From NCBI RefSeq assembly GCF_014897585.1, contig NZ_JABUXW010000005.1:124001-188000 (forward strand): a stretch of DNA of 64,000 nt. Reading direction: 5' to 3'. The DNA is from Brachybacterium tyrofermentans (lineage in GTDB: Bacteria; Actinomycetota; Actinomycetes; Actinomycetales; Dermabacteraceae). This document shows, piece after piece, positions 1 to 64,000 of the stretch. Made by a program: the position numbers and the translations under genes. The number at the start of each line of letters is the position of its first letter. Position 1 is the first letter of the stretch. A model generated the notes under the pieces. The model searched no databases. It was not told the DNA's origin and saw only the letters and a list, made by a program, of their open reading frames with translations.

Positions 1-139
1 CGAGGAGCGGATGAGGCTGCTCGCGAGCTGGGCGGCGACCCGCCGCGCCGAGCAGCAGCCGGACCGACATGCCGGGCAGCAGCCGGAACGAGATGCCGGG
101 CGGCAGCCGGACCGACATGCCGGGCAGCAGGCCGGATGA
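1..139 (+). CDS. C-terminal fragment of an unidentified protein
   Basis: An open frame enters from the left edge and stops with TGA at 137-139, giving the last 45 residues of a protein whose body lies outside the window. The first part (EERMRLLASWAATRRAEQQ) looks like an ordinary helical end. The rest is an eight-residue repeat (QQPDRHAG, QQPERDAG, RQPDRHAG, QQAG) encoded by a 24-base tandem repeat. It is convergent with the fusion gene that ends at 147, with 7 bases between stops. I do not recognise the family. The frame is believable because the repeat and the stop fit tightly against the neighbour, but a chance frame in GC-rich DNA cannot be excluded. Confidence 0.4.
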   Translation, partial: EERMRLLASWAATRRAEQQPDRHAGQQPERDAGRQPDRHAGQQAG

Positions 140-146
140 GAGCGGG

Positions 147-3100
147 TCAGCTCGCAGGGTCCGCCCAGGGGCGCAGCGGGGAGACGGCGTCGATCCGGTC
201 GCGCCGCCAACCGTCCGGGCCTTGCACCATGTTGGAGGCCAGCGGGATCTGGTGCGAGGCGCTCTCCAGGATGTGCATGAGGTAGCCGGCGGTGTTGGGC
301 AGGGCCACGATGTCTCCTCGGTGGACCCCGTGTGGGAAGCGCAGACGTCGACGCTGGATCAGCTCCGCCTCGATGCAGTAGGCGCCCACCAGGAACGCGT
401 CCACCGGTTCCGATGTGCTCTGCGGCGGCACGGCGCCGGCGCGGACCAGCACCGGGTCCACGAGGAAGTCATCCGAGGTGGATCGGCACTGGGTGCGGTT
501 CATCTCGAGCCCGACCAGCGGGATCCCGTCGCTCGTGGAGGTGCGCTGGACGACTCGGGCCAGGGTCATGCCGCAGCCGTCGAGCATCGAGCGCCCGGGC
601 TCGCAGCGCAGCTCCAGGCCGCGCTCGCGCAGGGCGTCGGCGGCCGTGGTCCCCGGGTCCACCTCGGCGGCGAGGAAGGTGGTCAGCCACTGGCCGCGCA
701 CCACGTCCTGGTGATACGGATACACCTGTCGCAGCGGTTCCCCGCGCCAGGTCAGCGAGCTATCCGCTGTGCCGGTCCGGTCCTCGTGCGCGCTCCAGAA
801 GGTGGCCCATTCCTCGGGGTCGTCGAGGTAGGACATGGGGATCCCACCCCCGATGTCGATGAACCGAGGTCGGTGACCGAGCGCACGCAGGGCATCGACC
901 AGGCCGACCGCCTCGGCGAGGGCATGGGCGCGGGCGAGGGGGTCGTAGCCGTGCAGGTGGAAGTGAATGCCGTCGAGGCGCAGAGCGTCCTGGACGGGGT
1001 CGCGGGACTGGGCCCACTCGCGCCAGGTGCGCGCGGATTCTCCGAACCGGGTGGGGCCGACGGTCTCGCTCGGCGTGGGCGCGAGCCGCAGGGCGACGGG
1101 CCGACGGGTGGGGGCCGGGACGGAGCTGGGCGAGGCGAGCAGGGCGTCGACCGCGGCGGCCTCGTCGAGGTTGTCCAGCACCAGCATCGCCCCGGAGGTC
1201 AGTGCCAGGCGCAGCAGCGGGGCCGGTTTGATGGCCGCCGTGACCACGATGTCCTGTGCCGGGACACCGAGTTCGAGGGCCTGCTCCAGTTCGCGCTCGC
1301 TGCCCATGTCGAGCCCGAGCCCGGCGTTCTGCGCCGCCGTCATCAGACCGAGGGTCTTGTTCGCCTTGCGCGCCACGAAGATGCGCAGGTCGACGCCCTG
1401 TTCTGCGGCGGCGTCCGACAGCTCGGAGGCATTGCGGGGCAGCGCCGAGAAGTCGTGCACGTTCAGCGGGCTGCCGTGATCCTCGAGCAGGTCGCGGCAG
1501 GCGACGGGATCGGCGAGGAGCTCGCGCATCCACGGCTCCAGGCGCGCGGTCAGCGGAGGCAGGCCCTGGCAGCCGGACCGGAGATCCGCATCGTCGGGAA
1601 CGTCGGGGACGTCGGGTCGTTGCAGGCTGGGACGGCGCGGGCTGGGACGGCGTGCGCCGAGAAGTCGAGCGCCGAGGCGGCGAGCCCAGAGCCCCGGCTC
1701 GGCATGCAGATGGCGGTTGAGGGTGTCGTGGCCGATCACGTGGTCCTCCGTCGGCCGGCCCAGGAGCGCCAGTCCCTCGACGCGACTCCCGTCGGGCGCG
1801 ATCGCGGTGGCGTCGGGGTCGATGACCGCGCCGCGACGGCCGGGACGCACCGACACCAGGCCCGTCTCCAGCAGGTGTCGCGCCAGCGGATCGGAGACGC
1901 CGACCAGGCCAGGAGGGGGCTGGACCGCATCGACCACGACATCGGCCGAGGCAGAGCCGGCGGGCAGGCCCTGGATCCCCTGCGCGGTGATCGTGGTGCC
2001 GGCGTCGACCCAGGACAGGTCCACCGCGCCGGAGTCGACCATCGCGAGCAGCTCGCGCGCGGTGTCCAGGGGCGGCCCGAAGGCGAAGCGGTCCAGCACC
2101 AGCTCGGCCTCCCGGAACCGGGACCAGGCCGTCTCGTCGACCGTGCAGTCTCGCAGCGCCGCGGTGATCTGGGGATACATCAGCACCCAGGCGCGGCCGA
2201 GGGCCCAGCTGGGCCCTGGCTTCCGGCTGCCCTCGGCGACGGCCACGCTGCGACGCAGCGCCTCCGCGGCGCGTCCTGGCCCGGAGGGCAGCTCGGGATC
2301 GGAGCCCTCGCCGAGCGTGCGGCGCACGGCGAGGGCTGGCGCCGAGCCGGTGTCGACATCGACATCGACATCGACATCGGAATCGACATCGTCGAGCAAC
2401 CGAGCGGCGACGCCCAGCACGATCTCGAGCACCTGATCCGGGGTCAGGGAGCCGGAGAGGGAGGTCTCGTACGCCAGCTGGCGTCGGCCCTCCTCGATCG
2501 CCGCCTCAGCAGCGTCGGGCAGGGCGGTTCCCGGATCGGGCTTCGCCTCCAGGAGCAGGCCGTGGCGGGTGGTGGGGAGGATCGCAGACGGCTCCTCGGG
2601 ACTGCGCTCGTGGAGCAGCCGCCCGGATCCGGCGGAATCGGGGTGGAAGCGGGCGCCGCGGCCGACGGTGAGCGTGAGGGCAGCATCGATGAAGGTCAGG
2701 GCCCCACCCCGCACAGCCACCCGGGACCCGGGTGGCACGTGAGCCGCCGCGAGCATGGTCCCGACCGGCAGGACGGCGGGGCGCAGCGGCAGCCCAGCAG
2801 ACCACCGGCCTGAGGCCCGCGCGGTCGCCAGGGAGCTGTCGTGCCCCGCCGCGTGGCCGGTCGCCACGAGCACCTCGTCGGCGGGAATCTCGCCAGCCGG
2901 AGCTGCGGGGGTCTCAGCTGCGTCGGCCGGCGCGAGCGGCGCCGAGCCCTCCCCTCGCGAGACCAGCCATCCGTCGGCGTCCCGATGGACGGCGACGGCG
3001 CGGTCGCGGAGCAGGCGGACAGTCCCGAACGGGGCGAGGGACTCCAGCATCCGCTGCCAGCGCTCGGTCAGATAGCGGCCGACGACGGCGCGCGGCGGGT

Positions 3101-3434
3101 ACGGCTCCTCGGCCAGCTCCGGATGCTCCCGCGCCGCCCAGTCCGGGAAGGATGCGAAGGCGCCGGCAGCCGGGGCATCGAGGATCCCGGAGCCGACGTT
3201 CAGCCGCAGCTCGGGAGGCTGGGAGAGGTCGTAGGCGGCTCCGGTGCCGGGATGCTCGCCGGGGTCGAGGACAGTGATCTCCAGGAGCTCTCGCGGGGAG
3301 CCGGCCCCAGGGCGCCCGACGGGTTCCGGGTGACCGACCAGCAGCGCGGCGAGCTCCTCGAGGGCGAACAGGGCCTTGGGGCCGGCCCCGATCACGACCA
3401 GGCGCAGGGGCGCTCCGGGGGCGCGCTCAGCCAC
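147..3434 (-). CDS. FAD/NAD(P)-binding and Y4yA-type PLP decarboxylase fusion protein
   Basis: A 1095-residue two-part protein. Residues 1 to about 600 begin with a Rossmann motif (VVIGAGPKALFAL, near 13-25) and resemble FAD/NAD(P)-binding proteins of the PF13454 type. Residues from about 625 form a fold-III PLP enzyme of the ornithine/DAP decarboxylase group: the PLP lysine is in FVARKANKT (about K689), followed by FHLHGYD, DIGGGIPMSY and GAYCIEAEL. The latter is most like Y4yA-family enzymes. The GTG start at 3434 overlaps the SbnA-like gene's stop by 8 bases, so translation is probably coupled. Longer upstream starts would read through the neighbour. A hexanucleotide repeat near residues 350-361 gives an Asp-Val run. 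The likely role is oxidation plus decarboxylation of an amino-acid-derived building block, perhaps of a metallophore; the substrate is unknown. Confidence 0.75.
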   Translation of the reverse strand: MAERAPGAPLRLVVIGAGPKALFALEELAALLVGHPEPVGRPGAGSPRELLEITVLDPGEHPGTGAAYDLSQPPELRLNVGSGILDAPAAGAFASFPDWAAREHPELAEEPYPPRAVVGRYLTERWQRMLESLAPFGTVRLLRDRAVAVHRDADGWLVSRGEGSAPLAPADAAETPAAPAGEIPADEVLVATGHAAGHDSSLATARASGRWSAGLPLRPAVLPVGTMLAAAHVPPGSRVAVRGGALTFIDAALTLTVGRGARFHPDSAGSGRLLHERSPEEPSAILPTTRHGLLLEAKPDPGTALPDAAEAAIEEGRRQLAYETSLSGSLTPDQVLEIVLGVAARLLDDVDSDVDVDVDVDTGSAPALAVRRTLGEGSDPELPSGPGRAAEALRRSVAVAEGSRKPGPSWALGRAWVLMYPQITAALRDCTVDETAWSRFREAELVLDRFAFGPPLDTARELLAMVDSGAVDLSWVDAGTTITAQGIQGLPAGSASADVVVDAVQPPPGLVGVSDPLARHLLETGLVSVRPGRRGAVIDPDATAIAPDGSRVEGLALLGRPTEDHVIGHDTLNRHLHAEPGLWARRLGARLLGARRPSPRRPSLQRPDVPDVPDDADLRSGCQGLPPLTARLEPWMRELLADPVACRDLLEDHGSPLNVHDFSALPRNASELSDAAAEQGVDLRIFVARKANKTLGLMTAAQNAGLGLDMGSERELEQALELGVPAQDIVVTAAIKPAPLLRLALTSGAMLVLDNLDEAAAVDALLASPSSVPAPTRRPVALRLAPTPSETVGPTRFGESARTWREWAQSRDPVQDALRLDGIHFHLHGYDPLARAHALAEAVGLVDALRALGHRPRFIDIGGGIPMSYLDDPEEWATFWSAHEDRTGTADSSLTWRGEPLRQVYPYHQDVVRGQWLTTFLAAEVDPGTTAADALRERGLELRCEPGRSMLDGCGMTLARVVQRTSTSDGIPLVGLEMNRTQCRSTSDDFLVDPVLVRAGAVPPQSTSEPVDAFLVGAYCIEAELIQRRRLRFPHGVHRGDIVALPNTAGYLMHILESASHQIPLASNMVQGPDGWRRDRIDAVSPLRPWADPAS
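2350..2391 (-). repeat. GACATC-type hexanucleotide repeat inside the fusion gene
   Basis: About seven near-perfect 6-base units (one altered) encode alternating Asp-Val residues in the N-terminal half of the fusion protein. Because the unit is a multiple of three, copy-number change lengthens or shortens an acidic loop without shifting frame. Confidence 0.8.
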
Positions 3435-4503
3435 GCGCGGCAGTGGCCAGCAGGGACGAGGTCGCTGCGGCCAGGGCGTCGGCATCGGCGTCGAGGGTCT
3501 GCTGGACCCAGGCATCGTCGTAGACGGTCTCGAGATAGGGCACTCCGCCATCGTGCACGATGAATGCGAGCCGTGTGCCGGGTTCCAGTCGGGGGACGAG
3601 CGTGCCCAGCGCGTGGACGATCCCGCCCGTGGAGGCACCGGCGAGGATCCCTTCGCGGCGGGCGAGCAGTCGCGCGCCGACCACGCAGTCCGCACCGCTC
3701 ACGCGCACCACCTGGTCCGGCTCGACGGTGCGGGAGATGTCGGTGACCACGCCCGCCCCGAGGCCCGGCAGGGGGCGCGGGGCGGCGGTGCCGCCGAACA
3801 GGACGCTGCCCACGGCGTCGACCGCGATCGTGCGGGTCGCCATGCCGGAGTCGTGGATGTAGGCGGTGCAGCCGGCGATGGTGCCGGTGGTGCTCACGGC
3901 GGCCATCAGCGCGTCGAGCCGGTGGTCGGTGGCCTCGGCGATCTCGCGCATGGTGCCTGCTGCGTGGGCGCCGGGGTTCGCCGGGTTGCCGTACTGGAAC
4001 AGGTTCACCGCGCCGGGGATCTGCTCCAGGAGCTGCTCGACCCGGCGGAACCGGGCCGTGAGCAGGTCGCCGGTCTCGGGATCCGGTTCGGAGACCAGGG
4101 AGATCTCCCCGCCGAGTGCGCGGATGGTGGCCACGGTGGTGGTGTTGGTACGGGAGTCGACCACGCACACGAAGCGCACGCCGTGCGCGGTGCACACGCG
4201 CGCCAGGGCCACTCCGAGGTTGCCGGAGCTGGATTCGACGACCGTGCCGCCGGCGGAGAGGCGGCCGCTCGCGATCGCGTCGCGCACCATCGCGAGCGCC
4301 GGGCGGTCCTTGGTGCTGCCGCCGGGATTCACGGATTCCAGCTTGGCGAGGATCTCGACGCCCGAGTCGGGGAACAGGTGGTCGAGACGGATCAGCGGGG
4401 TGCGGCCCACGGCGGCGGAGACGCCGACGGTGATGCCGGGGGCGACAGCGCCGGGCGTGCCGAGGCCGGGATCCTGGGCGGACTGCGCGAGGTGTGTGGT
4501 CAC
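3427..4503 (-). CDS. SbnA-like cysteine synthase family PLP enzyme
   Basis: A 358-residue fold-II PLP enzyme. The PLP lysine is K65 in NPGGSTKDRPAL, followed by the substrate-binding ESSSGNLG loop and the phosphate-binding VSTTGTIAG loop. The order and spacing match cysteine synthase and SbnA, which in staphyloferrin B synthesis joins O-phosphoserine and glutamate on the way to 2,3-diaminopropionate. Pairing an SbnA-like enzyme with a PLP decarboxylase also occurs in staphyloferrin loci (SbnA/SbnH), so the 8-base overlap with the fusion gene suggests a joint pathway. I chose GTG at 4503: a TANNNT box (TATTTT, 4511-4516) lies 7 bases before it, as in leaderless actinobacterial mRNAs, and homology starts soon after. 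A plain cysteine synthase role is less likely given the partner. Confidence 0.75.
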   Translation of the reverse strand: MTTHLAQSAQDPGLGTPGAVAPGITVGVSAAVGRTPLIRLDHLFPDSGVEILAKLESVNPGGSTKDRPALAMVRDAIASGRLSAGGTVVESSSGNLGVALARVCTAHGVRFVCVVDSRTNTTTVATIRALGGEISLVSEPDPETGDLLTARFRRVEQLLEQIPGAVNLFQYGNPANPGAHAAGTMREIAEATDHRLDALMAAVSTTGTIAGCTAYIHDSGMATRTIAVDAVGSVLFGGTAAPRPLPGLGAGVVTDISRTVEPDQVVRVSGADCVVGARLLARREGILAGASTGGIVHALGTLVPRLEPGTRLAFIVHDGGVPYLETVYDDAWVQQTLDADADALAAATSSLLATAARG

Positions 4504-4765
4504 GTTCGTCAAAATACGGCACTGCGGGGCCCGTGCCGAGGGTCGTTCCGACCTTCCCCGGTACCACCGCGCGTGGTGGTCGAAGGGCCAGGGGCGTGCT
4601 AGCAGGAAATCGTCGCAGGCGGGATGGGCGCGCGCAGGATGCCGGTGCGTCGGAGACCCGTGCGACCAGGCCCGTATCGGTACCGAACGGTCGGGTCCGT
4701 ACCCGGGATCGGAGGGTGCGAGTACCGTCGGCCGGGACAGCACCGGCGACGCGGGAGGACCCCTC
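4504..4765. promoter_or_regulatory. Divergent intergenic region with -10 box and inverted repeat
   Basis: This gap separates the SbnA-like operon (-) from the PPOX gene (+). On the minus strand TATTTT (4511-4516) sits 7 bases before the GTG start. An inverted repeat ACCACC-N6-GGTGGT lies at 4563-4580, about 60 bases upstream of that start, where an operator could act. No IdeR- or Zur-like box was seen. An AGGAGG-like ribosome site (gggagg, 4753-4758) precedes the PPOX start. Confidence 0.45.
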
Positions 4766-5248
4766 ATGACCGACGACACCCTGGCCCTGGAGGACGTGGT
4801 GGACACGCTCCGCGACGCCGACCTCGTCATGCTCACCACGGCGCTCCCGGGCGGCAAGCTCCTGTCTCACCCCCTGTCCATCCAGGGCGTGACCGACGAC
4901 GCGGACGTCTGGTTCTTCGTCGGACTGCGCGGCGGCCAGGCCGAGGCGCTGCGCAGCGGACCGCAGGTGAACCTCTCGATCTCGCAGGCAGGGTCGTGGC
5001 TGTCGGTCGCGGGACATGCCGAGTTCGTCGAGGACCGCTCTCTGGTGGAACAGCTGTGGACCAAGCGGGCGGCCGCCTACTTCCCCGACGGTCCGGACGA
5101 CCCGGACCTGGGGCTGCTGCGGGTCAGCGGCGAATCCGCGCAGTTCTGGGGCCTGCCCGGGGGCAAGGCCGCTGGGCTCGCGCAGATCCTCAAGGCGAAG
5201 GTGGTCGGGGAGCGCCCACCCGGTGGCACCGCCACCACCGAGCTCTGA
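4766..5248 (+). CDS. PPOX-family (general stress protein 26-like) flavin-binding protein
   Basis: A 160-residue soluble protein of the pyridoxamine 5'-phosphate oxidase-like split-barrel fold. The N-terminal helix (TLALEDVVDTL) is followed by strands typical of general stress protein 26 relatives: ADLVMLTT, KLLSHPLSIQ, DVWFFVG, then PQVNLSIS, SWLSVAGHAEFV and a late FWGLPGGKAAG segment. Members bind FMN, F420 or heme and often act in stress or redox housekeeping; which cofactor is used here cannot be told. The ATG at 4766 has a strong GGGAGG site 7-8 bases upstream, so longer in-frame openings are not needed. It stands alone, divergent from the SbnA-like operon and convergent with the next gene. 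Confidence 0.8.
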   Translation: MTDDTLALEDVVDTLRDADLVMLTTALPGGKLLSHPLSIQGVTDDADVWFFVGLRGGQAEALRSGPQVNLSISQAGSWLSVAGHAEFVEDRSLVEQLWTKRAAAYFPDGPDDPDLGLLRVSGESAQFWGLPGGKAAGLAQILKAKVVGERPPGGTATTEL

Positions 5249-5274
5249 GCGCGGACGCCGCGGGTCACCCGGGG

Positions 5275-6228
5275 TCAGCGGAGTGCGTCGCGCCGGGTCT
5301 TCAGCCAGCCGTCGAGGATGTCCCACACCGGGATGCCCACGAGCATGAACCACGTCAGGATTCCGAGGACCCGCATCGAGTCCGGCTCGACGCCGTTGTC
5401 GATGAACACCGTCTGGAGGAAGTCGGGGTTCAGCAGGAGTCCGTTGCCCAGCAACGTGAGCACCAGAGTCATGGCCAGCATGGCGAGCACGGTGTTGAGC
5501 ACTGCGAGCCGCACGGTCCAACGACCGTTCGCAGAGAGCATGACGGCCAGGACCGCCTCGAGGGCGATCAGGGCGAGCAGGCCGGCCATCGCCCAGGGCC
5601 ACAGCCCGGGGTTCAGGATCGACAGCGACTCCCCGTCGATCCTGAGGAAGCCGATGAAGTGGTCCCACAGGAGGGCGACCACGCCGGCCGCGGCCAGGAT
5701 GAGGGAGGCGATGAGGTCCGCCCGGCCCGTCCCCGTCGAGGTCGGCTCGCGCAGTTGATCCACGTCCCAGCCGGGGCCGGTGTCCGCGCCGGCACGCTCG
5801 AGGAGCACGAACACCAGCGTCACCCAGAAGACCAGATGCACCGTGGCGGTGACCCCCACGCCGATCGCCTGCCCGATGATCGCGCCGATCGAGGCGCCGG
5901 CGATCACCTGTGCGAGGGCGACTGCGAGGACAGCGCACACCGGCACGATCATCAGCAGGGTCCTCAGCAGCTGCCTCCAGGCGAGGTAGTAGCGGGGGCC
6001 CAGCAGGTGCAGCGGACGGTCGGCATAGCCCGCTGCGAGGGCGGCGGGGTCACCCAGCTCGGTGAGCACCTCGCGTTCGGCCGACGTCGGCTCCTCGCCC
6101 TGGTCGAGGCGAGCTTCCATGGCGTCCGCGATGGAGCCCTCGAGCTCTGCGCGCACGTCGTCCTGCGCGTCCGGCGGGAGGGAGGTGATGGTGGCGCTGA
6201 TATAGCGCTCGGTGAGTGAGGTGGCCAT
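5275..6228 (-). CDS. HAAS-type membrane protein, PadR partner
   Basis: A 317-residue integral membrane protein. Residues 1-80 form a cytosolic helical domain (LTERYISATITSL, DVRAELEGSIADAM, LTELGDPAALAAGYADRP) of the kind called HAAS or permease-prefix domain, found next to PadR regulators. About six to seven hydrophobic segments follow, from LLRTLLMIVPVCAVLAVALA to the end. The start at 6228 leaves one base between the upstream padR stop and this ATG, so the two genes form one transcript. The pairing suggests a PadR-controlled envelope-response module. No transported substrate is visible. Confidence 0.7.
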   Translation of the reverse strand: MATSLTERYISATITSLPPDAQDDVRAELEGSIADAMEARLDQGEEPTSAEREVLTELGDPAALAAGYADRPLHLLGPRYYLAWRQLLRTLLMIVPVCAVLAVALAQVIAGASIGAIIGQAIGVGVTATVHLVFWVTLVFVLLERAGADTGPGWDVDQLREPTSTGTGRADLIASLILAAAGVVALLWDHFIGFLRIDGESLSILNPGLWPWAMAGLLALIALEAVLAVMLSANGRWTVRLAVLNTVLAMLAMTLVLTLLGNGLLLNPDFLQTVFIDNGVEPDSMRVLGILTWFMLVGIPVWDILDGWLKTRRDALR

Positions 6229-6229
6229 G

Positions 6230-6577
6230 TCAGTTCTCCTCCGGGGTGCCCGGGTCATCGGTGACGGATGCGATCGATCGCGTGAGGTCGTGCCATTCCG
6301 TGCTGAGGGTGTCGGCCAGGCTCATGCCCTCCGCCGAGGTGACGTAGAACTTGCGGGGCCGTGTGTCCTCGGTGTTCCACTCGCTGGTCAGGAAGCCCTG
6401 TTTCTCGAGCCGACGCAGCAGGGGGTAGAGCGTGTTCGCGTCCGTGAGGACACCGTGCGCCGCGAGCTGCTCGAGCAGGTTGTAGCCGTAGCCGGGGGTG
6501 CGCAGCAGCTGCAGGCATGCGAGCACGACGGTGCCGCGTCTCAGCTCCTGCAGGTGGGTGTCGAAGGACTCGCTCAT
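6230..6577 (-). CDS. PadR family transcriptional regulator
   Basis: A 115-residue winged-helix repressor. The sequence shows the PadR pattern: a leading helix (LQELRRGTVVLACLQLL), GYNLLEQLAAHG, then TLYPLLRRLEKQGFLTSEW and the wing RKFYVTSAEG, ending in a short dimerisation helix (LSTEWHDLTRSI). It belongs to the short (subfamily 2) PadR group. It likely represses its own two-gene operon: a long palindrome immediately precedes its start codon. The ligand is unknown. The start is fixed by the palindrome and by the family's usual N-terminus. Confidence 0.9.
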   Translation of the reverse strand: MSESFDTHLQELRRGTVVLACLQLLRTPGYGYNLLEQLAAHGVLTDANTLYPLLRRLEKQGFLTSEWNTEDTRPRKFYVTSAEGMSLADTLSTEWHDLTRSIASVTDDPGTPEEN

Positions 6578-6602
6578 GTCTCACACCATAGTGTGTGAGA
6601 CA
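6577..6602. promoter_or_regulatory. 26-bp palindromic PadR operator with upstream -10 box
   Basis: TGTCTCACAC-N6-GTGTGAGACA is a perfect inverted repeat with 10-base arms that begins at the padR start codon. On the minus strand TATATA (6611-6616) lies just upstream, so a bound repressor would sit on the transcription start. PadR proteins often bind long palindromes containing ATAC/GTAT or ACAC/GTGT cores. Confidence 0.7.
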
Positions 6603-6637
6603 CAGTGTTGTATATAGCGCGGTCGCGCGAGGGGTGG

Positions 6638-7366
6638 TCAGTCGGGTCTGCGCGCGCTGAAGCGTCGCTGCAGCTGCGGGGAGTGGCCGGGGGCGACGCC
6701 GTGGGCACGATCCAGCTCGAGCACCTCGGTCAGGGGATCGGCGCGCACGTCCGCGAAACCGGCCGCCTCCCACTCGGCGATGATCTGCTCGGTGCCGGCG
6801 CGTCCGAAGGACAGGCGCTCGAAGGCCTCCGCGTCGTAGGCCGACGCGAAGTGGTCCTGCCGCTCGGTCCCGCGCGGCAGCTCCTCCTCGCCCCGGAACC
6901 AGGCGGCGTCGACCGCCACGAGCACCCCGCCGGGGCGCAGCAGCTCGTACCAGCGGGACAGCGCCGCGGGGGCATCGCGCAGCGTCCACAGCAGGTACCG
7001 CGAGACGATCGCGTCGAAGGTGCTCGGGGCGAAGGGCGGATCCACGGCGTCCCCGACCAGGAACGTCGGCGGATTCGGATGGTCCGCGCACTTGGCGTGC
7101 GCCTGCTCGAGCATGCCCGTGGCCAGGTCGATCCCGGTCACCGTGTGGCCCGAGCCCGCGAGCAGCAGGGCCATATTCCCGCTGCCGGTTCCTGCATCGA
7201 GGATCGTGGACGCCCCCGTCGGGAGCACCTCGGTCCAGACCCGGGACCAGGTCTCACGTTCCTCGGGGTGGGCGAGGCGGCACAGCTGGTGCTCGTCGTA
7301 CTCGGCCGCGTATCGGGTCCAGTAGTCGTTCCAGCGGGCCTGGGCGGGGTCGGCGGTGGGCGTCAA
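6638..7366 (-). CDS. Class I SAM-dependent methyltransferase
   Basis: A 242-residue methyltransferase. Motif I is ILDAGTGSGNMALLL (55-69), motif II contains VTGIDLATGMLEQA, and the later VGDAVDPPFAPSTFDAIVSRY and LRPGGVLVAVD segments complete the Rossmann fold. It starts with TTG at 7366, which has GAGGAG 7-8 bases upstream (7374-7379). The start lies inside the coding region of the upstream ABC ATPase, giving a 113-base overlap, so it is probably co-translated with the importer. Methyltransferases beside FecCD importers recur in actinobacteria. A role in modifying the imported ligand is an inference; the substrate is unknown. Confidence 0.8.
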   Translation of the reverse strand: MTPTADPAQARWNDYWTRYAAEYDEHQLCRLAHPEERETWSRVWTEVLPTGASTILDAGTGSGNMALLLAGSGHTVTGIDLATGMLEQAHAKCADHPNPPTFLVGDAVDPPFAPSTFDAIVSRYLLWTLRDAPAALSRWYELLRPGGVLVAVDAAWFRGEEELPRGTERQDHFASAYDAEAFERLSFGRAGTEQIIAEWEAAGFADVRADPLTEVLELDRAHGVAPGHSPQLQRRFSARRPD

Positions 7367-8294
7367 CGTCGGGCTCCTCGGGGGTGGAGGCGGTGGGGAA
7401 GAGGGGGCTGGCGGGTGCGCCGGGTGCGCCGGGTGCGCCGGGTGCGGCAGGTGCGGCCGACGGGCCGGGTGCGGCAGGGCCGGGGGGCGGCTCCTGCCCG
7501 CGGAACAGGAACTGCGCGGTGCCGTCGTCGGCCGTGGCCCGTTCGGCGGCGACCCCGTAGGTGGCGCTGACCAGGGAGGCGGGCAGTGCCTCGCCGGGCG
7601 GGCCCGCGGAGTGCACGAGGCCGTCGGCCAGCACGATGACCCGATCGCAGTAGCGGGCGGCGAGGTTCAGGTCGTGCAGCACCACGATGGTCGCCACGCC
7701 CTTGGTGCGCACGATCTGCAGCACGTGGTGCTGGGAGCCGATGTCGAGATGGTTGGTGGGTTCGTCCATGAGCAGCAGATGCGGTCGTTGGGCGAGCGCC
7801 CGCGCGATCAGCACCCGCTGCTTCTCCCCACCGGAAAGAAGCCCGAACTCCCGCCGGGCCAGGTGCAGGGCGCCGGAGTCCTCGAGCGCCCGGGTCGCGA
7901 TCTGCAGGTCCGCATCGGACGTCGAACCGAAGGTGCTGGAGTGGGGGACGCGGCCCAGCAGCACCACGTCCGCCACGGTCAGCGGCACCTCGCCCGTGAT
8001 CTCCTGGGCCATCACGGCGATGCGTCGTGCCCGCTCGCGCCCGGAGTAGCCGCCCAGCTCGCGGCCTCCGAGCAGCACCGACCCGGCGTCGGGCACGAGC
8101 TCGCGGTGCAGGATTCGCAGGGCGGTGGTCTTGCCGCTGCCGTTGGGGCCCACGAGGCCGACGATCTCGCCGGCCGACACCGACAGGTCCACCCCGCGCA
8201 GCACGGGCTCGGTCCCGAAGGTGTGCGTGAGGCCGCGGGCCTCGAGGATCGGCGGGGCCTGCGATGCATCGGGAACGCCGGCCGCCGACGTCAT
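7254..8294 (-). CDS. FecE/BtuD-type ABC importer ATPase with long Pro-rich tail
   Basis: A 346-residue ATP-binding subunit. Walker A is GPNGSGKT (49-56), the signature LSGGEKQRV begins near 153, Walker B is LLLMDEPT (173-180), and the switch histidine follows in VVLHDLN. The ATPase core ends near residue 265. The last 80 residues are a Pro/Ala/Arg-rich extension (repeated GAP triplets encoded by a 9-base tandem repeat) that overlaps the methyltransferase gene. Typical family members end near 260, so the tail is odd and may be disordered. The start overlaps the binding-protein stop as ATGA. It energises uptake of a metal complex, heme or corrinoid. Confidence 0.85.
   Translation of the reverse strand: MTSAAGVPDASQAPPILEARGLTHTFGTEPVLRGVDLSVSAGEIVGLVGPNGSGKTTALRILHRELVPDAGSVLLGGRELGGYSGRERARRIAVMAQEITGEVPLTVADVVLLGRVPHSSTFGSTSDADLQIATRALEDSGALHLARREFGLLSGGEKQRVLIARALAQRPHLLLMDEPTNHLDIGSQHHVLQIVRTKGVATIVVLHDLNLAARYCDRVIVLADGLVHSAGPPGEALPASLVSATYGVAAERATADDGTAQFLFRGQEPPPGPAAPGPSAAPAAPGAPGAPGAPASPLFPTASTPEEPDVDAHRRPRPGPLERLLDPIRGRVRRAPAVPPRPPRGT
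7413..7457 (-). repeat. 9-bp tandem repeat in ATPase tail
   Basis: Five units of nine bases (consensus gggtgcgcc on the plus strand, the last two altered) encode Gly-Ala-Pro triplets in the ATPase tail. The unit preserves reading frame. It ends about 45 bases before the region shared with the methyltransferase gene. Confidence 0.8.
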
Positions 8295-9331
8295 CCCTCG
8301 ATCTCGAGCAGCCACTCGTGGATCCTCTCCAGCCCGTCCACGACCAGCGGGGACGCCGGTTCGGCGAAGTTGAACAGCAGGGGCAGCACGGCCTGGTCCC
8401 GCACCGCGCGCAGCCCGGTCAGCTGATCCTGGGCGGTCATCTCCGCGGTGACGTCGCTGCCGTCGCCCTCTCCCTGGTAGAGCACGATCAGCACGTCCGG
8501 GTCGGCGGCCAGCAGCGGCTCCGAGCTGATCTCGAACACCCTCTCGGCGGTGTCGGCGAAGACGTTCTCGATACCGAGCGCATCGAGCTGCGCGGTGACC
8601 ATCGAGCCCGCGCCGTAGGTGTACAGCGGACCGCCGCCGAGCGAGGGGTAGAGCACCGCGGCCGTCGTGGCGCGGAGGGTCTGGGCGGATTCGGAGACGA
8701 CGGCGACGCGGTCCGTCAGCGCAGCCGTGAGGTCCTCCGCCTCCTGCGCGTGGTCGAAGATGCGGCCGTAGGTGGCGATCGTGGAGTACAGGGTCTCGAA
8801 GCTCGCCCGCTCGTCGTCCGTGCCGCAGTAGATGTCCTGGACCACCACCTGCGCGCCGGCGTCGGCCATCGCCTCGCGGGTCACGCCGTCGGGCAGGCCG
8901 AACACGATGTCCGGCGTCTGGGCGATCACCATCTCCTGGGAGATCTGCAGGTGGCCCGAGGCGTCGATGTCGTCCGAGAGCGTCGGGATCTCCTCGACCC
9001 GGGCGTCGAGCTCCTCGTCGTAGTACCCCGGGGGGAACACCCCGGCCCGGGCGACGACCCGGTCCAGCACCCCGATCCCGTCCAGCGTGGTCACGGGCGC
9101 GGATTCCAGCAGCACGATCCGCTGCGGCGGGGCGTCGAAGGTCAGCGTGGCCTCGCAGTTGGCGAGCTCGAGCGGGAAGCCGGCGGCTCCCTCTGAGCCG
9201 GACGTCGAGCCGCCGGCGGTCCCCGAGCTGCAGGCCGTCGCGCTGATCCCGAGGATTCCGGCGAGCCCTGCGAGCGCCGAGCGGCGGCTGAGGGTGCCGG
9301 CGGACGGACGGCGGGCGGCGGACAGATCCAT
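8291..9331 (-). CDS. FecB/BtuF-type ABC importer substrate-binding lipoprotein
   Basis: A 346-residue secreted binding protein. The signal region has a twin-arginine-like SRRSALAGLAG and a lipobox ending at Cys34 (ISATAC), so it should be a membrane-anchored lipoprotein. The mature part has the helical-backbone binding fold of class III proteins: PQRIVLLESAPVTTLDGIGV, then ETVIAQTPDIVF-like and DPDVLIVLYQG segments. It overlaps the ATPase start by ATGA and follows the permease after 44 bases. The ATG at 9331 has AGAAAGAGG upstream. The ligand is a metal chelate, heme or corrinoid; the neighbouring His-rich ArsR regulator favours a metal-linked ligand. Confidence 0.85.
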   Translation of the reverse strand: MDLSAARRPSAGTLSRRSALAGLAGILGISATACSSGTAGGSTSGSEGAAGFPLELANCEATLTFDAPPQRIVLLESAPVTTLDGIGVLDRVVARAGVFPPGYYDEELDARVEEIPTLSDDIDASGHLQISQEMVIAQTPDIVFGLPDGVTREAMADAGAQVVVQDIYCGTDDERASFETLYSTIATYGRIFDHAQEAEDLTAALTDRVAVVSESAQTLRATTAAVLYPSLGGGPLYTYGAGSMVTAQLDALGIENVFADTAERVFEISSEPLLAADPDVLIVLYQGEGDGSDVTAEMTAQDQLTGLRAVRDQAVLPLLFNFAEPASPLVVDGLERIHEWLLEIEG

Positions 9332-9375
9332 GGGGACCTCTTTCTGGGGCGGGGGAGAGGGATGGAGTGGGGCGC

Positions 9376-10479
9376 TCAGTGCTGTCGGGCGTACATCCGG
9401 CGCACGAGGATCAGCAGGAACGGTGCGCCGATCGCCGCGGTGATCACCCCGATGGGCAGCTCGCGGGGCTGCATGACGATGCGGGCGGTGGCGTCGGCCC
9501 AGAGCAGGAACAGCGAGCCCAGCAGGGCGCTCGCCGGGATCAGCACCCGGTGCCGGGCGCCGACCAGGCGGCGGGCGAGGTGCGGGATCACGAGGCCGAC
9601 GAAACCGATCGAGCCGGCCCCGGCGACCGCCGCCGCGGTGCACAGCGAGACCACGATCAGGAAGCCGATGCGGGCACGGTCCGGGGAGATGCCCAGGCCG
9701 TGGGCGATCTCGTCGCCTGCGCTGAGGGCGTCCAGCACCCGCGCCCCCAGCAGCATGATGAGCGTGCCGATCCCGGCGGCGAGCACCGCGATCAGCAGGA
9801 AGGCGTTCCAGCGTGCGAGGGACAGCGAGCCCAGCATCCAGAACATCACCGAGCGCGACCCCTCGGCGGAGTCCGAGGAGAAGATCAGCAGGTTGGTCAC
9901 GGCCGTGAGCGCGTAGCCGACGGCGACCCCGGACAGCAGCAGGCGCAGCGAGGTCACCCGCCCGCCGGCCCGCGCGATCGCGAACACCAGCAGGGCCGCG
10001 CCGAGGGCCCCGACGAAGGCGAGCACCGACTGCGCGTACTCGCCCATCGCCGCGCCCACACCGAAGAGGATCGCGGCCGCCGCTCCGGTCGAGGCGCCGC
10101 CGGAGACGCCGAGGATGTACGGGTCGGCGAGCATGTTGCGCACCATCGCCTGCAGGGCGGCGCCGCTGATCGCGAGGCAGGCGCCGACGGCGGCTCCCAT
10201 GAGGGCCCGGGGCAGGCGCACGGTCCAGATGATCGCCTCGGTGGCCGAGTCCGCGGCGGATCCCGTGGCCGGAGCGGGAGTCAGCCCGAGGTGCTGGGCG
10301 ATGACCTGCGCGGTGGTGCCGGGGGCGATGGGGACCGGGCCGATGCCCAGGCAGATCAGCAGGCTGAGCAGGGTGGCCGCGGCGAGCAGAAGGAGCACCA
10401 GGGCGGAGCGCCGGGCGCGGGAGCGCACGCCGAGCGGGTCGGTGAGGTCGGGACGACGGGCGCCGGTCGTGGTCGCCAT
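9376..10479 (-). CDS. FecCD-family ABC importer permease
   Basis: A 367-residue permease with about nine to ten membrane helices. Family signatures are visible: RLPRALMGAAVGACLAISGAALQ, NMLADPYILGVSGGAS, GDEIAHGLGI (the cytoplasmic coupling loop) and GFVGLVIPHLARRLVG. It is the first gene of the permease, binding protein, ATPase, methyltransferase operon. A single permease gene is present, so it presumably acts as a homodimer like BtuC. The ArsR-type inverted repeat at 10518-10539 lies 39-60 bases upstream of its start. Confidence 0.88.
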   Translation of the reverse strand: MATTTGARRPDLTDPLGVRSRARRSALVLLLLAAATLLSLLICLGIGPVPIAPGTTAQVIAQHLGLTPAPATGSAADSATEAIIWTVRLPRALMGAAVGACLAISGAALQAMVRNMLADPYILGVSGGASTGAAAAILFGVGAAMGEYAQSVLAFVGALGAALLVFAIARAGGRVTSLRLLLSGVAVGYALTAVTNLLIFSSDSAEGSRSVMFWMLGSLSLARWNAFLLIAVLAAGIGTLIMLLGARVLDALSAGDEIAHGLGISPDRARIGFLIVVSLCTAAAVAGAGSIGFVGLVIPHLARRLVGARHRVLIPASALLGSLFLLWADATARIVMQPRELPIGVITAAIGAPFLLILVRRMYARQH

Positions 10480-10517
10480 GGCCGCACCTCCTGCTGTCCG
10501 CTCACCGTCCGAAGAAC

Positions 10518-10539
10518 TACTTGAAGGACTCTACAAGTA
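10518..10539. promoter_or_regulatory. TACTTG-N10-CAAGTA inverted repeat, candidate ArsR operator
   Basis: A perfect 6-base inverted repeat with 10-base spacer lies in the 103-base gap between arsR and the FecCD permease gene, both on the minus strand. It is one of few AT-richer stretches here. The placement fits a metal-responsive repressor site controlling the importer operon. Confidence 0.5.
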
Positions 10540-10582
10540 TCCGGCACTCAGGGAGCAGGGCGGTGCCGCTGGTTGTCGACGC

Positions 10583-10987
10583 TCAGGCCTCGGAGGCGTG
10601 CACGTGGTGGTGGATGCCGGGCAGGTGGTCGGAGCCGAGATCGTGCAGGAGGGAGTGGGCGAACCCGTCGGCCAGCTCGTAGCGCACCTCGCGGCCCGCG
10701 CGTCGTGCCCGCACCCATCCCGCCTCGCGCAGCAGGGCCAGCGCATGCGAGGCGGTCGAGTCGCTCGCCCCGATGGCCCGGGCGATGTCCGAGCTGCGCA
10801 CCCCGGGGTGGGCGTGCACGCAGAACAGGATCCGCAGGCGGCGCGGGTCGGCGAGCAGAGCCATGCGCTCGGCCATCGCCTCGAGGCCGGCCACCGAGTC
10901 CAGCAGCTCGGTGAGCTCGGCGACCAGGTGATCATCCGGCGGGGCGGTGTCGTCGGCCCGCACGTGCAGGGGGTGGTCGGCGTCCAT
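10583..10987 (-). CDS. ArsR family metal-sensing repressor with His-rich tail
   Basis: A 134-residue winged-helix protein. The helix-turn-helix is RSSDIARAIGASDSTASHALALLREAGWV and the wing RRAGREVRYELA. The alpha-5 end and tail are rich in histidine (HSLLHDLGSDHLPGIHHHVHASEA), which suggests Zn, Ni or Co binding at a C-terminal site as in NmtR/KmtR/CzrA-type sensors. The usual alpha-3 ELCVC cysteine site of ArsR/CadC is absent; FCVHAHPG stands in that area. The gene begins 9 bases after the SUFU gene, so the two may be co-transcribed, and it probably represses the FecCD operon downstream. The metal cannot be assigned from sequence alone. Confidence 0.82.
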   Translation of the reverse strand: MDADHPLHVRADDTAPPDDHLVAELTELLDSVAGLEAMAERMALLADPRRLRILFCVHAHPGVRSSDIARAIGASDSTASHALALLREAGWVRARRAGREVRYELADGFAHSLLHDLGSDHLPGIHHHVHASEA

Positions 10988-10996
10988 GGGCTCAAC

Positions 10997-12478
10997 CTAC
11001 CGGGGGCTGATCGGGACCATCTGCAGGACCTGCTCCGGGACCTCCGACCCGACTCCCGGACCCGTGCCCGCATCCGTACTCGTACCTGTGCCCGCCGCAG
11101 CGTCGAGTCGCAGCTCGTAGGTCGTGCCGTCCACGCGTGCCTGCTGGCCCGCCGTCGGGACGACGCCGACCTCCTCGACGCAGTCGGCGATCATCCGGTG
11201 CAGACGGCCGATCCTCTGCGTCGTGGTCATTTCGGGCGCGGCGAACCGCACCTCCGCGCCGCCGAGCGCCGCGAGCCCGGCGGTCCGTGCGGCGTCGTCC
11301 GCGCCGGGTCCGTCGGCGCCGATGCTGACCAGCGCCGACTCGGGGTGGACCCGGCACGTGGTGGGCAGCCCGGCCGCGATATCTGCCGAGAACTGTGCGG
11401 CGGTGGTCAGATGCCGCTGATGGGGGATCCAGATCGCGAGGGCCTTTCCGGCCTCGACCAGCAGCTGCGCCATCGCCGCTGCGCCGGCCACGGTCGCGCC
11501 GTCGCCTGGGCGCTCCGGGGAGAGCGTGAGCACCGTGGCGTGGCTGGTGATCGCCTCGCGGAGCACGGCGAGCTCCTGCTCCGGCAGCGCGGCGAGCTCG
11601 AGGTCGTCTGCGAGGGCCGACGGGGCGAAGCGCCCGCCCACCCGCCAGCGCAGCGGCTCGGGACCGATCGGCAGCACGAACTCGTCGATGCCCTGCGCGC
11701 CGAGCTGCTCCGCCATGTTCGGCAGCACCCCCTCGAGCACCTGACCCAGATGCTCGGCCGGCTCCCGCAGCAGCACATGCATTCGCCACGGCGCCGGCCC
11801 GTCGGTCACGGATGCGCGCGCCGGATCGAGGACCGCGGTGACCCCGGCCCGCTCGAGGCGGTCCAGCACCATGTCGCCACCTGAGGGGACGGAGACCCTC
11901 AGCGCGAGCTCCTCGTCGGTGGCCGGGAGCACCGCGAGGATCTGCACGCCACCGGCGGGGGTCGGCGCGTTCATCAGCTGCGGCGGGTATCCGTAGGGCG
12001 GGCCGATCAGCGCCCCGGTGAAGGGGACCGACGGGTCGTAGCACGTGCCCAGATTCGTGATGCTGTGGCCCCAGTCCAGCGTGGAGCCGTCCTCACCCGG
12101 GATCCGCGCGGTGTCCCGCAGGAGATGCAGCGGCCAGGAGTTCGGGTTCTGTTCCAGCAGCTCGGGCTGGGGAGGATCGATGCCCGGCCATCCTGCGGGA
12201 AGACCCATCAGCAGTTCGAGCCGGTACTCCTCGCCGCTCTCGGTGCGCATCGGACTCTCGGACAGACCGAGCGTGACCAGGGTGGCGTGGGGAACCTGCT
12301 CCGACGGGGCGAACACGGCCAGGTCGATCGGGGCGGGGAGCCCCGAGGAGACATCGGGACCTGTCGCGCTGCCGGGAACCGTCGTGTCGGTGGCGATGAC
12401 GTACTGATCCCCGAGGAACTCCGTGAGGTGCGCCAGCAGCGCCTCCCGGTGCGGGGTGCCGTGCGGCGTCGGGTCCAT
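10997..12478 (-). CDS. Suppressor-of-fused (SUFU) domain protein
   Basis: A 493-residue protein. Residues about 8-180 look like the bacterial SUFU domain: [73 protein letters not shown] and [10 protein letters not shown]. The second half has an unrelated alpha/beta region ([39 protein letters not shown]) that may be a DUF4261-like domain; that call is weak. Bacterial SUFU proteins are often predicted immunity factors of polymorphic toxins, but no toxin lies here. The ATG at 12478 has TTGGAG upstream; an upstream ATG would add 26 low-complexity residues. It is divergent from nupC and precedes arsR by 9 bases. Confidence 0.7.
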
Positions 12479-12565
12479 GAGTGCTCCAAGGGTGCGGGTC
12501 GATCGGGGATCCGGGGGATCCGTGCACGGTCCATCTTCGGTCATCGGCGCTGTCACCGGCGACGG

Positions 12566-12594
12566 TTGGGCCGCCGGGCGTCGGCCCCTACACT
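12566..12594 (+). promoter_or_regulatory. Putative promoter of the NupC gene
   Basis: TTGGGC (12566-12571) and TACACT (12589-12594) are separated by 17 bases. Transcription would begin near 12601, leaving a leader of about 60 bases with an AGGTGAG ribosome site before ATG 12660. Confidence 0.45.
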
Positions 12595-12659
12595 GGCGCG
12601 CGCATCGGGGCTCTGGTCCCGATTCCCGGTTCCCGATCTGCAGTCATGAGGTGAGCGTG

Positions 12660-14012
12660 ATGGTCGACCTGCTCTGGGGCCTCGGTGGAATGGCAGGCCT
12701 CCTGCTGATCGCCGTCGCCCTCTCCAGCAACCGCCGGGCGATCCGGCTGCGCACCGTGATCGGTGCCCTCGCCCTGCAGGTGGCCTTCGGAGTGATGGTC
12801 CTGTACTGGGGCCCCGGCCAATGGGCGCTCGGGAAGGTCTCGGCCGCCTTCCAATCCGTCATCGACACCTCCGCCGAGGGCATCTCCTTCCTGTTCGGGC
12901 CCCTGATCCCGGCCGACGGAGAGGGCAGCGTCTTCGCCCTCCAGGTGCTCCCGGTGATCATCTTCTTCGCCTCCCTCACCGCGGTGCTCTACCACTGGAA
13001 GATCCTGCCCAAGCTCGTCGCGCTGCTGGGCGGCGGCCTCGGGAAGCTGCTCGGCACCGGCTACGCGGAGTCCGTGAACGCTGCGGCCAACATCTTCGTG
13101 GGCCAGACCGAGGCGCCCCTGGTGATCCGTCCCTACATCAAGCGGCTCTCGCGCTCCGGGCTGTTCGCGGTGATGGTGGGCGGGCTCTCGACCGTCGCCG
13201 GCTCCGTGCTCGTGGGCTACTCGCTGCTGGGCGCGCCGCTGGAATACCTGATCGCGGCGAGCTTCATGGCCGCCCCGGGTGCCCTGCTCATGGCCAAGAT
13301 CCTGGTGCCCGAGGATGACCCCGACGCCCTGGCGCGGGAAGCTGCCCTGGTCGAGGCCAGCAACAAGCGCTCCGGGGGACGGGGCGCGAAGGCGGCCGAC
13401 GGCGCGGCCGCGGACACGGTGGCCTCGTCCTCGTCGGCCGAGGATGAGAACGCCGACCAGGCCGACGCCACCGAGGACGATCTCGAGGAGATGCAGTACG
13501 CCAACGTCATCGACGCCGCGGCCGGAGGAGCGGCCGACGGGCTCAAGCTCGCCGCGACCGTCGGCGCCATGCTGCTGGCCTTCATCTCCCTGATCGCCCT
13601 GATCAACCTGCTGCTGGGCACGGTCGGCGGCTGGTTCGGGGCCGGTGACCTCACCTTCCAGCAGATCCTCGGCTGGGTGTTCGCCCCGATCATGGCCATG
13701 ATCGGCGTGCCCTGGGGCGAGGCCGTCAGCTCCGGCAGCTACGTGGGGCAGAAGGTCGTGGTCAACGAGTTCGTCGCCTTCGCCGGCTTCGGACCCGAGA
13801 TCGGCAGCTTCAGCCCGAAGACCGCCGCGATCACCACGTTCGCCCTCACCGGGTTCGCGAACCTCAGCTCCCTGGGCATCCTGCTGGGCGGGCTCGGCGG
13901 CCTCGCCCCGAGCCGACGCTCCGAGATCGCCCAGCTCGGCCTGAAGGCGATCCTCGGCGGCACCCTGGCCAACCTCATGAGCGCCGCGATCGCCGGGATC
14001 CTGCTCGGCTGA
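12660..14012 (+). CDS. NupC/CNT family nucleoside transporter
   Basis: A 450-residue concentrative nucleoside transporter that imports nucleosides with H+ or Na+ across the cytoplasmic membrane. Family features: N-terminal three helices, [40 protein letters not shown] (nucleoside-site hallmark), [11 protein letters not shown], and the C-terminal [18 protein letters not shown] and [19 protein letters not shown] segments. Between residues about 220 and 275 there is an insertion rich in Ala, Ser, Asp and Glu ([20 protein letters not shown]), longer than the usual loop and probably a disordered cytoplasmic loop. It is a single-gene unit with its own promoter, and a very strong hairpin follows it. 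Confidence 0.9.
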
Positions 14013-14035
14013 CCGGCGCAGGTCGGTCCACCTGA

Positions 14036-14095
14036 ATCGAGCCGTGCATTACCTGCGTTCCAGGGAGGCAGAACGCAGGTAATGCACGGCTCGAT
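14036..14095. terminator. Perfect 25-bp inverted repeat between convergent genes
   Basis: Arms 14036-14060 and 14071-14095 are exact complements (25 of 25) around a 10-base loop. It sits 23 bases after the NupC stop and 9 bases after the Gfo/Idh stop on the other strand, so it can serve both. There is no U-tract and the stem is longer than normal terminators, so it may instead be a dispersed repeat element. Confidence 0.65.
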
Positions 14096-14104
14096 CAGCA
14101 GAAC

Positions 14105-15220
14105 TCAGAGGGTCGTGGCGAAGGGGTCGAAGTCGGCGGGCATTGGCTCGACCTCGGCGAAGGTGGAGCTCACCTCGACGATCGACCCCTCGGTGATGGC
14201 GGTCTCGATGCCCACCATGACGTCCAGGACGTGGGCGGCGATCGCACCCTGGGCCCGGTGCGGCACGCCGGCACGGATCGACCGGGCCATCTCCAGCACG
14301 CCCAGCCCGCGGCCGGTGACGGCGCCGGTGGCGGGGATCGGGGTGGCCGTCTCGCCGCGGTACTCGGTCAGCGCCGAGTCGCCGTCGAAGACGTTGGGGT
14401 CCGGGAACGCGAGGGTCGCATCGGTGCCGTACACCTCGACGAAACCGGTGCGGGTGTGCGGGGAGTCGAAGCTCAGCAGCACGGTCGCGTTCTGCCCGGA
14501 CTCGAAGCGCAGCAGAGCCGCGACCTGGGTGGGAACGGTGACGTCGAAGACCTCGCCGGCCTTGGGGCCCGAGCCGATGGTGCGCTGCTCGCGGGCCTTG
14601 GAGCCCACGGCGCTGACCGAGGTGACCGGGCCGAGGGCGAGCACGAGGGTGGTCGTGTAGTACGGCGCGATGTCGTACAGGGGCCCGGCGCCCTCCTGGA
14701 ACAGGAAGGCCGGGTTCGGGTGCCAGGACTCGGGGCCGGGGGACTGGAACAGGGTCAGGGCGCTGGTCGGAGCGCCGATGGAGCCCTCGCGCAGCGTGCG
14801 CAGACCGGTCTGGATGCCGGCGCCGAGCACGGTGTCGGGAGCGCCGCCCACGCGCACGCCCGCCTTCTCGGCCGCCTCGAGCAGGGCCGTCGCGTCGGCC
14901 GGGACCGTGGTGATCGGCTTCTCGGTCCACACGTGCTTGCCCGCGGCGACGATGGCCTGGGACACCTCGGCGTGCGCGGTGGGGATCGTCAGGTTGATGA
15001 CGATCTCGACCTCGGGGTGGTCCAGCACGTCCTGGGTGGTGCCGAAGGCGGGGACGTTGAACTCCTCGGCGCGCTTCTGTGCGGCCTCGGGGTAGAGGTC
15101 GCCGATGATGTGCACGGTGACGTCCGGGAAGGACGTGAGGTTCTCGAGGTACTGGCCGGAGATGGTGCCGGCGCCGATGATGCCGACGCCGACGGGGCCG
15201 GTCTGGTCCTGGGAGGTCAT
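14105..15220 (-). CDS. Gfo/Idh/MocA family sugar oxidoreductase
   Basis: A 371-residue NAD(P)-dependent dehydrogenase. The Rossmann start is VGVGIIGAGTISGQYLENL; the EKPI motif appears as WTEKPITTVPADATALLEAAEKAGV; the C-terminal half carries the beta-sheet domain (GPLYDIAPYYTTTLVLALGPV). Such enzymes oxidise or reduce sugars and inositols. It is the last gene of the permease, isomerase, dehydrogenase group; the isomerase stops 76 bases upstream. An AAGGA site precedes the ATG at 15220. The neighbours suggest oxidation and epimerisation of an imported sugar or sugar alcohol; the sugar is unknown. Confidence 0.88.
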   Translation of the reverse strand: MTSQDQTGPVGVGIIGAGTISGQYLENLTSFPDVTVHIIGDLYPEAAQKRAEEFNVPAFGTTQDVLDHPEVEIVINLTIPTAHAEVSQAIVAAGKHVWTEKPITTVPADATALLEAAEKAGVRVGGAPDTVLGAGIQTGLRTLREGSIGAPTSALTLFQSPGPESWHPNPAFLFQEGAGPLYDIAPYYTTTLVLALGPVTSVSAVGSKAREQRTIGSGPKAGEVFDVTVPTQVAALLRFESGQNATVLLSFDSPHTRTGFVEVYGTDATLAFPDPNVFDGDSALTEYRGETATPIPATGAVTGRGLGVLEMARSIRAGVPHRAQGAIAAHVLDVMVGIETAITEGSIVEVSSTFAEVEPMPADFDPFATTL

Positions 15221-15296
15221 GGAGACAATCCTTCGTGATGCGGGAGAGCGGGCCCCGGGGTGCGGGGCGTGGATGGTGCGGGGGCCGTACGTCGGG

Positions 15297-16034
15297 TCAG
15301 ACAGCGCTGTTCAGGTGGGCGAGCGACGCGGCGATGCCGTCGAACATGTCCCCTGCGTACGCGTCGAACTCGATCACGCCGAGGGCCACGTGCGCCGAGG
15401 CGTCCAGGGTCTGGGCAAGCGGCATGGCACCCTCACCGAGGGGGAGCTGCGTGGAGGCGTCCGTGGAGAGGTCGCCGTCCTTGAGGTGCACGAGCTGCAC
15501 GCGCTCGCCGAGCGCGCCGAGCAGGGCGGGGACGTCGGCCCCGCCCACCGCGGCCCAGTAGGTGTCGACCTCGAGCACGACCCGCGGATCGAGCTCGTCG
15601 GCGAAGAGCTCGAGGGCGCTGCGGCCCTCCAGCTGCGAGGAGAGCTCGATGTGGTGGTTGTGATAGCCGACGCGGATGCCCGCGGCCGACGCCTGCTCGG
15701 CTCGCTCGTTCAATCTCGCGGCGACGGCGCGGACCGTCCCGGCGTCGGCCCAGTCCTCGGCCTTCCACGACGGGTCGATCAGATACTGCACGCCCACGGC
15801 CTGAGCGGCGTCGAGCACCGCGGCGAAGTCGGTGTCCTCACCCAGGAAGGACTGGTGGGCGCTGGGGAAGTCGATCGCCTGCTGCTCGCGGGCGCGCACC
15901 AGCTCATCGCGGTACTCGAGCAGACGGAACGGCTCGGCGTGGGTGAGGCCGAGCTCGACCAGGCGCGCCACCGTGCCCTGGAAATCGGACGCGAGGGCCT
16001 CGCGCACGCTGTACATCTGGACGGAGATCTCCAT
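15297..16034 (-). CDS. Sugar phosphate isomerase/epimerase (TIM barrel)
   Basis: A 245-residue xylose-isomerase-like TIM barrel. It opens with MEISVQMYSVREAL and carries the conserved metal-site strands: AGIRVGYHNHHIELS, DPRVVLEVDTYWAAVGG, VQLVHLKDGDL and ALGVIEFDAYAG. These correspond to the Glu/Asp/His ligands of the IolE/IolH-like superfamily (AP endonuclease family 2 fold). The gene lies 49 bases after the permease gene and before the Gfo/Idh gene, as in many inositol-like or keto-sugar operons. It probably isomerises or epimerises the product of the dehydrogenase. Confidence 0.85.
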   Translation of the reverse strand: MEISVQMYSVREALASDFQGTVARLVELGLTHAEPFRLLEYRDELVRAREQQAIDFPSAHQSFLGEDTDFAAVLDAAQAVGVQYLIDPSWKAEDWADAGTVRAVAARLNERAEQASAAGIRVGYHNHHIELSSQLEGRSALELFADELDPRVVLEVDTYWAAVGGADVPALLGALGERVQLVHLKDGDLSTDASTQLPLGEGAMPLAQTLDASAHVALGVIEFDAYAGDMFDGIAASLAHLNSAV

Positions 16035-16083
16035 GGGGTTCCTTCCGGAGGGAGGCCGAGGCGGGTTGTCTCGCCGGGGCGGG

Positions 16084-16923
16084 TCACTTCACGGCACCGG
16101 CGGTGAGGCCCGCGACGAAGTTCTTCTGCATCATGAGGAAGCCGACGACCACCGGGATCGACACCGCGAGCGAGGCGGCGAGGACCTGGTTCCAGTAGAC
16201 GTTGGTCTGCGTGGCGTACTGCCGCAGCCCCACCGCGAGCGTACGGGTCTCCTCCGTGGTCAGCACAGAGGCGAACAGGACCTCTCCCCAGGCCGTCATG
16301 AAGGCGTATATCGCGACGGCCACGATGCCGGGCCGCGCGGCGGGCAGGATGATGCGCAGCAGGATGGTGAGGTTGCTGGCGCCGTCGACCTTGCCGGCCT
16401 GGTCGAGCTCCTGGGGGATGCCGTCGAAGTAGCCCACCAGCATCCAGATCGCGAAGGGCAGCGAGAACGTCAGATAGGTGATGATCAGGCCGATGCGGGT
16501 GCCCACCAGCGGGATCCCGAAGGTCGCGTCGATGTTCACGAAGATCAGGTACAGCGGCAGCAGGAACAGCACGCCGGGGAACATCTGGGTGGACAGCACC
16601 GTGGTCATGAACGGGCCGCGGCCGCGGAAGCGCCAGCGCGAGACGGCGTAGGCGGCGAGCGTCGCCACACCGACGCTGAACAGGGTCGCGACTGAGGTGA
16701 CGATCAGCGAGTTCATGAAGTACTTCGCCAGCGGCACCGTCGACCACATGTCGATGAACGGCTGGATGGTGAGGGTGGTGGGGATCCACGAGAACCCGGC
16801 CTGCACATCGCCCAGCGGCTTCAGCGAGGTGGTGATCATGACGTACAGCGGCACCACGACGAACACCGTGAGGACCACGAGCACGACGGTGCGGAAGACT
16901 TTCTCTCCGACGGTCTCACGCAT
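16084..16923 (-). CDS. Carbohydrate ABC transporter permease (MalG type)
   Basis: A 279-residue inner-membrane permease with six helices. The coupling-helix EAA motif is visible as ELDQAGKVDGASNLTILLRIILPAARPGI, and the fold opens with VFRTVVLVVLTVFVVVPLYVMITTSLK. Sugar importers of this class need a MalF-type partner and a binding protein, usually encoded just upstream. Here neither is present: upstream lies the end of the carotenoid operon. The start codon overlaps by 8 bases (ATGCGTGA) the stop of a short open frame that looks like the tail of a lost partner gene. The permease may therefore be orphaned or depend on a partner elsewhere. Confidence 0.88.
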   Translation of the reverse strand: MRETVGEKVFRTVVLVVLTVFVVVPLYVMITTSLKPLGDVQAGFSWIPTTLTIQPFIDMWSTVPLAKYFMNSLIVTSVATLFSVGVATLAAYAVSRWRFRGRGPFMTTVLSTQMFPGVLFLLPLYLIFVNIDATFGIPLVGTRIGLIITYLTFSLPFAIWMLVGYFDGIPQELDQAGKVDGASNLTILLRIILPAARPGIVAVAIYAFMTAWGEVLFASVLTTEETRTLAVGLRQYATQTNVYWNQVLAASLAVSIPVVVGFLMMQKNFVAGLTAGAVK

Positions 16924-17041
16924 TGTTCTTCTCCTTCTTCCACTGGGTGAAGTAGTCGGGATGGTCCGGCTTCGGGGTGGACCGATCGGTCGAGGGTCGA
17001 CGATCGAAGGGCGGCGGGATGACGAAGCGGCGGGGGCGCGG
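16916..17041 (-). pseudogene. C-terminal remnant of a lost upstream gene, probably a MalF-type permease
   Basis: A 41-codon open stretch ends with HPDYFTQWKKEKNNA and a TGA that overlaps the MalG-type permease start by 8 bases. Such overlaps mark true operon neighbours. The body of the gene is absent: its upstream side runs into the stop of the crtEb gene at 17044. The charged ending fits a cytoplasmic permease tail. The identity as MalF is inferred only from position; a chance frame is possible. Confidence 0.4.
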
Positions 17042-17043
17042 CG

Positions 17044-17928
17044 TCAGCTCCGCAGGGCGATCCAGATCAGCAGCTGGGTGAGCAGGAACCCGGTGAGCAG
17101 GTTCAGGCCCAGGAACCGCCGCCAGCCGGGACGGGCGCGGTCGCCGTGCTCGTCGGACAGCGAGCGGTACGGCCAGATGCTCGCGATGTAGGGGATGACC
17201 AGGAGTCCTGCCAGCAGTGCGGGCCATCCGGCGGCGAGCATGAGGAGCCCGGCGGCGGTGTACAGGGCCAGCGAGAGGCGAACCGTCGTGCGCGCCCCGA
17301 GCACGGTGGCGATCGATCCGATCCCGGCCTCGCGGTCGGGCACGATGTCCTGCACGGCGCCGAAGGCGTGCGAGGCCATGCCCCACAGGAAGAACGCGGC
17401 CAGCGCCGCGAGGGCGGCGAGGGTGAGCGGTGCGCCGGACAGGGCCAGGCCCACGGCGGCGGGGCCCACGAAATGCGTCGACGAGGTGAGCGAGTCCAGC
17501 ACCGGACGCTCCTTGAGACGCAGCCCCGGCGCGGAGTACCCGACCACCGCTGCCAGCACCACCAGGAGCACGAGGGCGGAGGCCAGGGAGCCGAGCAGCA
17601 GGAGCGCGATGACGAAGGGCAGGGCGAGCAGCCCGGCGGACCACAGGGTGAGCCTGTGCCAGCGGCGGTCCAGCACGATCCCCTCGACGCCGCCCTTGCG
17701 GGGGTTGCGCAGGTCCGATTCGTGGTCGAAGACGTCGTTGACGCCGTACATGAGCAGGTTGTAGGGCACGAGGAAGAAGGCCGTGCCGAGCACGAGCGCG
17801 ACGGTGAGGCCGCCGCCGGCCAGCAGGTAAGCCGCCGCGAACGGATAGGCGGTGTTGATCCAGCTCAGCGGGCGGGAGGAGCCCACCAGCTGGCGGACTG
17901 CACCGGGGGCATCGGTGGTCGTGGTCAT
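17044..17928 (-). CDS. crtEb: UbiA-family lycopene elongase (CrtEb-like prenyltransferase)
   Basis: A 294-residue membrane prenyltransferase. The first Asp-rich motif is NDVFDHESDLRNPRK (residues about 64-78) and the second is QDIVPDREAGIGSIATVLG. Both bind Mg-diphosphate as in UbiA enzymes. It is the last gene of the carotenoid operon and overlaps crtYf by ATGA. In Corynebacterium and Micrococcus the corresponding gene adds dimethylallyl units to lycopene to give a C50 precursor (flavuxanthin). I assign the same role by order and family. About eight helices are visible. Confidence 0.85.
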   Translation of the reverse strand: MTTTTDAPGAVRQLVGSSRPLSWINTAYPFAAAYLLAGGGLTVALVLGTAFFLVPYNLLMYGVNDVFDHESDLRNPRKGGVEGIVLDRRWHRLTLWSAGLLALPFVIALLLLGSLASALVLLVVLAAVVGYSAPGLRLKERPVLDSLTSSTHFVGPAAVGLALSGAPLTLAALAALAAFFLWGMASHAFGAVQDIVPDREAGIGSIATVLGARTTVRLSLALYTAAGLLMLAAGWPALLAGLLVIPYIASIWPYRSLSDEHGDRARPGWRRFLGLNLLTGFLLTQLLIWIALRS

Positions 17929-18236
17929 CGGTCCTTCTCGAGGGGGTTCAGCAGCAGGGCGAGCGAGGGCAGCAGCAGTCCGGCGGCGAGCGGCCAGGCG
18001 AGGTCCTCCACCGGGACCAGCGCGATCCGCAGCCCGCTCAGCTGGGACTCGTCGTACCGGAACAGGTCCGCCGCGATCATCGCGGAGTCGAACACGATCG
18101 TGAGGAGCAGCAGCCCGACGACGGTCCCGGCGGTCACCGCCCACCAGCGTGGTCCGGGCCGACGCACCACGGCGGCGAGCGCCGTCACCAGCACCGGGGG
18201 CAGGAGGAAGAGGGCGGCGAGCAGGGCGTAGGTCAT
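17925..18236 (-). CDS. crtYf: C50 carotenoid cyclase subunit (lycopene cyclase domain, CrtYf-like)
   Basis: A 103-residue protein with three membrane helices and the lycopene cyclase domain pattern: VVGLLLLTIVFDSAMIAADLFRYDE, then VPVEDLAWPLAAGLLLPSL. It starts at 18236 with an ATGA overlap with crtYe and its stop overlaps the crtEb start. CrtYe and CrtYf form a heterodimer that closes the rings of the C50 chain. Whether the ring is epsilon, beta or gamma cannot be read from sequence here. Confidence 0.8.
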   Translation of the reverse strand: MTYALLAALFLLPPVLVTALAAVVRRPGPRWWAVTAGTVVGLLLLTIVFDSAMIAADLFRYDESQLSGLRIALVPVEDLAWPLAAGLLLPSLALLLNPLEKDR

Positions 18237-18583
18237 CCCGCCCTCCTCCGGCTCTCTCTCCTCCGGGGCATCGCGCGGGCGAGCAGCCCCCACAGCACGA
18301 GCGTCGTGTAGGCGAGGAAGCTGACGAACACGAGCTCCTCGAGGGGCAGATCGGGCAGGAGCTCGATGCCGGTCATCGCCGGGCTCTGACCGGTGCGGTA
18401 GTGGCCGGAGGCGATCGCGGCGAGATCCCACAGCAGGAAGAAGACGATCCCGATTCCGAGGGTGAGCACGAGGGCCCGGGCGGAGCTCCGCGGCGTGCTC
18501 CACAGGACGAGGCGGAAGCGACGGTCCAGCAGCACCATGCATCCCGAGGGGACCAGCAGCGCGGCGAGGTACAGCCCGGCCAT
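18233..18583 (-). CDS. crtYe: C50 carotenoid cyclase subunit (CrtYe-like)
   Basis: A 116-residue, three-helix partner of the preceding-type cyclase. Diagnostic pieces are IGIVFFLLWDLAAIASGHYRT and LPDLPLEELVFVSFLAYTTLVLW, whose PLEE motif is the hallmark of heterodimeric bacterial lycopene cyclases. The ATG at 18583 shares one base with the crtI stop (TGATG), and the stop overlaps the crtYf start (ATGA). It is meant to act with CrtYf in the membrane. Confidence 0.82.
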   Translation of the reverse strand: MAGLYLAALLVPSGCMVLLDRRFRLVLWSTPRSSARALVLTLGIGIVFFLLWDLAAIASGHYRTGQSPAMTGIELLPDLPLEELVFVSFLAYTTLVLWGLLARAMPRRRESRRRAG

Positions 18584-20271
18584 CAGGCGTCGACCCCGCT
18601 GCTCGTGGCCGTCCGCGCAGCAGGTTCGGGCAGCGGCGCGGAGGAGCGGTCGCCCCGCAGCCTCTTCGCGATGAGCTCCGCGCTGATCAGGCACATCGGC
18701 AGGCCGATGCCGGGCAGAGTGCTGGAGCCCGCGTACAGCAGCCCGGTCACCCGGCGGGAGGCGTTGCCGGCGCGGAAGAAGGCGCTCTGCCGCAGGGTGT
18801 GGGCCGGGCCGAGCATGCTGCCCCGCCAGGCTCCGAGATCCTCGGCGAACTCGGCCGGACCGACCGTGCGGCGCACCACGATGCGCTCGGCGAGGTCGGG
18901 GACCCCGGCCTGCTCGGCGATCCGGGCGATCGCCTCGTCGGCGATGCGCTCGACGGCGGGGGAGCCGGTCCCGTCCTCGCCGCCGTGACCCAGCGACGGG
19001 TCCGACGGCACGGGGACCAGCACGAACAGGTTCTCGTGACCGGGCGGGGCGACCGACGGATCGGTCGCCGAGGGTCGGCACACGTAGGACGAGGCCGGGG
19101 AGGGGACGCGTCCCTCGCGGATCGCCCCGAAGTTCTCGTGCCAGTCGCGCGTGAAGAGCAGGGTGTGGTGCTGCAGCTGCGGCAGCTCGCCCCGCACGCC
19201 GAGCAGCACCAGCACGGCGCCGGGGCCGCTCGTGCGCCGCCGCCACCACGATTCCGGATAGGTCTGCAGCGGGCGCGGCAGCAGAGCGGTCTCCACGTGA
19301 TGGAGGTCCGCGGTGGCGACGACGACATCGGCGCGCAGGGTGCGGTGGTCCCCGTCGGCCGTTCGCACCTCGACTCCCTGCACCTCGGGTCTCCGGAGCC
19401 TCTGGGGGTGCCGGAGCGCCCCGGGTCCCTGGGCCCGGGTTCCGCGCTCGGCGGCGCTCGGAGCGGTGAGGATCCGCGTGGCGCGGGTGCCGGTGTGCAG
19501 GCGCACGCCCTCGCGCTCGGCGAGACGGACGACGGCATCGATCAGCGTGGCGAAGCCGCCCTGCGGATACTGCACCCCACCCGTCAGGTCCAGGGCGCTC
19601 ATCAGGTGGTACATGCTCGGGGTGCGGTCCGGCGAGGAGCCGAGGAACACCGCCGGATAGCCGAGCACCTGGCGCAGCCTCGGATCCCGGAAGCGCCGGG
19701 CGACGAACCGCTCGAGGGGCTCGGCGAGCAGCGCCAGCAGCCGGGGTGCCCGGGTGATCACGGCCGGGTCCAGGAATCCTCGCAGCGAGGTGAAGGACGT
19801 ATACAGGAAGTGCTTCAGCGCCAGGTCGTAGGTGTTCCCGGCGGAGTCGAGGTACTCCGCGAGCCGGCGTCCTGCGCCGGGTTCGATCTTCTCGAAGGCG
19901 TCGGCATTGCGGGCGGCGGAGGCGTGGAGGTCCAGCGGCTCCTCGTATCCCTCGAAGAGCACGCGGTAGCCCGGGTCCAGGGGGCGCAGGTCCAGCTGCT
20001 CGGCGGACGATGTGCCGAGGAGGCGGAAGAAGTGGTCGAAGACCTCGGGCATCAGGTACCAGGAGGGGCCGGTGTCGAAGCGGAAGCCGTCGCGCTCCCA
20101 CGAGCCGGCGCGGCCGCCGAGCTCCTCGCGCGCCTCGACCAGGTCCACCTGGTAGCCGTCGCGGGCCAGCAGGGCGGCGGTCGCGAGTCCGGAGATCCCG
20201 CCGCCGATGACGACCGCTGTGCGGGGGTCGGAAGCGCTGGCGATGGAGGGGCGAGTCTCGGAGGCGCTCAT
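18583..20271 (-). CDS. crtI: Phytoene desaturase (CrtI)
   Basis: A 562-residue FAD enzyme that turns phytoene into lycopene. The dinucleotide-binding motif AVVIGGGISGLATAALLA begins near residue 19, followed by VDLVEAREELGGRAGSW and DGFRFDTGPSWYLMPEVF. The C-terminal FAD loop is NASRRVTGLLYAGSSTLPGIGLPMCLISAELIAKRL-like, split here into GLLYAGSSTLPGIGLP and CLISAELIAKRL. The protein is longer than most by a loop around residues 275-310 (SAAERGTRAQGPGALRHPQR). It overlaps crtB by ATGA. Confidence 0.93.
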   Translation of the reverse strand: MSASETRPSIASASDPRTAVVIGGGISGLATAALLARDGYQVDLVEAREELGGRAGSWERDGFRFDTGPSWYLMPEVFDHFFRLLGTSSAEQLDLRPLDPGYRVLFEGYEEPLDLHASAARNADAFEKIEPGAGRRLAEYLDSAGNTYDLALKHFLYTSFTSLRGFLDPAVITRAPRLLALLAEPLERFVARRFRDPRLRQVLGYPAVFLGSSPDRTPSMYHLMSALDLTGGVQYPQGGFATLIDAVVRLAEREGVRLHTGTRATRILTAPSAAERGTRAQGPGALRHPQRLRRPEVQGVEVRTADGDHRTLRADVVVATADLHHVETALLPRPLQTYPESWWRRRTSGPGAVLVLLGVRGELPQLQHHTLLFTRDWHENFGAIREGRVPSPASSYVCRPSATDPSVAPPGHENLFVLVPVPSDPSLGHGGEDGTGSPAVERIADEAIARIAEQAGVPDLAERIVVRRTVGPAEFAEDLGAWRGSMLGPAHTLRQSAFFRAGNASRRVTGLLYAGSSTLPGIGLPMCLISAELIAKRLRGDRSSAPLPEPAARTATSSGVDA

Positions 20272-21134
20272 GCGCGCCGGCCCAGCAGCACGCGCGCGAG
20301 GATCTGCGCCTTCTCGTGATCGGGGACCCGTACCCGGGTGCGGCGGATCTCCGCGGCGGGGGCGGCCCGCAGCCGGCGGGACAGCGCGCTGTACAGCCCG
20401 TGCGCGGCGGCCACGGCCCGACGGCTGCCGCCGGGCAGGTGGGGGATCGCGGCGGCGGCGCGGTCGAGATCCGCGTCGATGTCGTCGAGCAGCTGGTCGC
20501 GATGCGCGTCGGAGAAGCTCTCGGGGTCCAGCCCCGGGAAGTAGGTGCGACCCAGCTGGTCGTGATCCTCAGCGAGGTCGCGCAGGAAGTTGACCTTCTG
20601 GAACGCGGCGCCCAGGCTCTGCGCAGGCTCCCGCAGCCGCGCAAAGGCGGCGTCGTCCCCGGCGACGAAGACCCGCAGGCACATCAGCCCGACCACTTCG
20701 GCGCTGCCGTGCACGTACTCCTGCAGGCTCGCCTGGTCGTGCTCGGAGACGGCCAGATCGGCGCGCATCGAGGCGAAGAACGGGTCGAGCAGCTCGGGGC
20801 CGATGCCGTGGCGTCGGGCGGTGATCGCGAAAGCCTGCACCACGAGGTTGGTGGAACGGCCCCGCTGCACCGCGCGCGCCGTCTCGGCGGCGAGGTCGTC
20901 GAGCATCTGGGCACGCAGCGTGTTCGGCAGCAGCGGGTCGGGGTCGTCCACCGTCTCGTCGGCCACGCGCACCAGCGCATAGATGCTGCGCACATGCGTG
21001 CGCACCGGTTCCTCCAGCAGCCGCACGGCCCAGCCGAACGAGGTCGAGTAGCCCGCGATGACGGTGCACGCGCTGCGCTGCGCGACCCGGTTGTAGTGGG
21101 CGCCGGGCGCCTCGGGCGGGCGCAGGGTGCTCAT
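20268..21134 (-). CDS. crtB: Phytoene synthase (CrtB)
   Basis: A 288-residue squalene/phytoene synthase that condenses two geranylgeranyl diphosphates. The first Asp motif is VADETVDD (57-64) and the second lies in NFLRDLAEDHDQLGRTYFP near 170-188. YSTSFGWAVRLL and YVHGSAEVVGLMCLRVF complete the active site. The start at 21134 overlaps the tspO stop by ATGA, and the stop overlaps the crtI start. Confidence 0.93.
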   Translation of the reverse strand: MSTLRPPEAPGAHYNRVAQRSACTVIAGYSTSFGWAVRLLEEPVRTHVRSIYALVRVADETVDDPDPLLPNTLRAQMLDDLAAETARAVQRGRSTNLVVQAFAITARRHGIGPELLDPFFASMRADLAVSEHDQASLQEYVHGSAEVVGLMCLRVFVAGDDAAFARLREPAQSLGAAFQKVNFLRDLAEDHDQLGRTYFPGLDPESFSDAHRDQLLDDIDADLDRAAAAIPHLPGGSRRAVAAAHGLYSALSRRLRAAPAAEIRRTRVRVPDHEKAQILARVLLGRRA

Positions 21135-21904
21135 CGCACGGTCCCGTCCGGTGCCCGTCGGTCGCGCAGCCACCCGGTGTCCGCGGCGATCGTGATCACT
21201 ACAGCCGCGGTGACGGCGGCGCTCGCGACGACGGGGGAGTGCGGGGCGTCGGCGGCCCGGCCCACGGCGATCCAGGCCAGGCCCCAGACCATCGCAGCCG
21301 GCGCGGCGATAGGGCGCCGCCCCGCCACCGTGAGGGCGATGCCGAGCGCGGCGACGACCGCGAGCACCACGACGGCGAGCACCTCCGGGACCCCGAAGCC
21401 CAGGAAGCCGGCACCCTTCAGCGCCGCGGCGATGTTCGCGCAGGTCGCCACGCTCACCCAGCCGAGATACAGGCCGAAGGTGCCGTCGACGACGACCCGC
21501 TCGAGGAGGCTGCGGGCCGGGTGCACCGTGATCCGGTGGAACAGCAGGGCCAGCACACCCAGCAGCACGGCGATCACCGGCACGCTGACCCACACCCAGC
21601 CGGCCTGGATCACGAGGATCCAGGCGGCGTTCAGCAGCAGCGAGGCGATGGCCGGCGCAGCGATCAAGCGTTCATCACGGGGGTCCCACCACTGCCACAG
21701 GGTGTAGGCACCGAGGCCGAGGTAGATCAGCGACCAGATCGAGAACGCCGAGGAGGCCGGGGCGAGATGGGTGGAGTCCGCGGCGAGCAGCCCGCCCGCG
21801 GCCTCGGCGATCGGGTCCCCGCCGACGGCACCCACGCCGATGGCGGTGCCGACCATGGCGGCCAGGAAGGCGAGGGTCACGGCCCCGCGGCGGAGTATCG
21901 TCAT
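21131..21904 (-). CDS. TspO/MBR family membrane protein (tryptophan-rich sensory protein)
   Basis: A 257-residue membrane protein with about seven helices. The TspO pattern shows as SSAFSIWSLIYLGLGAYTLWQWW, AAWILVIQAGWVWVSV and FGLYLGWVSVATCANIAAALK, with the expected Trp-rich second and third helices. TspO proteins bind porphyrins and affect tetrapyrrole or carotenoid regulation. It sits between the SDR and crtB genes with overlapping stops on both sides, so it is a full member of the operon. Its exact role in pigment synthesis is unknown. It is longer than the usual 160 residues by extra C-terminal helices. Confidence 0.8.
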   Translation of the reverse strand: MTILRRGAVTLAFLAAMVGTAIGVGAVGGDPIAEAAGGLLAADSTHLAPASSAFSIWSLIYLGLGAYTLWQWWDPRDERLIAAPAIASLLLNAAWILVIQAGWVWVSVPVIAVLLGVLALLFHRITVHPARSLLERVVVDGTFGLYLGWVSVATCANIAAALKGAGFLGFGVPEVLAVVVLAVVAALGIALTVAGRRPIAAPAAMVWGLAWIAVGRAADAPHSPVVASAAVTAAVVITIAADTGWLRDRRAPDGTVR

Positions 21905-23475
21905 GAGGTGGACTCCTGATCGGGTCGACGGGAGGTGCGGGGGTGGGCGGTGGGAGCACTGGTGGTGGCACCCTCGGCGGCGCGGGCGATGTTGCGCTGC
22001 ATGCCGCCGAAGACGATGCCGTGGAAGGGCCAGACGGCCCACCAGTACGCGTCCCCGAGCAGGCCGCGCGGGTGGTAGATGGCGCGCTGGTGCAGGCGCG
22101 AGCCGCCGTCGGCCTCGGCCTCGACCCGCAGCTCGAGCCAGGCCTCACCCGGGACGCGCATCTCGGCGCGCAGGCGCAGCAGACGGCCCGGCTCGATCCG
22201 TTCCACCCGCCACCAGTCCAGGGCATCGCCCACCGAGAGGCGCTGCGGATGACGGCGACCGCGGCGCAGTCCCGGACCGCCGACGAGCCGGTCCATCAGC
22301 CCGCGGGCGACCCAGCCGAGACGCCAGGAGTACCAGCCGTTCGCGCCGCCGATGCCCTCGACGACGGACCACAGCGTCTCCGCGGTCGCCGCGACGCGCC
22401 GGCTGCGTTCGTCGCCGCGGACGATGCCGCCGGCCCACTGCGGGTCCTCGGGTAGCGGGGCAGACGGAGCCCCGGCCGGCGCTGCGGAGTGCCAGGCGGT
22501 GCTCACGTCGAGCTCGTGGATCCGGGTCAGGGCGAGGGAGATGGCACGGTCCACCCCGGTGAGCCCGCCCTCGGGATCGGCGATGAGCCCACGGAGGTCG
22601 GACTCCGCCGCGACGGAGTCGTGGATCAGCGACTCGACCAGCGGGCGGGCGATCCCGGTGGGGACCGGCGTGACCAGGCCGATCCAGTGGCTCGCCAGGC
22701 GCGGGGTGAGCACGGGGACCGCCTGGATCCGGCGTGGTCGCAGCCCGGCGACCCGGGCGTAGGCCCGCAGCAGGCCGGCGTAGGTGAGCACGTCGGGCCC
22801 GCCGACGTCGAAGGTGCGGTTCGGTGCGCCCTCGAGGCGGGCTGCGCCGACGAGGTAGTGGAGCACGTCGCGCACGGCGATCGGCTGGATGCGGTTGTGG
22901 ACCCAGCGCGGGGCGATCATCACCGGGAGACGCTCGGCGAGGTGACTCATCACCTCGAAGGAGGCGCTGCCGGAGCCGAGGATCACCGCGGCGCGCAGCA
23001 CCACGGCAGGGACCTCGCCGGCCAGGAGCACGTCCCCGACCTCCTTCCGGGAGGCCATGTGCGCGGAGAGCTCCTCACCCTCGGGATGGATGCCGCCGAG
23101 GTAGACGATCCGTCGCACCCCGGACCGTGCCGCGACGTCCGCGAAGTTCTGCACCCCGGTGCGGTCGTGGTCGGCGAATCCCTTGCCGCAGCCCATGGCG
23201 TGGATCAGGTAATAGGCGACGTCGACGCCGTCCAGGGCATCGGCCAGCGTCGCGGCATCCATGACGTCGGCCTCGACCACCTCGACGTCGTCCCGCCAGG
23301 AGCGCCCGTCGAGCCGGTCGGCGTGCCGAGCCATCGCGCGCACCCGCAGGCCGGCGCGGAGCAGCTCGGGGATCACCCTGCCGCCGATGTAGCCGGTGGC
23401 GCCGGTGACCAGGACCAGCGGGGCCTGGGGCCCAGGAGTGGTGCGGTCGGAGGTGCTGCGATCCGAGGTGCTCAT
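21901..23475 (-). CDS. SDR/NAD(P)-binding oxidoreductase with DUF2867 domain
   Basis: A 524-residue fusion. The first 310 residues are an atypical short-chain dehydrogenase: LVLVTGATGYIGGRVIPELL, ADVMDAATLADAL, VDVAYYLIHAMG and RRIVYLGGIHP. The C-terminal 180 residues (RRVAATAETLWSVVEGIGGANGWY; GDALDWWRVERIEPGRLLRLR; RLHQRAIYHPRGLLGDAYWW) match DUF2867, a START-like domain. Many actinobacteria carry such proteins in or near crt operons. Substrate unknown; a redox or lipid-binding step in pigment synthesis is possible. It overlaps crtE and tspO by ATGA at both ends. Confidence 0.8.
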   Translation of the reverse strand: MSTSDRSTSDRTTPGPQAPLVLVTGATGYIGGRVIPELLRAGLRVRAMARHADRLDGRSWRDDVEVVEADVMDAATLADALDGVDVAYYLIHAMGCGKGFADHDRTGVQNFADVAARSGVRRIVYLGGIHPEGEELSAHMASRKEVGDVLLAGEVPAVVLRAAVILGSGSASFEVMSHLAERLPVMIAPRWVHNRIQPIAVRDVLHYLVGAARLEGAPNRTFDVGGPDVLTYAGLLRAYARVAGLRPRRIQAVPVLTPRLASHWIGLVTPVPTGIARPLVESLIHDSVAAESDLRGLIADPEGGLTGVDRAISLALTRIHELDVSTAWHSAAPAGAPSAPLPEDPQWAGGIVRGDERSRRVAATAETLWSVVEGIGGANGWYSWRLGWVARGLMDRLVGGPGLRRGRRHPQRLSVGDALDWWRVERIEPGRLLRLRAEMRVPGEAWLELRVEAEADGGSRLHQRAIYHPRGLLGDAYWWAVWPFHGIVFGGMQRNIARAAEGATTSAPTAHPRTSRRPDQESTS

Positions 23476-24713
23476 GAGGAGGGTCCTGTCGTCGCCGGGG
23501 TGCGGTGCGCCGGGGCTCCCTGAGCGGAGGCTCCGAGTGCGGTGGGCCCGTGCAGGGACGTGTCCTTCTCGGCGCGATCGGCCGACGGGGCCACCGTCGG
23601 ATCCGACCCCGCGCCCGGGGTCGACGGCGGCTGCGAGGGGAGCATGAGGTCGGCGGTCCGCAGGATCTCCTCGGTCGCTGTGCTCAGGGCGTGCACGAGG
23701 GCGGCCGGCAGCCGATGGCGGATCGCGGAGGAGACGGCGCTGGTCAGGTGCCAGCGGGCGAGCTCCTCCGTCCACGCGCGGGAACCGCTGTCGGTGAGCA
23801 GTGTGCGGGCGCGACGGGCGTCCTCGGCCTCGAGGTCCGGCCGGCCCAGCAGCGGCTGGAGCTGGGGCCACTGGGCGGTGGTGGTCGCGTGGGCGATGAG
23901 CGCGGTGCGCTTGCCCTCGCGCAGGTCGCCGAGCGTGCTCTTGCCGGTGCGGCGCTCCTCGCCGAACAGCCCCAGCAGATCGTCGAACAGCTGGAAGCCG
24001 ATGCCGAGCAGGCCACCGATCTCGTCGAGGGCGGCGAGGGTCGGATCGTCGGCATCGGCGAGCAGCGCACCCGCGTGGAGGGGGAACTGGAAGGAGTAGA
24101 CGGCGGTCTTGAACTCGGCGACGGCCAGGGCGTCCCGGAGCGCTGCGGACTGCTCCGCCTGATCGGGCTCCAGGCCCGGCCGCAGGTTCAGCTGCAGGCG
24201 CACGTCGGCGAGCTCGCCCACCGCGGAGGCGTGGACGGTGCTCTCGACGAGATCCAGCAGGCGGTCGACCACGGGGGCGGGGGCCTCGCAGCGGGCGATC
24301 GCCCGGAACGCCGCGAGCAGACCGAGGTCGCCGGCGAGGATGCCGGCCGCGTCGCCATAACGGCGGGCGCCGGCGGCGGAGGCCCCGTGCCGTCGGACCT
24401 CCTGCGCGAAGCTGCCGGGCAGGCTGGGCACGCCGCGTCGCGTCGGATCGCCGTCGATCACGTCGTCCTGGACCACGAAGGCGGTGTGCAGCAGCTCGAG
24501 GGCGGCGGCGACCTGGATCGCGGCCTCCTCACGCACGCCGCCGAGAGCGCCGTGGGTGGCGGCGAGCAGCGCCGGTCGGAACCGCTTCCCCCCGTCGGCA
24601 GCCCGTGCGAAGGCGTCCCACAGGTCGCGGTGGTCGGCGGTCGAGGAGGGGGCGCCGCCCCTGAGCAGGCGCGCGATCTCCCGGTCCACGGCGCCGTGGT
24701 CGCGGGCGCTCAT
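23472..24713 (-). CDS. crtE: Geranylgeranyl diphosphate synthase (CrtE)
   Basis: A 413-residue trans-isoprenyl diphosphate synthase. The first Asp-rich motif is VQDDVIDGDPTRRG (81-94), the second is QLFDDLLGLFGEE, with KTAVYSFQFPL between. The amino-acid before the first motif (AFVVQDD) fits a chain length of C20. The last 50 residues form a Pro/Ser/Ala-rich extension (SQPPSTPGAGSDPTVAPSA) that family members usually lack. The ATG at 24713 overlaps the idi stop. Confidence 0.9.
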   Translation of the reverse strand: MSARDHGAVDREIARLLRGGAPSSTADHRDLWDAFARAADGGKRFRPALLAATHGALGGVREEAAIQVAAALELLHTAFVVQDDVIDGDPTRRGVPSLPGSFAQEVRRHGASAAGARRYGDAAGILAGDLGLLAAFRAIARCEAPAPVVDRLLDLVESTVHASAVGELADVRLQLNLRPGLEPDQAEQSAALRDALAVAEFKTAVYSFQFPLHAGALLADADDPTLAALDEIGGLLGIGFQLFDDLLGLFGEERRTGKSTLGDLREGKRTALIAHATTTAQWPQLQPLLGRPDLEAEDARRARTLLTDSGSRAWTEELARWHLTSAVSSAIRHRLPAALVHALSTATEEILRTADLMLPSQPPSTPGAGSDPTVAPSADRAEKDTSLHGPTALGASAQGAPAHRTPATTGPSS

Positions 24714-25345
24714 GATCTGCCCGCAGGCGCAGATCCGGGAACCGGGACCGACGACTGCGCGGCCGACGGGACGAGGCTCTCGCGCAGATCGGGGACCTGG
24801 GACACCATCCACGGGCTGAGGGCCCAGGGCGCGAGGTCCGCGAGCGCGGCGATGTCGCCGGGGGCGACCCAGCGCAGGTCCATGACCTCCTCGGGATTCG
24901 GTGTCGGGTCACCGGCGGCGTCGGCGACGAAGACGGGGCAGATCTCGTTCTCGACCACTCCGGAGGCGTCGACCGCGCGATAGCGGAAGTCCGGCAGCGC
25001 CTCGCGCACCCCGTGCACCTCCAGGCCCAGCTCATGGAGGGCGTGGCGGCCGACCGCCTCGGCGAAGGACTCTCCCTGGCGCGGATGCCCGCAGAACGAG
25101 TTGGTCCAGACCCCGGGCCAGGTGCGCTTGGTCAGGGCACGACGGGTGAGCAGCACCAGGCCGTCCTCGCGCACCACGTGGCAGGAGAAGGCGAGGTGGA
25201 GCGGTGTCGTGGCGGTGTGGACGGTGGCGCGGGGGGCGAGCCCCAGGGGGGTCCGGTCCTCGTCCATCAGGATCACGTGGTCCCAGGGGTCGCTGGACAC
25301 CATGTCCTCGGGTGCCCGTGCGCTCTCGCCTGCGGTCTCGATCAT
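24710..25345 (-). CDS. idi: Isopentenyl-diphosphate delta-isomerase, type I
   Basis: A 211-residue Nudix-fold isomerase that interconverts IPP and DMAPP. The active-site Cys is C85 in WTNSFCGHPRQGES and the catalytic Glu lies in VENEICPVF (near 132). LHLAFSCHVV supplies metal-binding His residues. It is the first gene of the carotenoid operon with AGGAGGACC just before the ATG. A 25-residue C-terminal extension is added. By supplying the DMAPP primer it feeds both CrtE and the C50 elongase. Confidence 0.93.
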   Translation of the reverse strand: MIETAGESARAPEDMVSSDPWDHVILMDEDRTPLGLAPRATVHTATTPLHLAFSCHVVREDGLVLLTRRALTKRTWPGVWTNSFCGHPRQGESFAEAVGRHALHELGLEVHGVREALPDFRYRAVDASGVVENEICPVFVADAAGDPTPNPEEVMDLRWVAPGDIAALADLAPWALSPWMVSQVPDLRESLVPSAAQSSVPVPGSAPAGRS

Positions 25346-25428
25346 GGTCCTCCTCGTCGGTGCTCGGCGTCAGGTGCTCGGCCTGAGATGCTTAGCCTAT
25401 CTATATAAATTGACTGTAGCATCGGAGG
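25346..25428. promoter_or_regulatory. Divergent promoter region of the carotenoid operon and its MarR gene
   Basis: The 83-base gap has an AT-rich core (tagcctatctatataaat, 25393-25410) unlike its surroundings. For the MarR gene, TAGCAT (25417-25422) lies 6 bases before the ATG, the layout of a leaderless start; GGAGG touches the ATG and is too close to serve as a ribosome site. The AT-rich core likely holds the operon's -10 box and a MarR site. Confidence 0.5.
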
Positions 25429-25959
25429 ATGGTCGAGAGCGCGGGGGAGACGAGCGGGAGCTCGAGCGGTTCGTACTGGTACGACGGCGACGATTCGGCC
25501 GTTGACCTCCTGTCGGCCCTGCGAGGATTCCGCGCCGCTGATCACGACATGCGCCGGCGCATGAGTGCCGGCATGGAGATGAACACCACGGACCTCTCCG
25601 CGCTCCGCTACGTGATCGCGCACGAGGCCGGGGACGATCACGCGACCCCGCAGGCGCTCGCGAGGCACCTGGGGATCTCGGGGGCGTCGACCTCGAAGCT
25701 GCTGGATCGGCTCACCGAGTCCGGCCACCTCGAGCGCGTGCCCCACCCCTACGACGGCCGCTCCCGCATCGTCGTGGCCACGGACCACGCCCATACCCAG
25801 GTCCGTGAGCGGCTCGGCGGGATGCACGAGCGGATGCTCGAGATCGCCCACCTGGTGCCGCCGTCGGCCCGACCGGCCGCCATCGAGTTCCTCCGGGCGA
25901 TGGCCCGGCACCTCGAGACCGAGGCCCCGCCCGAGGAGCTCACCGCCCGCGACGTGTGA
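25429..25959 (+). CDS. MarR family regulator, CrtR-like
   Basis: A 176-residue winged-helix repressor. The DNA-binding region is ATPQALARHLGISGASTSKLLDRLTESGHLERV followed by the wing HPYDGRSRIVVAT, with DR in the usual MarR position. It is divergent from idi-crt, the same arrangement as C. glutamicum CrtR, which represses the crt operon and is relieved by geranylgeranyl diphosphate. A like role here is inferred from position, not shown. It is followed after 12 bases by a FUSC exporter gene. Confidence 0.82.
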   Translation: MVESAGETSGSSSGSYWYDGDDSAVDLLSALRGFRAADHDMRRRMSAGMEMNTTDLSALRYVIAHEAGDDHATPQALARHLGISGASTSKLLDRLTESGHLERVPHPYDGRSRIVVATDHAHTQVRERLGGMHERMLEIAHLVPPSARPAAIEFLRAMARHLETEAPPEELTARDV

Positions 25960-25971
25960 GACCGTCGGAGG

Positions 25972-27102
25972 ATGGTCGCCACCTGGCAGGAACGTGCGCA
26001 GAAGCTATGGGCCGCCGCGGTGCAGCCCGAGGCAGTCACCGGCTGGCTGCAGATCGCCAAGGCGGTGATCGCGGGCACCGTCGCCTGGTGGCTGTCGCGG
26101 GACGTGCTCGACTCGCAGATGCCCTTCCTGGCCCCGTGGACCGCCCTGCTCACGGTGCATGTCACGGTGTACCGATCCGTCTCCCGCGGCCTGCAGACCC
26201 TGGTCGCCTCGATCCTCGGCGTCGCGCTGTCCTTCGTGATCGGCGCCTGGCTCGGGGTCAGCGTCGGCACCTTCGCGCTCGCGCTGGCCGTCGGGATGGT
26301 CCTGGCGCTGGTGCCGTGGATCCGGGACGAAGGGGTCGCGATCGCGACCACCGCGATCTTCGTGCTGGGCGCGGGCTTCGGGCAGCAGCAGCCGCTGCTG
26401 CTGGACCGGATCCTGGAGATCGGGCTCGGCGTCGCCGTGGGGATCGCCGTGAACCTGCTGATCATCCCGCCGCTGCGTGAGAAGCAGGCGGCGCGATATG
26501 TGGACAGCATCAACCGCCGGATGGGCGGCGTACTGGTCGACATGGCCGACGAGTTCGCCACCGCCTGGGACACCGAGCGGGCCGACGCCTGGGTGGAGGA
26601 GACCCGGTCGATGTCCCGGGAGCTCGCCAGCGCCTGGCAGGAGGTGCATTTCGCCCGCGAGAGCGAACGGGGGAACCCCCGCACCCGGCGCGCGGGTGCC
26701 CTCCTCCGCCGTCACCGCGGCACCCCGGCGGATGATGCCGAGGAGGCCTCCTACGAGGAGATCCTGGCCCGGGTCGAGGAAGGGATCTCGCACCTCCGGC
26801 ACCTGTCGCGCACGCTCCGCGAAGGCGCCTATGCCGAGGGCGAGTGGGACGACCGTTTCCGTCAGCGCTGGGTCGCGATCGTCCGCGACGCGGGCCGGTC
26901 GATCGCGGATCCGGATGCGGAGGTGGAGCCGATCGCCGACCGGCTTTCGGGCCTCGCCCTCGACCTGGCCGACAACACCGAGCTGCCGCGGTGCTCCTGG
27001 CCGCTCTACGGCTCCCTGATCGCGAGCATGCTGCACATCGCCGTCATCGTGGACGACGTCGCCTCCGCGCGGGCCGCCCGTGAGACGCCATCAACCTCAT
27101 AG
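25972..27102 (+). CDS. FUSC/aromatic-acid-exporter family membrane protein
   Basis: A 376-residue protein. The first 165 residues are six helices of the FUSC type (IAKAVIAGTVAWWLSRDVL; APWTALLTVHVTVYRSVSRGLQTLVASILG; LEIGLGVAVGIAVNLLIIPPL). The rest is a charged, coiled cytoplasmic domain (ARESERGNPRTRRAG; YEEILARVEEGISHLRHLSRTL). Relatives are proposed exporters of aromatic or lipophilic compounds. It is 12 bases after the MarR gene on the same strand, so the two should be co-transcribed and co-regulated with carotenoid synthesis. The substrate is unknown. Confidence 0.78.
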   Translation: MVATWQERAQKLWAAAVQPEAVTGWLQIAKAVIAGTVAWWLSRDVLDSQMPFLAPWTALLTVHVTVYRSVSRGLQTLVASILGVALSFVIGAWLGVSVGTFALALAVGMVLALVPWIRDEGVAIATTAIFVLGAGFGQQQPLLLDRILEIGLGVAVGIAVNLLIIPPLREKQAARYVDSINRRMGGVLVDMADEFATAWDTERADAWVEETRSMSRELASAWQEVHFARESERGNPRTRRAGALLRRHRGTPADDAEEASYEEILARVEEGISHLRHLSRTLREGAYAEGEWDDRFRQRWVAIVRDAGRSIADPDAEVEPIADRLSGLALDLADNTELPRCSWPLYGSLIASMLHIAVIVDDVASARAARETPSTS

Positions 27103-27214
27103 TCGAGGCCGGGCAGCAGAGGCCGGTTGGATGAGGTCGGCTGGACCGGGCCGGACGCAGATCGGCGCGGACCTCCGCGGGTTCCCCCGCAGGTCGTCCG
27201 CGCCGATGTCGGCC

Positions 27215-27274
27215 CAGAAGGTGCCGATTCAGAAGGTGGCGGCTCAGAAGCTGCCGGCTCAGAAGCTGCCGGCG
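27215..27274 (-). repeat. 15-bp tandem repeat spanning the MFS stop codon
   Basis: Four units of 15 bases (cagaagctgccggct and variants) run across the end of the MFS gene at 27259. On the minus strand each of the first three units carries an in-frame TGA after a Gly/Ala-Ser/Thr-Phe triplet, so three stop codons follow at exact 15-base steps. Confidence 0.85.
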
Positions 27275-28689
27275 GCCACCTGGTCGCTGCGCTCCTGCTG
27301 GCGCTCCACGTCCCGGGGGTACACCCTGTAGAACAGCGTCCAGTACAGGGCGTTGAGCAGGTACGGCACGACGACGAACCACAGGAACATCGTCTGGCTG
27401 CTGAAGGCCTCGGCGACGAAGCCGAGCCCCAGGGCCATGAGGGCGGTGACGCCGCCCTGGATGAGGGAGAACAGCATCGCGAAGGCGGTGGCGTTGAGCT
27501 GGGTGGGCACCACGTTGGAGACCATCGGCAGCACGCAGCCGGAGAAGCCGATCGAGAACACCAGACCCAGCAGGAAGGTGATCGGGGCGGCGGCGCCGAA
27601 GCCCTCGTAGGGGAGCTGGGTCGCGATCGCGACGGTCGCGGCGAACGAGACCAGGTAGATCTGCATCAGCATGATGCGGCCCTTCTCGCCGTACTTCCGC
27701 ACGAACAGGTCCGCCAGGCGGCCGCCGAGGAAGGCGGAGAACACTGCGCCGATCGAGAAGCAGGACATGGTCAAAGTGGTCTCGAAGACGCTGAGCCCTC
27801 GTTCGACGACCAGGAAGTTCGGGTAGAAGGCGAGCAGCACGAGGCTCGTGACGAGCACGACCATGCCGGCCATGAGGTAGATGGTGGGGATCTTGAAGAG
27901 CTTCACACCGTCGGAGATCTTGAACGTCCCGGCCTCGGCCATCATGTCGTCGCAGGCCGTGTTCTGTCGAGGATCCCTGACCCACATCGCGATGAGCACG
28001 CCGGAGAGGATGGAGATGGCGCCCATGGTCCACATGGCGTAGCGCCAGGCGTCGGGGCTCGGGTCGTCGCCGCGGGCGAAGAGGCCGATCGCCGGGCCGA
28101 GAAGGATGCCGACGCCGGCGCCGATCGCTCGGATCGTGCCGTAGGCCTTGCCGCGCTGGGACTGCTTGAACAGGTCAGGCAGCAGGCCGTTGATGATCGG
28201 CTCCGAGGCGACGGTGCCCACCACGGAGATCGCGTAGAGGATCAGCAGCCAGGTGAAGTTCGGGGCGAATCCGGCGGCGACGGTCCACAGGCCCCAGACG
28301 CCGGTGACCAGGATCAGGATCTTCTTGCGGCCGTATTTGTCCGCCATCATCGCCCAGAACGGGCCGAAGATCATGCGGGCGAATTTGCTGATCGCGCTCA
28401 GGAGACCGAGCATTCCCTCGCCGATTCCGAAGGCGGCGCCGATGAGCGGGAAGAAGGTGGTGATCAACCCGCCCTCGGAGTTGTCGACGGCCTGCGAGAA
28501 GCCCATGGCGGCCATGGCCTTGCCGGTGCCCTTCGTGCCCTTCGTGCCCGTCGCGTCCGGGCGGCGCCCGTCGCTCTCGACGATGGCGACGCCCGGGTCG
28601 AGGTTCGTGGGTCGCGCAAGGATCGTGCCGGTCTCGGTGGTCACCGTGCCGGGGGCGGAGAGATCATCGCCCATAGGGGTATTGCCCAT
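27259..28689 (-). CDS. MFS transporter
   Basis: A 476-residue, 12-helix major facilitator. Helix 2-3 loop motif A is recognisable as GPFWAMMADKYGRKKILILV, with a second in GGRLADLFVRKYGEKGRIMLM. Residues 1-60 are a hydrophilic N-terminal extension (TETGTILARPTNLD, DATGTKGTKGTG). A large loop between helices 6 and 7 holds DPRQNTACDDMMAEAGTFKISDGV. The substrate is not evident. ATG 28689 has GAGAGGAAAC upstream. It has no regulator beside it, but the upstream region holds a repeated CAGTTGC element. Confidence 0.85.
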   Translation of the reverse strand: MGNTPMGDDLSAPGTVTTETGTILARPTNLDPGVAIVESDGRRPDATGTKGTKGTGKAMAAMGFSQAVDNSEGGLITTFFPLIGAAFGIGEGMLGLLSAISKFARMIFGPFWAMMADKYGRKKILILVTGVWGLWTVAAGFAPNFTWLLILYAISVVGTVASEPIINGLLPDLFKQSQRGKAYGTIRAIGAGVGILLGPAIGLFARGDDPSPDAWRYAMWTMGAISILSGVLIAMWVRDPRQNTACDDMMAEAGTFKISDGVKLFKIPTIYLMAGMVVLVTSLVLLAFYPNFLVVERGLSVFETTLTMSCFSIGAVFSAFLGGRLADLFVRKYGEKGRIMLMQIYLVSFAATVAIATQLPYEGFGAAAPITFLLGLVFSIGFSGCVLPMVSNVVPTQLNATAFAMLFSLIQGGVTALMALGLGFVAEAFSSQTMFLWFVVVPYLLNALYWTLFYRVYPRDVERQQERSDQVAAGSF

Positions 28690-29032
28690 TGTTTCCTCTC
28701 GGAGTCCGCATGAAGCGGCGTCAAACAGCATTGTTCGAATTCGTGGCTGCGGCGGGTCCGCAGGATGCACCGGGAATTCCCGAATGCATCCCGGGACGGC
28801 TGCGTCCTCGGGGTTGCCACAGCATGCGATGCTCACCTGCCCGCTGAAACCAGTTGCCGTCAGTTGCAGCAACTGGTGCGAATCGTGACCTGAACTGGTG
28901 AGCGTATTCCCGCGTGACAGATTCGGCGGATGCGCTGATCATCCCGAGGAGGGGTGAAGCGTACTTATCGGTAGGTTGTTCGGGCCGTCGTCGGCCGAGG
29001 AATCCCGGCTGTGCGGCTCGGGACGATGGGCG
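28690..29032. promoter_or_regulatory. 343-base intergenic region with CAGTTGC operator-like array
   Basis: The region lies between the MFS start and the stop of the Pif1-like helicase, both on the minus strand. It contains a 15-base perfect palindrome CAGTTGC-A-GCAACTG (28861-28875), a further CAGTTGC at 28851-28857 and a gaactggt element at 28892-28899. These sit about 160-210 bases before the MFS start. No gene or RNA was recognised. A small hairpin (ggccg-tcgt-cggcc) near 28985-28998 follows the helicase stop. Confidence 0.5.
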
Positions 29033-31381
29033 TCACACCGCGCCGTGCGCCCACGCCAGGAACTCCTCGGCCTCGAGCACGGGCTTGTCCCAGCGGGCGG
29101 CGTTCTTCGACTTGTTCGACTGGGTGCCGCGCTCGGCGACCACCAGGACGTCGGTGCGCGTCTTGGTGAGGTTCGGGACCGGGGTCAGCCCGCGCTGCCG
29201 CGCGAGGTGCTCCATCTCGGAGCGATCCACCGATCCGTGCGTGGCGGAGACGACCTCGCCGGTGAAGCACACCCGGGCGCCGGGCACGAGGATCTCCGTG
29301 AGGTCGATCGGTCCCGCGATCTCCAGTCCCTCGGGCAGGACCTGCACGCCGAAATGGGTCTCGACGTCGCGCAGGCGGTCCACGACGTCCTGGTCGTGGG
29401 CGACCACCCGCGCCCAGGCGGCCTCGAGCACCTCGGCCAGGACCTGGGCGGCGTCGTCCTGCGCGGAGAGGTTGCCGCCGACGACGAAGCCGTCCGGTCC
29501 GGGGTTCCCGAGCTCACCGCTGCTGCGGGAGAGCAGATAGCCGCGGCCGCGGGCGAGATGCGGGAACGGGGTGCCCGCGTCGGCAGCGGCGGTCAGGGTG
29601 GTCGTGCTGCCGTCGGCCCCCGTTCCGGCGACTCCCGCGCGACGGCGCTCGACGAGGTCGCGGATCGCCCGCGCCCGCTCGAGCGCGGTGGGGGCGCGCA
29701 GGGCCGCGCGCTCGTCGGCCGTGAGACCGGTGGCCGGCACGTCGACGCCCAGCGGCATGCGCTCCACGACGCCGTTGCGCTTGAGCTCGAAATCGATCCA
29801 GCCCAGCTGCTCGTCGATCCGGGGGCCGACGGGGATGCGGCCCGCGAGCAGCGGTGACAGCGCCGCCCAGGCCTCGGTGAGCACCGGGGCGAGCTGCACG
29901 TCGCGGGTGGTGATGCCGTACTCGGTGCGGGCGGCGAACAGGTCGCTGGTGGGGTTCACGATGGTGGTCGCCTCGTCCCCGTCGGCCGTGACCACGCCGA
30001 TCTCCACCGGGCGTGGCCGGTAGCGGTCGCCGACGTTCCCGACCATCAGGGCCGCGAGGTACACCTCGCCCAGCGAGCTCGCGCGGTCCTCGCCGGTCGC
30101 CAGGAAGCGGCGGATGCGGGGGTCGGACTTGAGGTCGCGCGGGAGCACGTCGCGGCGCAGCACGAGACCCTCGAGGCTCGTGCATCGCGAGAGCGCGACG
30201 TACAGCTGGCCGTTGGCGAAGGTGCCGCCGGTGAGGTCCACGACCACGCGGTCCAATGTCTGCCCCTGCGACTTGTGGATCGTGATCGCCCAGGCCAGCT
30301 TCATCGGCAGCTGGGTGAAGGTGCCCAGCACCTGGTGGGTGAGGCTGCCGCCCTCGGCCACCGGGCGGGTCACGTCCCAGGTGTGGGGGCGCACCTGCTC
30401 GCTGCGGCCGTCGCGCAGCAGCACCTCGATCGCGGGGCCTTCGCGGTCGCGGCCGATCGCGGTGACGCGGCCCAGCGTGCCGTTGACCCAGCGGTCCCAC
30501 GGATCGTTGTTCAGCATCATGACCTGGGCTCCGACAGCGAGATCGAGACGGTCCTCGGTGGGGTGCTCGAAGCCGTCGGTGTCCCCGGTGATCTCCGCCG
30601 TGAACGTCTGCGAGGCGTCCGGGAGGCGCTCGAGCATCTGCCGGTTCCGGGAGCGCACGATGCGGTTGGTGGTCGCGAGGGTCAGCCAGAACTCGTCCGG
30701 TTCGGGCTCGAACTCCGGGTCGGTGCGGGCGTTGAGCTCGGCGCGCGCATCCTCCAGCAGCGTCCCCTCGCGCACGGCGTTGAGCAGGTCCACCAGGCGG
30801 TCTTCCCCGAGCTGGCGGAACACGGTGGACAGCTCGATCACCGGGAAGGAGTCCCGGTCGAAGGCGCGTGAGGAGAAGAAGTACGGGGTGCCGTAGTGGT
30901 GCTCGATGTGCTCCGCCTCGGCGTCGTGCACCACCGGCGGCAGCTGGTAGAGGTCCCCGGAGAGCACCAGCTGCACCCCGCCGAACGGCTCCCCGGGGTG
31001 CGGCCCGAACCGCTCCAGGGCGGCGGCGAGGGCGTCGAACAGGTCGGCGCGCACCATCGACGCCTCGTCGATGACCAGGGTGTCGAGCTGTGCGAGGGTC
31101 TCGGCGAACCGGCCCGGGTAGTAGCGGGGCCCGCGCACCAGCTCCTCGCTCACTCCGAGCGGGAAGGAGAAGAGGCGGTGGATCGTGTATCCCTCGACGT
31201 TCAGGGCGGCGATCCCGGTCGGCGCGACCGTGAGCGCGTTGCGGTCCGTGGTCTCCAGGAAACGCCTGATCAGAGTGGATTTGCCGGTTCCGGCGCGGCC
31301 GGTAAGGAACAGGTGGCTGCCGGCGTCCAACAGGTCCAGTGCGCGCTGGAAGTCCTCGGTGATCGTGAGCTGCGGGGCCAT
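29033..31381 (-). CDS. Pif1/RecD-like helicase with C-terminal BRCT domain (copy 1)
   Basis: A 782-residue protein. Residues 1-400 form a superfamily 1B helicase: Walker A GRAGTGKSTL (28-37), Walker B TLVIDEASMV, motif III GDLYQLPPVV and motif VI IHKSQGQTLDRV. The middle (about 430-560) resembles a degraded DEDD exonuclease-like unit (PRPVEIGVVTADGDEATTIV), without the acidic pair. The end (about 695-775) is a BRCT domain (GARVCFTGEVV; TRTDVLVVAERGTQSNKSKNA). Proteins of this architecture occur in actinobacteria and may act in DNA repair or replication restart. A second copy lies at 45575-47908. The ATG at 31381 has GAGAGAAT upstream. Confidence 0.82.
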   Translation of the reverse strand: MAPQLTITEDFQRALDLLDAGSHLFLTGRAGTGKSTLIRRFLETTDRNALTVAPTGIAALNVEGYTIHRLFSFPLGVSEELVRGPRYYPGRFAETLAQLDTLVIDEASMVRADLFDALAAALERFGPHPGEPFGGVQLVLSGDLYQLPPVVHDAEAEHIEHHYGTPYFFSSRAFDRDSFPVIELSTVFRQLGEDRLVDLLNAVREGTLLEDARAELNARTDPEFEPEPDEFWLTLATTNRIVRSRNRQMLERLPDASQTFTAEITGDTDGFEHPTEDRLDLAVGAQVMMLNNDPWDRWVNGTLGRVTAIGRDREGPAIEVLLRDGRSEQVRPHTWDVTRPVAEGGSLTHQVLGTFTQLPMKLAWAITIHKSQGQTLDRVVVDLTGGTFANGQLYVALSRCTSLEGLVLRRDVLPRDLKSDPRIRRFLATGEDRASSLGEVYLAALMVGNVGDRYRPRPVEIGVVTADGDEATTIVNPTSDLFAARTEYGITTRDVQLAPVLTEAWAALSPLLAGRIPVGPRIDEQLGWIDFELKRNGVVERMPLGVDVPATGLTADERAALRAPTALERARAIRDLVERRRAGVAGTGADGSTTTLTAAADAGTPFPHLARGRGYLLSRSSGELGNPGPDGFVVGGNLSAQDDAAQVLAEVLEAAWARVVAHDQDVVDRLRDVETHFGVQVLPEGLEIAGPIDLTEILVPGARVCFTGEVVSATHGSVDRSEMEHLARQRGLTPVPNLTKTRTDVLVVAERGTQSNKSKNAARWDKPVLEAEEFLAWAHGAV

Positions 31382-31423
31382 GGTTCATTCTCTCTCAGCA
31401 GCGCAGCCCACATGGACGTGTCA

Positions 31424-32392
31424 CTAGTCTCCGCAACGCATTGACCACTGGTCATAGTGCTTCCAATCGCTGGGAAAGCCCATCTCTGACGTTGTCCGAC
31501 CCTCGATGTGCTCAAACTCGTCCTCGACCAGGGAGTGCACTGTCAGATTCCAGGTGGAGCCTGGGGCAAGACCGCCCAATAGATGGGCGAGGAGGGCAAG
31601 TGCCCCATAGAGTTGTTCGCTTTGGCCGCGGGGCAACGACGATAGTGTCGGGATCGTTCGGAGAGCGGCAGTTGGGGCTGGTGTGAATGAACGGTTCCAC
31701 ACCCGTGCGTGGTGAGCGATGGAGTTGCGCAAGATGGAGAGATGCTCGAGCCACCTCGCGAGCGGGTGTTCCTTCTTGGCTCTCTGCTGCTGGTTCTTCG
31801 ACAGGGTGGACAGGTCGATGGTGACGCCGAGTCGGTTGGCGATAGCCCACTGGTCGCGAGAGTGCATGCCTTCGTAGAGTTTTGAGATGTCTGCGAAGTC
31901 GAGAACTTCGGTAAGAACCCAGATCGGCACGCTCCCGCTATAGCGGGAGAGGTGGTGCCGGATGGGTTCACTGTGGACTCGGGCGCGTGCAATCCGCCGC
32001 CGCGCCACGTCGATCCAGCGGGAGTGATCGAAGGAAGGCCGGAAAAGCACGCTGTTCTCGTGCGCGAGTGGGTCAGAAGAGCCAAGGTGGTAGCTCACAT
32101 GACTCCGGACTCCGATCTCGACGTGCTCGATGGCGTCGTGGATCAGGGTGCGCAGTTTGCGATCAAATTCGTAGAGCATGGTGACGTCGGCCAACGAGGT
32201 GTTGGGTAGAAATTGGTCGGTTGGAGTGCCATCAGCGTGGTGTCCACGATAGGTGTACCAATAGCCGCTGAGGCGGTAGTCCCCGACGCTCGATAGCCAC
32301 TGCGAAGCTAATTTCGTGTCTGCAGACATGCCGCGGCCACGCAAGATCGCCAGCTGACCTGGGATGTCTGTGAACGGCGTCGTTGTCGCCAT
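31424..32392 (-). CDS. Abi (AbiD/AbiF-like, Abi_2) family protein
   Basis: A 322-residue protein with the Abi_2 pattern: LAILRGRGM..., SVGDYRLSGYWYTYR, DVTMLYEFDRKLRTLIHDAIEHVEIGVRSHVSYHLG and WLEHLSILRNSIAHHARVWNR, which holds the RxxxxHxxR/N-type site of this family. Lactococcal relatives (AbiD, AbiF) abort phage infection. Base composition is markedly less GC-rich than its neighbours, which suggests recent transfer. It ends 42 bases before the Pif1-like gene on the same strand. The start at 32392 has AGGGGAATC just before it. A defence role is known for the family but not shown here. Confidence 0.8.
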   Translation of the reverse strand: MATTTPFTDIPGQLAILRGRGMSADTKLASQWLSSVGDYRLSGYWYTYRGHHADGTPTDQFLPNTSLADVTMLYEFDRKLRTLIHDAIEHVEIGVRSHVSYHLGSSDPLAHENSVLFRPSFDHSRWIDVARRRIARARVHSEPIRHHLSRYSGSVPIWVLTEVLDFADISKLYEGMHSRDQWAIANRLGVTIDLSTLSKNQQQRAKKEHPLARWLEHLSILRNSIAHHARVWNRSFTPAPTAALRTIPTLSSLPRGQSEQLYGALALLAHLLGGLAPGSTWNLTVHSLVEDEFEHIEGRTTSEMGFPSDWKHYDQWSMRCGD

Positions 32393-32564
32393 GATTCCCC
32401 TGAAGATAGATCCAGCCCACACCAGACGTAGCTGGGCGGGCTGAACTATTGCCTCAAGGGTATCAGGGTGACGGCTCCAACTCCACCATGGTGCGACTGG
32501 TGTGGACGGGAGTCACGGAGGCTTGCTGGGGCGAGGCGATGCGGTTCTCGAGGCGACGATGTAG

Positions 32565-32594
32565 TTGCCTGAGGCAATCACATGGGCGTACGGT
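32565..32594 (+). promoter_or_regulatory. MarR promoter with TTGCCTGAGGCAA operator in the -35
   Basis: The palindrome TTGCCT-G-AGGCAA (32565-32577) contains a possible -35 (TTGCCT). After 18 bases comes TACGGT (32589-32594), which is 7 bases from the ATG at 32602, a leaderless arrangement. A related half-site TTGCCTC lies at 32449-32455. The overlap suggests self-repression. Confidence 0.6.
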
Positions 32595-32601
32595 GTCCGC
32601 C

Positions 32602-33114
32602 ATGGACGCGCCGACCCTCGCTCTGCACCGCACCACGCTCACGGCGCTCACCGCGCTGATGTCGCAGTGGTCCTCGCTCGAGTTCCAGCGCCGGATCACC
32701 GCCGAGTGCGGGGTCTCGCTGGACCCCGTCGGCGTGCGTGCGCTGTACGTGCTCGGCATCGCGGGAGGTGCAGAGCGCCCCAGCGTCATCGCCGATGACC
32801 TGCACCTCACGCGCCCGTCCACCTCGAAGCTCATCGCGCGCCTGACGGCCGCCGGTCTCGTGGAGCGCACCCCGGATTCGTCCGACGGCCGCTCTGCGCG
32901 CATCGCGCTGACCGCCGACGGGCGCCGCACCTACGAGCAGCTCGTCTCCGCGGGCGTCGCGATGCTCGCCGACGCCACCTCCGACTGGGAGGCGGAGGAC
33001 GTGCGCACCCTGTCCACCCTGCTCGTCCGCTTCACCGACGCGCTCCTGGCCCCCGCGGAGGGTGCTCCATCCGTGGGCCGGATGACGTCCGCGACGTCAG
33101 AATCCGCCCACTGA
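32602..33114 (+). CDS. MarR family regulator
   Basis: A 170-residue winged-helix protein. The helix-turn-helix reads SVIADDLHLTRPSTSKLIARLTAAGLVERT and the wing DSSDGRSARIALTADGR. The N-terminal dimer helix begins LTALTALMSQWSSLEFQRRI. It starts at 32602 with no ribosome site but a -10 box 7 bases before the ATG. It is followed by an SDR gene 93 bases downstream on the same strand, the likely target together with itself. Confidence 0.85.
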   Translation: MDAPTLALHRTTLTALTALMSQWSSLEFQRRITAECGVSLDPVGVRALYVLGIAGGAERPSVIADDLHLTRPSTSKLIARLTAAGLVERTPDSSDGRSARIALTADGRRTYEQLVSAGVAMLADATSDWEAEDVRTLSTLLVRFTDALLAPAEGAPSVGRMTSATSESAH

Positions 33115-33207
33115 CCCCGGGCCCATCGACCCACTGACCTGCTCGCCCGCCGGCTTACCGCCCTGGCTCACAGACCCGCTGACCCACCGTCCCGAAAGGA
33201 CCCCACC

Positions 33208-34047
33208 ATGTCCCGTACCTACGTCGTCACCGGCGCCGACTCCGGCATCGGCCGCACCACCGCCCAGATCCTCACCGCGCGCGGCGACACCGTGATCGGC
33301 GTCGACCTGCGCGACGTCGAGGTCTCCGGCGACCTCTCCACGCCTGAAGGCCGCGTCGCCGCCGCCGAGGAGGCCACCCGCCTCGCCGGGGCCACCGTCG
33401 ACGCCGTCATCGCCTGCGCGGGCCTGTCGATCCCGAAGCCGATCACGGCGACGGTGAACTACTTCGGCATGACGGAGTTCCTCGAGGCCATGCAGCCGGC
33501 TCTCGCCCGCTCCGAGGCACCCCGCGTCTCCCTGGTGTCCTCGATGGCCTCGATGCAGCCCGTGGTCCCGGCCCTCGTGGACGCGCTGCTCGCGGATGAC
33601 GAGATCGCGGCTCACGAGATCGCGACCCGCATGGCCGAGGACGCCCGCCTCGCGAACGTCATCTACCCCTCGTCCAAGCGCGCCATCTCCCGCTGGGTGC
33701 GGCGCGAGGCGCCCAGCGCCCGCTGGGCCGGGGCCGGCATCCCGGTCAATGCCGTCGCCCCCGGCACTGTCGTCACCCCGATGACGACGGATCTCCTGGC
33801 CAGCGAGACGGGCAGGACGATGACCGATGCGTATGTGCCCATGCCGCTGAACGGCCATCAGGGTCCGGAATCCATCGCGAACCTGCTGATCTGGCTGACC
33901 TCGGTCGAGAACAGCCATTGCGCCGGGCAGACCATCTACTGCGACGGCGGCGCCGACGTGGTGCTGCGCGGCGATGACGTGTGGTCCTGGAACGACGAGA
34001 CGACGCGAGAGACCTTCGCCGAGATCGGGGCAGGACTGCGCCGCTGA
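33208..34047 (+). CDS. SDR oxidoreductase, 3-alpha-hydroxysteroid dehydrogenase-like
   Basis: A 279-residue short-chain dehydrogenase/reductase. The cofactor loop is VTGADSGIGRTTA (7-19), the catalytic Ser is in VSSMASM (S112), and Tyr153 and Lys157 form YPSSK. The long insertion between Ser and Tyr (PALVDALLADDEIAAHEIATRM) is typical of 3-alpha-HSD/carbonyl reductase relatives. The substrate could be a steroid, carbonyl or xenobiotic. The gene follows a MarR regulator and has AAAGGAC before the start; the leader holds two near-repeats (gacccactgacc, gacccgctgaccc). Confidence 0.87.
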   Translation: MSRTYVVTGADSGIGRTTAQILTARGDTVIGVDLRDVEVSGDLSTPEGRVAAAEEATRLAGATVDAVIACAGLSIPKPITATVNYFGMTEFLEAMQPALARSEAPRVSLVSSMASMQPVVPALVDALLADDEIAAHEIATRMAEDARLANVIYPSSKRAISRWVRREAPSARWAGAGIPVNAVAPGTVVTPMTTDLLASETGRTMTDAYVPMPLNGHQGPESIANLLIWLTSVENSHCAGQTIYCDGGADVVLRGDDVWSWNDETTRETFAEIGAGLRR

Positions 34048-34080
34048 CCTGCCCGTATTCCTGGTCTGCCCGCCCTGGCC

Positions 34081-34731
34081 TCAGGCGGCCTGCGCCTGCT
34101 CGGCGATCTTCTTCGTGTTCTGAGCGGTGCGAACCGTCGCGACGCTGAACTCGAGACCCAGACGCATCGCGATCAGCGCGATGACCGAGGGGATCCAGCC
34201 GAACACGATCGCGAGGATCAGGGGCACGGCGTTGAAGCTCGACTCCCCGTAGAAGCTGTTGAAGCTGCCCAGCATCGCGCCGAACATGATGCCGCAGAGG
34301 ATCTGTCCCAGCCACAGCAGGAGCGCGACCACGAACGCCACGATGTACAGGAAGGCCGAGAACTTCACCGTGATGAAGTGGGTGAACGTGAAGTCGAACA
34401 GGGCGCGGAAGAAGCCCGCCTCGCCGTCCTGCTTCGGTGCGGGGACCCAGGACGGGTCCTGAGGGATCTGCGCGCCGGCGGCCGGCGAGCCCTGGCCGTA
34501 GGCGGGTGATCCCTGTCCGTACGCCGGGGAGCCCTGGCCAGACGCCGGCGAGCCCTGGCTGTAGACCGGCGCCGCCTGGCTGGGAATCTCGGAGCCCGAT
34601 GCTGCACCGGAGGCCTGCTGGTCCCCGTACGGCGAGGCCTGCTGCTCGGAATCGGCCCAGGGCTGGTCGGCGGAGAGGTTCTGCTCCGGATACGGCGAGT
34701 CGAAGCGGTCCCCGTCGGATGGGTGCGACAT
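34081..34731 (-). CDS. DUF4282 membrane protein with Gly-Ser-Pro repeats
   Basis: A 216-residue protein. Residues 1-100 are hydrophilic with a seven-residue repeat (GQGSPAY/GSPASGQ) rich in Gln and Pro. The rest has the DUF4282 pattern: GFFRALFDFTFTHFITVKFSAFLYIVAFVVALLLW, then MRLGLEFSVATVRTAQNTKKIAEQ. Two to three membrane helices are visible. Function unknown. I used ATG 34731; an in-frame ATG at 34752 also exists but lacks a clear ribosome site. Confidence 0.75.
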   Translation of the reverse strand: MSHPSDGDRFDSPYPEQNLSADQPWADSEQQASPYGDQQASGAASGSEIPSQAAPVYSQGSPASGQGSPAYGQGSPAYGQGSPAAGAQIPQDPSWVPAPKQDGEAGFFRALFDFTFTHFITVKFSAFLYIVAFVVALLLWLGQILCGIMFGAMLGSFNSFYGESSFNAVPLILAIVFGWIPSVIALIAMRLGLEFSVATVRTAQNTKKIAEQAQAA

Positions 34732-34955
34732 AGCGCGATTCACGTCCTTCATACGTCGATGGCTGGTGCGCGGTCCACGCACCTCGGTCCACGCGCGGAG
34801 AACGGTCCCCAACTGCTGGCGGCCCCCGTCGCACTGTCCCCACGAGAACTGTAGTGCGCCCCTCGACGGGAGGTTGCGGTCCTCCAGGCGCCGAGACCGG
34901 CAGAGGCGGCGTGTGGCGGACAGCTCCTGTCCTCGTCAGCGGGCATGCTGAGAAC

Positions 34956-35564
34956 ATGGCCGCAGAGCAGACACCGGATCCGCTCGTCCTCGCTGATCTC
35001 GCGGCGTGGCACGAGTGGTTGATGGAGAACGAGGGCTCGTCCGACGGGGTGTGGCTGATGCTCGCCAAGAAGGGCAAGGTCGCGCCGATGACGCTCACCT
35101 ACCAGGAGGCGCTCGAAGAGGCCCTGTGCGGCGGCTGGATCGACGGTCAGCGCAGGACGCTCGACGAGCTCAGCTTCCGCCAGCGCTTCACACCGCGCCG
35201 TGCTCGATCGCTCTGGTCCCAGCGAAATGTCGAGCTCATCGCGCGGCTCGCGACGGAGGGCCGGCTGCGCGAGGGCGGTGTCCGCGAGGTCGACCGGGCC
35301 AGGGCCGACGGACGCTGGGGACGCGCCTACGCCGGTCCCGCCACGGCGGAGGCCCCTGCCGAGCTGACAGCGGCGCTCGCGGCGTCGCCCTCCGCAGAGG
35401 CTGCCTTCGCGCGGCTGGGTCGCACCGCCCGCTACTCGGCGCTGCACCCGATCCTCACGGCGCCGAGCGAGGCGACCGCGGCCCGCCGCATCGCCTCACT
35501 GATCGCACGTCTCGAGACGGAGCGAGCGCCGAGCCCGGCCCTCGTCGTGACCCTCTCGTCGTGA
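34956..35564 (+). CDS. YdeI/OmpD-associated family protein
   Basis: A 202-residue soluble protein. Hallmarks are EWLMENEGSSDGVWLMLAKKG, ALCGGWIDGQRR and RQRFTPRRARSLWSQRNVELIARL, the core of the YdeI/YdhG family. Members are linked to stress or bacteriocin protection, but the mechanism is not known. The family's usual length is about 190-200 residues, so the ATG at 34956 fits. It is divergent from the DUF4282 gene and convergent with the next one. Confidence 0.85.
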   Translation: MAAEQTPDPLVLADLAAWHEWLMENEGSSDGVWLMLAKKGKVAPMTLTYQEALEEALCGGWIDGQRRTLDELSFRQRFTPRRARSLWSQRNVELIARLATEGRLREGGVREVDRARADGRWGRAYAGPATAEAPAELTAALAASPSAEAAFARLGRTARYSALHPILTAPSEATAARRIASLIARLETERAPSPALVVTLSS

Positions 35565-35574
35565 CCCGATCGGC

Positions 35575-36828
35575 TCAGCGATGCGGGTACGCGGCCTCGC
35601 GGTCCTGGAACTCGAGGATGGCAGGGTTCCGGATCACGCCGTCCTGGATCTCGATCGCGCTGTCGATGGTCTCCACACCCGCCCAGGCGGAGGGGCCGGC
35701 CATGACGGTCTCCAGGAACGGGAGGAGCGCCGAGCTGTTCTCCCAGCTCGCCGAGTTCCAGAGGTACGACGGGCTGTGGTCCACCGCATAGTAGTTCACG
35801 CCGCCCGCCAGGCGCAGCATCGGCTCGTCGAACGAGGTGGGCCGGGCGAAGGAGAAGCCCATGCCCTCGTCGCAGGAGACGTCGATGATCAGGCTGCCCG
35901 GCGTGAACTGCTGCAGGTCACCCTCGTGCAGGTACAGCAGCGGGGCGTTGGGGTCCTGCAGGGTGCAGTTGACCACGATGTCGCTCTCGGCGAGGAACGG
36001 GCCCAACGGGACCCGGCCCTCGTCGGTGATGGCCGCGCTCATGTAGGGCTCGTCCTCATGGGCGAACTGGACGATGTCCACCGAGTGGATCGGGGAGGCG
36101 ACTGCGGCGACGGCGCGGTTGGTGAGCACTCGGATCTGGGTGATGCCGAGGGCGCCCAGCGCGGTGATCGCACCGCGGGCGGTGGCTCCGAATCCGATGA
36201 CCGTGGCGGTGAGGCGGCGGCCGTAGTTCCCCGTCGAGCCGAGCAGCTGCAGGGAGTGCAGCACCGAGCAGTAGCCCGCGAGCTCGTTGTTGGTGTGGAA
36301 CACGTGCAGGTTGAACGAACCGTCCTGGTTCCAGTGGTTCATCGCCTCGAAGGCGATGAGCGTGAGGCGCTTGTCGATGGCCAGCTGGGTGAGGTCGCGG
36401 TCCTGCACGCAGTGCGGCCATCCCCAGAGGATCTGGCCCTCGCGCATGGCGCGGATGTCCTCGTGCTGCGGCTTGGGCAGCGCGAGGATGTCGGCCTGCT
36501 CGAACAGCTCGGCGCGGCTGCAGATCCGGCCCACGTGCGGGGCGAGCTCGGAATCGGGGATGCCGAAGCGCTCGCCGTAGCCCGCCTCGAGGAGGATCCT
36601 GCTGCGCAGCTCGGCGGGGATCCGGCCGAGGTGCGCGGGGTGGATCGGCACCCGCCACTCGTCCGTCTTGCGGGAGAATCCGAAGACTCCGAGGGTGAAC
36701 GCGGGGTCCGTCGTCGGTCCGCTCCGGTCGCTCTCGATGTCCTGGGTGATCTGGTCGTTCTGGCGTGGCAGCACGTGCGTCCGATCCTGGGCACCCGGTG
36801 GCACCCCTAGATCCTGACCATAGATCAT
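35575..36828 (-). CDS. N5-(carboxyethyl)ornithine synthase-like dehydrogenase
   Basis: A 417-residue relative of alanine dehydrogenase and N5-(carboxyethyl)ornithine synthase. The start of homology is FTLGVFGFSRKTDEWRVPIHPAHL (split in the family as GVxGxSRK and IHPxHL). The NAD-binding motif is TATVIGFGATARGAITAL, preceded by the substrate-binding AFEAMNHWNQDG. These enzymes make opine-like amino acids from pyruvate and a basic amino acid with NAD(P)H. The true start may be later than 36828: family members begin close to the TLGV segment at about residue 46. A standalone gene. Confidence 0.75.
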   Translation of the reverse strand: MIYGQDLGVPPGAQDRTHVLPRQNDQITQDIESDRSGPTTDPAFTLGVFGFSRKTDEWRVPIHPAHLGRIPAELRSRILLEAGYGERFGIPDSELAPHVGRICSRAELFEQADILALPKPQHEDIRAMREGQILWGWPHCVQDRDLTQLAIDKRLTLIAFEAMNHWNQDGSFNLHVFHTNNELAGYCSVLHSLQLLGSTGNYGRRLTATVIGFGATARGAITALGALGITQIRVLTNRAVAAVASPIHSVDIVQFAHEDEPYMSAAITDEGRVPLGPFLAESDIVVNCTLQDPNAPLLYLHEGDLQQFTPGSLIIDVSCDEGMGFSFARPTSFDEPMLRLAGGVNYYAVDHSPSYLWNSASWENSSALLPFLETVMAGPSAWAGVETIDSAIEIQDGVIRNPAILEFQDREAAYPHR

Positions 36829-36942
36829 CGCGCCAAACCCGCCTCCGGGAGCGGGCGGAGGCAGAGTCGGTGACCTCGAGTGCGGCCGAGGAGGCGTTCT
36901 CCGTGCTGCGTACGTGCTCCACGGTCGCACTCGAGGGGCGGG

Positions 36943-37320
36943 TCAGGCGCTGATGCGGGCCACCAGGTCGATCTCGACCAGGATGTTCGCGAGCTGCGAG
37001 CCGACCGTGGTGCGCACGGGGAACGGCTCGGAGAAGAACTCGCGGTAGGCGGCGTTGAACTCCTGGAAGTCGGCGAGGTCCGCCAGGTGCACGGTGGTCT
37101 TCAGGGCGTCGTCCAGGGTGGCCCCGCGCTCGGCGAGCACCGCCTGGATGTTGCGCAGCACCTGGCGGGTCTGCTCGCCGACGTCGGAGGAGACCTCGCC
37201 GGTGGCCGGATCCTGCGGGCCGAAGCCGGCGGTGAAGATCAGGTCGCCGCTGACGATCGCCTGGCTGTACGGGCCCGCGGGCTGCGGGGCGTTGTCGGTG
37301 TGGAGGGCTTCCTTGGTCAT
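36943..37320 (-). CDS. ridA: RidA family reactive imine/enamine deaminase
   Basis: A 125-residue trimeric deaminase. Conserved pieces are PYSQAIVSGDLIFTAGFG, QTRQVLRNIQAVLAERGATLDD and PFPVRTTVGSQLANILVEID, with the catalytic Arg103. RidA removes 2-aminoacrylate and similar intermediates made by PLP dehydratases and amino-acid oxidation. It precedes the N-acyl-D-amino-acid deacylase gene in the opposite direction to flow: the deacylase ends 73 bases upstream on the same strand, so all belong to one transcript. This fits clean-up of imines in amino-acid breakdown. Confidence 0.92.
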   Translation of the reverse strand: MTKEALHTDNAPQPAGPYSQAIVSGDLIFTAGFGPQDPATGEVSSDVGEQTRQVLRNIQAVLAERGATLDDALKTTVHLADLADFQEFNAAYREFFSEPFPVRTTVGSQLANILVEIDLVARISA

Positions 37321-37393
37321 CGTTCTCCTCGAGGTCGTGGGTGATCACGGTCAGGTGCGGGGCACGGGCCCCGCGGGGCCGACGGGCGGTCGT

Positions 37394-39052
37394 TCATCCG
37401 CCGTCGGAGTCATGGCCGCCGGAGCGGAGGGGGTCGGGCTCGGCGCGGAAGCCGGCCGCGGGACGGGCGTCGGGGGAGCGCGGGCCCGGTGCGGCGCGCA
37501 GGCCGCTGCCGGGGAGGTCGCCGGTGAGCCGGCCGCCGGAGAGGACCGGACGGCCCGCGACCAGCACGTCGTCGATGCCGATGGCCAGGGCGGTGGGGTC
37601 GTCGTAGGTGGCGGTCGCGCGCACCGCGTCCCCGTCGACCAGGGCGATGTCGGCGATGTGCCCGGGCAGGATATGGCCGCGCTGGCCGAGGTGGAACCGC
37701 TCAGCGGGCAGGGTTGAGAGGTGCTCGATCGCCTCGGGCCAGGTGAGGAAGCCGTGCTCGCGCACATAGGTCGCGAGGTAGGTGGCGAAGGTGCCGCGGG
37801 AACGCGGATGAGGATGGGCGCCGATGAAGATCCCGTCGGAGCCACCCAGGTGTCCCGGATGGGCGATCAGGCGGCCGAGGTCCTCGACCGGCCGCTGGTC
37901 GCGCACCGCCATCACCACGTTCACCTCGAGGCGGGAGGCCGCCAGCAGATCCAGGGCGGCGTCGATGGGGTCGATGCCGCGACGCTGCGCGAGCTCGGCG
38001 AGGGTGAGGCCGTGCGCCGAGGCGAACTCGGGGGCGACGGTGTGGGCGATCGTGATGAGCTCGGGCCACTCCGGCCCCAGGCTCGGATACGCGTCGACCC
38101 CCGGGAACCAGTCGCGGCGCAGGCGCTCCCGCTCGGCCGGATCACGCAGCAGGGTCGCGGCCTCCTCGGGGTCCATGGCGTTCACGGCGGGCGGCAACAG
38201 CGTCATCCCCAGGATCGAGCAGCCGCGCGTGTACGGGTAGGCGTCGAAGCTCGCGTCGACGCCCTGGTGCTCGAGCCAGGCCATCAGCCGGTCCGCCTCG
38301 TCGGCCCGGGTGTGGAAGTGGGAGACGTGCACGGGCACACCCGCGTCGAGGCCGATCCGGGCCACCTCCTCGACCCCCACCTGCGAGTTGTCCTCGTAGC
38401 CGCCTCGCATGTGCGTCACGTACGGCAGGCCGTCGGCGGCCAGCGGACCGCACAGCGCCGCGATCTCGTCCGCTCCCGCGTAGAGGCCGGGCGTGTAGTC
38501 GAGTCCGGTGGAGAGCCCCACCGCCCCGTCGGCCACGCCCTGCGCGACCAGCTCGACCATGCGGGCGATCTCCTCGGCGCTCGCAGGGCGGTCCGTGCTG
38601 CCGAGCACCTGATGGCGCACGGTGCCGGCGGGAACGAGGTAGGCAACGTTCAGCGGGGCTGCGCCGTCATAGGTCGCGAGCAGATCCGCGACGCGAGGCC
38701 CGCGGTAGGTGGGGTGCGGGCCGTTGATCGCCGCGAAGTACTGCGCACCGTAGGCGCCGTCTCCCGGCGCGTAGGAGACGCCGTCCTGTCCGCCGATTAC
38801 GGTCGTCACGCCCTGGCGCAGCAGGGCCAGCTGCACCTCGGGGTCGAAGACGACGCCCTCGGCGTGGGAGTGCGCGTCCACGAAGCCCGGCACCACGAGG
38901 CGGCCGTCGGCCTCGAGGACCTGCGCGCCCGCGGCGTCGGCCGGATCGAGGCGGCCCACGGCGACGATGCGCTCGCCCTCGATCAGCACGTCGGCAGCGG
39001 TCACGGAGCCTTCTTCGACGACGCGTCCCCCGCGGATCAGCAGTCTGGTCAC
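37394..39052 (-). CDS. N-acyl-D-amino-acid deacylase (amidohydrolase)
   Basis: A 552-residue amidohydrolase of the D-aminoacylase group. The metal-binding HxH is DAHSHAEG (His61, His63), with further family motifs GLSTGLDYTPG, VTHMRGGYED, HVSHFHTR and HPGHLGGSDG. It releases D-amino acids from N-acyl forms in the cytosol. The GTG start at 39052 overlaps the transporter stop (GTGA), so translation is coupled. A 45-residue C-terminal extension is Pro/Arg-rich. With a DauR-like regulator and a D-serine-deaminase-like enzyme nearby, D-amino-acid catabolism is likely. Confidence 0.85.
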   Translation of the reverse strand: MTRLLIRGGRVVEEGSVTAADVLIEGERIVAVGRLDPADAAGAQVLEADGRLVVPGFVDAHSHAEGVVFDPEVQLALLRQGVTTVIGGQDGVSYAPGDGAYGAQYFAAINGPHPTYRGPRVADLLATYDGAAPLNVAYLVPAGTVRHQVLGSTDRPASAEEIARMVELVAQGVADGAVGLSTGLDYTPGLYAGADEIAALCGPLAADGLPYVTHMRGGYEDNSQVGVEEVARIGLDAGVPVHVSHFHTRADEADRLMAWLEHQGVDASFDAYPYTRGCSILGMTLLPPAVNAMDPEEAATLLRDPAERERLRRDWFPGVDAYPSLGPEWPELITIAHTVAPEFASAHGLTLAELAQRRGIDPIDAALDLLAASRLEVNVVMAVRDQRPVEDLGRLIAHPGHLGGSDGIFIGAHPHPRSRGTFATYLATYVREHGFLTWPEAIEHLSTLPAERFHLGQRGHILPGHIADIALVDGDAVRATATYDDPTALAIGIDDVLVAGRPVLSGGRLTGDLPGSGLRAAPGPRSPDARPAAGFRAEPDPLRSGGHDSDGG

Positions 39053-40431
39053 GATCGGGCTCCCTCCAGGGCGTTCAGGCGGCCGGCGTCGGCCGTATCG
39101 GGGCGCATCGAGGCGGTCGCGGTGGCGACCGCGCCGATCGCGCAGATCACCACAACGTAGACGACCACGGGCCAGATCGAGCCGCTCGCCCATCCCACGA
39201 GCGCGGTCGCGATGAGCGGGGCGAGGCCGCCGCCGAGGGTGTTGGAGAGCTGGTAGCCGATGTTCACACCGGTGGTGCGCTGCTCGACGTCGAACATCTC
39301 GGTGAGCATGGTCTGCAAGGTGCCCTGCATGGCGATGCCCGGGATTACGAAGCCGATGATCATGCCCAGCCAGATCATGACCGGCTGGTGGGTGCCGTAC
39401 AGCGCGAAGGCGGGCCACACCAGGACCGCGAAACCGACGCAGCCGGCGATGTAGACCTGCCGGCGACCCACCTTGTCCGAGAGCGCGCCGTACAGCGGCG
39501 CCATCACGATCTGCAGGGCGCCCACGATCATCGTGCCGATGAAGCCGACCTGCGCGGGGACCCCGTCGGCCACCATGAACGCGAGGCCGAAGGTGAGCAC
39601 CACGTACCCGGCGATCGACTGCGGCAGGCCGATGAGGATCCCGAGGATCGCATTCTTGGGATGGCGCACCACCTCGCGCAGCGGCGAGGTCGCGGCGACC
39701 TTCTTGTCCGCGACGTCGCGTGTGTGCTGGGTGAACTCCTCGGACTCCTCGAGGTGGCGGCGCAGGAGCACCGCGATGATCGCGAGCACCAGGGCGAACA
39801 GGAACGGGATGCGCCAGCCCCAGGTCATGAAGAACGACTCCGGGCCCAGGCCCAGGCCCGCCATCATGCCGGCGGAGGCCACGTTGGCGATGCCGGCACC
39901 GCTGATGAGGAGCGCTCCGTACAGGCCGCGGCGGCCGACGGGGGCGTGCTCGACGACCATGGTCGCCGCGCCGCCCATCTCGCCGCCGACGAACAGTCCC
40001 TGGAACATGCGCGCGATGACCAACAGGATCGGGGCGGCCAGACCGATCGCGGCGTCCGACGGGATGAGGCCGATCGCGGCGGTGGTCAGACCCATGCCGA
40101 TCACGGTGATCAGCAGGGTGAGCTTGCGGCCGAAGCGGTCGCCGATGTACCCGAACACCAGCCCGCCGATGGGGCGCAGCAGGAATCCGACGGCGAAGGT
40201 CGCGAAGCTCGACAGCTGCGCGACGAAGGCGGAGTCCGACGAGAAGAAGACGGCGGGGAACACCGCCGCCGAGGCGAGCCCGTAGAGGTAGTAGTCGAAG
40301 TACTCCATGAGCGTGCCGATGGCGCCGCCCGCGATGGTGCGCTTCTGGGTGCTGCTGAGCGTGGCGGCGGGGCCCTGATCTCCGGGGATCGGGGCGTCCG
40401 GCTGCACGGTGACGCCTGGTATCGACGACAT
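39049..40431 (-). CDS. MHS-family (metabolite:H+ symporter) MFS transporter
   Basis: A 460-residue, 12-helix symporter. MHS features are GTLMEYFDYYLYGLASAAVFP, FAVGFLLRPIGGLVFGYIGDRFGRKLTL and the GLFVGGEMGGAATMVVEHAP loop. This family brings in small organic acids, amino-acid derivatives and osmolytes. Being coupled to the deacylase, it may import N-acyl-D-amino acids or related compounds; that link is inferred. The ATG at 40431 has GAGGAGGAC upstream. Confidence 0.87.
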   Translation of the reverse strand: MSSIPGVTVQPDAPIPGDQGPAATLSSTQKRTIAGGAIGTLMEYFDYYLYGLASAAVFPAVFFSSDSAFVAQLSSFATFAVGFLLRPIGGLVFGYIGDRFGRKLTLLITVIGMGLTTAAIGLIPSDAAIGLAAPILLVIARMFQGLFVGGEMGGAATMVVEHAPVGRRGLYGALLISGAGIANVASAGMMAGLGLGPESFFMTWGWRIPFLFALVLAIIAVLLRRHLEESEEFTQHTRDVADKKVAATSPLREVVRHPKNAILGILIGLPQSIAGYVVLTFGLAFMVADGVPAQVGFIGTMIVGALQIVMAPLYGALSDKVGRRQVYIAGCVGFAVLVWPAFALYGTHQPVMIWLGMIIGFVIPGIAMQGTLQTMLTEMFDVEQRTTGVNIGYQLSNTLGGGLAPLIATALVGWASGSIWPVVVYVVVICAIGAVATATASMRPDTADAGRLNALEGARS

Positions 40432-40464
40432 GCTGTCCTCCTCGACGAGCAATAGTTGACTGAC

Positions 40465-40494
40465 TGTATACATGGTTGACAGAGATTATGTCTA
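40465..40494 (-). promoter_or_regulatory. Promoter of the MHS-deacylase operon with TGTATACA
   Basis: On the minus strand TAGACA (40489-40494) and TATACA (40465-40470) are 18 bases apart. TATACA is part of the palindrome TGTATACA (40465-40472), and gttgac repeats at 40455-40460 and 40475-40480 flank it. A regulator such as the divergent DauR-like protein could bind here. Confidence 0.55.
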
Positions 40495-40516
40495 CCCCGG
40501 GTGTCATGATGTGGAG

Positions 40517-41332
40517 ATGACGGCCGAGCGCACCAGACCGAGCACCCCCGCACGCACCACGTCGAGCGCCGGGCCGAGCACCGGCGCCGCTGCCGAGTCG
40601 GGGACGGGGGCGGGCATGGCTCCGAGCGCCGGGCCGGGCGCGGCGGCGAGCACGGCTGCCGGCGGGCTGCCCCGGGCCCGTTTCGCGACCTTCGAGGACG
40701 CCTACCGCACGCTGACCCCGCTGATGGAGGCGATCACGTCGGTGGTGGGCTTGCACTGCGAGGTGGTGCTGCACGACCTGAGCCGGGGCGACCTCGACCA
40801 TTCCGTCGCCGCGATCGTCAACGGGCACCTCAGCGGTCGCACCGTCGGCGGGCCATCGACGAACCTCGGTGTCGAGGTGCTGCGTGACCAGAGCACCGAC
40901 CACGATGCCCACGGCTACCGCGGCCGCACCGCCGACGGTCGCGAGCTGATCAGCTCCTCGACCTACTACCGCGACCACGACGGAAACGTCATCGCCGCCT
41001 TCTGCATCAACGTCGATCTCACGCCGGTCCAGACCGCGATGACCGCTCTGGACGCCCTCCTGCCCACGGCCCGCGAGGACGTCGCCGAACGGCCGAAGGA
41101 GCTGGTGGGACCCGATATCTCGAGTGTGCTCGAGGAGATGGTCGACGAGTCCATCGCGCATGTCGGCAAGCCCGTGCCGGCGCTGACCAAGCCCGAGCGG
41201 ATCGAGGTGCTGCGCCTGCTCGAGGAGCGCGGCGCCTTCCGCATCAAGCGCGCCGCCGATCTCGTCTCCGCCCGGCTCGGGGTCTCCCGCGTGACGGTCT
41301 ACGGCTATCTCGACGAGATCCGCCGCGGCTGA
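40517..41332 (+). CDS. DauR/YheO-like transcriptional regulator with PAS-like domain
   Basis: A 271-residue regulator. After a 50-residue Ala/Gly/Ser-rich start comes the YheO-like PAS domain: LTPLMEAITSVVGLHCEVVLHDLS, DHSVAAIVNGHLSGRTVGGP, ELISSSTYYRDHDGNVIAAFCINVDL. The C-terminal helix-turn-helix is ALTKPERIEVLRLLEERGAF and VSARLGVSRVTVYGYLDEI. In Pseudomonas, DauR represses D-arginine use. It is divergent from the MHS-deacylase operon, its most probable target. A gtggag ribosome site touches the ATG. Confidence 0.85.
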   Translation: MTAERTRPSTPARTTSSAGPSTGAAAESGTGAGMAPSAGPGAAASTAAGGLPRARFATFEDAYRTLTPLMEAITSVVGLHCEVVLHDLSRGDLDHSVAAIVNGHLSGRTVGGPSTNLGVEVLRDQSTDHDAHGYRGRTADGRELISSSTYYRDHDGNVIAAFCINVDLTPVQTAMTALDALLPTAREDVAERPKELVGPDISSVLEEMVDESIAHVGKPVPALTKPERIEVLRLLEERGAFRIKRAADLVSARLGVSRVTVYGYLDEIRRG

Positions 41333-41436
41333 TCCCGGGGGAGTGGGGCGGGCCTGACGGGGTGTGCCGTCCGTACGTCCCGGTCCGTGCACTGCCGGCT
41401 CGACCATCCGATCAGCTGATGCACGAGCAGCTGCGA

Positions 41437-41488
41437 ACCCGCCACGCGGCCGATGCGGAGCAGAGAGCGCGTCCCTAGCGTGGCGGGT
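41437..41488. repeat. 11-bp inverted repeat before the membrane protein start
   Basis: ACCCGCCACGC (41437-41447) and GCGTGGCGGGT (41478-41488) are exact complements separated by 30 bases; the right arm ends at the ATG (41489). In RNA this would fold over the start region. The 156-base gap after the DauR-like gene holds nothing else I can name. Confidence 0.5.
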
Positions 41489-42550
41489 ATGCCTCACTCC
41501 GAGAAGACACTCCCCGAGAGGGCCCGACGAGACGCCCCCACCCATCGCGGTGGCCGCACCATCCAGATCCTCGCGGTGCTGGCGTTGGCCGGGATCGGTG
41601 CGGAGCTGCTGGCCGCGTACGCCGAGACCACCGGTGACCTCGGCGGCGTGGCGTTCTCCCTGGTGCTCTTCGCAGCGCTCTACGGGACTCCGGCACTGCT
41701 CGCCCGCGACCTCGCACGACGCCTCGGCTGGGGCTGGGGCTGGCCGAGCATGCTCTGCCTGTTCGCGGCGCTGGGGGTGACCCAGGCATGCCTCATCGAC
41801 CAGTCGCTGTTCTCCGCCGACTACGGCGGGTACGCGGGCTGGGCCGAGAACCGCGAGCCCACACTGATCCCCGCGCTGGGCTTCAGCGGATTCAACGCCT
41901 ACTCGTTCCTGATGGGCCACCTGGTCTACAGCTTCGCGGCACCGATGGCGCTCGCCGAGGCCTGGTCCCCACGGCGGGCCCGCACGCCCTGGCTCGGCCG
42001 GGTCGGCACGACGATCGCCGCGCTCGCCTATCTGCTCGCGGCGCTGATGATCCTCGGGGACGAGTCCTCGCACTCCGGCAGCGTGGCCCAGCTGTTCGGC
42101 GCAGGGGCGGTGGTCACCGCTCTGGTGGGGATCGCCGTGCTGTGCGGGCGCAGGTCCCGAGGGGCCGGTTCGCCGGCCGAGTGTCGCGATGGCCGCCGAC
42201 GGGTCCCGATCTGGATGGCGATCATCGTGGGCCTCGTCGCCGGGCTCGTTCCGGATCTCATGCCGCCGACGTGGCTCGGGACCGCTCTGTCGATCGCTGT
42301 CACCGCGGCGCTCGGCACCGGGGTGCTCGTGGCCTCCCGACGGTCCTGGTGGACGGGGCGGCAGATGGCGGCCGTCGCGTTCGGACTTCTCCTCGAGCGC
42401 GGGCTGCTGGCCTTCACCTACTACCCGCTGGCGGGTGAGGTGACGGCAGCGGCGAAATACGGCCACAACATCGTCATGCTCCTCGCAGTGCTGCTCGCCG
42501 GCGTGCTCGCACTCCTCCCGCGAGGCCACGAGCAGGAACGCTCACGCTGA
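41489..42550 (+). CDS. Uncharacterised polytopic membrane protein
   Basis: A 353-residue protein with about ten hydrophobic segments, opening with a 20-residue charged tail (PHSEKTLPERARRDAPTHRG) and then IQILAVLALAGIGAELLAAY. No enzyme motif is apparent. Two loops are of note: LFSADYGGYAGWAENREPTLIP between helices and the Cys-containing AGSPAECRDGRRRVP. The overall layout (YGTPALLARDLARRLGWGWGWPSML) resembles uncharacterised actinobacterial membrane proteins. Function unknown. It is 156 bases after the DauR-like gene and before peptidase E. Confidence 0.6.
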   Translation: MPHSEKTLPERARRDAPTHRGGRTIQILAVLALAGIGAELLAAYAETTGDLGGVAFSLVLFAALYGTPALLARDLARRLGWGWGWPSMLCLFAALGVTQACLIDQSLFSADYGGYAGWAENREPTLIPALGFSGFNAYSFLMGHLVYSFAAPMALAEAWSPRRARTPWLGRVGTTIAALAYLLAALMILGDESSHSGSVAQLFGAGAVVTALVGIAVLCGRRSRGAGSPAECRDGRRRVPIWMAIIVGLVAGLVPDLMPPTWLGTALSIAVTAALGTGVLVASRRSWWTGRQMAAVAFGLLLERGLLAFTYYPLAGEVTAAAKYGHNIVMLLAVLLAGVLALLPRGHEQERSR

Positions 42551-42610
42551 CCGCCTATTCGTCGGCGGTGTTCAGGTGCGGAGCGCGCAGGATCGCGCAA
42601 AGGTCACCGC

Positions 42611-43249
42611 ATGAGGCTCTATCTGTCGTCGTACCAGATCGGTCTCCACGGCGACGTGCTCGCGGGCCTGGTCGGCGGGCAGCGGCGGGGGCGAGTGGTC
42701 TCGAATGCGTTGGACGGCTACGACGAGGAACGCCGCCGAGCTGATACCCGCCGACAGATCGCGCAGCTTGCCGAGCTCGGACTCTTGGCGACCGACCTCG
42801 ATCTTCGCCAGCACGACCCGGACACGATCGCTGACGAGGTCGGAGAGCCGGACTTCCTGTGGATCCGCGGAGGGAATGTCTTCACGGCGCGCATGGCGAT
42901 GGCTCGCTCCGGCCTGGACGAGGTGATCATCGAGGGCCTGCGCCAGGATGCGTTCGTCTACGCCGGATTCAGCGCCGGTGCGTGCGTGCTCGCCCCGAGT
43001 CTCGCGGGGCTCGAGCACTGCGACCCCGTGGAGGACTGCATCGCGGAGCACGGCACCGTGCGATACGACGGATTGGGAATCCTCGATCGACCAGTCGTCC
43101 CGCACCTCGAGTCACCAGAACATCCGGAGACTGCGCTGCTCGGGGAGGTCGCGGCACGCTACTCCACGGCAGGAGAGCCGTTCTGGGGACTGCGCGATGG
43201 CGAGGTCCTGGTGACGGACGGCAACGGCGGTGCTCCGAAAGTCCTCTGA
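42611..43249 (+). CDS. Peptidase E-like type 1 glutamine amidotransferase-fold protein
   Basis: A 212-residue protein of the S51/peptidase E group. The nucleophile elbow is YAGFSAGACVLA (Ser121), preceded by PDFLWIRGGNVFTARM, where the oxyanion loop lies. A possible catalytic His is in VPHLESPEHPE. Peptidase E cleaves Asp-X dipeptides; other members differ, so substrate is not certain. AAAGGTCACC precedes the ATG. It is convergent with the deaminase-like gene. Confidence 0.82.
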   Translation: MRLYLSSYQIGLHGDVLAGLVGGQRRGRVVSNALDGYDEERRRADTRRQIAQLAELGLLATDLDLRQHDPDTIADEVGEPDFLWIRGGNVFTARMAMARSGLDEVIIEGLRQDAFVYAGFSAGACVLAPSLAGLEHCDPVEDCIAEHGTVRYDGLGILDRPVVPHLESPEHPETALLGEVAARYSTAGEPFWGLRDGEVLVTDGNGGAPKVL

Positions 43250-43289
43250 GCTGCGGGTCCGGCGGCCCTCCCGGCTGCCCGCTGCAGAC

Positions 43290-43314
43290 GCCCGCTCACC
43301 GACCTGTAGCGGGC
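43290..43314. terminator. Hairpin between convergent genes
   Basis: GCCCGCT-N11-AGCGGGC forms a 7-base GC-rich stem in the 72-base gap between the peptidase E stop and the stop of the deaminase-like gene. A bidirectional terminator is likely; no U-tract is present. Confidence 0.4.
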
Positions 43315-43321
43315 GGGCGGC

Positions 43322-44566
43322 TCAGAAGAAGGTCTCGACCGCCTCGAGCACGGTGCTGCCGTCGGCGTCGACGACGGGGATCAGGCGCCACTTGTCGAAG
43401 GCTGTGCAGGGGTGGGACAGCCCCAGGGTGACCACGTCACCGATCGCGATGCCCGGATCGCCCGTGTAGCGCAGAAAGGTGTGCTGGTCGTTCAGCGCGG
43501 TGATCTCCGCGGCGGCCTCGGGTGTGAACGGGCGCTCCGCGCCGCCGAGCCGGCTCGCGACGGCAACCGGCGTGGGCAGGCCTTCGTCGAAGGGGACGTC
43601 GCGCTTGCCGGCGTCGAGCAGGGCGAGGCCGGGCTCCGGCATCGAGACCACCCGGGCATAGGCGCGCATCGCAGGCAGCAGGGCCTGCTCCGTCGCGACC
43701 TCGCGCGTCGTGTCCAGCGGGGAGATGCCCCGGTAGAAACCGGAGTCGTGCACGATGTAGGCGCCCGAGCGCAGGATCGCCCGCACGTCGGTCAGCGTCT
43801 CGAAGCTCGCGGCGACCAGATCGAAGTAGGCACTGCCGCCGCCGCTCACCCACGGGGTCCCGTCGATCAGCGGGCGCAGGCGCTCCACCAGCGCGGCGAG
43901 AGCGTCGCAGTAGGCGCCGACCACCCGCAGGGACTCCTCAGCCCGGTCATGGGCGAGCGCGCCCTCGTATCCCGCGGCCCCGTACAGGGTCAGCGTGGTG
44001 GAGGCGGCGATGCGCTCGGCGATCGCGACGGCGGTGGCCTCGTCCCGGGCACCGGTGCGGCCCCCGTCGGCCCCGAGCTCGACCAGCACGCCGAGGCGGG
44101 AGCCGTCGGGCAGCTCGCGCTCCAGCAGGTCGACGGTGGCGAGCGAATCCGCCCAGCACACGAGCTCCTGCTCGGGATGCTCGGCCAGGTGTGCAGCGAG
44201 CCGGCGCAGCAATGCCGGATCCGTGCAGGCGTTCGCGAGCTGCACGGTGGGGATGCCCTCGCGCAGCGCCACATCGGCCTGCCAGCCGGTGGCCACGGTG
44301 ATCCCGGTGCAGCCGGCGTCGAGCTGACGGCGCCACAGCACGGGGGCCATCGTCGTCTTGCCATGGGGCATCAGCTCGAGCCCGCGCTCGCTGGTCCACG
44401 CGGCCATCACCTGAAGGTTGTGCGCCATCGCCTGCTCGTCGAGCACCAGCAGCGGGGTGGAGAAATCCGCCAGCGGCGCCTCCAGCGCGGTGATCGGGCG
44501 GCCGACGAGGCCCGCCGGGAACGACTTGTCGAGCAGTTCGACCGTGCGCTGGACCTGCTGGGACAT
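43322..44566 (-). CDS. D-serine deaminase-like / alanine racemase N-fold PLP enzyme
   Basis: A 414-residue fold-III PLP enzyme. The PLP lysine is K70 in LELMPHGKTTMAPVLW, the substrate-barrel strands include VLVELGADGGRTGARD and GAAGYEGALAH, and the C-terminal metal site is in TLGLSHPCTAFDKW (the H-x-C pair). This is the D-serine dehydratase-like/D-threonine aldolase arrangement, also annotated as amino acid deaminase. Its likely substrate is a D-amino acid, in keeping with the deacylase 4 kb away. The ATG at 44566 has GAGGTCTCC upstream and a -10-like CATAAT farther up. Confidence 0.82.
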   Translation of the reverse strand: MSQQVQRTVELLDKSFPAGLVGRPITALEAPLADFSTPLLVLDEQAMAHNLQVMAAWTSERGLELMPHGKTTMAPVLWRRQLDAGCTGITVATGWQADVALREGIPTVQLANACTDPALLRRLAAHLAEHPEQELVCWADSLATVDLLERELPDGSRLGVLVELGADGGRTGARDEATAVAIAERIAASTTLTLYGAAGYEGALAHDRAEESLRVVGAYCDALAALVERLRPLIDGTPWVSGGGSAYFDLVAASFETLTDVRAILRSGAYIVHDSGFYRGISPLDTTREVATEQALLPAMRAYARVVSMPEPGLALLDAGKRDVPFDEGLPTPVAVASRLGGAERPFTPEAAAEITALNDQHTFLRYTGDPGIAIGDVVTLGLSHPCTAFDKWRLIPVVDADGSTVLEAVETFF

Positions 44567-44709
44567 GGAGACCTCGTTCGGCTCGACAGTGATGAACTGC
44601 GAGTCTCCGAGCTTGGCCAGGATTATGCAAGGCGAGGCAGGCCGACCGGACGGTGGGGCCGAGCGGGGCAGGGATGGGGCTGCCGGGCAGGACCGGCAGC
44701 CGTCGTCCG

Positions 44710-45372
44710 TCAGCGCCGGATGTCCAGGCGCCCCACCGAGGTGATCGGGGCGACGCGGCCCTCCTCGAGCTGATACTGGCAGCCCACGATGCCGAGCTCG
44801 CCGGCGGCGACGGCGTCGCTGATCACCCGCGAGGAGCGCATGAGGGCGTGGATGGTCTCGTCGAGGTGGCGGCGGCCCACGGCGTCGGCGTCGATCTTCG
44901 CCATGTCCACGTACGGGGTGTCCTGGTGGCTGGCGAGCCACTCGCGCTGCACGGCCGGCTGGATCAGCTCGAGCTCGCGACGGATCGCGGGCGTGACCGT
45001 GCTCGGGTGGGCGGTGGTCTGGTCGATCGCGGCCTTCACCGCGCCGCACGAGCCATGCGCGAGCACTACGATCACGGCGACACCGAGCTCGGCGACGGCG
45101 AACTCCATGGTGGCGACGGTGTTCTCGTTGGCGATCTGGCCGATGTTGCGCACCACGAAGAGATCGCCGAGACCGCAGTCGAAGAGGATCTCGGCGGCGA
45201 CACGGGAGTCCGAGCAGCCCAGGAACGCCGCATCAGGGGCCTGGTAGCCGGTCAGCTGACTGCGTCGCGCCGCGTCCTGCTCGGGGTGCCGCAGCTCGCC
45301 CTGCATGAACCGCTCGTTGCCTTCGGCGAGGGCATCCCACGCCTCCTGCACGCTGACGCGGGCTGTACCCAT
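44710..45372 (-). CDS. Beta-class carbonic anhydrase
   Basis: A 220-residue zinc enzyme that interconverts CO2 and bicarbonate. The active site is FLGCSDSRV (Cys53, Asp55, Arg57) with the second Zn ligands in LAHGSCGAVK (His106, Cys109). FVVRNIGQIANENT completes the family. I chose ATG 45372 because GGAAGG lies at good spacing before it; the ATG at 45381 is directly abutted by that site. A single gene with its own promoter in the 200 bases upstream. Confidence 0.92.
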   Translation of the reverse strand: MGTARVSVQEAWDALAEGNERFMQGELRHPEQDAARRSQLTGYQAPDAAFLGCSDSRVAAEILFDCGLGDLFVVRNIGQIANENTVATMEFAVAELGVAVIVVLAHGSCGAVKAAIDQTTAHPSTVTPAIRRELELIQPAVQREWLASHQDTPYVDMAKIDADAVGRRHLDETIHALMRSSRVISDAVAAGELGIVGCQYQLEEGRVAPITSVGRLDIRR

Positions 45373-45574
45373 GGTCGACATCCTTCCGGGTGGTCATCGG
45401 ACGATCGGCGAGGCGCTCCTCGTCGATCAAAATCTCGCTGCACACTACTCCGCGCCGCGCGGTGGGCCCGCGCCGAACGCCGCTCGTGAGATGGCCGCGA
45501 CACGGCCACGGAGGGCGTGAAGAGGTGCTTCGCACGCGGCCGGGTCCCCTCGGAACGACCCCCGGGAATCTGTC

Positions 45575-47908
45575 TCAGTGAGCAGCATCGGCCCAGGTCA
45601 TGAACTCTTCTGCGTCCAACACGGGCTTGCCCCATTTCGCCGCATTCTTCGACTTGTTGGACTGGGTTCCGCGCTCGGCGACGACCAGCACGTCGGTCTT
45701 CGTCTTGGTGACGTTCGCGACGGGATGCAGGCCGCGCTGCTCCGCCAAGCGCTCCATCGTCGACCTGTCGAGATAGCCGTGCTCAGGGTGGACCACCTCT
45801 CCCGTGAAGCACACGCGCACGCCGGGCCGGAGCACCTCGGCGGCGGTCGGCGGGCCCTCGAGCACGAGGTCCTCCGGGAGGACCCGCACACCGAAGTGCT
45901 CCTCGGCGCCGCGCAGCCTCTCCACCACCGCGTCGTCCCGATCGATGACCCGCTCCCAGGCGGTGCGCAGGGCATCGGCCAGCACCTGCGCAGGGTCGTC
46001 GTCGGCCGAGAGATTCCCGCCGACGACGAAGCCCTCGGGGCCGACGGTCCCGCTCTCCCCGTGCGTGCGGGCCAGCAGATAGCCGGTGCCGTGGGTGAAC
46101 GGCGGGAACGCGGTGCCGACCGGCGGCTGCCACGCGGAGGGGCCGGGGGCCCCTGCGCGGAGCCGCTGCACCGCGTCCCGCACGGCCCGGGCCCGCTCCA
46201 GGGCCGACGGGGCGTTCAGCGCGGAGCGCTCGTCGGCCGTGAGCTGGGCGGTGGGCAGGTCGATGCCCAGCGGCATCGGGTCCACCACGCCGTTGCGCTT
46301 GAGCTCGAAGTCGATCCAGGCCAGCTGCTCGTCGATGCGGGGGCCCACGGGCACACGCCCGGCGAGCAGGGGAGCGAGGGCGGGCCAGGCCTCGGCGAGC
46401 ACCGGGGCGAGCTGCACGTCGCGGGTGGTCAGCCCGAACTCGGTGCGCGCCGCATAGAGGTCGCTGGTGGGGTTCACGACGGTGGTGGCCTCATCGCCGT
46501 CGTCCGTCACCACCGCGAGCTCCACCGGTCGCGGACGGTATTTGTCGCCCATCGTGCCCACCGTCAGCGCCGCCAGGTACACCTCGCCGAGCGCCTCGGC
46601 CGGCGCGCTGGGATCCGTGGGGGAGGCGAGGAAGCGCCGCACCCGGGTATCGGATTTGAGGTCGCGCGGCAGCACATCCCGCCGCAGCACCAGGCCCTCC
46701 AGGCTCGTGCACCGTGACAGCGCCACGTACAGCTGCCCGTTGGCGAAGGTGCCGCCGGTGAGGTCCACGACCACGCGATCGAGGGTCTGCCCCTGGGACT
46801 TGTGGATGGTGATCGCCCAGGCGAGCTTCATGGGCAGCTGGGTGAAGGTGCCGATGACCTCGTGGATCAGATGCCCGCCGTCGACCGAGGGGCGCGTGAC
46901 GTCCCACGTGTGCGGGCGCACCTGTTCGTTGCGCCCGTCCCGCAGGAGCACCTCGACGAGCGGCCCGTCAGAGTCCGTGCCCAGAGCGGTGATCCGACCC
47001 AGGGTGCCGTTCACCCAGCGGTCCCACGGATCGTTGTTCAGCATCATCACCTGCGCGCCGACCTTCAGCTGCAGCTGCACGTCCGTGGGCTGCTCGAAGC
47101 CGTCGGTCTCGCCGCTGATCTGGGCGGTGAGGGTGTGCACCGGATCGGGGAGGCGCTCGAGCATCTGGCGATTGCGGGAGGTGACGATGCGATTCGTGGT
47201 CGCCAGCGTCAGCCAGAACTCCTCCATCGGCGGCTCGAAGTCCTTGTCGGTCCGGGTGTTCAGCTCCGCCCGCGCGTCCTCCAGCAGCGCGCCCTCGCGC
47301 ACCGCGTTCAGCAGGTCCACCAGGCGATCATCGCCCTGCTGGCGGAAGACGGTGGTCAGCTCGACCACTTCGACTGCGGAACGGTCGAAGGCGTTGGCGG
47401 AGAAGAAGAACGGGGTGCCGTAGCGCTGCTCGAGATGCGCGGCCTCGCTGTCGTGCACCACCGGCGGCAGCTGGTACAGATCGCCCACGAGCACCAGCTG
47501 CACCCCGCCGAAGGGCTCGCCCGGCTGCGGTCCGAAGCGCTCGAGCGCGGCGGCGAGAGCATCGAAGAGGTCTGCCCGCACCATCGAGGCCTCGTCGATG
47601 ATCAGCACATCCAGCGCGGCCAGGGTCGCCGCGAAGCGCCCGGGGTAGTAGCGCGGGGAGCGCACGAACTCCTCGCTCGCCCCGATCGGGAAGGAGAACA
47701 GGCGATGGATCGTGTAGCCGTCGACGTTCAATGCGGCGATGCCCGTGGGCGCCACCGTGATCGCGGCGCTGTCGGTGGTCTCCAGGAAGTGCCTGATCAG
47801 CGTGGACTTACCCGTGCCTGCGCGGCCCGTGAGGAAGAGGTGGCGGCCGGAGCTGAGGGCGTCCAGGGCGCGCTGGAAATCCTCGGTGATCGTGAGCGGA
47901 GCAGGCAT
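45575..47908 (-). CDS. Pif1/RecD-like helicase with C-terminal BRCT domain (copy 2)
   Basis: A 777-residue paralogue of the protein at 29033-31381, nearly colinear and roughly 75-80% identical by eye, with the same parts. Walker A is GRAGTGKSTL, Walker B LIIDEASMV, motif III GDLYQLPPVV, motif VI IHKSQGQTLDRV. The middle keeps RPVELAVVTDDGDEATTVV and the BRCT end keeps GVRVCFTGEVVHPEHG and TKTDVLVVAERGTQSNKSKN. Both copies appear intact, so they may be partly redundant or divided in function. The ATG at 47908 was chosen to match copy 1; an upstream in-frame ATG at 47926 would add a few residues. Confidence 0.82.
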   Translation of the reverse strand: MPAPLTITEDFQRALDALSSGRHLFLTGRAGTGKSTLIRHFLETTDSAAITVAPTGIAALNVDGYTIHRLFSFPIGASEEFVRSPRYYPGRFAATLAALDVLIIDEASMVRADLFDALAAALERFGPQPGEPFGGVQLVLVGDLYQLPPVVHDSEAAHLEQRYGTPFFFSANAFDRSAVEVVELTTVFRQQGDDRLVDLLNAVREGALLEDARAELNTRTDKDFEPPMEEFWLTLATTNRIVTSRNRQMLERLPDPVHTLTAQISGETDGFEQPTDVQLQLKVGAQVMMLNNDPWDRWVNGTLGRITALGTDSDGPLVEVLLRDGRNEQVRPHTWDVTRPSVDGGHLIHEVIGTFTQLPMKLAWAITIHKSQGQTLDRVVVDLTGGTFANGQLYVALSRCTSLEGLVLRRDVLPRDLKSDTRVRRFLASPTDPSAPAEALGEVYLAALTVGTMGDKYRPRPVELAVVTDDGDEATTVVNPTSDLYAARTEFGLTTRDVQLAPVLAEAWPALAPLLAGRVPVGPRIDEQLAWIDFELKRNGVVDPMPLGIDLPTAQLTADERSALNAPSALERARAVRDAVQRLRAGAPGPSAWQPPVGTAFPPFTHGTGYLLARTHGESGTVGPEGFVVGGNLSADDDPAQVLADALRTAWERVIDRDDAVVERLRGAEEHFGVRVLPEDLVLEGPPTAAEVLRPGVRVCFTGEVVHPEHGYLDRSTMERLAEQRGLHPVANVTKTKTDVLVVAERGTQSNKSKNAAKWGKPVLDAEEFMTWADAAH

Positions 47909-48154
47909 GGGGAGATTCTCCCGCATGGCGCTGAGGATCGCCGACGCTGCATCGTGGCCGAGATCGCCCACCCCCCGAGCATCTGCTGGCTGACCTGGTG
48001 ACCTCCGCTCCGCCGAAGGACCGTGACGTCGAGCGAGAGAAGGCCCGCGCCCGCAGCGCCAGGCGGTTCCCGGCGGCCGACGTGTCCTGACTCCACGAGC
48101 CGTGCCGACCTCTCAGTCGCGCGAGTGAGCAGCCCCGTGCCGTACTTGTCGGAC

Positions 48155-48862
48155 CTACGCGAGGTTCCCGAGGAGCAGCTCGAGCGTGAAATCGAACCGC
48201 TCGTGCTCAGTTCCGGACACGAGCTCGGTCGCGTGATCGCTGATGTGGGGGAAACGGTCTGTCGGCAGAGCGGTGAACCGGGAGATCAGCGCAGCTCGGT
48301 CCGTCGTGCTGTGCCGCCAGTCGTCCTGGTCTGACCCCTGGCGTGCGGCAGCGATATCCAGCGTGTAAGCACCGACATAGAGGAACAGGGCATCGATGGT
48401 CCATGCCGCCACTTGAGGCGCGATACCGGCCGCGATGAGGATGGCGAACATTCCCTCGTTGATGCGCAGGATCTCGAGGTCCGAGACATCCATGGCGAGG
48501 GCGGCCCGTGAGATGCCGGGGTAAGTCAGGTACTGGTCGCGCAGTTGGGCGCAGACGTCGGTGATCTGCTCCCGCCAGCGGTCCGGCGCCGCATCGGGCA
48601 GGACGATCTCGCTGCACAGGCGGCTGATGATCAGCTCGTCCAGATCGGCCTTGTTCACGACGTGCGCGTAGAGCGACGCGGGGCCCGTTCCGAGCTCGGT
48701 CGCCACGCTCCGCATCGTGAGGGCGTCGTAGCCGCGAGCGGCGACGATGCTGAGTGCGGCATCGGTGATCCGATCCACGGTGATCGGAGCCCTGCGGGGA
48801 GCGGACGGTTTGTCGCTGTTTGCGCGCCGAGCCGCACGTCGCCGCTGGGGTTCCGAGTTCAT
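48155..48862 (-). CDS. TetR family repressor of the divergent MFS gene
   Basis: A 235-residue repressor. The helix-turn-helix region is TDAALSIVAARGYDALTMRSVATELGTGPASLYAHVVNKADL. The C-terminal ligand domain resembles TetR_C families (ISRAALAMDVSDLEILRINEG). The gene starts at 48862, six bases after a TATGGT box, so its mRNA is probably leaderless. It is divergent from a DHA2-type efflux gene, and the shared promoter holds three copies of a GAAC-N3-GTTC operator. The inducer would be the pump's substrate. Confidence 0.87.
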   Translation of the reverse strand: MNSEPQRRRAARRANSDKPSAPRRAPITVDRITDAALSIVAARGYDALTMRSVATELGTGPASLYAHVVNKADLDELIISRLCSEIVLPDAAPDRWREQITDVCAQLRDQYLTYPGISRAALAMDVSDLEILRINEGMFAILIAAGIAPQVAAWTIDALFLYVGAYTLDIAAARQGSDQDDWRHSTTDRAALISRFTALPTDRFPHISDHATELVSGTEHERFDFTLELLLGNLA

Positions 48863-48868
48863 GGCGCC

Positions 48869-48933
48869 ACCATACCTTGACACGAACACCGTTCGCCACA
48901 TAGAACAGCGTTCGTGCTTAACGAACAGCGTTC
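48869..48933. promoter_or_regulatory. Divergent TetR/MFS promoter with three GAAC-N3-GTTC operators
   Basis: Operators lie at 48884-48894 (GAACACCGTTC), 48903-48913 and 48923-48933 (both GAACAGCGTTC), at 19- and 20-base steps. For the MFS gene TTGACA is at 48877-48882 and TAGAAC at 48901-48906, 18 bases apart. For tetR, TATGGT (minus strand, 48869-48874) is followed 6 bases later by its ATG. Operators overlap both promoters. Confidence 0.8.
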
Positions 48934-50359
48934 TACTTCGTCTCTCCGAGAATCATGGATGGCCCTGGCGGGCCTGTCCGCCGTCTTCCTCGTCGAGATG
49001 CTCGACAACTCGATCCTCAACCTCGCACTGCCCACGATCGGGCGGGAATTGCAGGCATCGACGATCGCTCTGCAATGGGTGACCAGCAGCTATGCGGTGG
49101 TCTTCGGCGGCTTGATGCTGACATTCGGCGCGCTCGCAGACCGTTTCGGCCGACGTCGGATGATGCTCATCGGCCTCGTGCTGCTCGGCGCGGCGAGCAT
49201 GGCGACTGCGGTCGTGACGACCGCCGAACAGCTGATCGTCGTCAGGATGCTGATGGGCGTCGCGGCGGCGATGACCACTCCGGGCTCGATGGCTCTCGCA
49301 TTCCGTCTGTTCGAGGAGGAGAGCCTGCGAGTCCGAGCCATCACCCTCATCTCGACCGTCGGTCTCGTGGGACTCGCGCTCGGCCCCGTGCTCGGCGGCC
49401 TCGTGCTGACCGTTGCGCCCTGGCAGATGCTGCTGCTGGTCAATGCGCCAATCGCGCTCCTCGCCATCATTGGAATCCGGGGAGGCATCGCGGCCGACGA
49501 TCCCGCCGAGCTGCACCATGACCCGCTCGATATGCTCGGCGCGCTGCTCGCCACGACGACGATCGCGCTGGCGCTTCTCGCGCCGACGGTCTTCGTCGAG
49601 GGGGGTTCGGGAGCGTGGAAGTCGTGGGCGATCGCCGCGTCGGCGGTGATCATGGCAGGACTGTTCGTGATCAGAGAGCGTTCTGCCGAGCATCCGCTCC
49701 TGGACCTCGGCGTGATCGCGCGCCCTTCCGTCGCAAGCGGCCTGGCCTTCAAGACAGCGGCGGGACTGGCGACGGCAGGACTCAGCTATCTGGTGACTCT
49801 GCAGCTCCAGCTCGCCTGGGGGTGGAGCCCGACCCAGGCCGCCCTGGGCATGCTTCCGCAGGTTGTCGTGCTGCTGGCGCTGGGCCCCTTCGTGAATCGG
49901 CTCGTCCAGCGGGTCGGGATCAGCCGTGCGGCCTGGATGGGAGCGGTGGCAGTAGTGGCAGGACTCGCCGTTTACGGCCTGCTCAACGGGTTCGGCTACG
50001 TCTGGATCGCGATCGCGCTGGCTCTGGTCGCGGGCGGCCTCCGCGTGGTCGGGGTCGTCTCGGCCGTCAGCGTTCTGAACGGCCTGCCGGATGACCGGAC
50101 ATCCATCGGCGCTGCGCTCATCGACACGACCACGGAGGTCGCCAACGGGGTCGGCATCGCCCTGGCGGGAACGGTTCTGGCTGCGCTGTTCTCCGGGAGC
50201 ATTGCGACGTCCGGTTGGTCTGCCCAGCAGGCCGAGCAGTTCGAGAGCGGCGTGAGCGTCGGTGGTCTCCTGCTCACCGTGGTGGCAGGCGCTCTCGTCG
50301 GATTCGGGTTCGTGCGTTCGCGGGCATTGTCGTCGGCAGCGGCTCGTGCAAGCCTTTAG
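48914..50359 (+). CDS. DHA2-family MFS multidrug efflux transporter
   Basis: A 481-residue (if GTG 48914 is used) 14-helix drug/H+ antiporter. Motif A is GALADRFGRRRMMLIG, motif C-type is VGLVGLALGPVLGGLVL, and the start is VFLVEMLDNSILNLALPTIGREL, a DHA2 hallmark. It should export toxic lipophilic compounds across the membrane. GTG 48914 lies 7 bases after the TAGAAC box (leaderless); an in-frame ATG at 48959 is an alternative that fits the family N-terminus well. A fucosidase gene follows after 2 bases. Confidence 0.87.
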   Translation: MLNEQRSTSSLRESWMALAGLSAVFLVEMLDNSILNLALPTIGRELQASTIALQWVTSSYAVVFGGLMLTFGALADRFGRRRMMLIGLVLLGAASMATAVVTTAEQLIVVRMLMGVAAAMTTPGSMALAFRLFEEESLRVRAITLISTVGLVGLALGPVLGGLVLTVAPWQMLLLVNAPIALLAIIGIRGGIAADDPAELHHDPLDMLGALLATTTIALALLAPTVFVEGGSGAWKSWAIAASAVIMAGLFVIRERSAEHPLLDLGVIARPSVASGLAFKTAAGLATAGLSYLVTLQLQLAWGWSPTQAALGMLPQVVVLLALGPFVNRLVQRVGISRAAWMGAVAVVAGLAVYGLLNGFGYVWIAIALALVAGGLRVVGVVSAVSVLNGLPDDRTSIGAALIDTTTEVANGVGIALAGTVLAALFSGSIATSGWSAQQAEQFESGVSVGGLLLTVVAGALVGFGFVRSRALSSAAARASL

Positions 50360-50361
50360 AC

Positions 50362-51657
50362 ATGCGCACCTCCACGGCCTGGGACGCCCTCCCGCAGCGA
50401 CTGCCCGACTGGTTCCGCGATGCCCCGCTGGGCATCTTCATCCACTGGGGCGCCTACTCGGTCCCCGCCTGGGCGGAGCCCACCGCCGAGCTCGGGGCGG
50501 TCGAGAGCGACCTCGGCTGGTTCGCGCACAATCCCTATGCCGAGTGGTACTTCAACACCATCCGCATCGACGGCTCGCCCGCTGCCGAGCACCATCAGGA
50601 GGTCCACGGCGGCGCCCCCTACGACGACTTCCTGGACCAGTGGACGCCCACCGAGTTCGACCCTGCCGCGTGGGCGGATCTGTTCCGCCGGGCCGGTGCT
50701 GACTACGTCGTGCCCACCACCAAGCACCACGATGGGATCACCCTGTGGGATGCGCCGGGCACGGGGGACCGCAACACCGTGCAGCGTGGTCCGCGCCGGG
50801 ACCTCGTGGGCGAGATCGCACGCGCCACCACGGATGCCGGGCTGCGCTTCGGCGTGTACTACTCCGGCGGTCTGGACTGGCACGTGCGGCCGACGGATCC
50901 GCTGGTGAGCGGGGACGATGTGGGCGACAGGCTGCGACCGCGCGATGACGAGTACGGGAAGTACTGCAGCGCGCACGTGCGGGACCTCATCGACCGCTAT
51001 CAGCCTGACGTGTTCTGGAACGACATCGGCTGGCCCGACGAGAACTTCCACTTCGACGAGGGCGGGCTCGGGGAGCTGCTCGCGCACTTCTACGCCCAGC
51101 GGCCCGAGGGTCTGATCAACGATCGGTTCGCCGGCGCCCACCAGGACTTCGTCACCACCGAGTACCAGGCCGGGGAGATCCCGGAGGGTCAGCCGTGGGA
51201 GAACTGCCGCGGCATCGGGCTGTCCTTCGGCTACAACCAGGTCGAGGACGCCTCCCAGTACATGTCCGGTGCGCAGGCCGTTCGCCACGTGGTCGACGCC
51301 GTGTCCAAGGGCGGCCGCGTGCTGCTGAACGTCGGCCCGCGGGCCGATGGCACCCTGCCGGAGCTGCAGGTGAAGGCGCTCGAAGCGCTCGGTGAGTTCA
51401 TGGCCCAGCACAAGGCGCACCTCGCCGGATCGCGAGGTCTCGGCGAGCTGGAGATCCCCGGCGTGAGCTGGGCTCGAGCGGTCGAGCAGGAGGGCACGTG
51501 CTACGTGTTCCTCTCCGGACCGCAGGGACGAGTATCGCTCAGCGGCGCTGACCTTCCCGTCGGCTACGACTGGCCGGCCGAGGGCGTCGAGGTGGACCTG
51601 GCCGGCGAGGAGTCCGCTCCGATCGCGGTCAGCGCGAGGGCCACGAACGGTTCCTGA
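50362..51657 (+). CDS. Alpha-L-fucosidase (GH29)
   Basis: A 431-residue glycoside hydrolase that removes alpha-L-fucose. Family landmarks are FRDAPLGIFIHWGAYSVPAW, NPYAEWYFN, DYVVPTTKHHDGITLWD and DVFWNDIGWP, where the Asp in WND (near 221) is the nucleophile. SKGGRVLLNVGPRADGTLP closes the catalytic domain. No signal peptide is seen, so it probably acts on imported oligosaccharides. It lies 2 bases after the MFS gene and may be co-transcribed with it, although the functions differ. Confidence 0.9.
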   Translation: MRTSTAWDALPQRLPDWFRDAPLGIFIHWGAYSVPAWAEPTAELGAVESDLGWFAHNPYAEWYFNTIRIDGSPAAEHHQEVHGGAPYDDFLDQWTPTEFDPAAWADLFRRAGADYVVPTTKHHDGITLWDAPGTGDRNTVQRGPRRDLVGEIARATTDAGLRFGVYYSGGLDWHVRPTDPLVSGDDVGDRLRPRDDEYGKYCSAHVRDLIDRYQPDVFWNDIGWPDENFHFDEGGLGELLAHFYAQRPEGLINDRFAGAHQDFVTTEYQAGEIPEGQPWENCRGIGLSFGYNQVEDASQYMSGAQAVRHVVDAVSKGGRVLLNVGPRADGTLPELQVKALEALGEFMAQHKAHLAGSRGLGELEIPGVSWARAVEQEGTCYVFLSGPQGRVSLSGADLPVGYDWPAEGVEVDLAGEESAPIAVSARATNGS

Positions 51658-51690
51658 CCGGTAGAGCCGCCGCGCACCACGAGGGCCCGA

Positions 51691-53460
51691 TCAGCCGGCG
51701 CTCGGGGACTCGGCGTGCGACGGCCGGTCCTCGTGCCAGGCGGACCAGAGCCGCGCGAAGGGTCCGTCGCCCTCCACCAGCTCAGCATGCCCACCGCTCT
51801 CGACCACTCGGCCGTCCTCCATCACTACGACGAGGTCGGCATGCTCGGCGTGGAGGAGGCGGTGTGCGACGACCAGAGCGGTGCGGCCGGCCACGACCGC
51901 GGCGATGGCACGGTCCAGCGTGCCATCGCTGCCGGCCTCGGCGGTCGCTTCGTCGAGCACGACCACGGGAGGGTCGGCGAGCAGCACTCGCGCCAGGGCG
52001 ATCTGCTGGATGCGTGCCTCGTCGAGAGCAGCCCCGGGAATACCCGCAAGACCGCCCGTGGCGTCCGTGCCTGTCGCCCAGCGCGCCCCGACGGCCTCGA
52101 GCGCAGCGATCAGCTCAAGGTCCGTGGCCTCGGGGCTCGCTAGCCGGAGGTTGTCCGCGACGGAGCCGGTGAACAGGTGCGCCCCCTGGGTCACCAGCAG
52201 CACGGCGGGTCGGGAACCTGCCCGGGCGGAGGCCGGGTCGACGCCGCCGATCCGGGCGGTGCCGGAGACGGGCGCGAGGGACCCGGCGACCGCGCGCGCG
52301 AGCGTCGATTTCCCGGACCCGGACGCCCCCACCAGCACCGTCGTGGACCCGGCGGGGAGGCGCAGATCCACGCCGTCCAGCGCGCGGCGCGTCCCCACCT
52401 GCCCGGGATAGGAGTGCACGAGAGCATCGATCTCGACCGCGGCGTCGGCGATCTCCCTGGCTGCCGGGACGGGACGCGCCACCTGCAGCACCCCGACCAG
52501 CCGTTCGAGCCCCGCGTGCGCCCTCTGCAGATCGTCGATGCTGGTCAGGAGATCGCCGATGGGGCCGAAGAGGCGGTGGAAGAATAGGGCGGCGGCCGTC
52601 ACGGCACCCACGCTCAGCACTCCGGAGTCCACCCGCCAGTACCCGGCCGCCAGCACCGCGGCGAGACCGATGAACTCCGCGGTGTTCAGGCCGCCGAAGA
52701 AGCAGTTGCGCACGGCGGCCTGCCGGAGCTGTGTGGCCACGGCATCGAGGCTGCGCTGCGAGATCAGGTGCAGCCGGTCCTCCGCCCGGCCGTGCGCGCG
52801 CACCGTCGCCGCACCAGCCACGGTCTCGATGAGGGCCTGGCCCCGGCCGGCCTCCTGGTGCCGCATGTGCACGTACAACGGTCGGGAGCTCCGCAGGAAG
52901 CGGAGGGAGGAGAGCGTCTGGAGCGGGACGGCGAGCAGGGCCGCCGCGGCCAGCCAGGGGTCGAGAGCGGCGAGTCCCACGGCGGTCAGGACGATGGTGA
53001 ACAGCGCCCCGACGACGCGCGGCAGCACCCCGGAGACGGCGTCGGTGACCGCCTCGACGTCTCCGGTCACCCGGGAGACGACGTCGGAGCTGCCCGCTCC
53101 TTCGACGACCCCCGCGTCCAGGCCCACGGCCGCTCGGAACACGTCCTCGCGGAGCTCGGCGAGGGCGTCCTGCAGGCACGCCACCAGGAGTCGGCCGCCC
53201 GCCCAGGAGGTCGCGGCGGCGATGACCCCCGCGGCGAGCACCACGAGGCATACGAGCGCGACGCCGCCCGCACCGCCGCCCGCGATCACGTGGTCGACGA
53301 TCCGGCCGAGGGCGGGCGGGACGACCAGTGCAGCGGCCGAGCCGGCCAGCAGCAGCCCCGTGGTGGCCAGGAGGACACCCCATCGCCGCCCGAGGAGTCG
53401 CAGGACCGTGCGGGCGGTGGAGCACGGATCGGCGATCGGCAGCGAGGGTCCAGGCATCAT
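51691..53460 (-). CDS. ABC half-transporter (permease-ATPase) with degenerate signature motif
   Basis: A 589-residue exporter-fold half-transporter: six helices then an ATPase. Walker A is intact (VGASGSGKSTLARA, near 378-391) and Walker B is VVVLDEATAEAG. The signature that should read LSGGQ is replaced by IPGAALDEARIQQIAL, so this side cannot form a normal ATP lid. It is paired with the next gene by an ATGA overlap. IrtAB-like and related pairs work as heterodimers in siderophore uptake or export; the siderophore genes alongside support that. An alternative is a drug exporter. Confidence 0.85.
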   Translation of the reverse strand: MMPGPSLPIADPCSTARTVLRLLGRRWGVLLATTGLLLAGSAAALVVPPALGRIVDHVIAGGGAGGVALVCLVVLAAGVIAAATSWAGGRLLVACLQDALAELREDVFRAAVGLDAGVVEGAGSSDVVSRVTGDVEAVTDAVSGVLPRVVGALFTIVLTAVGLAALDPWLAAAALLAVPLQTLSSLRFLRSSRPLYVHMRHQEAGRGQALIETVAGAATVRAHGRAEDRLHLISQRSLDAVATQLRQAAVRNCFFGGLNTAEFIGLAAVLAAGYWRVDSGVLSVGAVTAAALFFHRLFGPIGDLLTSIDDLQRAHAGLERLVGVLQVARPVPAAREIADAAVEIDALVHSYPGQVGTRRALDGVDLRLPAGSTTVLVGASGSGKSTLARAVAGSLAPVSGTARIGGVDPASARAGSRPAVLLVTQGAHLFTGSVADNLRLASPEATDLELIAALEAVGARWATGTDATGGLAGIPGAALDEARIQQIALARVLLADPPVVVLDEATAEAGSDGTLDRAIAAVVAGRTALVVAHRLLHAEHADLVVVMEDGRVVESGGHAELVEGDGPFARLWSAWHEDRPSHAESPSAG

Positions 53461-55109
53461 GCGGCGACCTCGGTGCGGAGGGCGCGGGGAGCGACCGTGC
53501 GGGCATCGAGCACGTGGGAGCAGGCCGCGAGCAGCGGAGGCTCCCCGGTGACCACGACGAGCGTCCGGCCCAGGCGTGCCAGGCCCTCGGCGACGCGTCG
53601 GGCCGTGAGGGGGTCCAGGGCGGTCGTGGGCTCATCGAGCACGACGACCTCGGCGTCGTCGTGCAGCGCACGGGCCAGCAGGAGCCGTTGGCGCTGCCCG
53701 CCGGAGAGGCGTCGCCCGGATTCGCCGACCGGCGCCTCCGGAGACCCGACGTGGTCGATCACGTCGTCCAGGGTGGTCGCCGACGCCAGCCCGGGATCGA
53801 TCGGTCCGCCGGTGAGGCAGACGTTCTCGTGCAGGGTGCCGGTGAACACTGCGGCGTCGTGCGGGGGAGCGATGACTCGCACGCGGTACCTGGCGGGCCC
53901 GAGGGTCAGCGCGTCGTCCCCGTCGAGAAGCAGCTCCCCGGGGTCCGGGGCGACGCGGAAGGCGAGGAGCGCGGCGATCTCGCGGGCCTGGGCGGCTCCC
54001 TCGACGTGCACACCGACCATCTGCCCCGCGCGCACGAAGAGCGATCCCGCCGTGCCGGACGCGTCGGGCTTCCATTCGAGCACCGCCGGGGACTGTGGAC
54101 CTGACGCGGCGCCGCTGCCCTCGGGCAGGACGAAGTCCTCGGCGATCAGCGCGTGCAGGCGCGCGGCGGAGGCCCGCTTGTGCGACCAGTTCGCCCCGAA
54201 CGTGCCGATGTGCGCGAGCGCCCCCTGCAGGAACTGGGCAAGACCCACGACGGTCACGAGCTGTCCCGGGGTGATCCGCCCCGTGACCGCCATCCATCCG
54301 GCGACCAGGGTCAGCACGGACATGTACAGCACGGAGACCGTGCTGGAGACCGCCTGGTAGGTCAGCAGCGATCGGGCGGCCGCGACGGCGCCGTCGCGGG
54401 AGGCGGCACTGGCCCGCCGGTAGCGGCGCACGACCTCGCGCTGCGCACCGAGCCCCTGCAGCACCCGCAGGCCGGCCATCGCATCGGTGGCGACCTCGCT
54501 CGCGGACGCCGCCGACGCCTGCTCCCGTAACCCCAGCAGCTCGAGGGGGCGAGCGAGGGCCTTCATCCCCCACAGCACCAGGACCGCTCCGAGGAGCACG
54601 CCGAGTCCCAGCGGGCGCGAGATGACCAGCAGCGCCGCGGTGCTCGTCAGCAGCGCCATGACGGTCGCGCCCTGGGCGGCGACGCTCCAGGCCACCCCGG
54701 CGACCCGGTAGGTGTCGCTGGTGGTGATCGAGAGGATCTCTCCGGTGGGGCGCGGCGTGTGCTGGCGGTGGTGCAGCACCCGCGAGGCCGTGAGCTGACG
54801 CAGATCGTGCTCCCCGTGGCCGTACACGGCGACCATCCCGCGCGAGGCCCGTTGGTAGCTGAGCGAGAGAACGACGAAGACGGCGGCGAGCAGGCCCAGC
54901 CAGAGCACGAGCGCGGCACCGTCCCGGGGCATCACGGCACGGTCGATGACCACGCCGATGAGGATCGGGACGGCGGCCTCGCAGGCCTGGTGCAGCATGA
55001 GGCCCGCCGTGCACGCGGCGAGGCGGCGATCGCGGCCGTCGCGTGCGAGGGCCACGCGCAGCATGCTGGCGACGGTCAGGGACGGGGGACGCTCGAGGAG
55101 GCTCTGCAC
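53457..55109 (-). CDS. ABC half-transporter (permease-ATPase) with degenerate Walker A
   Basis: A 550-residue partner of the preceding protein: six helices then an ATPase. The Walker A loop is lost (MVGVHVEGAAQAREIAALL where GxxGxGK[ST] is expected), but the signature RRLSGGQRQRLLLARAL and Walker B VVVLDEPTTALDP are canonical. The two proteins thus have complementary defects. GTG 55109 is the likely start. It is upstream of its partner and divergent from the AraC gene, with an IdeR-like sequence in the gap. Confidence 0.85.
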   Translation of the reverse strand: MQSLLERPPSLTVASMLRVALARDGRDRRLAACTAGLMLHQACEAAVPILIGVVIDRAVMPRDGAALVLWLGLLAAVFVVLSLSYQRASRGMVAVYGHGEHDLRQLTASRVLHHRQHTPRPTGEILSITTSDTYRVAGVAWSVAAQGATVMALLTSTAALLVISRPLGLGVLLGAVLVLWGMKALARPLELLGLREQASAASASEVATDAMAGLRVLQGLGAQREVVRRYRRASAASRDGAVAAARSLLTYQAVSSTVSVLYMSVLTLVAGWMAVTGRITPGQLVTVVGLAQFLQGALAHIGTFGANWSHKRASAARLHALIAEDFVLPEGSGAASGPQSPAVLEWKPDASGTAGSLFVRAGQMVGVHVEGAAQAREIAALLAFRVAPDPGELLLDGDDALTLGPARYRVRVIAPPHDAAVFTGTLHENVCLTGGPIDPGLASATTLDDVIDHVGSPEAPVGESGRRLSGGQRQRLLLARALHDDAEVVVLDEPTTALDPLTARRVAEGLARLGRTLVVVTGEPPLLAACSHVLDARTVAPRALRTEVAA

Positions 55110-55178
55110 CCTGTCGACGCTAGGTGTGGCAGGCGCCGCGCGGGTGACGAGGACTGTCGAGCAGCGGACACCTGTGAC

Positions 55179-55197
55179 TTAGGATCACCTCACTTCA
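55179..55197. promoter_or_regulatory. Weak IdeR/DtxR-like box between ABC pair and AraC gene
   Basis: TTAGGATCACCTCACTTCA matches 12 of 19 positions of the actinobacterial consensus TTAGGTTAGGCTAACCTAA, with an intact TTAGG arm. It lies 69 bases upstream of the half-transporter pair and 91 bases upstream of the araC-type gene. Confidence 0.35.
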
Positions 55198-55288
55198 CCT
55201 CCTGGGTGACGGGCCGGGCGTCCAGCGCCTGCCCGTCGCCTTCCCGCCTTCCGCCCGCCCGTGCGGGCCGCATCTCTCTGGAGCCTCC

Positions 55289-56158
55289 GTGACCGACCTC
55301 GTGGACCGACCTCCGGCGGGCCCCGACGCGGGGGCGGCGCCCGCTGACCCTGCGCCTCCGTGCCGCGGGAGCATGATCCCCGAGGGGTACCTGCTCACCA
55401 CGAGGTTCCTGCGGTACGTGTCCGCCGATGACGAGCAGTCCTCCTGCGTCCCATCCCCGCACGTCCACCGGGAGCACGCCGTGTTCTGGGCCGCCCGCGG
55501 CGTCGCGTCGGACCTCGAGGTCGACGGGGTCCAGCGCAGCCTCGCGCCGGGGCAGGGCCTGTTCGTCCCGCCCGGCACGCCGCATGGGGCGAGCCGGGCG
55601 GAGACGACGGCACTGGCGGTGCTGTTCGTGCATCCTCACGCCTGGCCCCAGGCTCCCGATCAGGTGGCCTCGGTGGTCGCGAACGCCGCGCTGCGGGAGA
55701 TGCTGATCCATCTTGCACAGTTCGCCATGCCGAGGGATCAGCGGCTGCGGGCCCAGCACGTGTGCCTCGAGCTGATCACGGAGGAGCCCCGGGTCTCCCT
55801 CGCCCTGTCGGTGCCGAGGGATCCACGCATCGTCGGTATCGCTCGCGCGATCCTGTCCGATCCGGCAGATGGCCGCTCCCTCGAGGACTGGGCGTACCTG
55901 ACGTCCTCGAGCACGCGCACCCTGGTGCGGGCCTTCCGGGCCGAGACCGGCATGACCTTCGCCGAATGGCGCTCGTGCGCGCGGATGTCTGCGGCGGTTG
56001 CGCTGCTGGGTGACGGATTCCCTGTCGGGGTGGTCGCCCGGCGCGTCGGCTACGCGACCGCGAGTGCGTTCAGTGCCGCCTTCCATCGGACGATGGGCCG
56101 GCCGCCGCATCGCTTCCTGCCGACGCGAGGGGCCGACGCCTGGCAGACGGACGTCTGA
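55289..56158 (+). CDS. AraC family regulator of the iron/siderophore locus
   Basis: A 289-residue regulator. The N-terminal cupin-like domain has HVHREHAVFWAARG and GQGLFVPPGTPHGASR. The C-terminal helix-turn-helix pair is SLEDWAYLTSSSTRTLVRAFRAETGMTFAEWR and VARRVGYATASAFSAAFHRTMGRPPHRFL. AraC regulators beside siderophore uptake genes usually sense the ferric siderophore and activate the operon. GTG 55289 has a GGAGCC-like site upstream. Its end overlaps a 30-base period direct repeat. Confidence 0.87.
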   Translation: MTDLVDRPPAGPDAGAAPADPAPPCRGSMIPEGYLLTTRFLRYVSADDEQSSCVPSPHVHREHAVFWAARGVASDLEVDGVQRSLAPGQGLFVPPGTPHGASRAETTALAVLFVHPHAWPQAPDQVASVVANAALREMLIHLAQFAMPRDQRLRAQHVCLELITEEPRVSLALSVPRDPRIVGIARAILSDPADGRSLEDWAYLTSSSTRTLVRAFRAETGMTFAEWRSCARMSAAVALLGDGFPVGVVARRVGYATASAFSAAFHRTMGRPPHRFLPTRGADAWQTDV

Positions 56159-56184
56159 CGGGCCGACGTCTGGCGGGCGGACGT
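56131..56184 (+). repeat. Direct repeat at the end of the AraC gene
   Basis: Two 24-base units (ggccgacgYctggcRgRcggacgt; 56131-56154 and 56161-56184) differ at three positions and have a 30-base period. The first unit codes for the regulator's last residues. Confidence 0.7.
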
Positions 56185-56270
56185 GATCGACGCCACCGGC
56201 TTCGGGGTGCGGATGTCCGCTGCGCGACAGGTCGTGTCCCTTCTCGACATGCGGACCGCTCTAGGTTTAT

Positions 56271-56289
56271 TGAGGTTTGCCTAACCTAT
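56271..56289. promoter_or_regulatory. IdeR/DtxR iron box upstream of the siderophore-binding gene
   Basis: TGAGGTTTGCCTAACCTAT matches 15 of 19 positions of the consensus TTAGGTTAGGCTAACCTAA and is centred about 49 bases before the binding-protein start. Iron-loaded IdeR/DtxR would repress the operon here. Confidence 0.75.
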
Positions 56290-56328
56290 CCTGGCTCTTC
56301 GCCCGGCCCCTCTCCGAAAGGTCGCTCC

Positions 56329-57405
56329 ATGGTCACCATGCGCCGTTCCTCGTTCCTGCTCGGCCTCGCGGCCGCTCCGCTGCTGGCAGCCTGCTCGACG
56401 AGCGAGGCGGGGACCGGATCCGCCTCCGACGGCGGCAGCACGTCCGGGGGAGACGCCGGCGCGTTCCCTGTGACCCTCGAGCACGTCTACGGGACGACAG
56501 AGATCCCCGCCAAGCCCGCCCGTGTCGTCACGATCGGGTGGATGACCCATGACATCGTCGCTGCACTCGGGACCGCGCCCGTGGGCGTCAGCACCAGCTG
56601 GGGCGGGGACGAGGAGGGCTTCAACCCGTGGTTCCGCACCCAGGTCGAGGGCGTCCTCTCCGCCGAGCTGCCGACGATCCTCACCGAGGAGGAAGGGCCC
56701 GACTACGAGCAGATCCTCTCGCTCATGCCGGACGTCATCCTGGCTCCGCACTCCGGTATCACCGAGGTGCAGTACGAGCGGCTCACCGAGATCGCGCCGA
56801 CGGTCGCCTATCGCGAGGGGGCCTGGTCCTCGGGAACCTGGCAGGACCTGACCGGCATCGTCGCCACCGCGCTCGGCGAGTCAGAGAAGGGTGATTCCCT
56901 CATCGCAGAGACCGAGAAGGGCATCACGGAGGCGGCCGCGCAGTACCCCCGCCTCGACGGCGCGAGCTTCATCTACAGCCTCGCCCTCTCCGCGGCAGAC
57001 GGCGGCACCGAGATGGGCGTGTACGTCTCCGGGGACCCGCGGGTCTCGTTGCTGCACGCCTTCGGGATGGTCGACTCCCCGGCCCTGGCCGCGGCGAGCG
57101 AGGGTGCGGACGCCGATACCTTCAACGTCGCCGTGAGCCTCGAGGAGCTCGACACCGTCGAGGCCGATGTGCTCGTGGCCTGGTCCAACTCCGCAGAGGA
57201 CACGCAGTACTCGCTCGAGCACCCCCTGTACTCCCGCTGGGCCCCCATCGCCGGCGGTCACTACTTCATCACGGAGGACCCCGTCATGGGCATGGCCACC
57301 AGCGGGCCGTCCGTCCTCAGCATCCCGTGGGCGATCGAGGAGGGCTACGTCGAGGGCATCTCCCAGGCCCTCGAGGGTGACGCCGTGGTCAGGCCCGCGG
57401 AATGA
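56329..57405 (+). CDS. Siderophore-binding lipoprotein (FhuD/FepB-like)
   Basis: A 358-residue binding protein. The signal ends in a lipobox LLAAC (Cys about 22) after RRSSFLLGLAAAP, so it is a membrane-anchored lipoprotein. The binding fold shows as PARVVTIGWMTHDIVAAL, GPDYEQILSLMPDVILAP and ERLTEIAPTVAYREG. It begins the iron operon binding protein, SIP, two permeases, ATPase; all junctions overlap (ATGA or GTGA). GAAAGG lies before ATG 56329. Ligand: a ferric siderophore, unspecified. Confidence 0.87.
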   Translation: MVTMRRSSFLLGLAAAPLLAACSTSEAGTGSASDGGSTSGGDAGAFPVTLEHVYGTTEIPAKPARVVTIGWMTHDIVAALGTAPVGVSTSWGGDEEGFNPWFRTQVEGVLSAELPTILTEEEGPDYEQILSLMPDVILAPHSGITEVQYERLTEIAPTVAYREGAWSSGTWQDLTGIVATALGESEKGDSLIAETEKGITEAAAQYPRLDGASFIYSLALSAADGGTEMGVYVSGDPRVSLLHAFGMVDSPALAAASEGADADTFNVAVSLEELDTVEADVLVAWSNSAEDTQYSLEHPLYSRWAPIAGGHYFITEDPVMGMATSGPSVLSIPWAIEEGYVEGISQALEGDAVVRPAE

Positions 57406-58319
57406 GCGCCGATGCCATCGCGGATCCCACGGGTGCCTACGTGCCGCGGATCCATGCCGCAGAGGTCACCGGAGCGCGTCGCCTCGGCCCGGGCATGATC
57501 CGCATCAGCCTCGGCGGACCGGACATGCTCGACTACCCGACCACCGGCGTCGGCGACGAGTACGTGCGCATCTTCTTCCCCGACGAACCCGACGTCGAGG
57601 TGCGCATGCCCTTCGTCGCCGATCGCGGCTGGGACTATCCCGAGGGCGTCGAGCCCTCCGAGATGCGCACCTACACGATCCGCGCGCACCGGGCGGGGGA
57701 GGTCGACATCGACTTCGTGGTCCACGAGGGCGGCCTCGCCGCCGACTGGGCCCTGCAGGCCGTCCCCGGCCAGCGCGTCGCGCTGAACCCACCGCAGAAG
57801 CTGTACGCGCGGCCTGAGAGCGCGCGCCGTCAGCTGCTGATCGCCGACGAGCCCGCCCTGCCCGCTGCGCTCCGGATCGCGGAGCTCACCGGGCGCCAGG
57901 TCGAGACCACCGTGCTGGTCGAGCTCCGAGGCCGGGAGAACGCGCTGCGCACGGAGCACGGGGAGGAGGACCCCACCACCTATCGGTGGCTGTGCGGCAC
58001 CGGCAACGGGGCCACGCCCAGCCAGCTGCTCGAGACGCTGCGCCGCGAGAAGCTGGAGCACGACACCTACGTGTGGGTGGCAGGGGAGACCCGCCTGACC
58101 CGAGAGGCCCGCTCCTACCTCCGGCACGAGCTGGGCCTGCCCGCCGAGGCGTACAAGTGCGTCGGGTACTGGACCGACAAGGCGGAGCAGTGGCGGGAGC
58201 GCTACGACGCGCTCGGCGAGGAGTTCCACGAGCGCCTCCGCGCCCTCTATGCCTGCGAGCTGGACGAGGAGGAGATCGTGGACGAGGTGCAGCGGATGTA
58301 CGAGGCCGTCGGACTGTGA
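57402..58319 (+). CDS. Siderophore-interacting protein (FAD/NAD(P)H ferric reductase)
   Basis: A 305-residue SIP-family flavoreductase. The FAD-binding domain has RISLGGPDMLDYPTTGVGDEYVRIFFP and MRTYTIRAHRAG (the RxYT FAD motif), then the NAD(P)H domain with LIADEPALPAALRIAEL, WLCGTGNGATPSQLLETL and VWVAGETRLTREARSYL. It reduces ferric siderophores in the cytosol to free iron. It follows the binding protein by ATGA overlap. Confidence 0.93.
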   Translation: MSADAIADPTGAYVPRIHAAEVTGARRLGPGMIRISLGGPDMLDYPTTGVGDEYVRIFFPDEPDVEVRMPFVADRGWDYPEGVEPSEMRTYTIRAHRAGEVDIDFVVHEGGLAADWALQAVPGQRVALNPPQKLYARPESARRQLLIADEPALPAALRIAELTGRQVETTVLVELRGRENALRTEHGEEDPTTYRWLCGTGNGATPSQLLETLRREKLEHDTYVWVAGETRLTREARSYLRHELGLPAEAYKCVGYWTDKAEQWRERYDALGEEFHERLRALYACELDEEEIVDEVQRMYEAVGL

Positions 58320-59524
58320 GTTCCGCACCGACGACACCGCCCGACTCCGCGGGCCCGTTTAGCACGGCAGGACGGCGTGCGGTGCAGGTCTCGTCGCGCT
58401 CGGGATCGGCGCTCCCAGCCTTGTCGCGCGAGAATCCGTTGCACCGGGATCCGTCGCACGAGGATCCAGCACACCCGGATCCGACGGAGCGCGGGCGGGA
58501 GGAGGGCCCGTCGGGCCTGGCCCGGAGCACCTCCACCAGGACCTTCGGGTTCCTTCTCATGGCCGTGCTTCTGCTCGCCGTCACCGCAGCGAGTGTCGCC
58601 GTCGGCGCCCGCGACATCGCGTTCGCCACGATCTGGGAATCGCTGGTCGCCTACGACTCCGACCTCGCCGAGCACCTCATGATCCGCGAGATGCGCATCC
58701 CGCGCACCGTCGTCGGGCTCGTGATCGGCCCCGCCCTCGGGCTGTGCGGCGCACTGATCCAGGCCTTCACGCGCAACCCGCTCGCAGACCCCGGGATCCT
58801 CGGGGTGAACGCGGGGGCGACGTTCGCGGTCACCCTCGCTGTGGGATTCCTAGGCCTGGCCTCCCCGCTGGGCTACATCTGGTTCGCGCTCGCCGGAGCG
58901 GGTGCGGTGACGGTGCTGGTGTATCTGCTCGGCTCGATCGGCGGCGGACGATCCACGCCCGCGAAGCTGGTCCTGGCCGGGGTCGCGATCAGCGCCGTCC
59001 TGGGCGGTCTGACCAGCGCCGTCATCCTCGCCGACCGCGAGGCGTTCGACGACCTGCGGTTCTGGGGCGTCGGCTCGATCGGTGGTCGCCAGCTCGACGT
59101 GGTGCTCTCCTTCGCCCCGTTCATCGCGGTCGGCGTGCTGATCGCCCTCGCCGTCGCCCGCCCCTTGAACGCGCTCGCGCTCGGTGACGAGCTCGGCGCC
59201 GCCCTCGGGGTGCGGATCGGCATCGTGCGCTTAGGCGTGATCGTCGCCGTGACGCTGCTGGCCGGGACCGCGACGGCGCTCGCGGGCCCGATCGGCTTCC
59301 TCGGCCTGATGGTCCCCCACGTGGTGCGCTGGATCGTCGGACCCGACCAGCGCTGGATCATGGCCTACACCCTCCTGGTGTCCCCGGCACTGCTGCTGAT
59401 CGCGGACATCGTGGGCCGGATCATCATGCCCAGCGGCGAGCTGCGCGTGGGCCTGGTGACCGCCGTGGTCGGAGCGCCGGTCCTGATCCTGCTCGCACGA
59501 CGCAGGACGGTGAGCGGGCTGTGA
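58316..59524 (+). CDS. FecCD-family siderophore permease 1
   Basis: A 402-residue permease. The first 75 residues are hydrophilic and repeat-like (RDPSHEDPAHPDPTERG) and unusual for the family. The rest has MRIPRTVVGLVIGPALGLCGALIQ, RNPLADPGILGVNAGATF, LGDELGAALGVRIGIVRLG and GFLGLMVPHVVRWIVG. It starts with GTG at 58316 overlapping the SIP stop (GTGA). It should form a heterodimer with the next permease. Confidence 0.9.
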   Translation: MSSAPTTPPDSAGPFSTAGRRAVQVSSRSGSALPALSRENPLHRDPSHEDPAHPDPTERGREEGPSGLARSTSTRTFGFLLMAVLLLAVTAASVAVGARDIAFATIWESLVAYDSDLAEHLMIREMRIPRTVVGLVIGPALGLCGALIQAFTRNPLADPGILGVNAGATFAVTLAVGFLGLASPLGYIWFALAGAGAVTVLVYLLGSIGGGRSTPAKLVLAGVAISAVLGGLTSAVILADREAFDDLRFWGVGSIGGRQLDVVLSFAPFIAVGVLIALAVARPLNALALGDELGAALGVRIGIVRLGVIVAVTLLAGTATALAGPIGFLGLMVPHVVRWIVGPDQRWIMAYTLLVSPALLLIADIVGRIIMPSGELRVGLVTAVVGAPVLILLARRRTVSGL

Positions 59525-60603
59525 GCACTGTCCACCGCGCGGGCACGACAGGCACGACGGGCGTGCGCCTCGAGCACGGCTACCGGGCGCTCGTACCCCG
59601 TCTCGGGCGCGTCTCCGCTCTCATCCCGGTGCGGTCGGTGATCGTCTGCGCGATCCTCGCCGTGGCGGTGGCGGCCCTGGGCATCGCCTCGCTCGGGATG
59701 GGCAGTTTTCCGCTGGGCATCGGCGAGGTGATCGACGCACTCCTGGGCCGCTCCGACCAGCAGACCCGGCTGCTCGTGGTCGGCTGGCGGCTGCCGCGCA
59801 TGCTCTTCGCCGTCCTGTGCGGCACGGCGCTCGCCCTGTCGGGGGCGATCTTCCAGTCGCTCACCCGCAACCCCCTGGGATCCCCGGACATCATCGGCTT
59901 CTCCTCCGGCTCCTACACCGGCGCGATCGTGGTGATGCTCCTGCTGGGATCCTCCCGCTACCTGGACATCGCCGCCGGCGCCCTGCTCGGCGGCTGCGTG
60001 ACCGCAGCGGTGGTGTACCTGCTCGCGATCCGGCGCGGCAGCGTGCAGTCGTTCCGGCTGATCATCATGGGTATCGGCATCGGGGCGATGCTCTCCTCGC
60101 TGAACTCCGGGCTGATGCTCATGGTCGATGTGGACACGGCGATGCTGGCCGCCGTCTGGGGCGCAGGGTCGCTCAACGCCCTCGGGCACGCGCAGCTGTG
60201 GCCGATGGCTCTCTGTCTCGCCGTGCTGCTCGTCCTGCTCGTGGCCGTCGCGGCCCCGCTGCGCCAGCTCGAGCTCGGGGACGACGCCGCGCGTTCGTTG
60301 GGGCTGCGCGCGAACCGGATTCGGGCGCTCTCCGTGATCCTCGGCGTGGCGCTGACAGCGCTCGTGACCGCTGCGGCGGGGCCGATCTCCTTCGTCGCGC
60401 TCGCGGCCCCGCAGATCGCCCGCCGCCTGGTGCGGGGGTCCGGCGTGATGCTGGTGCCCTCCGCACTCGTCGGCTCCTTAGTCCTGCTGGGATCCGACGT
60501 GCTCGCCCAGCGCCTGGGCTTCCCCGTCGGCGTCGTGACGGTGTCCCTGGGCGGGGCCTACCTGGTCTGGCTGCTGGCCGTCGAGTTCCGAGCGCGGCGA
60601 TGA
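59521..60603 (+). CDS. FecCD-family siderophore permease 2
   Basis: A 360-residue permease with the same fold. Pieces are WRLPRMLFAVLCGTALALSGAIFQ, RNPLGSPDIIGFSSGSYTGAIVVM, LGDDAARSLGLRANRIRALSVIL and SFVALAAPQIARRLVRGSG. GTG 59521 overlaps the first permease's stop. Sequence differs enough from permease 1 to be a true heterodimer partner, as in FepDG or FhuB-type systems. Confidence 0.9.
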   Translation: MSTVHRAGTTGTTGVRLEHGYRALVPRLGRVSALIPVRSVIVCAILAVAVAALGIASLGMGSFPLGIGEVIDALLGRSDQQTRLLVVGWRLPRMLFAVLCGTALALSGAIFQSLTRNPLGSPDIIGFSSGSYTGAIVVMLLLGSSRYLDIAAGALLGGCVTAAVVYLLAIRRGSVQSFRLIIMGIGIGAMLSSLNSGLMLMVDVDTAMLAAVWGAGSLNALGHAQLWPMALCLAVLLVLLVAVAAPLRQLELGDDAARSLGLRANRIRALSVILGVALTALVTAAAGPISFVALAAPQIARRLVRGSGVMLVPSALVGSLVLLGSDVLAQRLGFPVGVVTVSLGGAYLVWLLAVEFRARR

Positions 60604-61559
60604 GCGCGCGCACCCGGAGGAGAACCACATCGCTACTGCTGGAAGGGCACGAGGAGATGACCGTGGACGAGACGGCGACGGGAGTCGCGAGCACCGGCCG
60701 GCTGGGCGCCGGGGCGGCGGGGCCGACGGACAGTGTGCCTGCCGGGCTCGCGGCCGTCCCGCCCGCCGCACCGGACGAAGAGGCCTTGCGCATCGAGTCT
60801 CTGCGCGTCGGCTACGACCGCAAGGTCATCTGCGAGAACGTGGACCTGCAGATCCGGCGCGGTTCGTACACCGCGGTGATCGGGCCCAATGCCTGCGGCA
60901 AGTCCACCCTGCTGCGGGCGATCGCGCGCGTGCTGCCCTTCACGACCGGCAGCGTCCTGCTCGACGGTCAGGACATACGCAGGGTGCCTACCAAGGAGCT
61001 CGCGACCCGGCTCGGGCTGCTCCCGCAGACCTCCCTCGCCCCGGACGGCATCCGCGTCTGCGACCTCGTGGCCCGCGGTCGGTACCCACACCAGGGGCTG
61101 TTCGACCGCTGGTCCTCGCAGGACGAGGCCGCGGTGAGCGCCGCCCTCGAGGCCACCGGCATCGCCGACCTCTCCGGCCGACTCGTCGAGGAGCTCTCCG
61201 GTGGTCAGCGCCAGCGGGTCTGGGTCGCGATGGCCCTCGCCCAGGAGACCCCGGTGCTGCTGCTCGACGAGCCGACGACATTCCTGGACATCACCCATCA
61301 GTACGGGCTGCTCGAGCTGTTCGAGCGGCTGCGCTCGACGCTGGACCGCACCGTCGTGGTGGTCCTGCACGATCTCAACCAGGCTGCGCGCTTCGCCGAT
61401 CACCTGGTCGTCATGAAGGACGGCGACGTGGTCGCGGCCGGACCGCCCGCCGAGATCCTCACGGCGCAGCTCGTCGAAGAGGTCTACGAGCTGCCCTGCC
61501 GGATCATGCCCGATCCCGAGACTGAAGCGCCGATGGTGATTCCGCGTGCGATGAGCTGA
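60600..61559 (+). CDS. Ferric-siderophore ABC importer ATPase (FepC-like)
   Basis: A 319-residue ATPase. Walker A is IGPNACGKSTLLRA (94-107), signature ELSGGQRQRVWVAMAL (near 198), Walker B VLLLDEPTTFLDI and switch VVVLHDLNQ. The first 60 residues are a hydrophilic extension before the core. ATG 60600 overlaps the permease stop (ATGA); an in-frame ATG at 60657 is possible but its GAGGAG is too close. It energises the siderophore importer. It is convergent with the bioQ-like gene. Confidence 0.92.
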   Translation: MSARTRRRTTSLLLEGHEEMTVDETATGVASTGRLGAGAAGPTDSVPAGLAAVPPAAPDEEALRIESLRVGYDRKVICENVDLQIRRGSYTAVIGPNACGKSTLLRAIARVLPFTTGSVLLDGQDIRRVPTKELATRLGLLPQTSLAPDGIRVCDLVARGRYPHQGLFDRWSSQDEAAVSAALEATGIADLSGRLVEELSGGQRQRVWVAMALAQETPVLLLDEPTTFLDITHQYGLLELFERLRSTLDRTVVVVLHDLNQAARFADHLVVMKDGDVVAAGPPAEILTAQLVEEVYELPCRIMPDPETEAPMVIPRAMS

Positions 61560-61565
61560 GCGCCG

Positions 61566-62195
61566 TCAGCCGTGGGGCCCCGCGCCCCGCGTCACGGAGA
61601 CGTCGAGACCGTCGGCGATCATCGTGAGCGCCTTGGCGAAGCTGTCCTCGTCGCTCGTGGCGGCGACGGCCTCCTCGGGGTTCAGGGAGTCCGATGCCTC
61701 CAGGAGTCCGAGGGAGTCCGCGGTGCGGCGCTGCTGCTCGTGGAAGACGTAGCCGACGGTGAAGTGCACGAGCACCTCGGCGGCCACCTCGGACAGTGCA
61801 TCGGGTACGCCGTGGCGTCGTGCGACCTCCAGCACCTGGGGTCGCACCGGTGACCCGACCAGCCCGAGGGACAGGGAGCTGGAGACCAGCTCCGAGGCAT
61901 CCCGGTAGGTGAGCAGGCAGTTGCGCAGCCGTGCACCGAGCACGCGCACCGCCTCATGCACACCCAGGTCCTCGATCGGGAGCTCCGCGAGCGGCGCAAG
62001 GATACGCGCGCTGACGGCGGCGAGCAGCGCCTGCTTGTTCGGGAAGTGCCAGTACAGGGCGCTGGGCTGCACGCCGAGCGCCGTCGCCAGGTTCCGCATC
62101 GTCAGATCGGGGAGCCCGTACTCGTCCAGGAGCTGCAGGGCCATCTCGGCGACGTCCTCACGGCTCCGCCTGCGGGGAGTTCCTGAAGTCGCCAT
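61566..62195 (-). CDS. bioQ: TetR family regulator, BioQ-like
   Basis: A 209-residue repressor. The DNA-binding part is VAEMALQLLDEYGLPDLTMRNLATALGVQPSALYWHFPNKQALLAAV. It is divergent from bioY and the intervening DNA has two TGAAC-N3-GTTCA palindromes; C. glutamicum BioQ is known to bind TGAAC-N3-GTTAC. That makes it a BioQ-type biotin regulator. Its ATG (62195) lies 6 bases after a TATAGT box, so the mRNA should be leaderless. The stop is 6 bases from the ATPase stop. Confidence 0.82.
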   Translation of the reverse strand: MATSGTPRRRSREDVAEMALQLLDEYGLPDLTMRNLATALGVQPSALYWHFPNKQALLAAVSARILAPLAELPIEDLGVHEAVRVLGARLRNCLLTYRDASELVSSSLSLGLVGSPVRPQVLEVARRHGVPDALSEVAAEVLVHFTVGYVFHEQQRRTADSLGLLEASDSLNPEEAVAATSDEDSFAKALTMIADGLDVSVTRGAGPHG

Positions 62196-62201
62196 CTCTT
62201 C

Positions 62202-62238
62202 ACTATAGTGATGAACGGTGTTCAGGTGAACGCTGTTC
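62202..62238. promoter_or_regulatory. BioQ/bioY divergent promoter: palindromic -10 and two operators
   Basis: CACTATAGTG (62201-62210) reads TATAGT on both strands and can act as the -10 of both genes. Operators GAACGGTGTTC (62213-62223) and GAACGCTGTTC (62228-62238), each flanked by T and A, sit over the bioY transcription start. They have the same core as the sites at 48884-48933, read on the other strand. Confidence 0.8.
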
Positions 62239-62255
62239 AGGAGAAAGGTGATCAG

Positions 62256-62930
62256 ATGGCCGACAGGACCCACAGGACCCACAGGACCCAGAAGCAGGAC
62301 AGGACCGACGGACGGTCATGGTCGCTCGACGCGCAGGACATCGCTCGGGTGGCGGTGTTCGCCGCGCTCGTGGCCGCGCTGGGCCTGCCCGGGAGCTTCA
62401 ACGTGTTCGGCGGTGTGCCGATCACCGCACAGACCTTCGGCGTGATGCTCGCGGGCGCCGTGCTCGGCCCCCGCCTGGGCGCGCTGTCGATGATCGTGCT
62501 CCTGGCCCTCGCCGCCGCGGGGCTTCCCCTGCTGGCCGGCGGGCGTGGTGGGCTCAGCGCGTTCGTCGGACCGTCGGCCGGATACATGTTCGGGTGGATC
62601 CTGGGCGCGTTCGCGGTCGGTCTGATCGTGCACGCCTCGACCCGCAAGCCCTCCGCGCTCCGGGTCGCGCTCGCCGCGATCATCGGCGGCATCCTCGTGA
62701 TCTACGCGGTCGGCATCCCCGTGCAGAGCCTCGTGACTCGCCTGCCGCTCGAGCAGACCGTCCTGGCGAGCCTCGTGTTCCTGCCCGGCGACCTGCTGAA
62801 GGCCGCTCTGGCCACCGCCGTCGTCGCCACGCTGCTGCGCGCCTACCCGCGAGCCTTCCGCCGCACGTGGCAGCCCGCCGGGCGCTCGGTTCGCCGGGCC
62901 GACGCCGCGCCCGCGCAGAGGCAGCGGTGA
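62256..62930 (+). CDS. bioY: BioY biotin transporter (ECF S component)
   Basis: A 224-residue membrane protein with six helices. BioY signatures are VPITAQTFGVMLAGAVLGPRLGAL, AAAGLPLLAGGRGGLSAFVGPSAGYMFGW and FLPGDLLKAALAT. It imports biotin, alone or with an ECF module. The first 20 residues hold a 9-base tandem repeat encoding His-Arg-Thr. AGGAGA lies before ATG 62256. The stop overlaps the next gene's start (GTGA). Confidence 0.92.
   Translation: MADRTHRTHRTQKQDRTDGRSWSLDAQDIARVAVFAALVAALGLPGSFNVFGGVPITAQTFGVMLAGAVLGPRLGALSMIVLLALAAAGLPLLAGGRGGLSAFVGPSAGYMFGWILGAFAVGLIVHASTRKPSALRVALAAIIGGILVIYAVGIPVQSLVTRLPLEQTVLASLVFLPGDLLKAALATAVVATLLRAYPRAFRRTWQPAGRSVRRADAAPAQRQR
62263..62289 (+). repeat. 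Three 9-bp tandem units near the bioY start
   Basis: Three exact copies of acaggaccc encode Arg-Thr-His triplets in the cytoplasmic N-terminus of BioY. Copy change keeps the frame. Confidence 0.85.
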
Positions 62931-64000
62931 GCTCGCAGATCGTGGTGCTGGGCGGCTCGGGGGAGGGCCTGCTGGACCGTCTCCGGGCGGTGCGCGCCGA
63001 CGGCGACGTGCCCCTGGTGGGGAACGACCGCTGGCCGGCGGCGCACTGGGACGCGGTGCGCGAGCTCGCCGCATCCCGGCCCGTCCCGGCGGAAGCCGCC
63101 TGGGCGACGCTGACCTCCGGGACCAGTGGGACACCACGGATCGTGCTGCGCAGCGCCGCCTCCTGGGAGCGCTCCTTCGAAGCCGTCTCCGCGCTCCTCG
63201 CGAGCCCCGGGGGAGCGGACGCCGAGCAGCGGATCCTGCTGCCCTCGCCGCCCGCCTCCTCGCTCACGCTGTTCTCGCTCGCGCACGCGCTCGCGGGCGG
63301 CCCGCGACCGGTCCTGCCCGACAGCGCGGACCGCGCCGAGGCGACCGTGCTCCATGGCACGCCGCAGGTCCTGAGCGCGGTCCTCGCGGCCGGCGATCTC
63401 CCGCACCTGCGCACGGCGCTCATCGGCGGCTCCCACCTCCCGGCCGGTCTGCGCGCCGAGGCCGAGTCCCGCGGGGTCCGCGTGGTCTCCTACTACGGCG
63501 CGGCCGAGCTCTCCTTCGTCGCGCTCGACACCGGTGACGGGCACCGTGCCTTCCCCGGTGCCGAGGTCGAGATCCGTGAGGGCGAGCTGTGGGTCCGCTC
63601 GCCCTACATGGCGCTGGGATACCTCGGCGGCCCGGGCCCGGTGCGCACCGCCGGAGACTGGATGAGCGTCGGCGACCTCGCGACCCTCGAGGACGGCGTG
63701 CTCACCGTGCACGGCCGGAGGGACGCGGCGATCCTCACCGCCTCGGCCACCGTGATCCCGGACGAGGTCGAGGCCGGCCTTCGCACGCTCCCCGGGATCG
63801 CCGACGCCGTCGTGCTCGGACTGCCCACCGACGGCATCGGCGCGCTCGTCGCCGCGATGATCGAGCCGGAGCCCGGCGCCGCCGCCCCCACGGCCCGCGA
63901 GCTGCGCTCCCTGGCGGCCACCCGCTTCACCTCGTCCCACCGTCCCCGGATCTGGTTCGATGGCCCGGTGCCCCGCACCGAGTCGGGCAAGCCGGCTCGC
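62927..64000 (+). CDS. AMP-dependent acyl-CoA synthetase/ligase (partial, right edge)
   Basis: At least 358 residues of an adenylate-forming ligase, cut by the window end. The phosphate-binding loop is WATLTSGTSGTPRIVLRSAASW, the adenine motif is VVSYYGAAELSFVALD, and VGDLATLEDGVLTVHGRRDAAILT is the hinge with the ATP-ribose Asp. The late PRTESGKPA includes the catalytic Lys. GTG 62927 overlaps the bioY stop. Being coupled to bioY under BioQ operators, it may activate a biotin-precursor acid; an unrelated acyl-CoA ligase is possible. The N-terminal region is shorter than in most acyl-CoA ligases. Confidence 0.85.
   Translation, partial: MSSQIVVLGGSGEGLLDRLRAVRADGDVPLVGNDRWPAAHWDAVRELAASRPVPAEAAWATLTSGTSGTPRIVLRSAASWERSFEAVSALLASPGGADAEQRILLPSPPASSLTLFSLAHALAGGPRPVLPDSADRAEATVLHGTPQVLSAVLAAGDLPHLRTALIGGSHLPAGLRAEAESRGVRVVSYYGAAELSFVALDTGDGHRAFPGAEVEIREGELWVRSPYMALGYLGGPGPVRTAGDWMSVGDLATLEDGVLTVHGRRDAAILTASATVIPDEVEAGLRTLPGIADAVVLGLPTDGIGALVAAMIEPEPGAAAPTARELRSLAATRFTSSHRPRIWFDGPVPRTESGKPAR

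Follow-up and report, generated by a model that had tools for sequence, protein, structure and literature searches.

The 64,000-nucleotide stretch of Brachybacterium tyrofermentans DNA analysed here (the window) carries two coupled genes for three predicted enzymes: an SbnA-like PLP enzyme, an FAD/NADPH-dependent N-oxygenase of the FzmM family and a Y4yA-type PLP decarboxylase, the last two joined in one protein. Our preferred reading, to which we give slightly less than even confidence, is that they form a stand-alone cassette for a small N-oxygenated, decarboxylated diaminopropionate-type compound. Support for the enzyme classes comes from sequence and predicted structure, and we infer the substrates, the order of the steps and the product.

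Organization of the locus

Both cassette genes lie on the minus strand. The SbnA-like gene (3427-4503) and the fusion gene (147-3434) share 8 bases (3427-3434, GTGGCTGA). The fusion gene is a single open frame that starts with GTG at 3434, ends at 147 and encodes 1095 residues; the TGA stop codon of the SbnA-like gene (3429-3427) falls within its initial bases. The open frame itself is longer than the gene call, with 1182 codons counted from the first GTG. Pfam places NAD_binding_9 at residues 13-164 (E 7.2e-23) and Orn_Arg_deC_N at residues 682-875 (E 1.2e-20) of the fusion, and PALP in the SbnA-like partner. The N-terminal half (1650-3434) was assigned to the FzmM family from its model, Foldseek, profile and active-site comparisons, and the C-terminal half (147-1562) to the Y4yA-type fold-III decarboxylases from Pfam, its model, fold comparison and PLP motifs. 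Where the linker (1563-1649) joins them, the corresponding DNA of relatives contains a stop, intergenic sequence and an ATG. Open frames and Pfam domains confirm the fusion and the overlap described in the initial annotation, whose SbnA-like and Y4yA-type assignments, translational coupling and view of the oxidoreductase half as an added step were also borne out.

Distribution of the cassette and origin of the fusion

In each of the 16 other Brachybacterium genomes that carry them, both halves and SbnA are neighbours. Counting named loci by tblastn, we found that among the 74 with the FAD half, a Y4yA gene follows within 3.5 kb downstream in 68, and SbnA adjoins in 67. This recurrence, in the genus and in most of the 74 loci, indicates that the cassette is more than a chance open reading frame. 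SbnA, N-oxygenase and Y4yA decarboxylase occur together in three phyla, and the cassette is found on plasmids in Sulfitobacter and Tsukamurella. The FAD half stands without an SbnA or Y4yA partner in four of the 74 loci (L094, L115, L126 and L134), which suggests that it is able to act by itself.

An error of sequencing or assembly could be suspected behind the fusion, since each of the 16 other cassette-bearing Brachybacterium genomes encodes the halves in separate frames, but it is hardly credible. Of 68 named loci, 31 encode N-oxygenase and Y4yA in a single frame; 28 of these belong to Corynebacterium and the others to Kocuria palustris, Micropruina and Propioniciclava. Furthermore, at least six changes between the fused and the separate state are forced on a 54-row tree, built by a quick method after removal of the outgroup from pNGR234a and of 11 nearly identical fused Corynebacterium rows. 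Taken together, these counts and changes argue that the fusion is natural. The linker agrees with this: where four relatives have an intergenic stretch bearing an ATG, no start codon separates the halves in the window, whose sequence there is shorter by more than a small indel. On these three grounds, we rejected the error. The initial annotation had named separate, unlinked halves as evidence against its reading; they are indeed separate in 37 of the 68 loci but adjoin there, so that the link between them stands.

The two PLP enzymes

The SbnA-like protein passes the curated cut-off of TIGR03945 (SbnA) barely, by 0.45 bits (350.4 against 349.95), and its best solved relative is SbnA itself (5d84, E 3.9e-64). 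Equivalents of SbnA Lys47, Arg132, Tyr152 and Ser185, of which we take the last three to be specificity residues, are present in all 66 cassette proteins compared, including that of the window, while the 7 SbnA-like proteins taken from clusters of other types all have Gly at position 185. Judging from its sequence, the protein is a beta-replacement PLP enzyme, probably using O-phosphoserine and L-glutamate.

The model of the Y4yA half (pLDDT 89.7) matches solved decarboxylases with Z up to 29.9, reached with diaminopimelate decarboxylase, and its PLP-site motifs are invariant in 47 rows. Fold and motifs support a decarboxylase of the alanine-racemase fold (fold III). No special kinship with SbnH emerged: among the decarboxylases compared with the model the SbnH structures rank 42nd, 45th and 46th, at Z of about 26 against the best 29.9.

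The flavoenzyme half

Judged on its model (pLDDT 91.5), the FAD half is related over its full length to FzmM, a flavin aspartate N-hydroxylase. FzmM was retrieved by Foldseek with E 1.5e-29 (next family 2e-9), by fold comparison (VIA) with Z 29.0 over 530 aligned residues (next 19.2) and by profile comparison with E 1.3e-51 (next 2.3e-4), and the model has the three-domain class-B flavoprotein fold with a helical substrate domain found in FzmM/CreE. The active-site residues of FzmM (Asn62, Arg266, Arg412 and others) are as named in PMC10404684. We positioned them by hand from the profile alignment, with Arg276 left unplaced, in 56 rows (55 from the 74 loci) that exclude loci of low coverage or with an internal stop, such as L108, L117 and L134. 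The flavin-facing Asn62 is Asn in 56/56 rows, Arg13 is Arg or Lys in 56/56, Arg577 is Arg in 54/56, and Arg266 is replaced by Lys in 56/56. Arg409 is still Arg in 37/56 rows. In the aspartate entry chamber, Arg412 has become Tyr in 52/56 rows, Asn413 mostly Pro and Arg416 mostly Val, Ile or Thr, with Arg at this last place in a single row; the window has Tyr420, Pro421 and Thr424.

These replacements, which set the cassette enzyme apart from FzmM and CreE (of fosfazinomycin and cremeomycin, respectively), speak against a plain aspartate N-hydroxylase that would supply nitrosuccinate or nitrite in the aspartate-nitrosuccinate pathway. We consider that role very unlikely, even with FzmM as the closest solved relative; moreover, in the two plasmid cassettes that come with annotation, those of Sulfitobacter and Tsukamurella, no neighbouring gene is marked as a lyase. 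What the cassette enzyme shares with FzmM/CreE is the full-length fold, the flavin/NADPH core, Asn62, Arg577 and Arg266 as Lys; it differs also in adjoining SbnA and a PLP decarboxylase, to which it is fused in the window.

With its aspartate pocket retained only in part, the FAD half may catalyse a different redox reaction. It could merely oxidise N-(1-amino-1-carboxy-2-ethyl)-glutamate (ACEGA) to 2,3-diaminopropionate and 2-oxoglutarate as a substitute for SbnB, leaving no nitrogen-bound oxygen, with Y4yA then giving ethylenediamine or decarboxylating a later intermediate. An SbnA without SbnB requires some redox partner, the specificity residues of SbnA are kept, and in other clusters the third place is taken by an OCD or an octopine dehydrogenase. 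However, both the architecture of the FzmM family and the invariant Asn that faces the flavin favour oxygenation, and we regard plain oxidation as improbable.

Proposed pathway and related systems

In the oxygenating pathway that we prefer, the SbnA-type enzyme would first condense O-phosphoserine and L-glutamate into ACEGA, as its specificity residues suggest. At the expense of NADPH and O2, the FzmM-family flavoenzyme would then oxygenate ACEGA, its presumed substrate, on a nitrogen atom; on the secondary amine this could give a nitrone, whose hydrolysis would release 2-oxoglutarate and N3-hydroxy-2,3-diaminopropionate, the flavoenzyme thereby standing in place of the NAD-dependent SbnB. The Y4yA half would take off an alpha-carboxylate of its presumed substrate; either order of these two steps is compatible with the data. 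The outcome would be a small N-oxygenated derivative of ethylenediamine or diaminopropionate, with no need for an NRPS or NIS synthetase. The repeated fusion of the enzymes for the second and third steps fits the hand-over of a labile N-oxygenated intermediate. More tentatively, we suggest as a possibility an undescribed and widely exchanged minimal pathway to a free product of this kind, in which fusions channel the unstable intermediate and a flavoenzyme with a substrate new to its family replaces SbnB by oxidative N-dealkylation.

If this proposal is correct, three enzymes would suffice to make an N-O-bonded small molecule from glutamate and phosphoserine, a chemistry spread over Brachybacterium, Corynebacterium, Sulfitobacter and planctomycetes. 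The FzmM family would gain a new substrate, SbnA chemistry would be completed without SbnB, and a natural N-oxygenase-decarboxylase fusion would be on offer for engineering.

Several known systems share parts of the cassette. Staphyloferrin B synthesis and other diaminopropionate pathways have an SbnA-SbnB module whose first enzyme is likewise of the SbnA type with Tyr152/Ser185, whereas in the window neither an SbnB-like nor an NIS gene adjoins the SbnA-like gene. The Y4yA cluster of pNGR234a also places Y4yA beside an SbnA-like gene, but has an octopine-type dehydrogenase, IucA/IucC and MFS where the cassette has the flavoenzyme. According to the excerpts of PMC11705231 and PMC7347517, the L-alanosine pathway also draws on diaminopropionate and includes AlnM, a homologue of CreE, but it differs in a carrier-protein-bound substrate, a CreD-like lyase and a separate N-oxygenase, with no fusion reported in those excerpts. 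Across the excerpts of openly licensed literature searched, the parts are described and the trio of SbnA, N-oxygenase and Y4yA is not. An EDDS-like cluster has been reported in C. striatum (excerpt of PMC10486106); that report may concern the cassette studied here, which is present in L119.

Neighbourhood and the question of a metallophore

The initial annotation considered that the fusion might make a new metallophore building block and expected further pathway genes to the left of the window. We rejected the latter after looking through the translations: the 20 kb on that side encode an XRE-type regulator, an alcohol dehydrogenase, an MFS pump, a thioredoxin-reductase-like protein, a sugar ABC system and a glycosidase, with no synthetase gene found by eye (NRPS by ORF size and eye). 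The sole IucA/IucC gene of the genome is on another contig (C38), away from the cassette.

A metallophore could still arise if the cassette were an aminopolycarboxylate pathway like those of EDDS and EDHA, its flavoenzyme replacing the ornithine-cyclodeaminase-type (OCD) enzyme and the metal chelate returning through an ABC importer. We find this unlikely. The OCD-SbnA-Y4yA-MATE clusters do have the SbnA-like and Y4yA pair without NRPS or NIS, in a comparison made with look-alikes of the aes clusters and the gene names AesA-D of the excerpt of PMC10702961. In addition, FecCD-SBP-FecE genes stand head to tail with the cassette in L036 and L051, 7 of the 9 cassette genomes with the binding protein have it no more than 20 kb from the cassette, and transport genes (ABC, MFS, HlyD-like) occur near some loci. 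However, those clusters have OCD and MATE in the flavoenzyme's stead, neither of which was seen by eye beside the window's cassette, and Gly at SbnA position 185, unlike the cassette proteins. Some of them also have DtxR-like boxes, with 16-17/19 consensus matches in two OCD-type clusters. With consensus patterns of this kind, no DtxR/Zur-like box stood above chance upstream of 67 named cassettes: in two, some motif was equalled in no more than 3 of 100 random stretches, which is the chance level. The best DtxR match at the window's cassette was 11/19 and no DtxR/Zur site was found on C76, both by consensus pattern, and the aligned upstream regions of six Brachybacterium cassettes had no evident common box.

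A FecBCD-type siderophore transporter lies near the cassette, and the same neighbourhood is kept in related genomes without it. Across the genus, its binding protein occurs in 9 of the 17 genomes with the cassette and in 16 of the 21 without. Given this lack of association and the cassette-free neighbourhood, we rejected FecBCD as a dedicated importer. The lack of a synthetase gene seen in the 20 kb to the left, the missing boxes and the unassociated transporter weaken the metallophore reading, and the metal-scavenging role first suspected for the cassette is probably wrong. On this view, an SbnA-like/decarboxylase pair adjoining a siderophore transporter need not imply a metallophore.

Finally, Pfam searches of 20 neighbour genes of other loci revealed no recurring partner. 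Transport genes near some loci comprise ABC genes at L080, L082, L108, L127 and L131, MFS genes at L080 and L090 and an HlyD-like gene at L089; a group-II decarboxylase lies near L106 and an aldehyde dehydrogenase near L085.

A conserved trio with a recurrent fusion

The genome of Brachybacterium tyrofermentans (4.61 Mb in 108 contigs) carries, on the minus strand of the window (contig C76:124001-188000), an SbnA-like gene (3427-4503; PALP by Pfam, with the SbnA model TIGR03945 only just reached) that overlaps by 8 bases the gene of a 1095-residue fusion (147-3434, minus strand; NAD_binding_9 and Orn_Arg_deC_N by Pfam) of an FAD half with a Y4yA-type decarboxylase half. A family search of 47 genomes, 38 of them from its own genus, strongly matched both halves in 16 further members of the genus, in separate frames in every one; the FAD match of genome G005 contains two internal stops. 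We also collected 74 loci with the FAD half from named genomes, counted as loci and not as genomes, at least 10 of which are from the same Brachybacterium strains as family-search genomes. SbnA adjoins the FAD half in 67 of the 74, and Y4yA lies within 3.5 kb downstream in 68; the two halves share an open frame in 31 of these and are split in 37. Five loci without one partner are cut by a contig edge (L078, L079, L096, L112, and L122), and four have neither SbnA nor Y4yA (L094, L115, L126, and L134). Fused loci are found in Corynebacterium (28 of its 37 loci), the remaining three being from Kocuria palustris, a Micropruina, and Propioniciclava.

In a tree that compares 54 decarboxylase halves, including 18 fused ones, the window protein is nested within split Brachybacterium rows, and the fused state requires seven changes, with supported branches forcing at least six. 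The junction of the window fusion is without the intergenic stretch and ATG that are present in four relatives. These sequence comparisons support a conserved trio with recurrent fusion of the N-oxygenase and the decarboxylase.

Enzymes of the cassette and a putative pathway

The structure model of the FAD half (mean pLDDT 91.5) had FzmM as its best Foldseek match (E 1.5e-29; next protein 2e-9), VIA-align gave a Z of 29.0 over 530 residues (followed by YpdA, 19.2, and PvdA, 18.2), and profile comparison also pointed to FzmM (E 1.3e-51; next 2.3e-4). FzmM is the aspartate N-hydroxylase of Streptomyces sp. V2, and the paper on its structure describes Asn62 above the flavin and an entry chamber rich in arginine (PMC10404684). 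We placed the FzmM residues by hand through the profile alignment (56 rows), Arg276 being without a placed equivalent. Asn62 is Asn, Arg13 is Arg or Lys, and Arg266 is Lys in all 56 rows, and Arg577 is Arg in 54; Arg409 is Arg in 37, Arg412 is Tyr in 52, Asn413 is mostly Pro, and Arg416 is mostly Val, Ile, or Thr. As the FzmM-type catalytic core is thus kept and the aspartate pocket partly changed, we infer an FzmM-family N-oxygenase with a different substrate, which is probably still acidic. Three more relatives of this family, unfused in appearance, are found in the same genome on contigs C24, C51, and C9 (L169, L170, and L171; E-values 3e-45, 2e-38, and 3e-22).

Regarding the SbnA-like partner, the equivalents of Tyr152 and Ser185 (numbered on structure 5d84), which we take to be the specificity residues of SbnA, are kept in all 66 cassette proteins. 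By contrast, the seven SbnA-like proteins from pNGR234a, a Ti plasmid, and clusters with an ornithine cyclodeaminase (OCD) all have Gly at position 185, and two of them retain Tyr152; two such non-cassette proteins scored 235 and 230 bits, far under the TIGR03945 cut-off. Given these differences, the cassette probably starts with genuine SbnA chemistry. For the Y4yA half, a fold-III decarboxylase fold is predicted (pLDDT 89.7; structural Z up to 29.9), and its PLP-site motifs are invariant. SbnH was considered as a special relative of this half and rejected.

The classes of all three enzymes are supported by sequence and predicted structure. In the proposed pathway, the SbnA-like enzyme would condense O-phosphoserine with glutamate, the FAD half would N-oxygenate the product, and the Y4yA half would decarboxylate it, before or after N-oxygenation, with possible channelling between the two fused enzymes.

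The transporter is a neighbor

Within the genus, 9/17 cassette-bearing and 16/21 cassette-free genomes have a FecBCD binding protein. Of the nine genomes with both, seven have the binding protein no more than 20 kb from the cassette, and in two the transporter system is head to tail with the cassette. We compared gene order in 7 of the 16 cassette-free genomes with the binding protein, and FecE-SBP-FecCD stands in all seven without the cassette. The XRE gene is kept on the same side in six and the TrxR-like gene in six; XRE directly adjoins the DUF gene, the PPOX gene, or FecE in L174, L175, L178, and L179, the TrxR-like gene adjoins the DUF gene in L173, and small unrelated ORFs intervene in L176 and L177. 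The genes between cassette and transporter in the window (4766-6577; PPOX-like on the plus strand, DUF and PadR-type regulator on the minus strand) also occur in several cassette-free relatives and are part of this conserved neighborhood. Because the neighborhood stands without the cassette in relatives, the cassette occupies a variable site within it and the transporter is a neighbor, not a partner; gene content supports independence of the cassette from the transporter in this genus. Further along the window (17044-20271, minus strand), a carotenoid cluster was recognized by eye, with a UbiA-type prenyltransferase, two small lycopene-cyclase-like genes, and a phytoene-desaturase-like gene.

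Metal boxes and related clusters

The initial annotation had suspected a metallophore pathway with further genes to the left. No synthetase-like gene was seen by eye in the 20 kb left of the window, and the single IucA/IucC gene of the genome is on C38, away from the cassette, in what is likely an iron-regulated NIS siderophore cluster (C38:148000-167999, L052) fronted by a DtxR-like box (16/19 bases). DtxR- or Zur-like boxes were not found beyond chance in 67 named cassettes, and the best DtxR-like match in the first 26 kb of the window was 11/19. Genome-wide, DtxR-like sites fell on C11, C34, C38, and C62 and Zur-like sites on C9, C21, C34 (four), and C60, with none on the window's contig, C76; the reversed control pattern gave one match in each scan. 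A 25-kb stretch (C34:10364-35147) contains four of the seven Zur-like sites and is close to another, distant FecB-like binding protein (C34:37040); this is perhaps a zinc-uptake island. Among six OCD-type clusters compared, DtxR-like boxes precede L163 and L164 (16 and 17 of 19) and, more weakly, L165 and L167 (14 and 13 of 19), but L155 and L159 have none, so a missing box alone is not decisive. A metallophore product at other loci would fit the ABC, MFS, or HlyD-like transport genes near some of those cassettes.

These OCD-type clusters, ordered OCD-Y4yA-SbnA-MATE in L163 (with a TauD-type dioxygenase gene in front), L164, L165, and L167 and SbnA-OCD-Y4yA-MATE in L155 and L159, resemble the EDHA/EDDS clusters, for which four genes, AesA-D, and a response to iron are reported (PMC10702961). 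L155 is the EDDS/EDHA-like row on the Mycobacterium avium plasmid pMAH135 (4259-9750). As pNGR234a also carries Y4yA and an SbnA-like protein, with octopine dehydrogenase and IucA/IucC, and genes for OCD, a Y4yA-like, and an SbnA-like protein occur on a Ti plasmid, SbnA-like plus Y4yA reads as a reusable pair with a variable third, redox enzyme: OCD, opine dehydrogenase or, here, the N-oxygenase. Y4yA-like proteins are also paired with distant SbnA-like ones (~440 aa) in large-genome actinobacteria (L158, L160, L161, L162, and L166), mostly beside a ~400-codon gene and with no OCD or MATE matches.

The cassette is uncommon, as the FAD half was found in just 5 of 396 sampled genomes of the phylum, this one included, with only top candidates per genome scored. 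Our search of the openly licensed literature returned no description of the trio. The cassette is also present on Sulfitobacter and Tsukamurella plasmids and in Planctomycetota (L085 and L099), and its neighbors differ between loci. In two Corynebacterium loci (L101 and L106), a group-II PLP decarboxylase gene (PF00282 in L106; the L101 gene belongs to the same cluster) directly precedes the cassette, upstream of SbnA.
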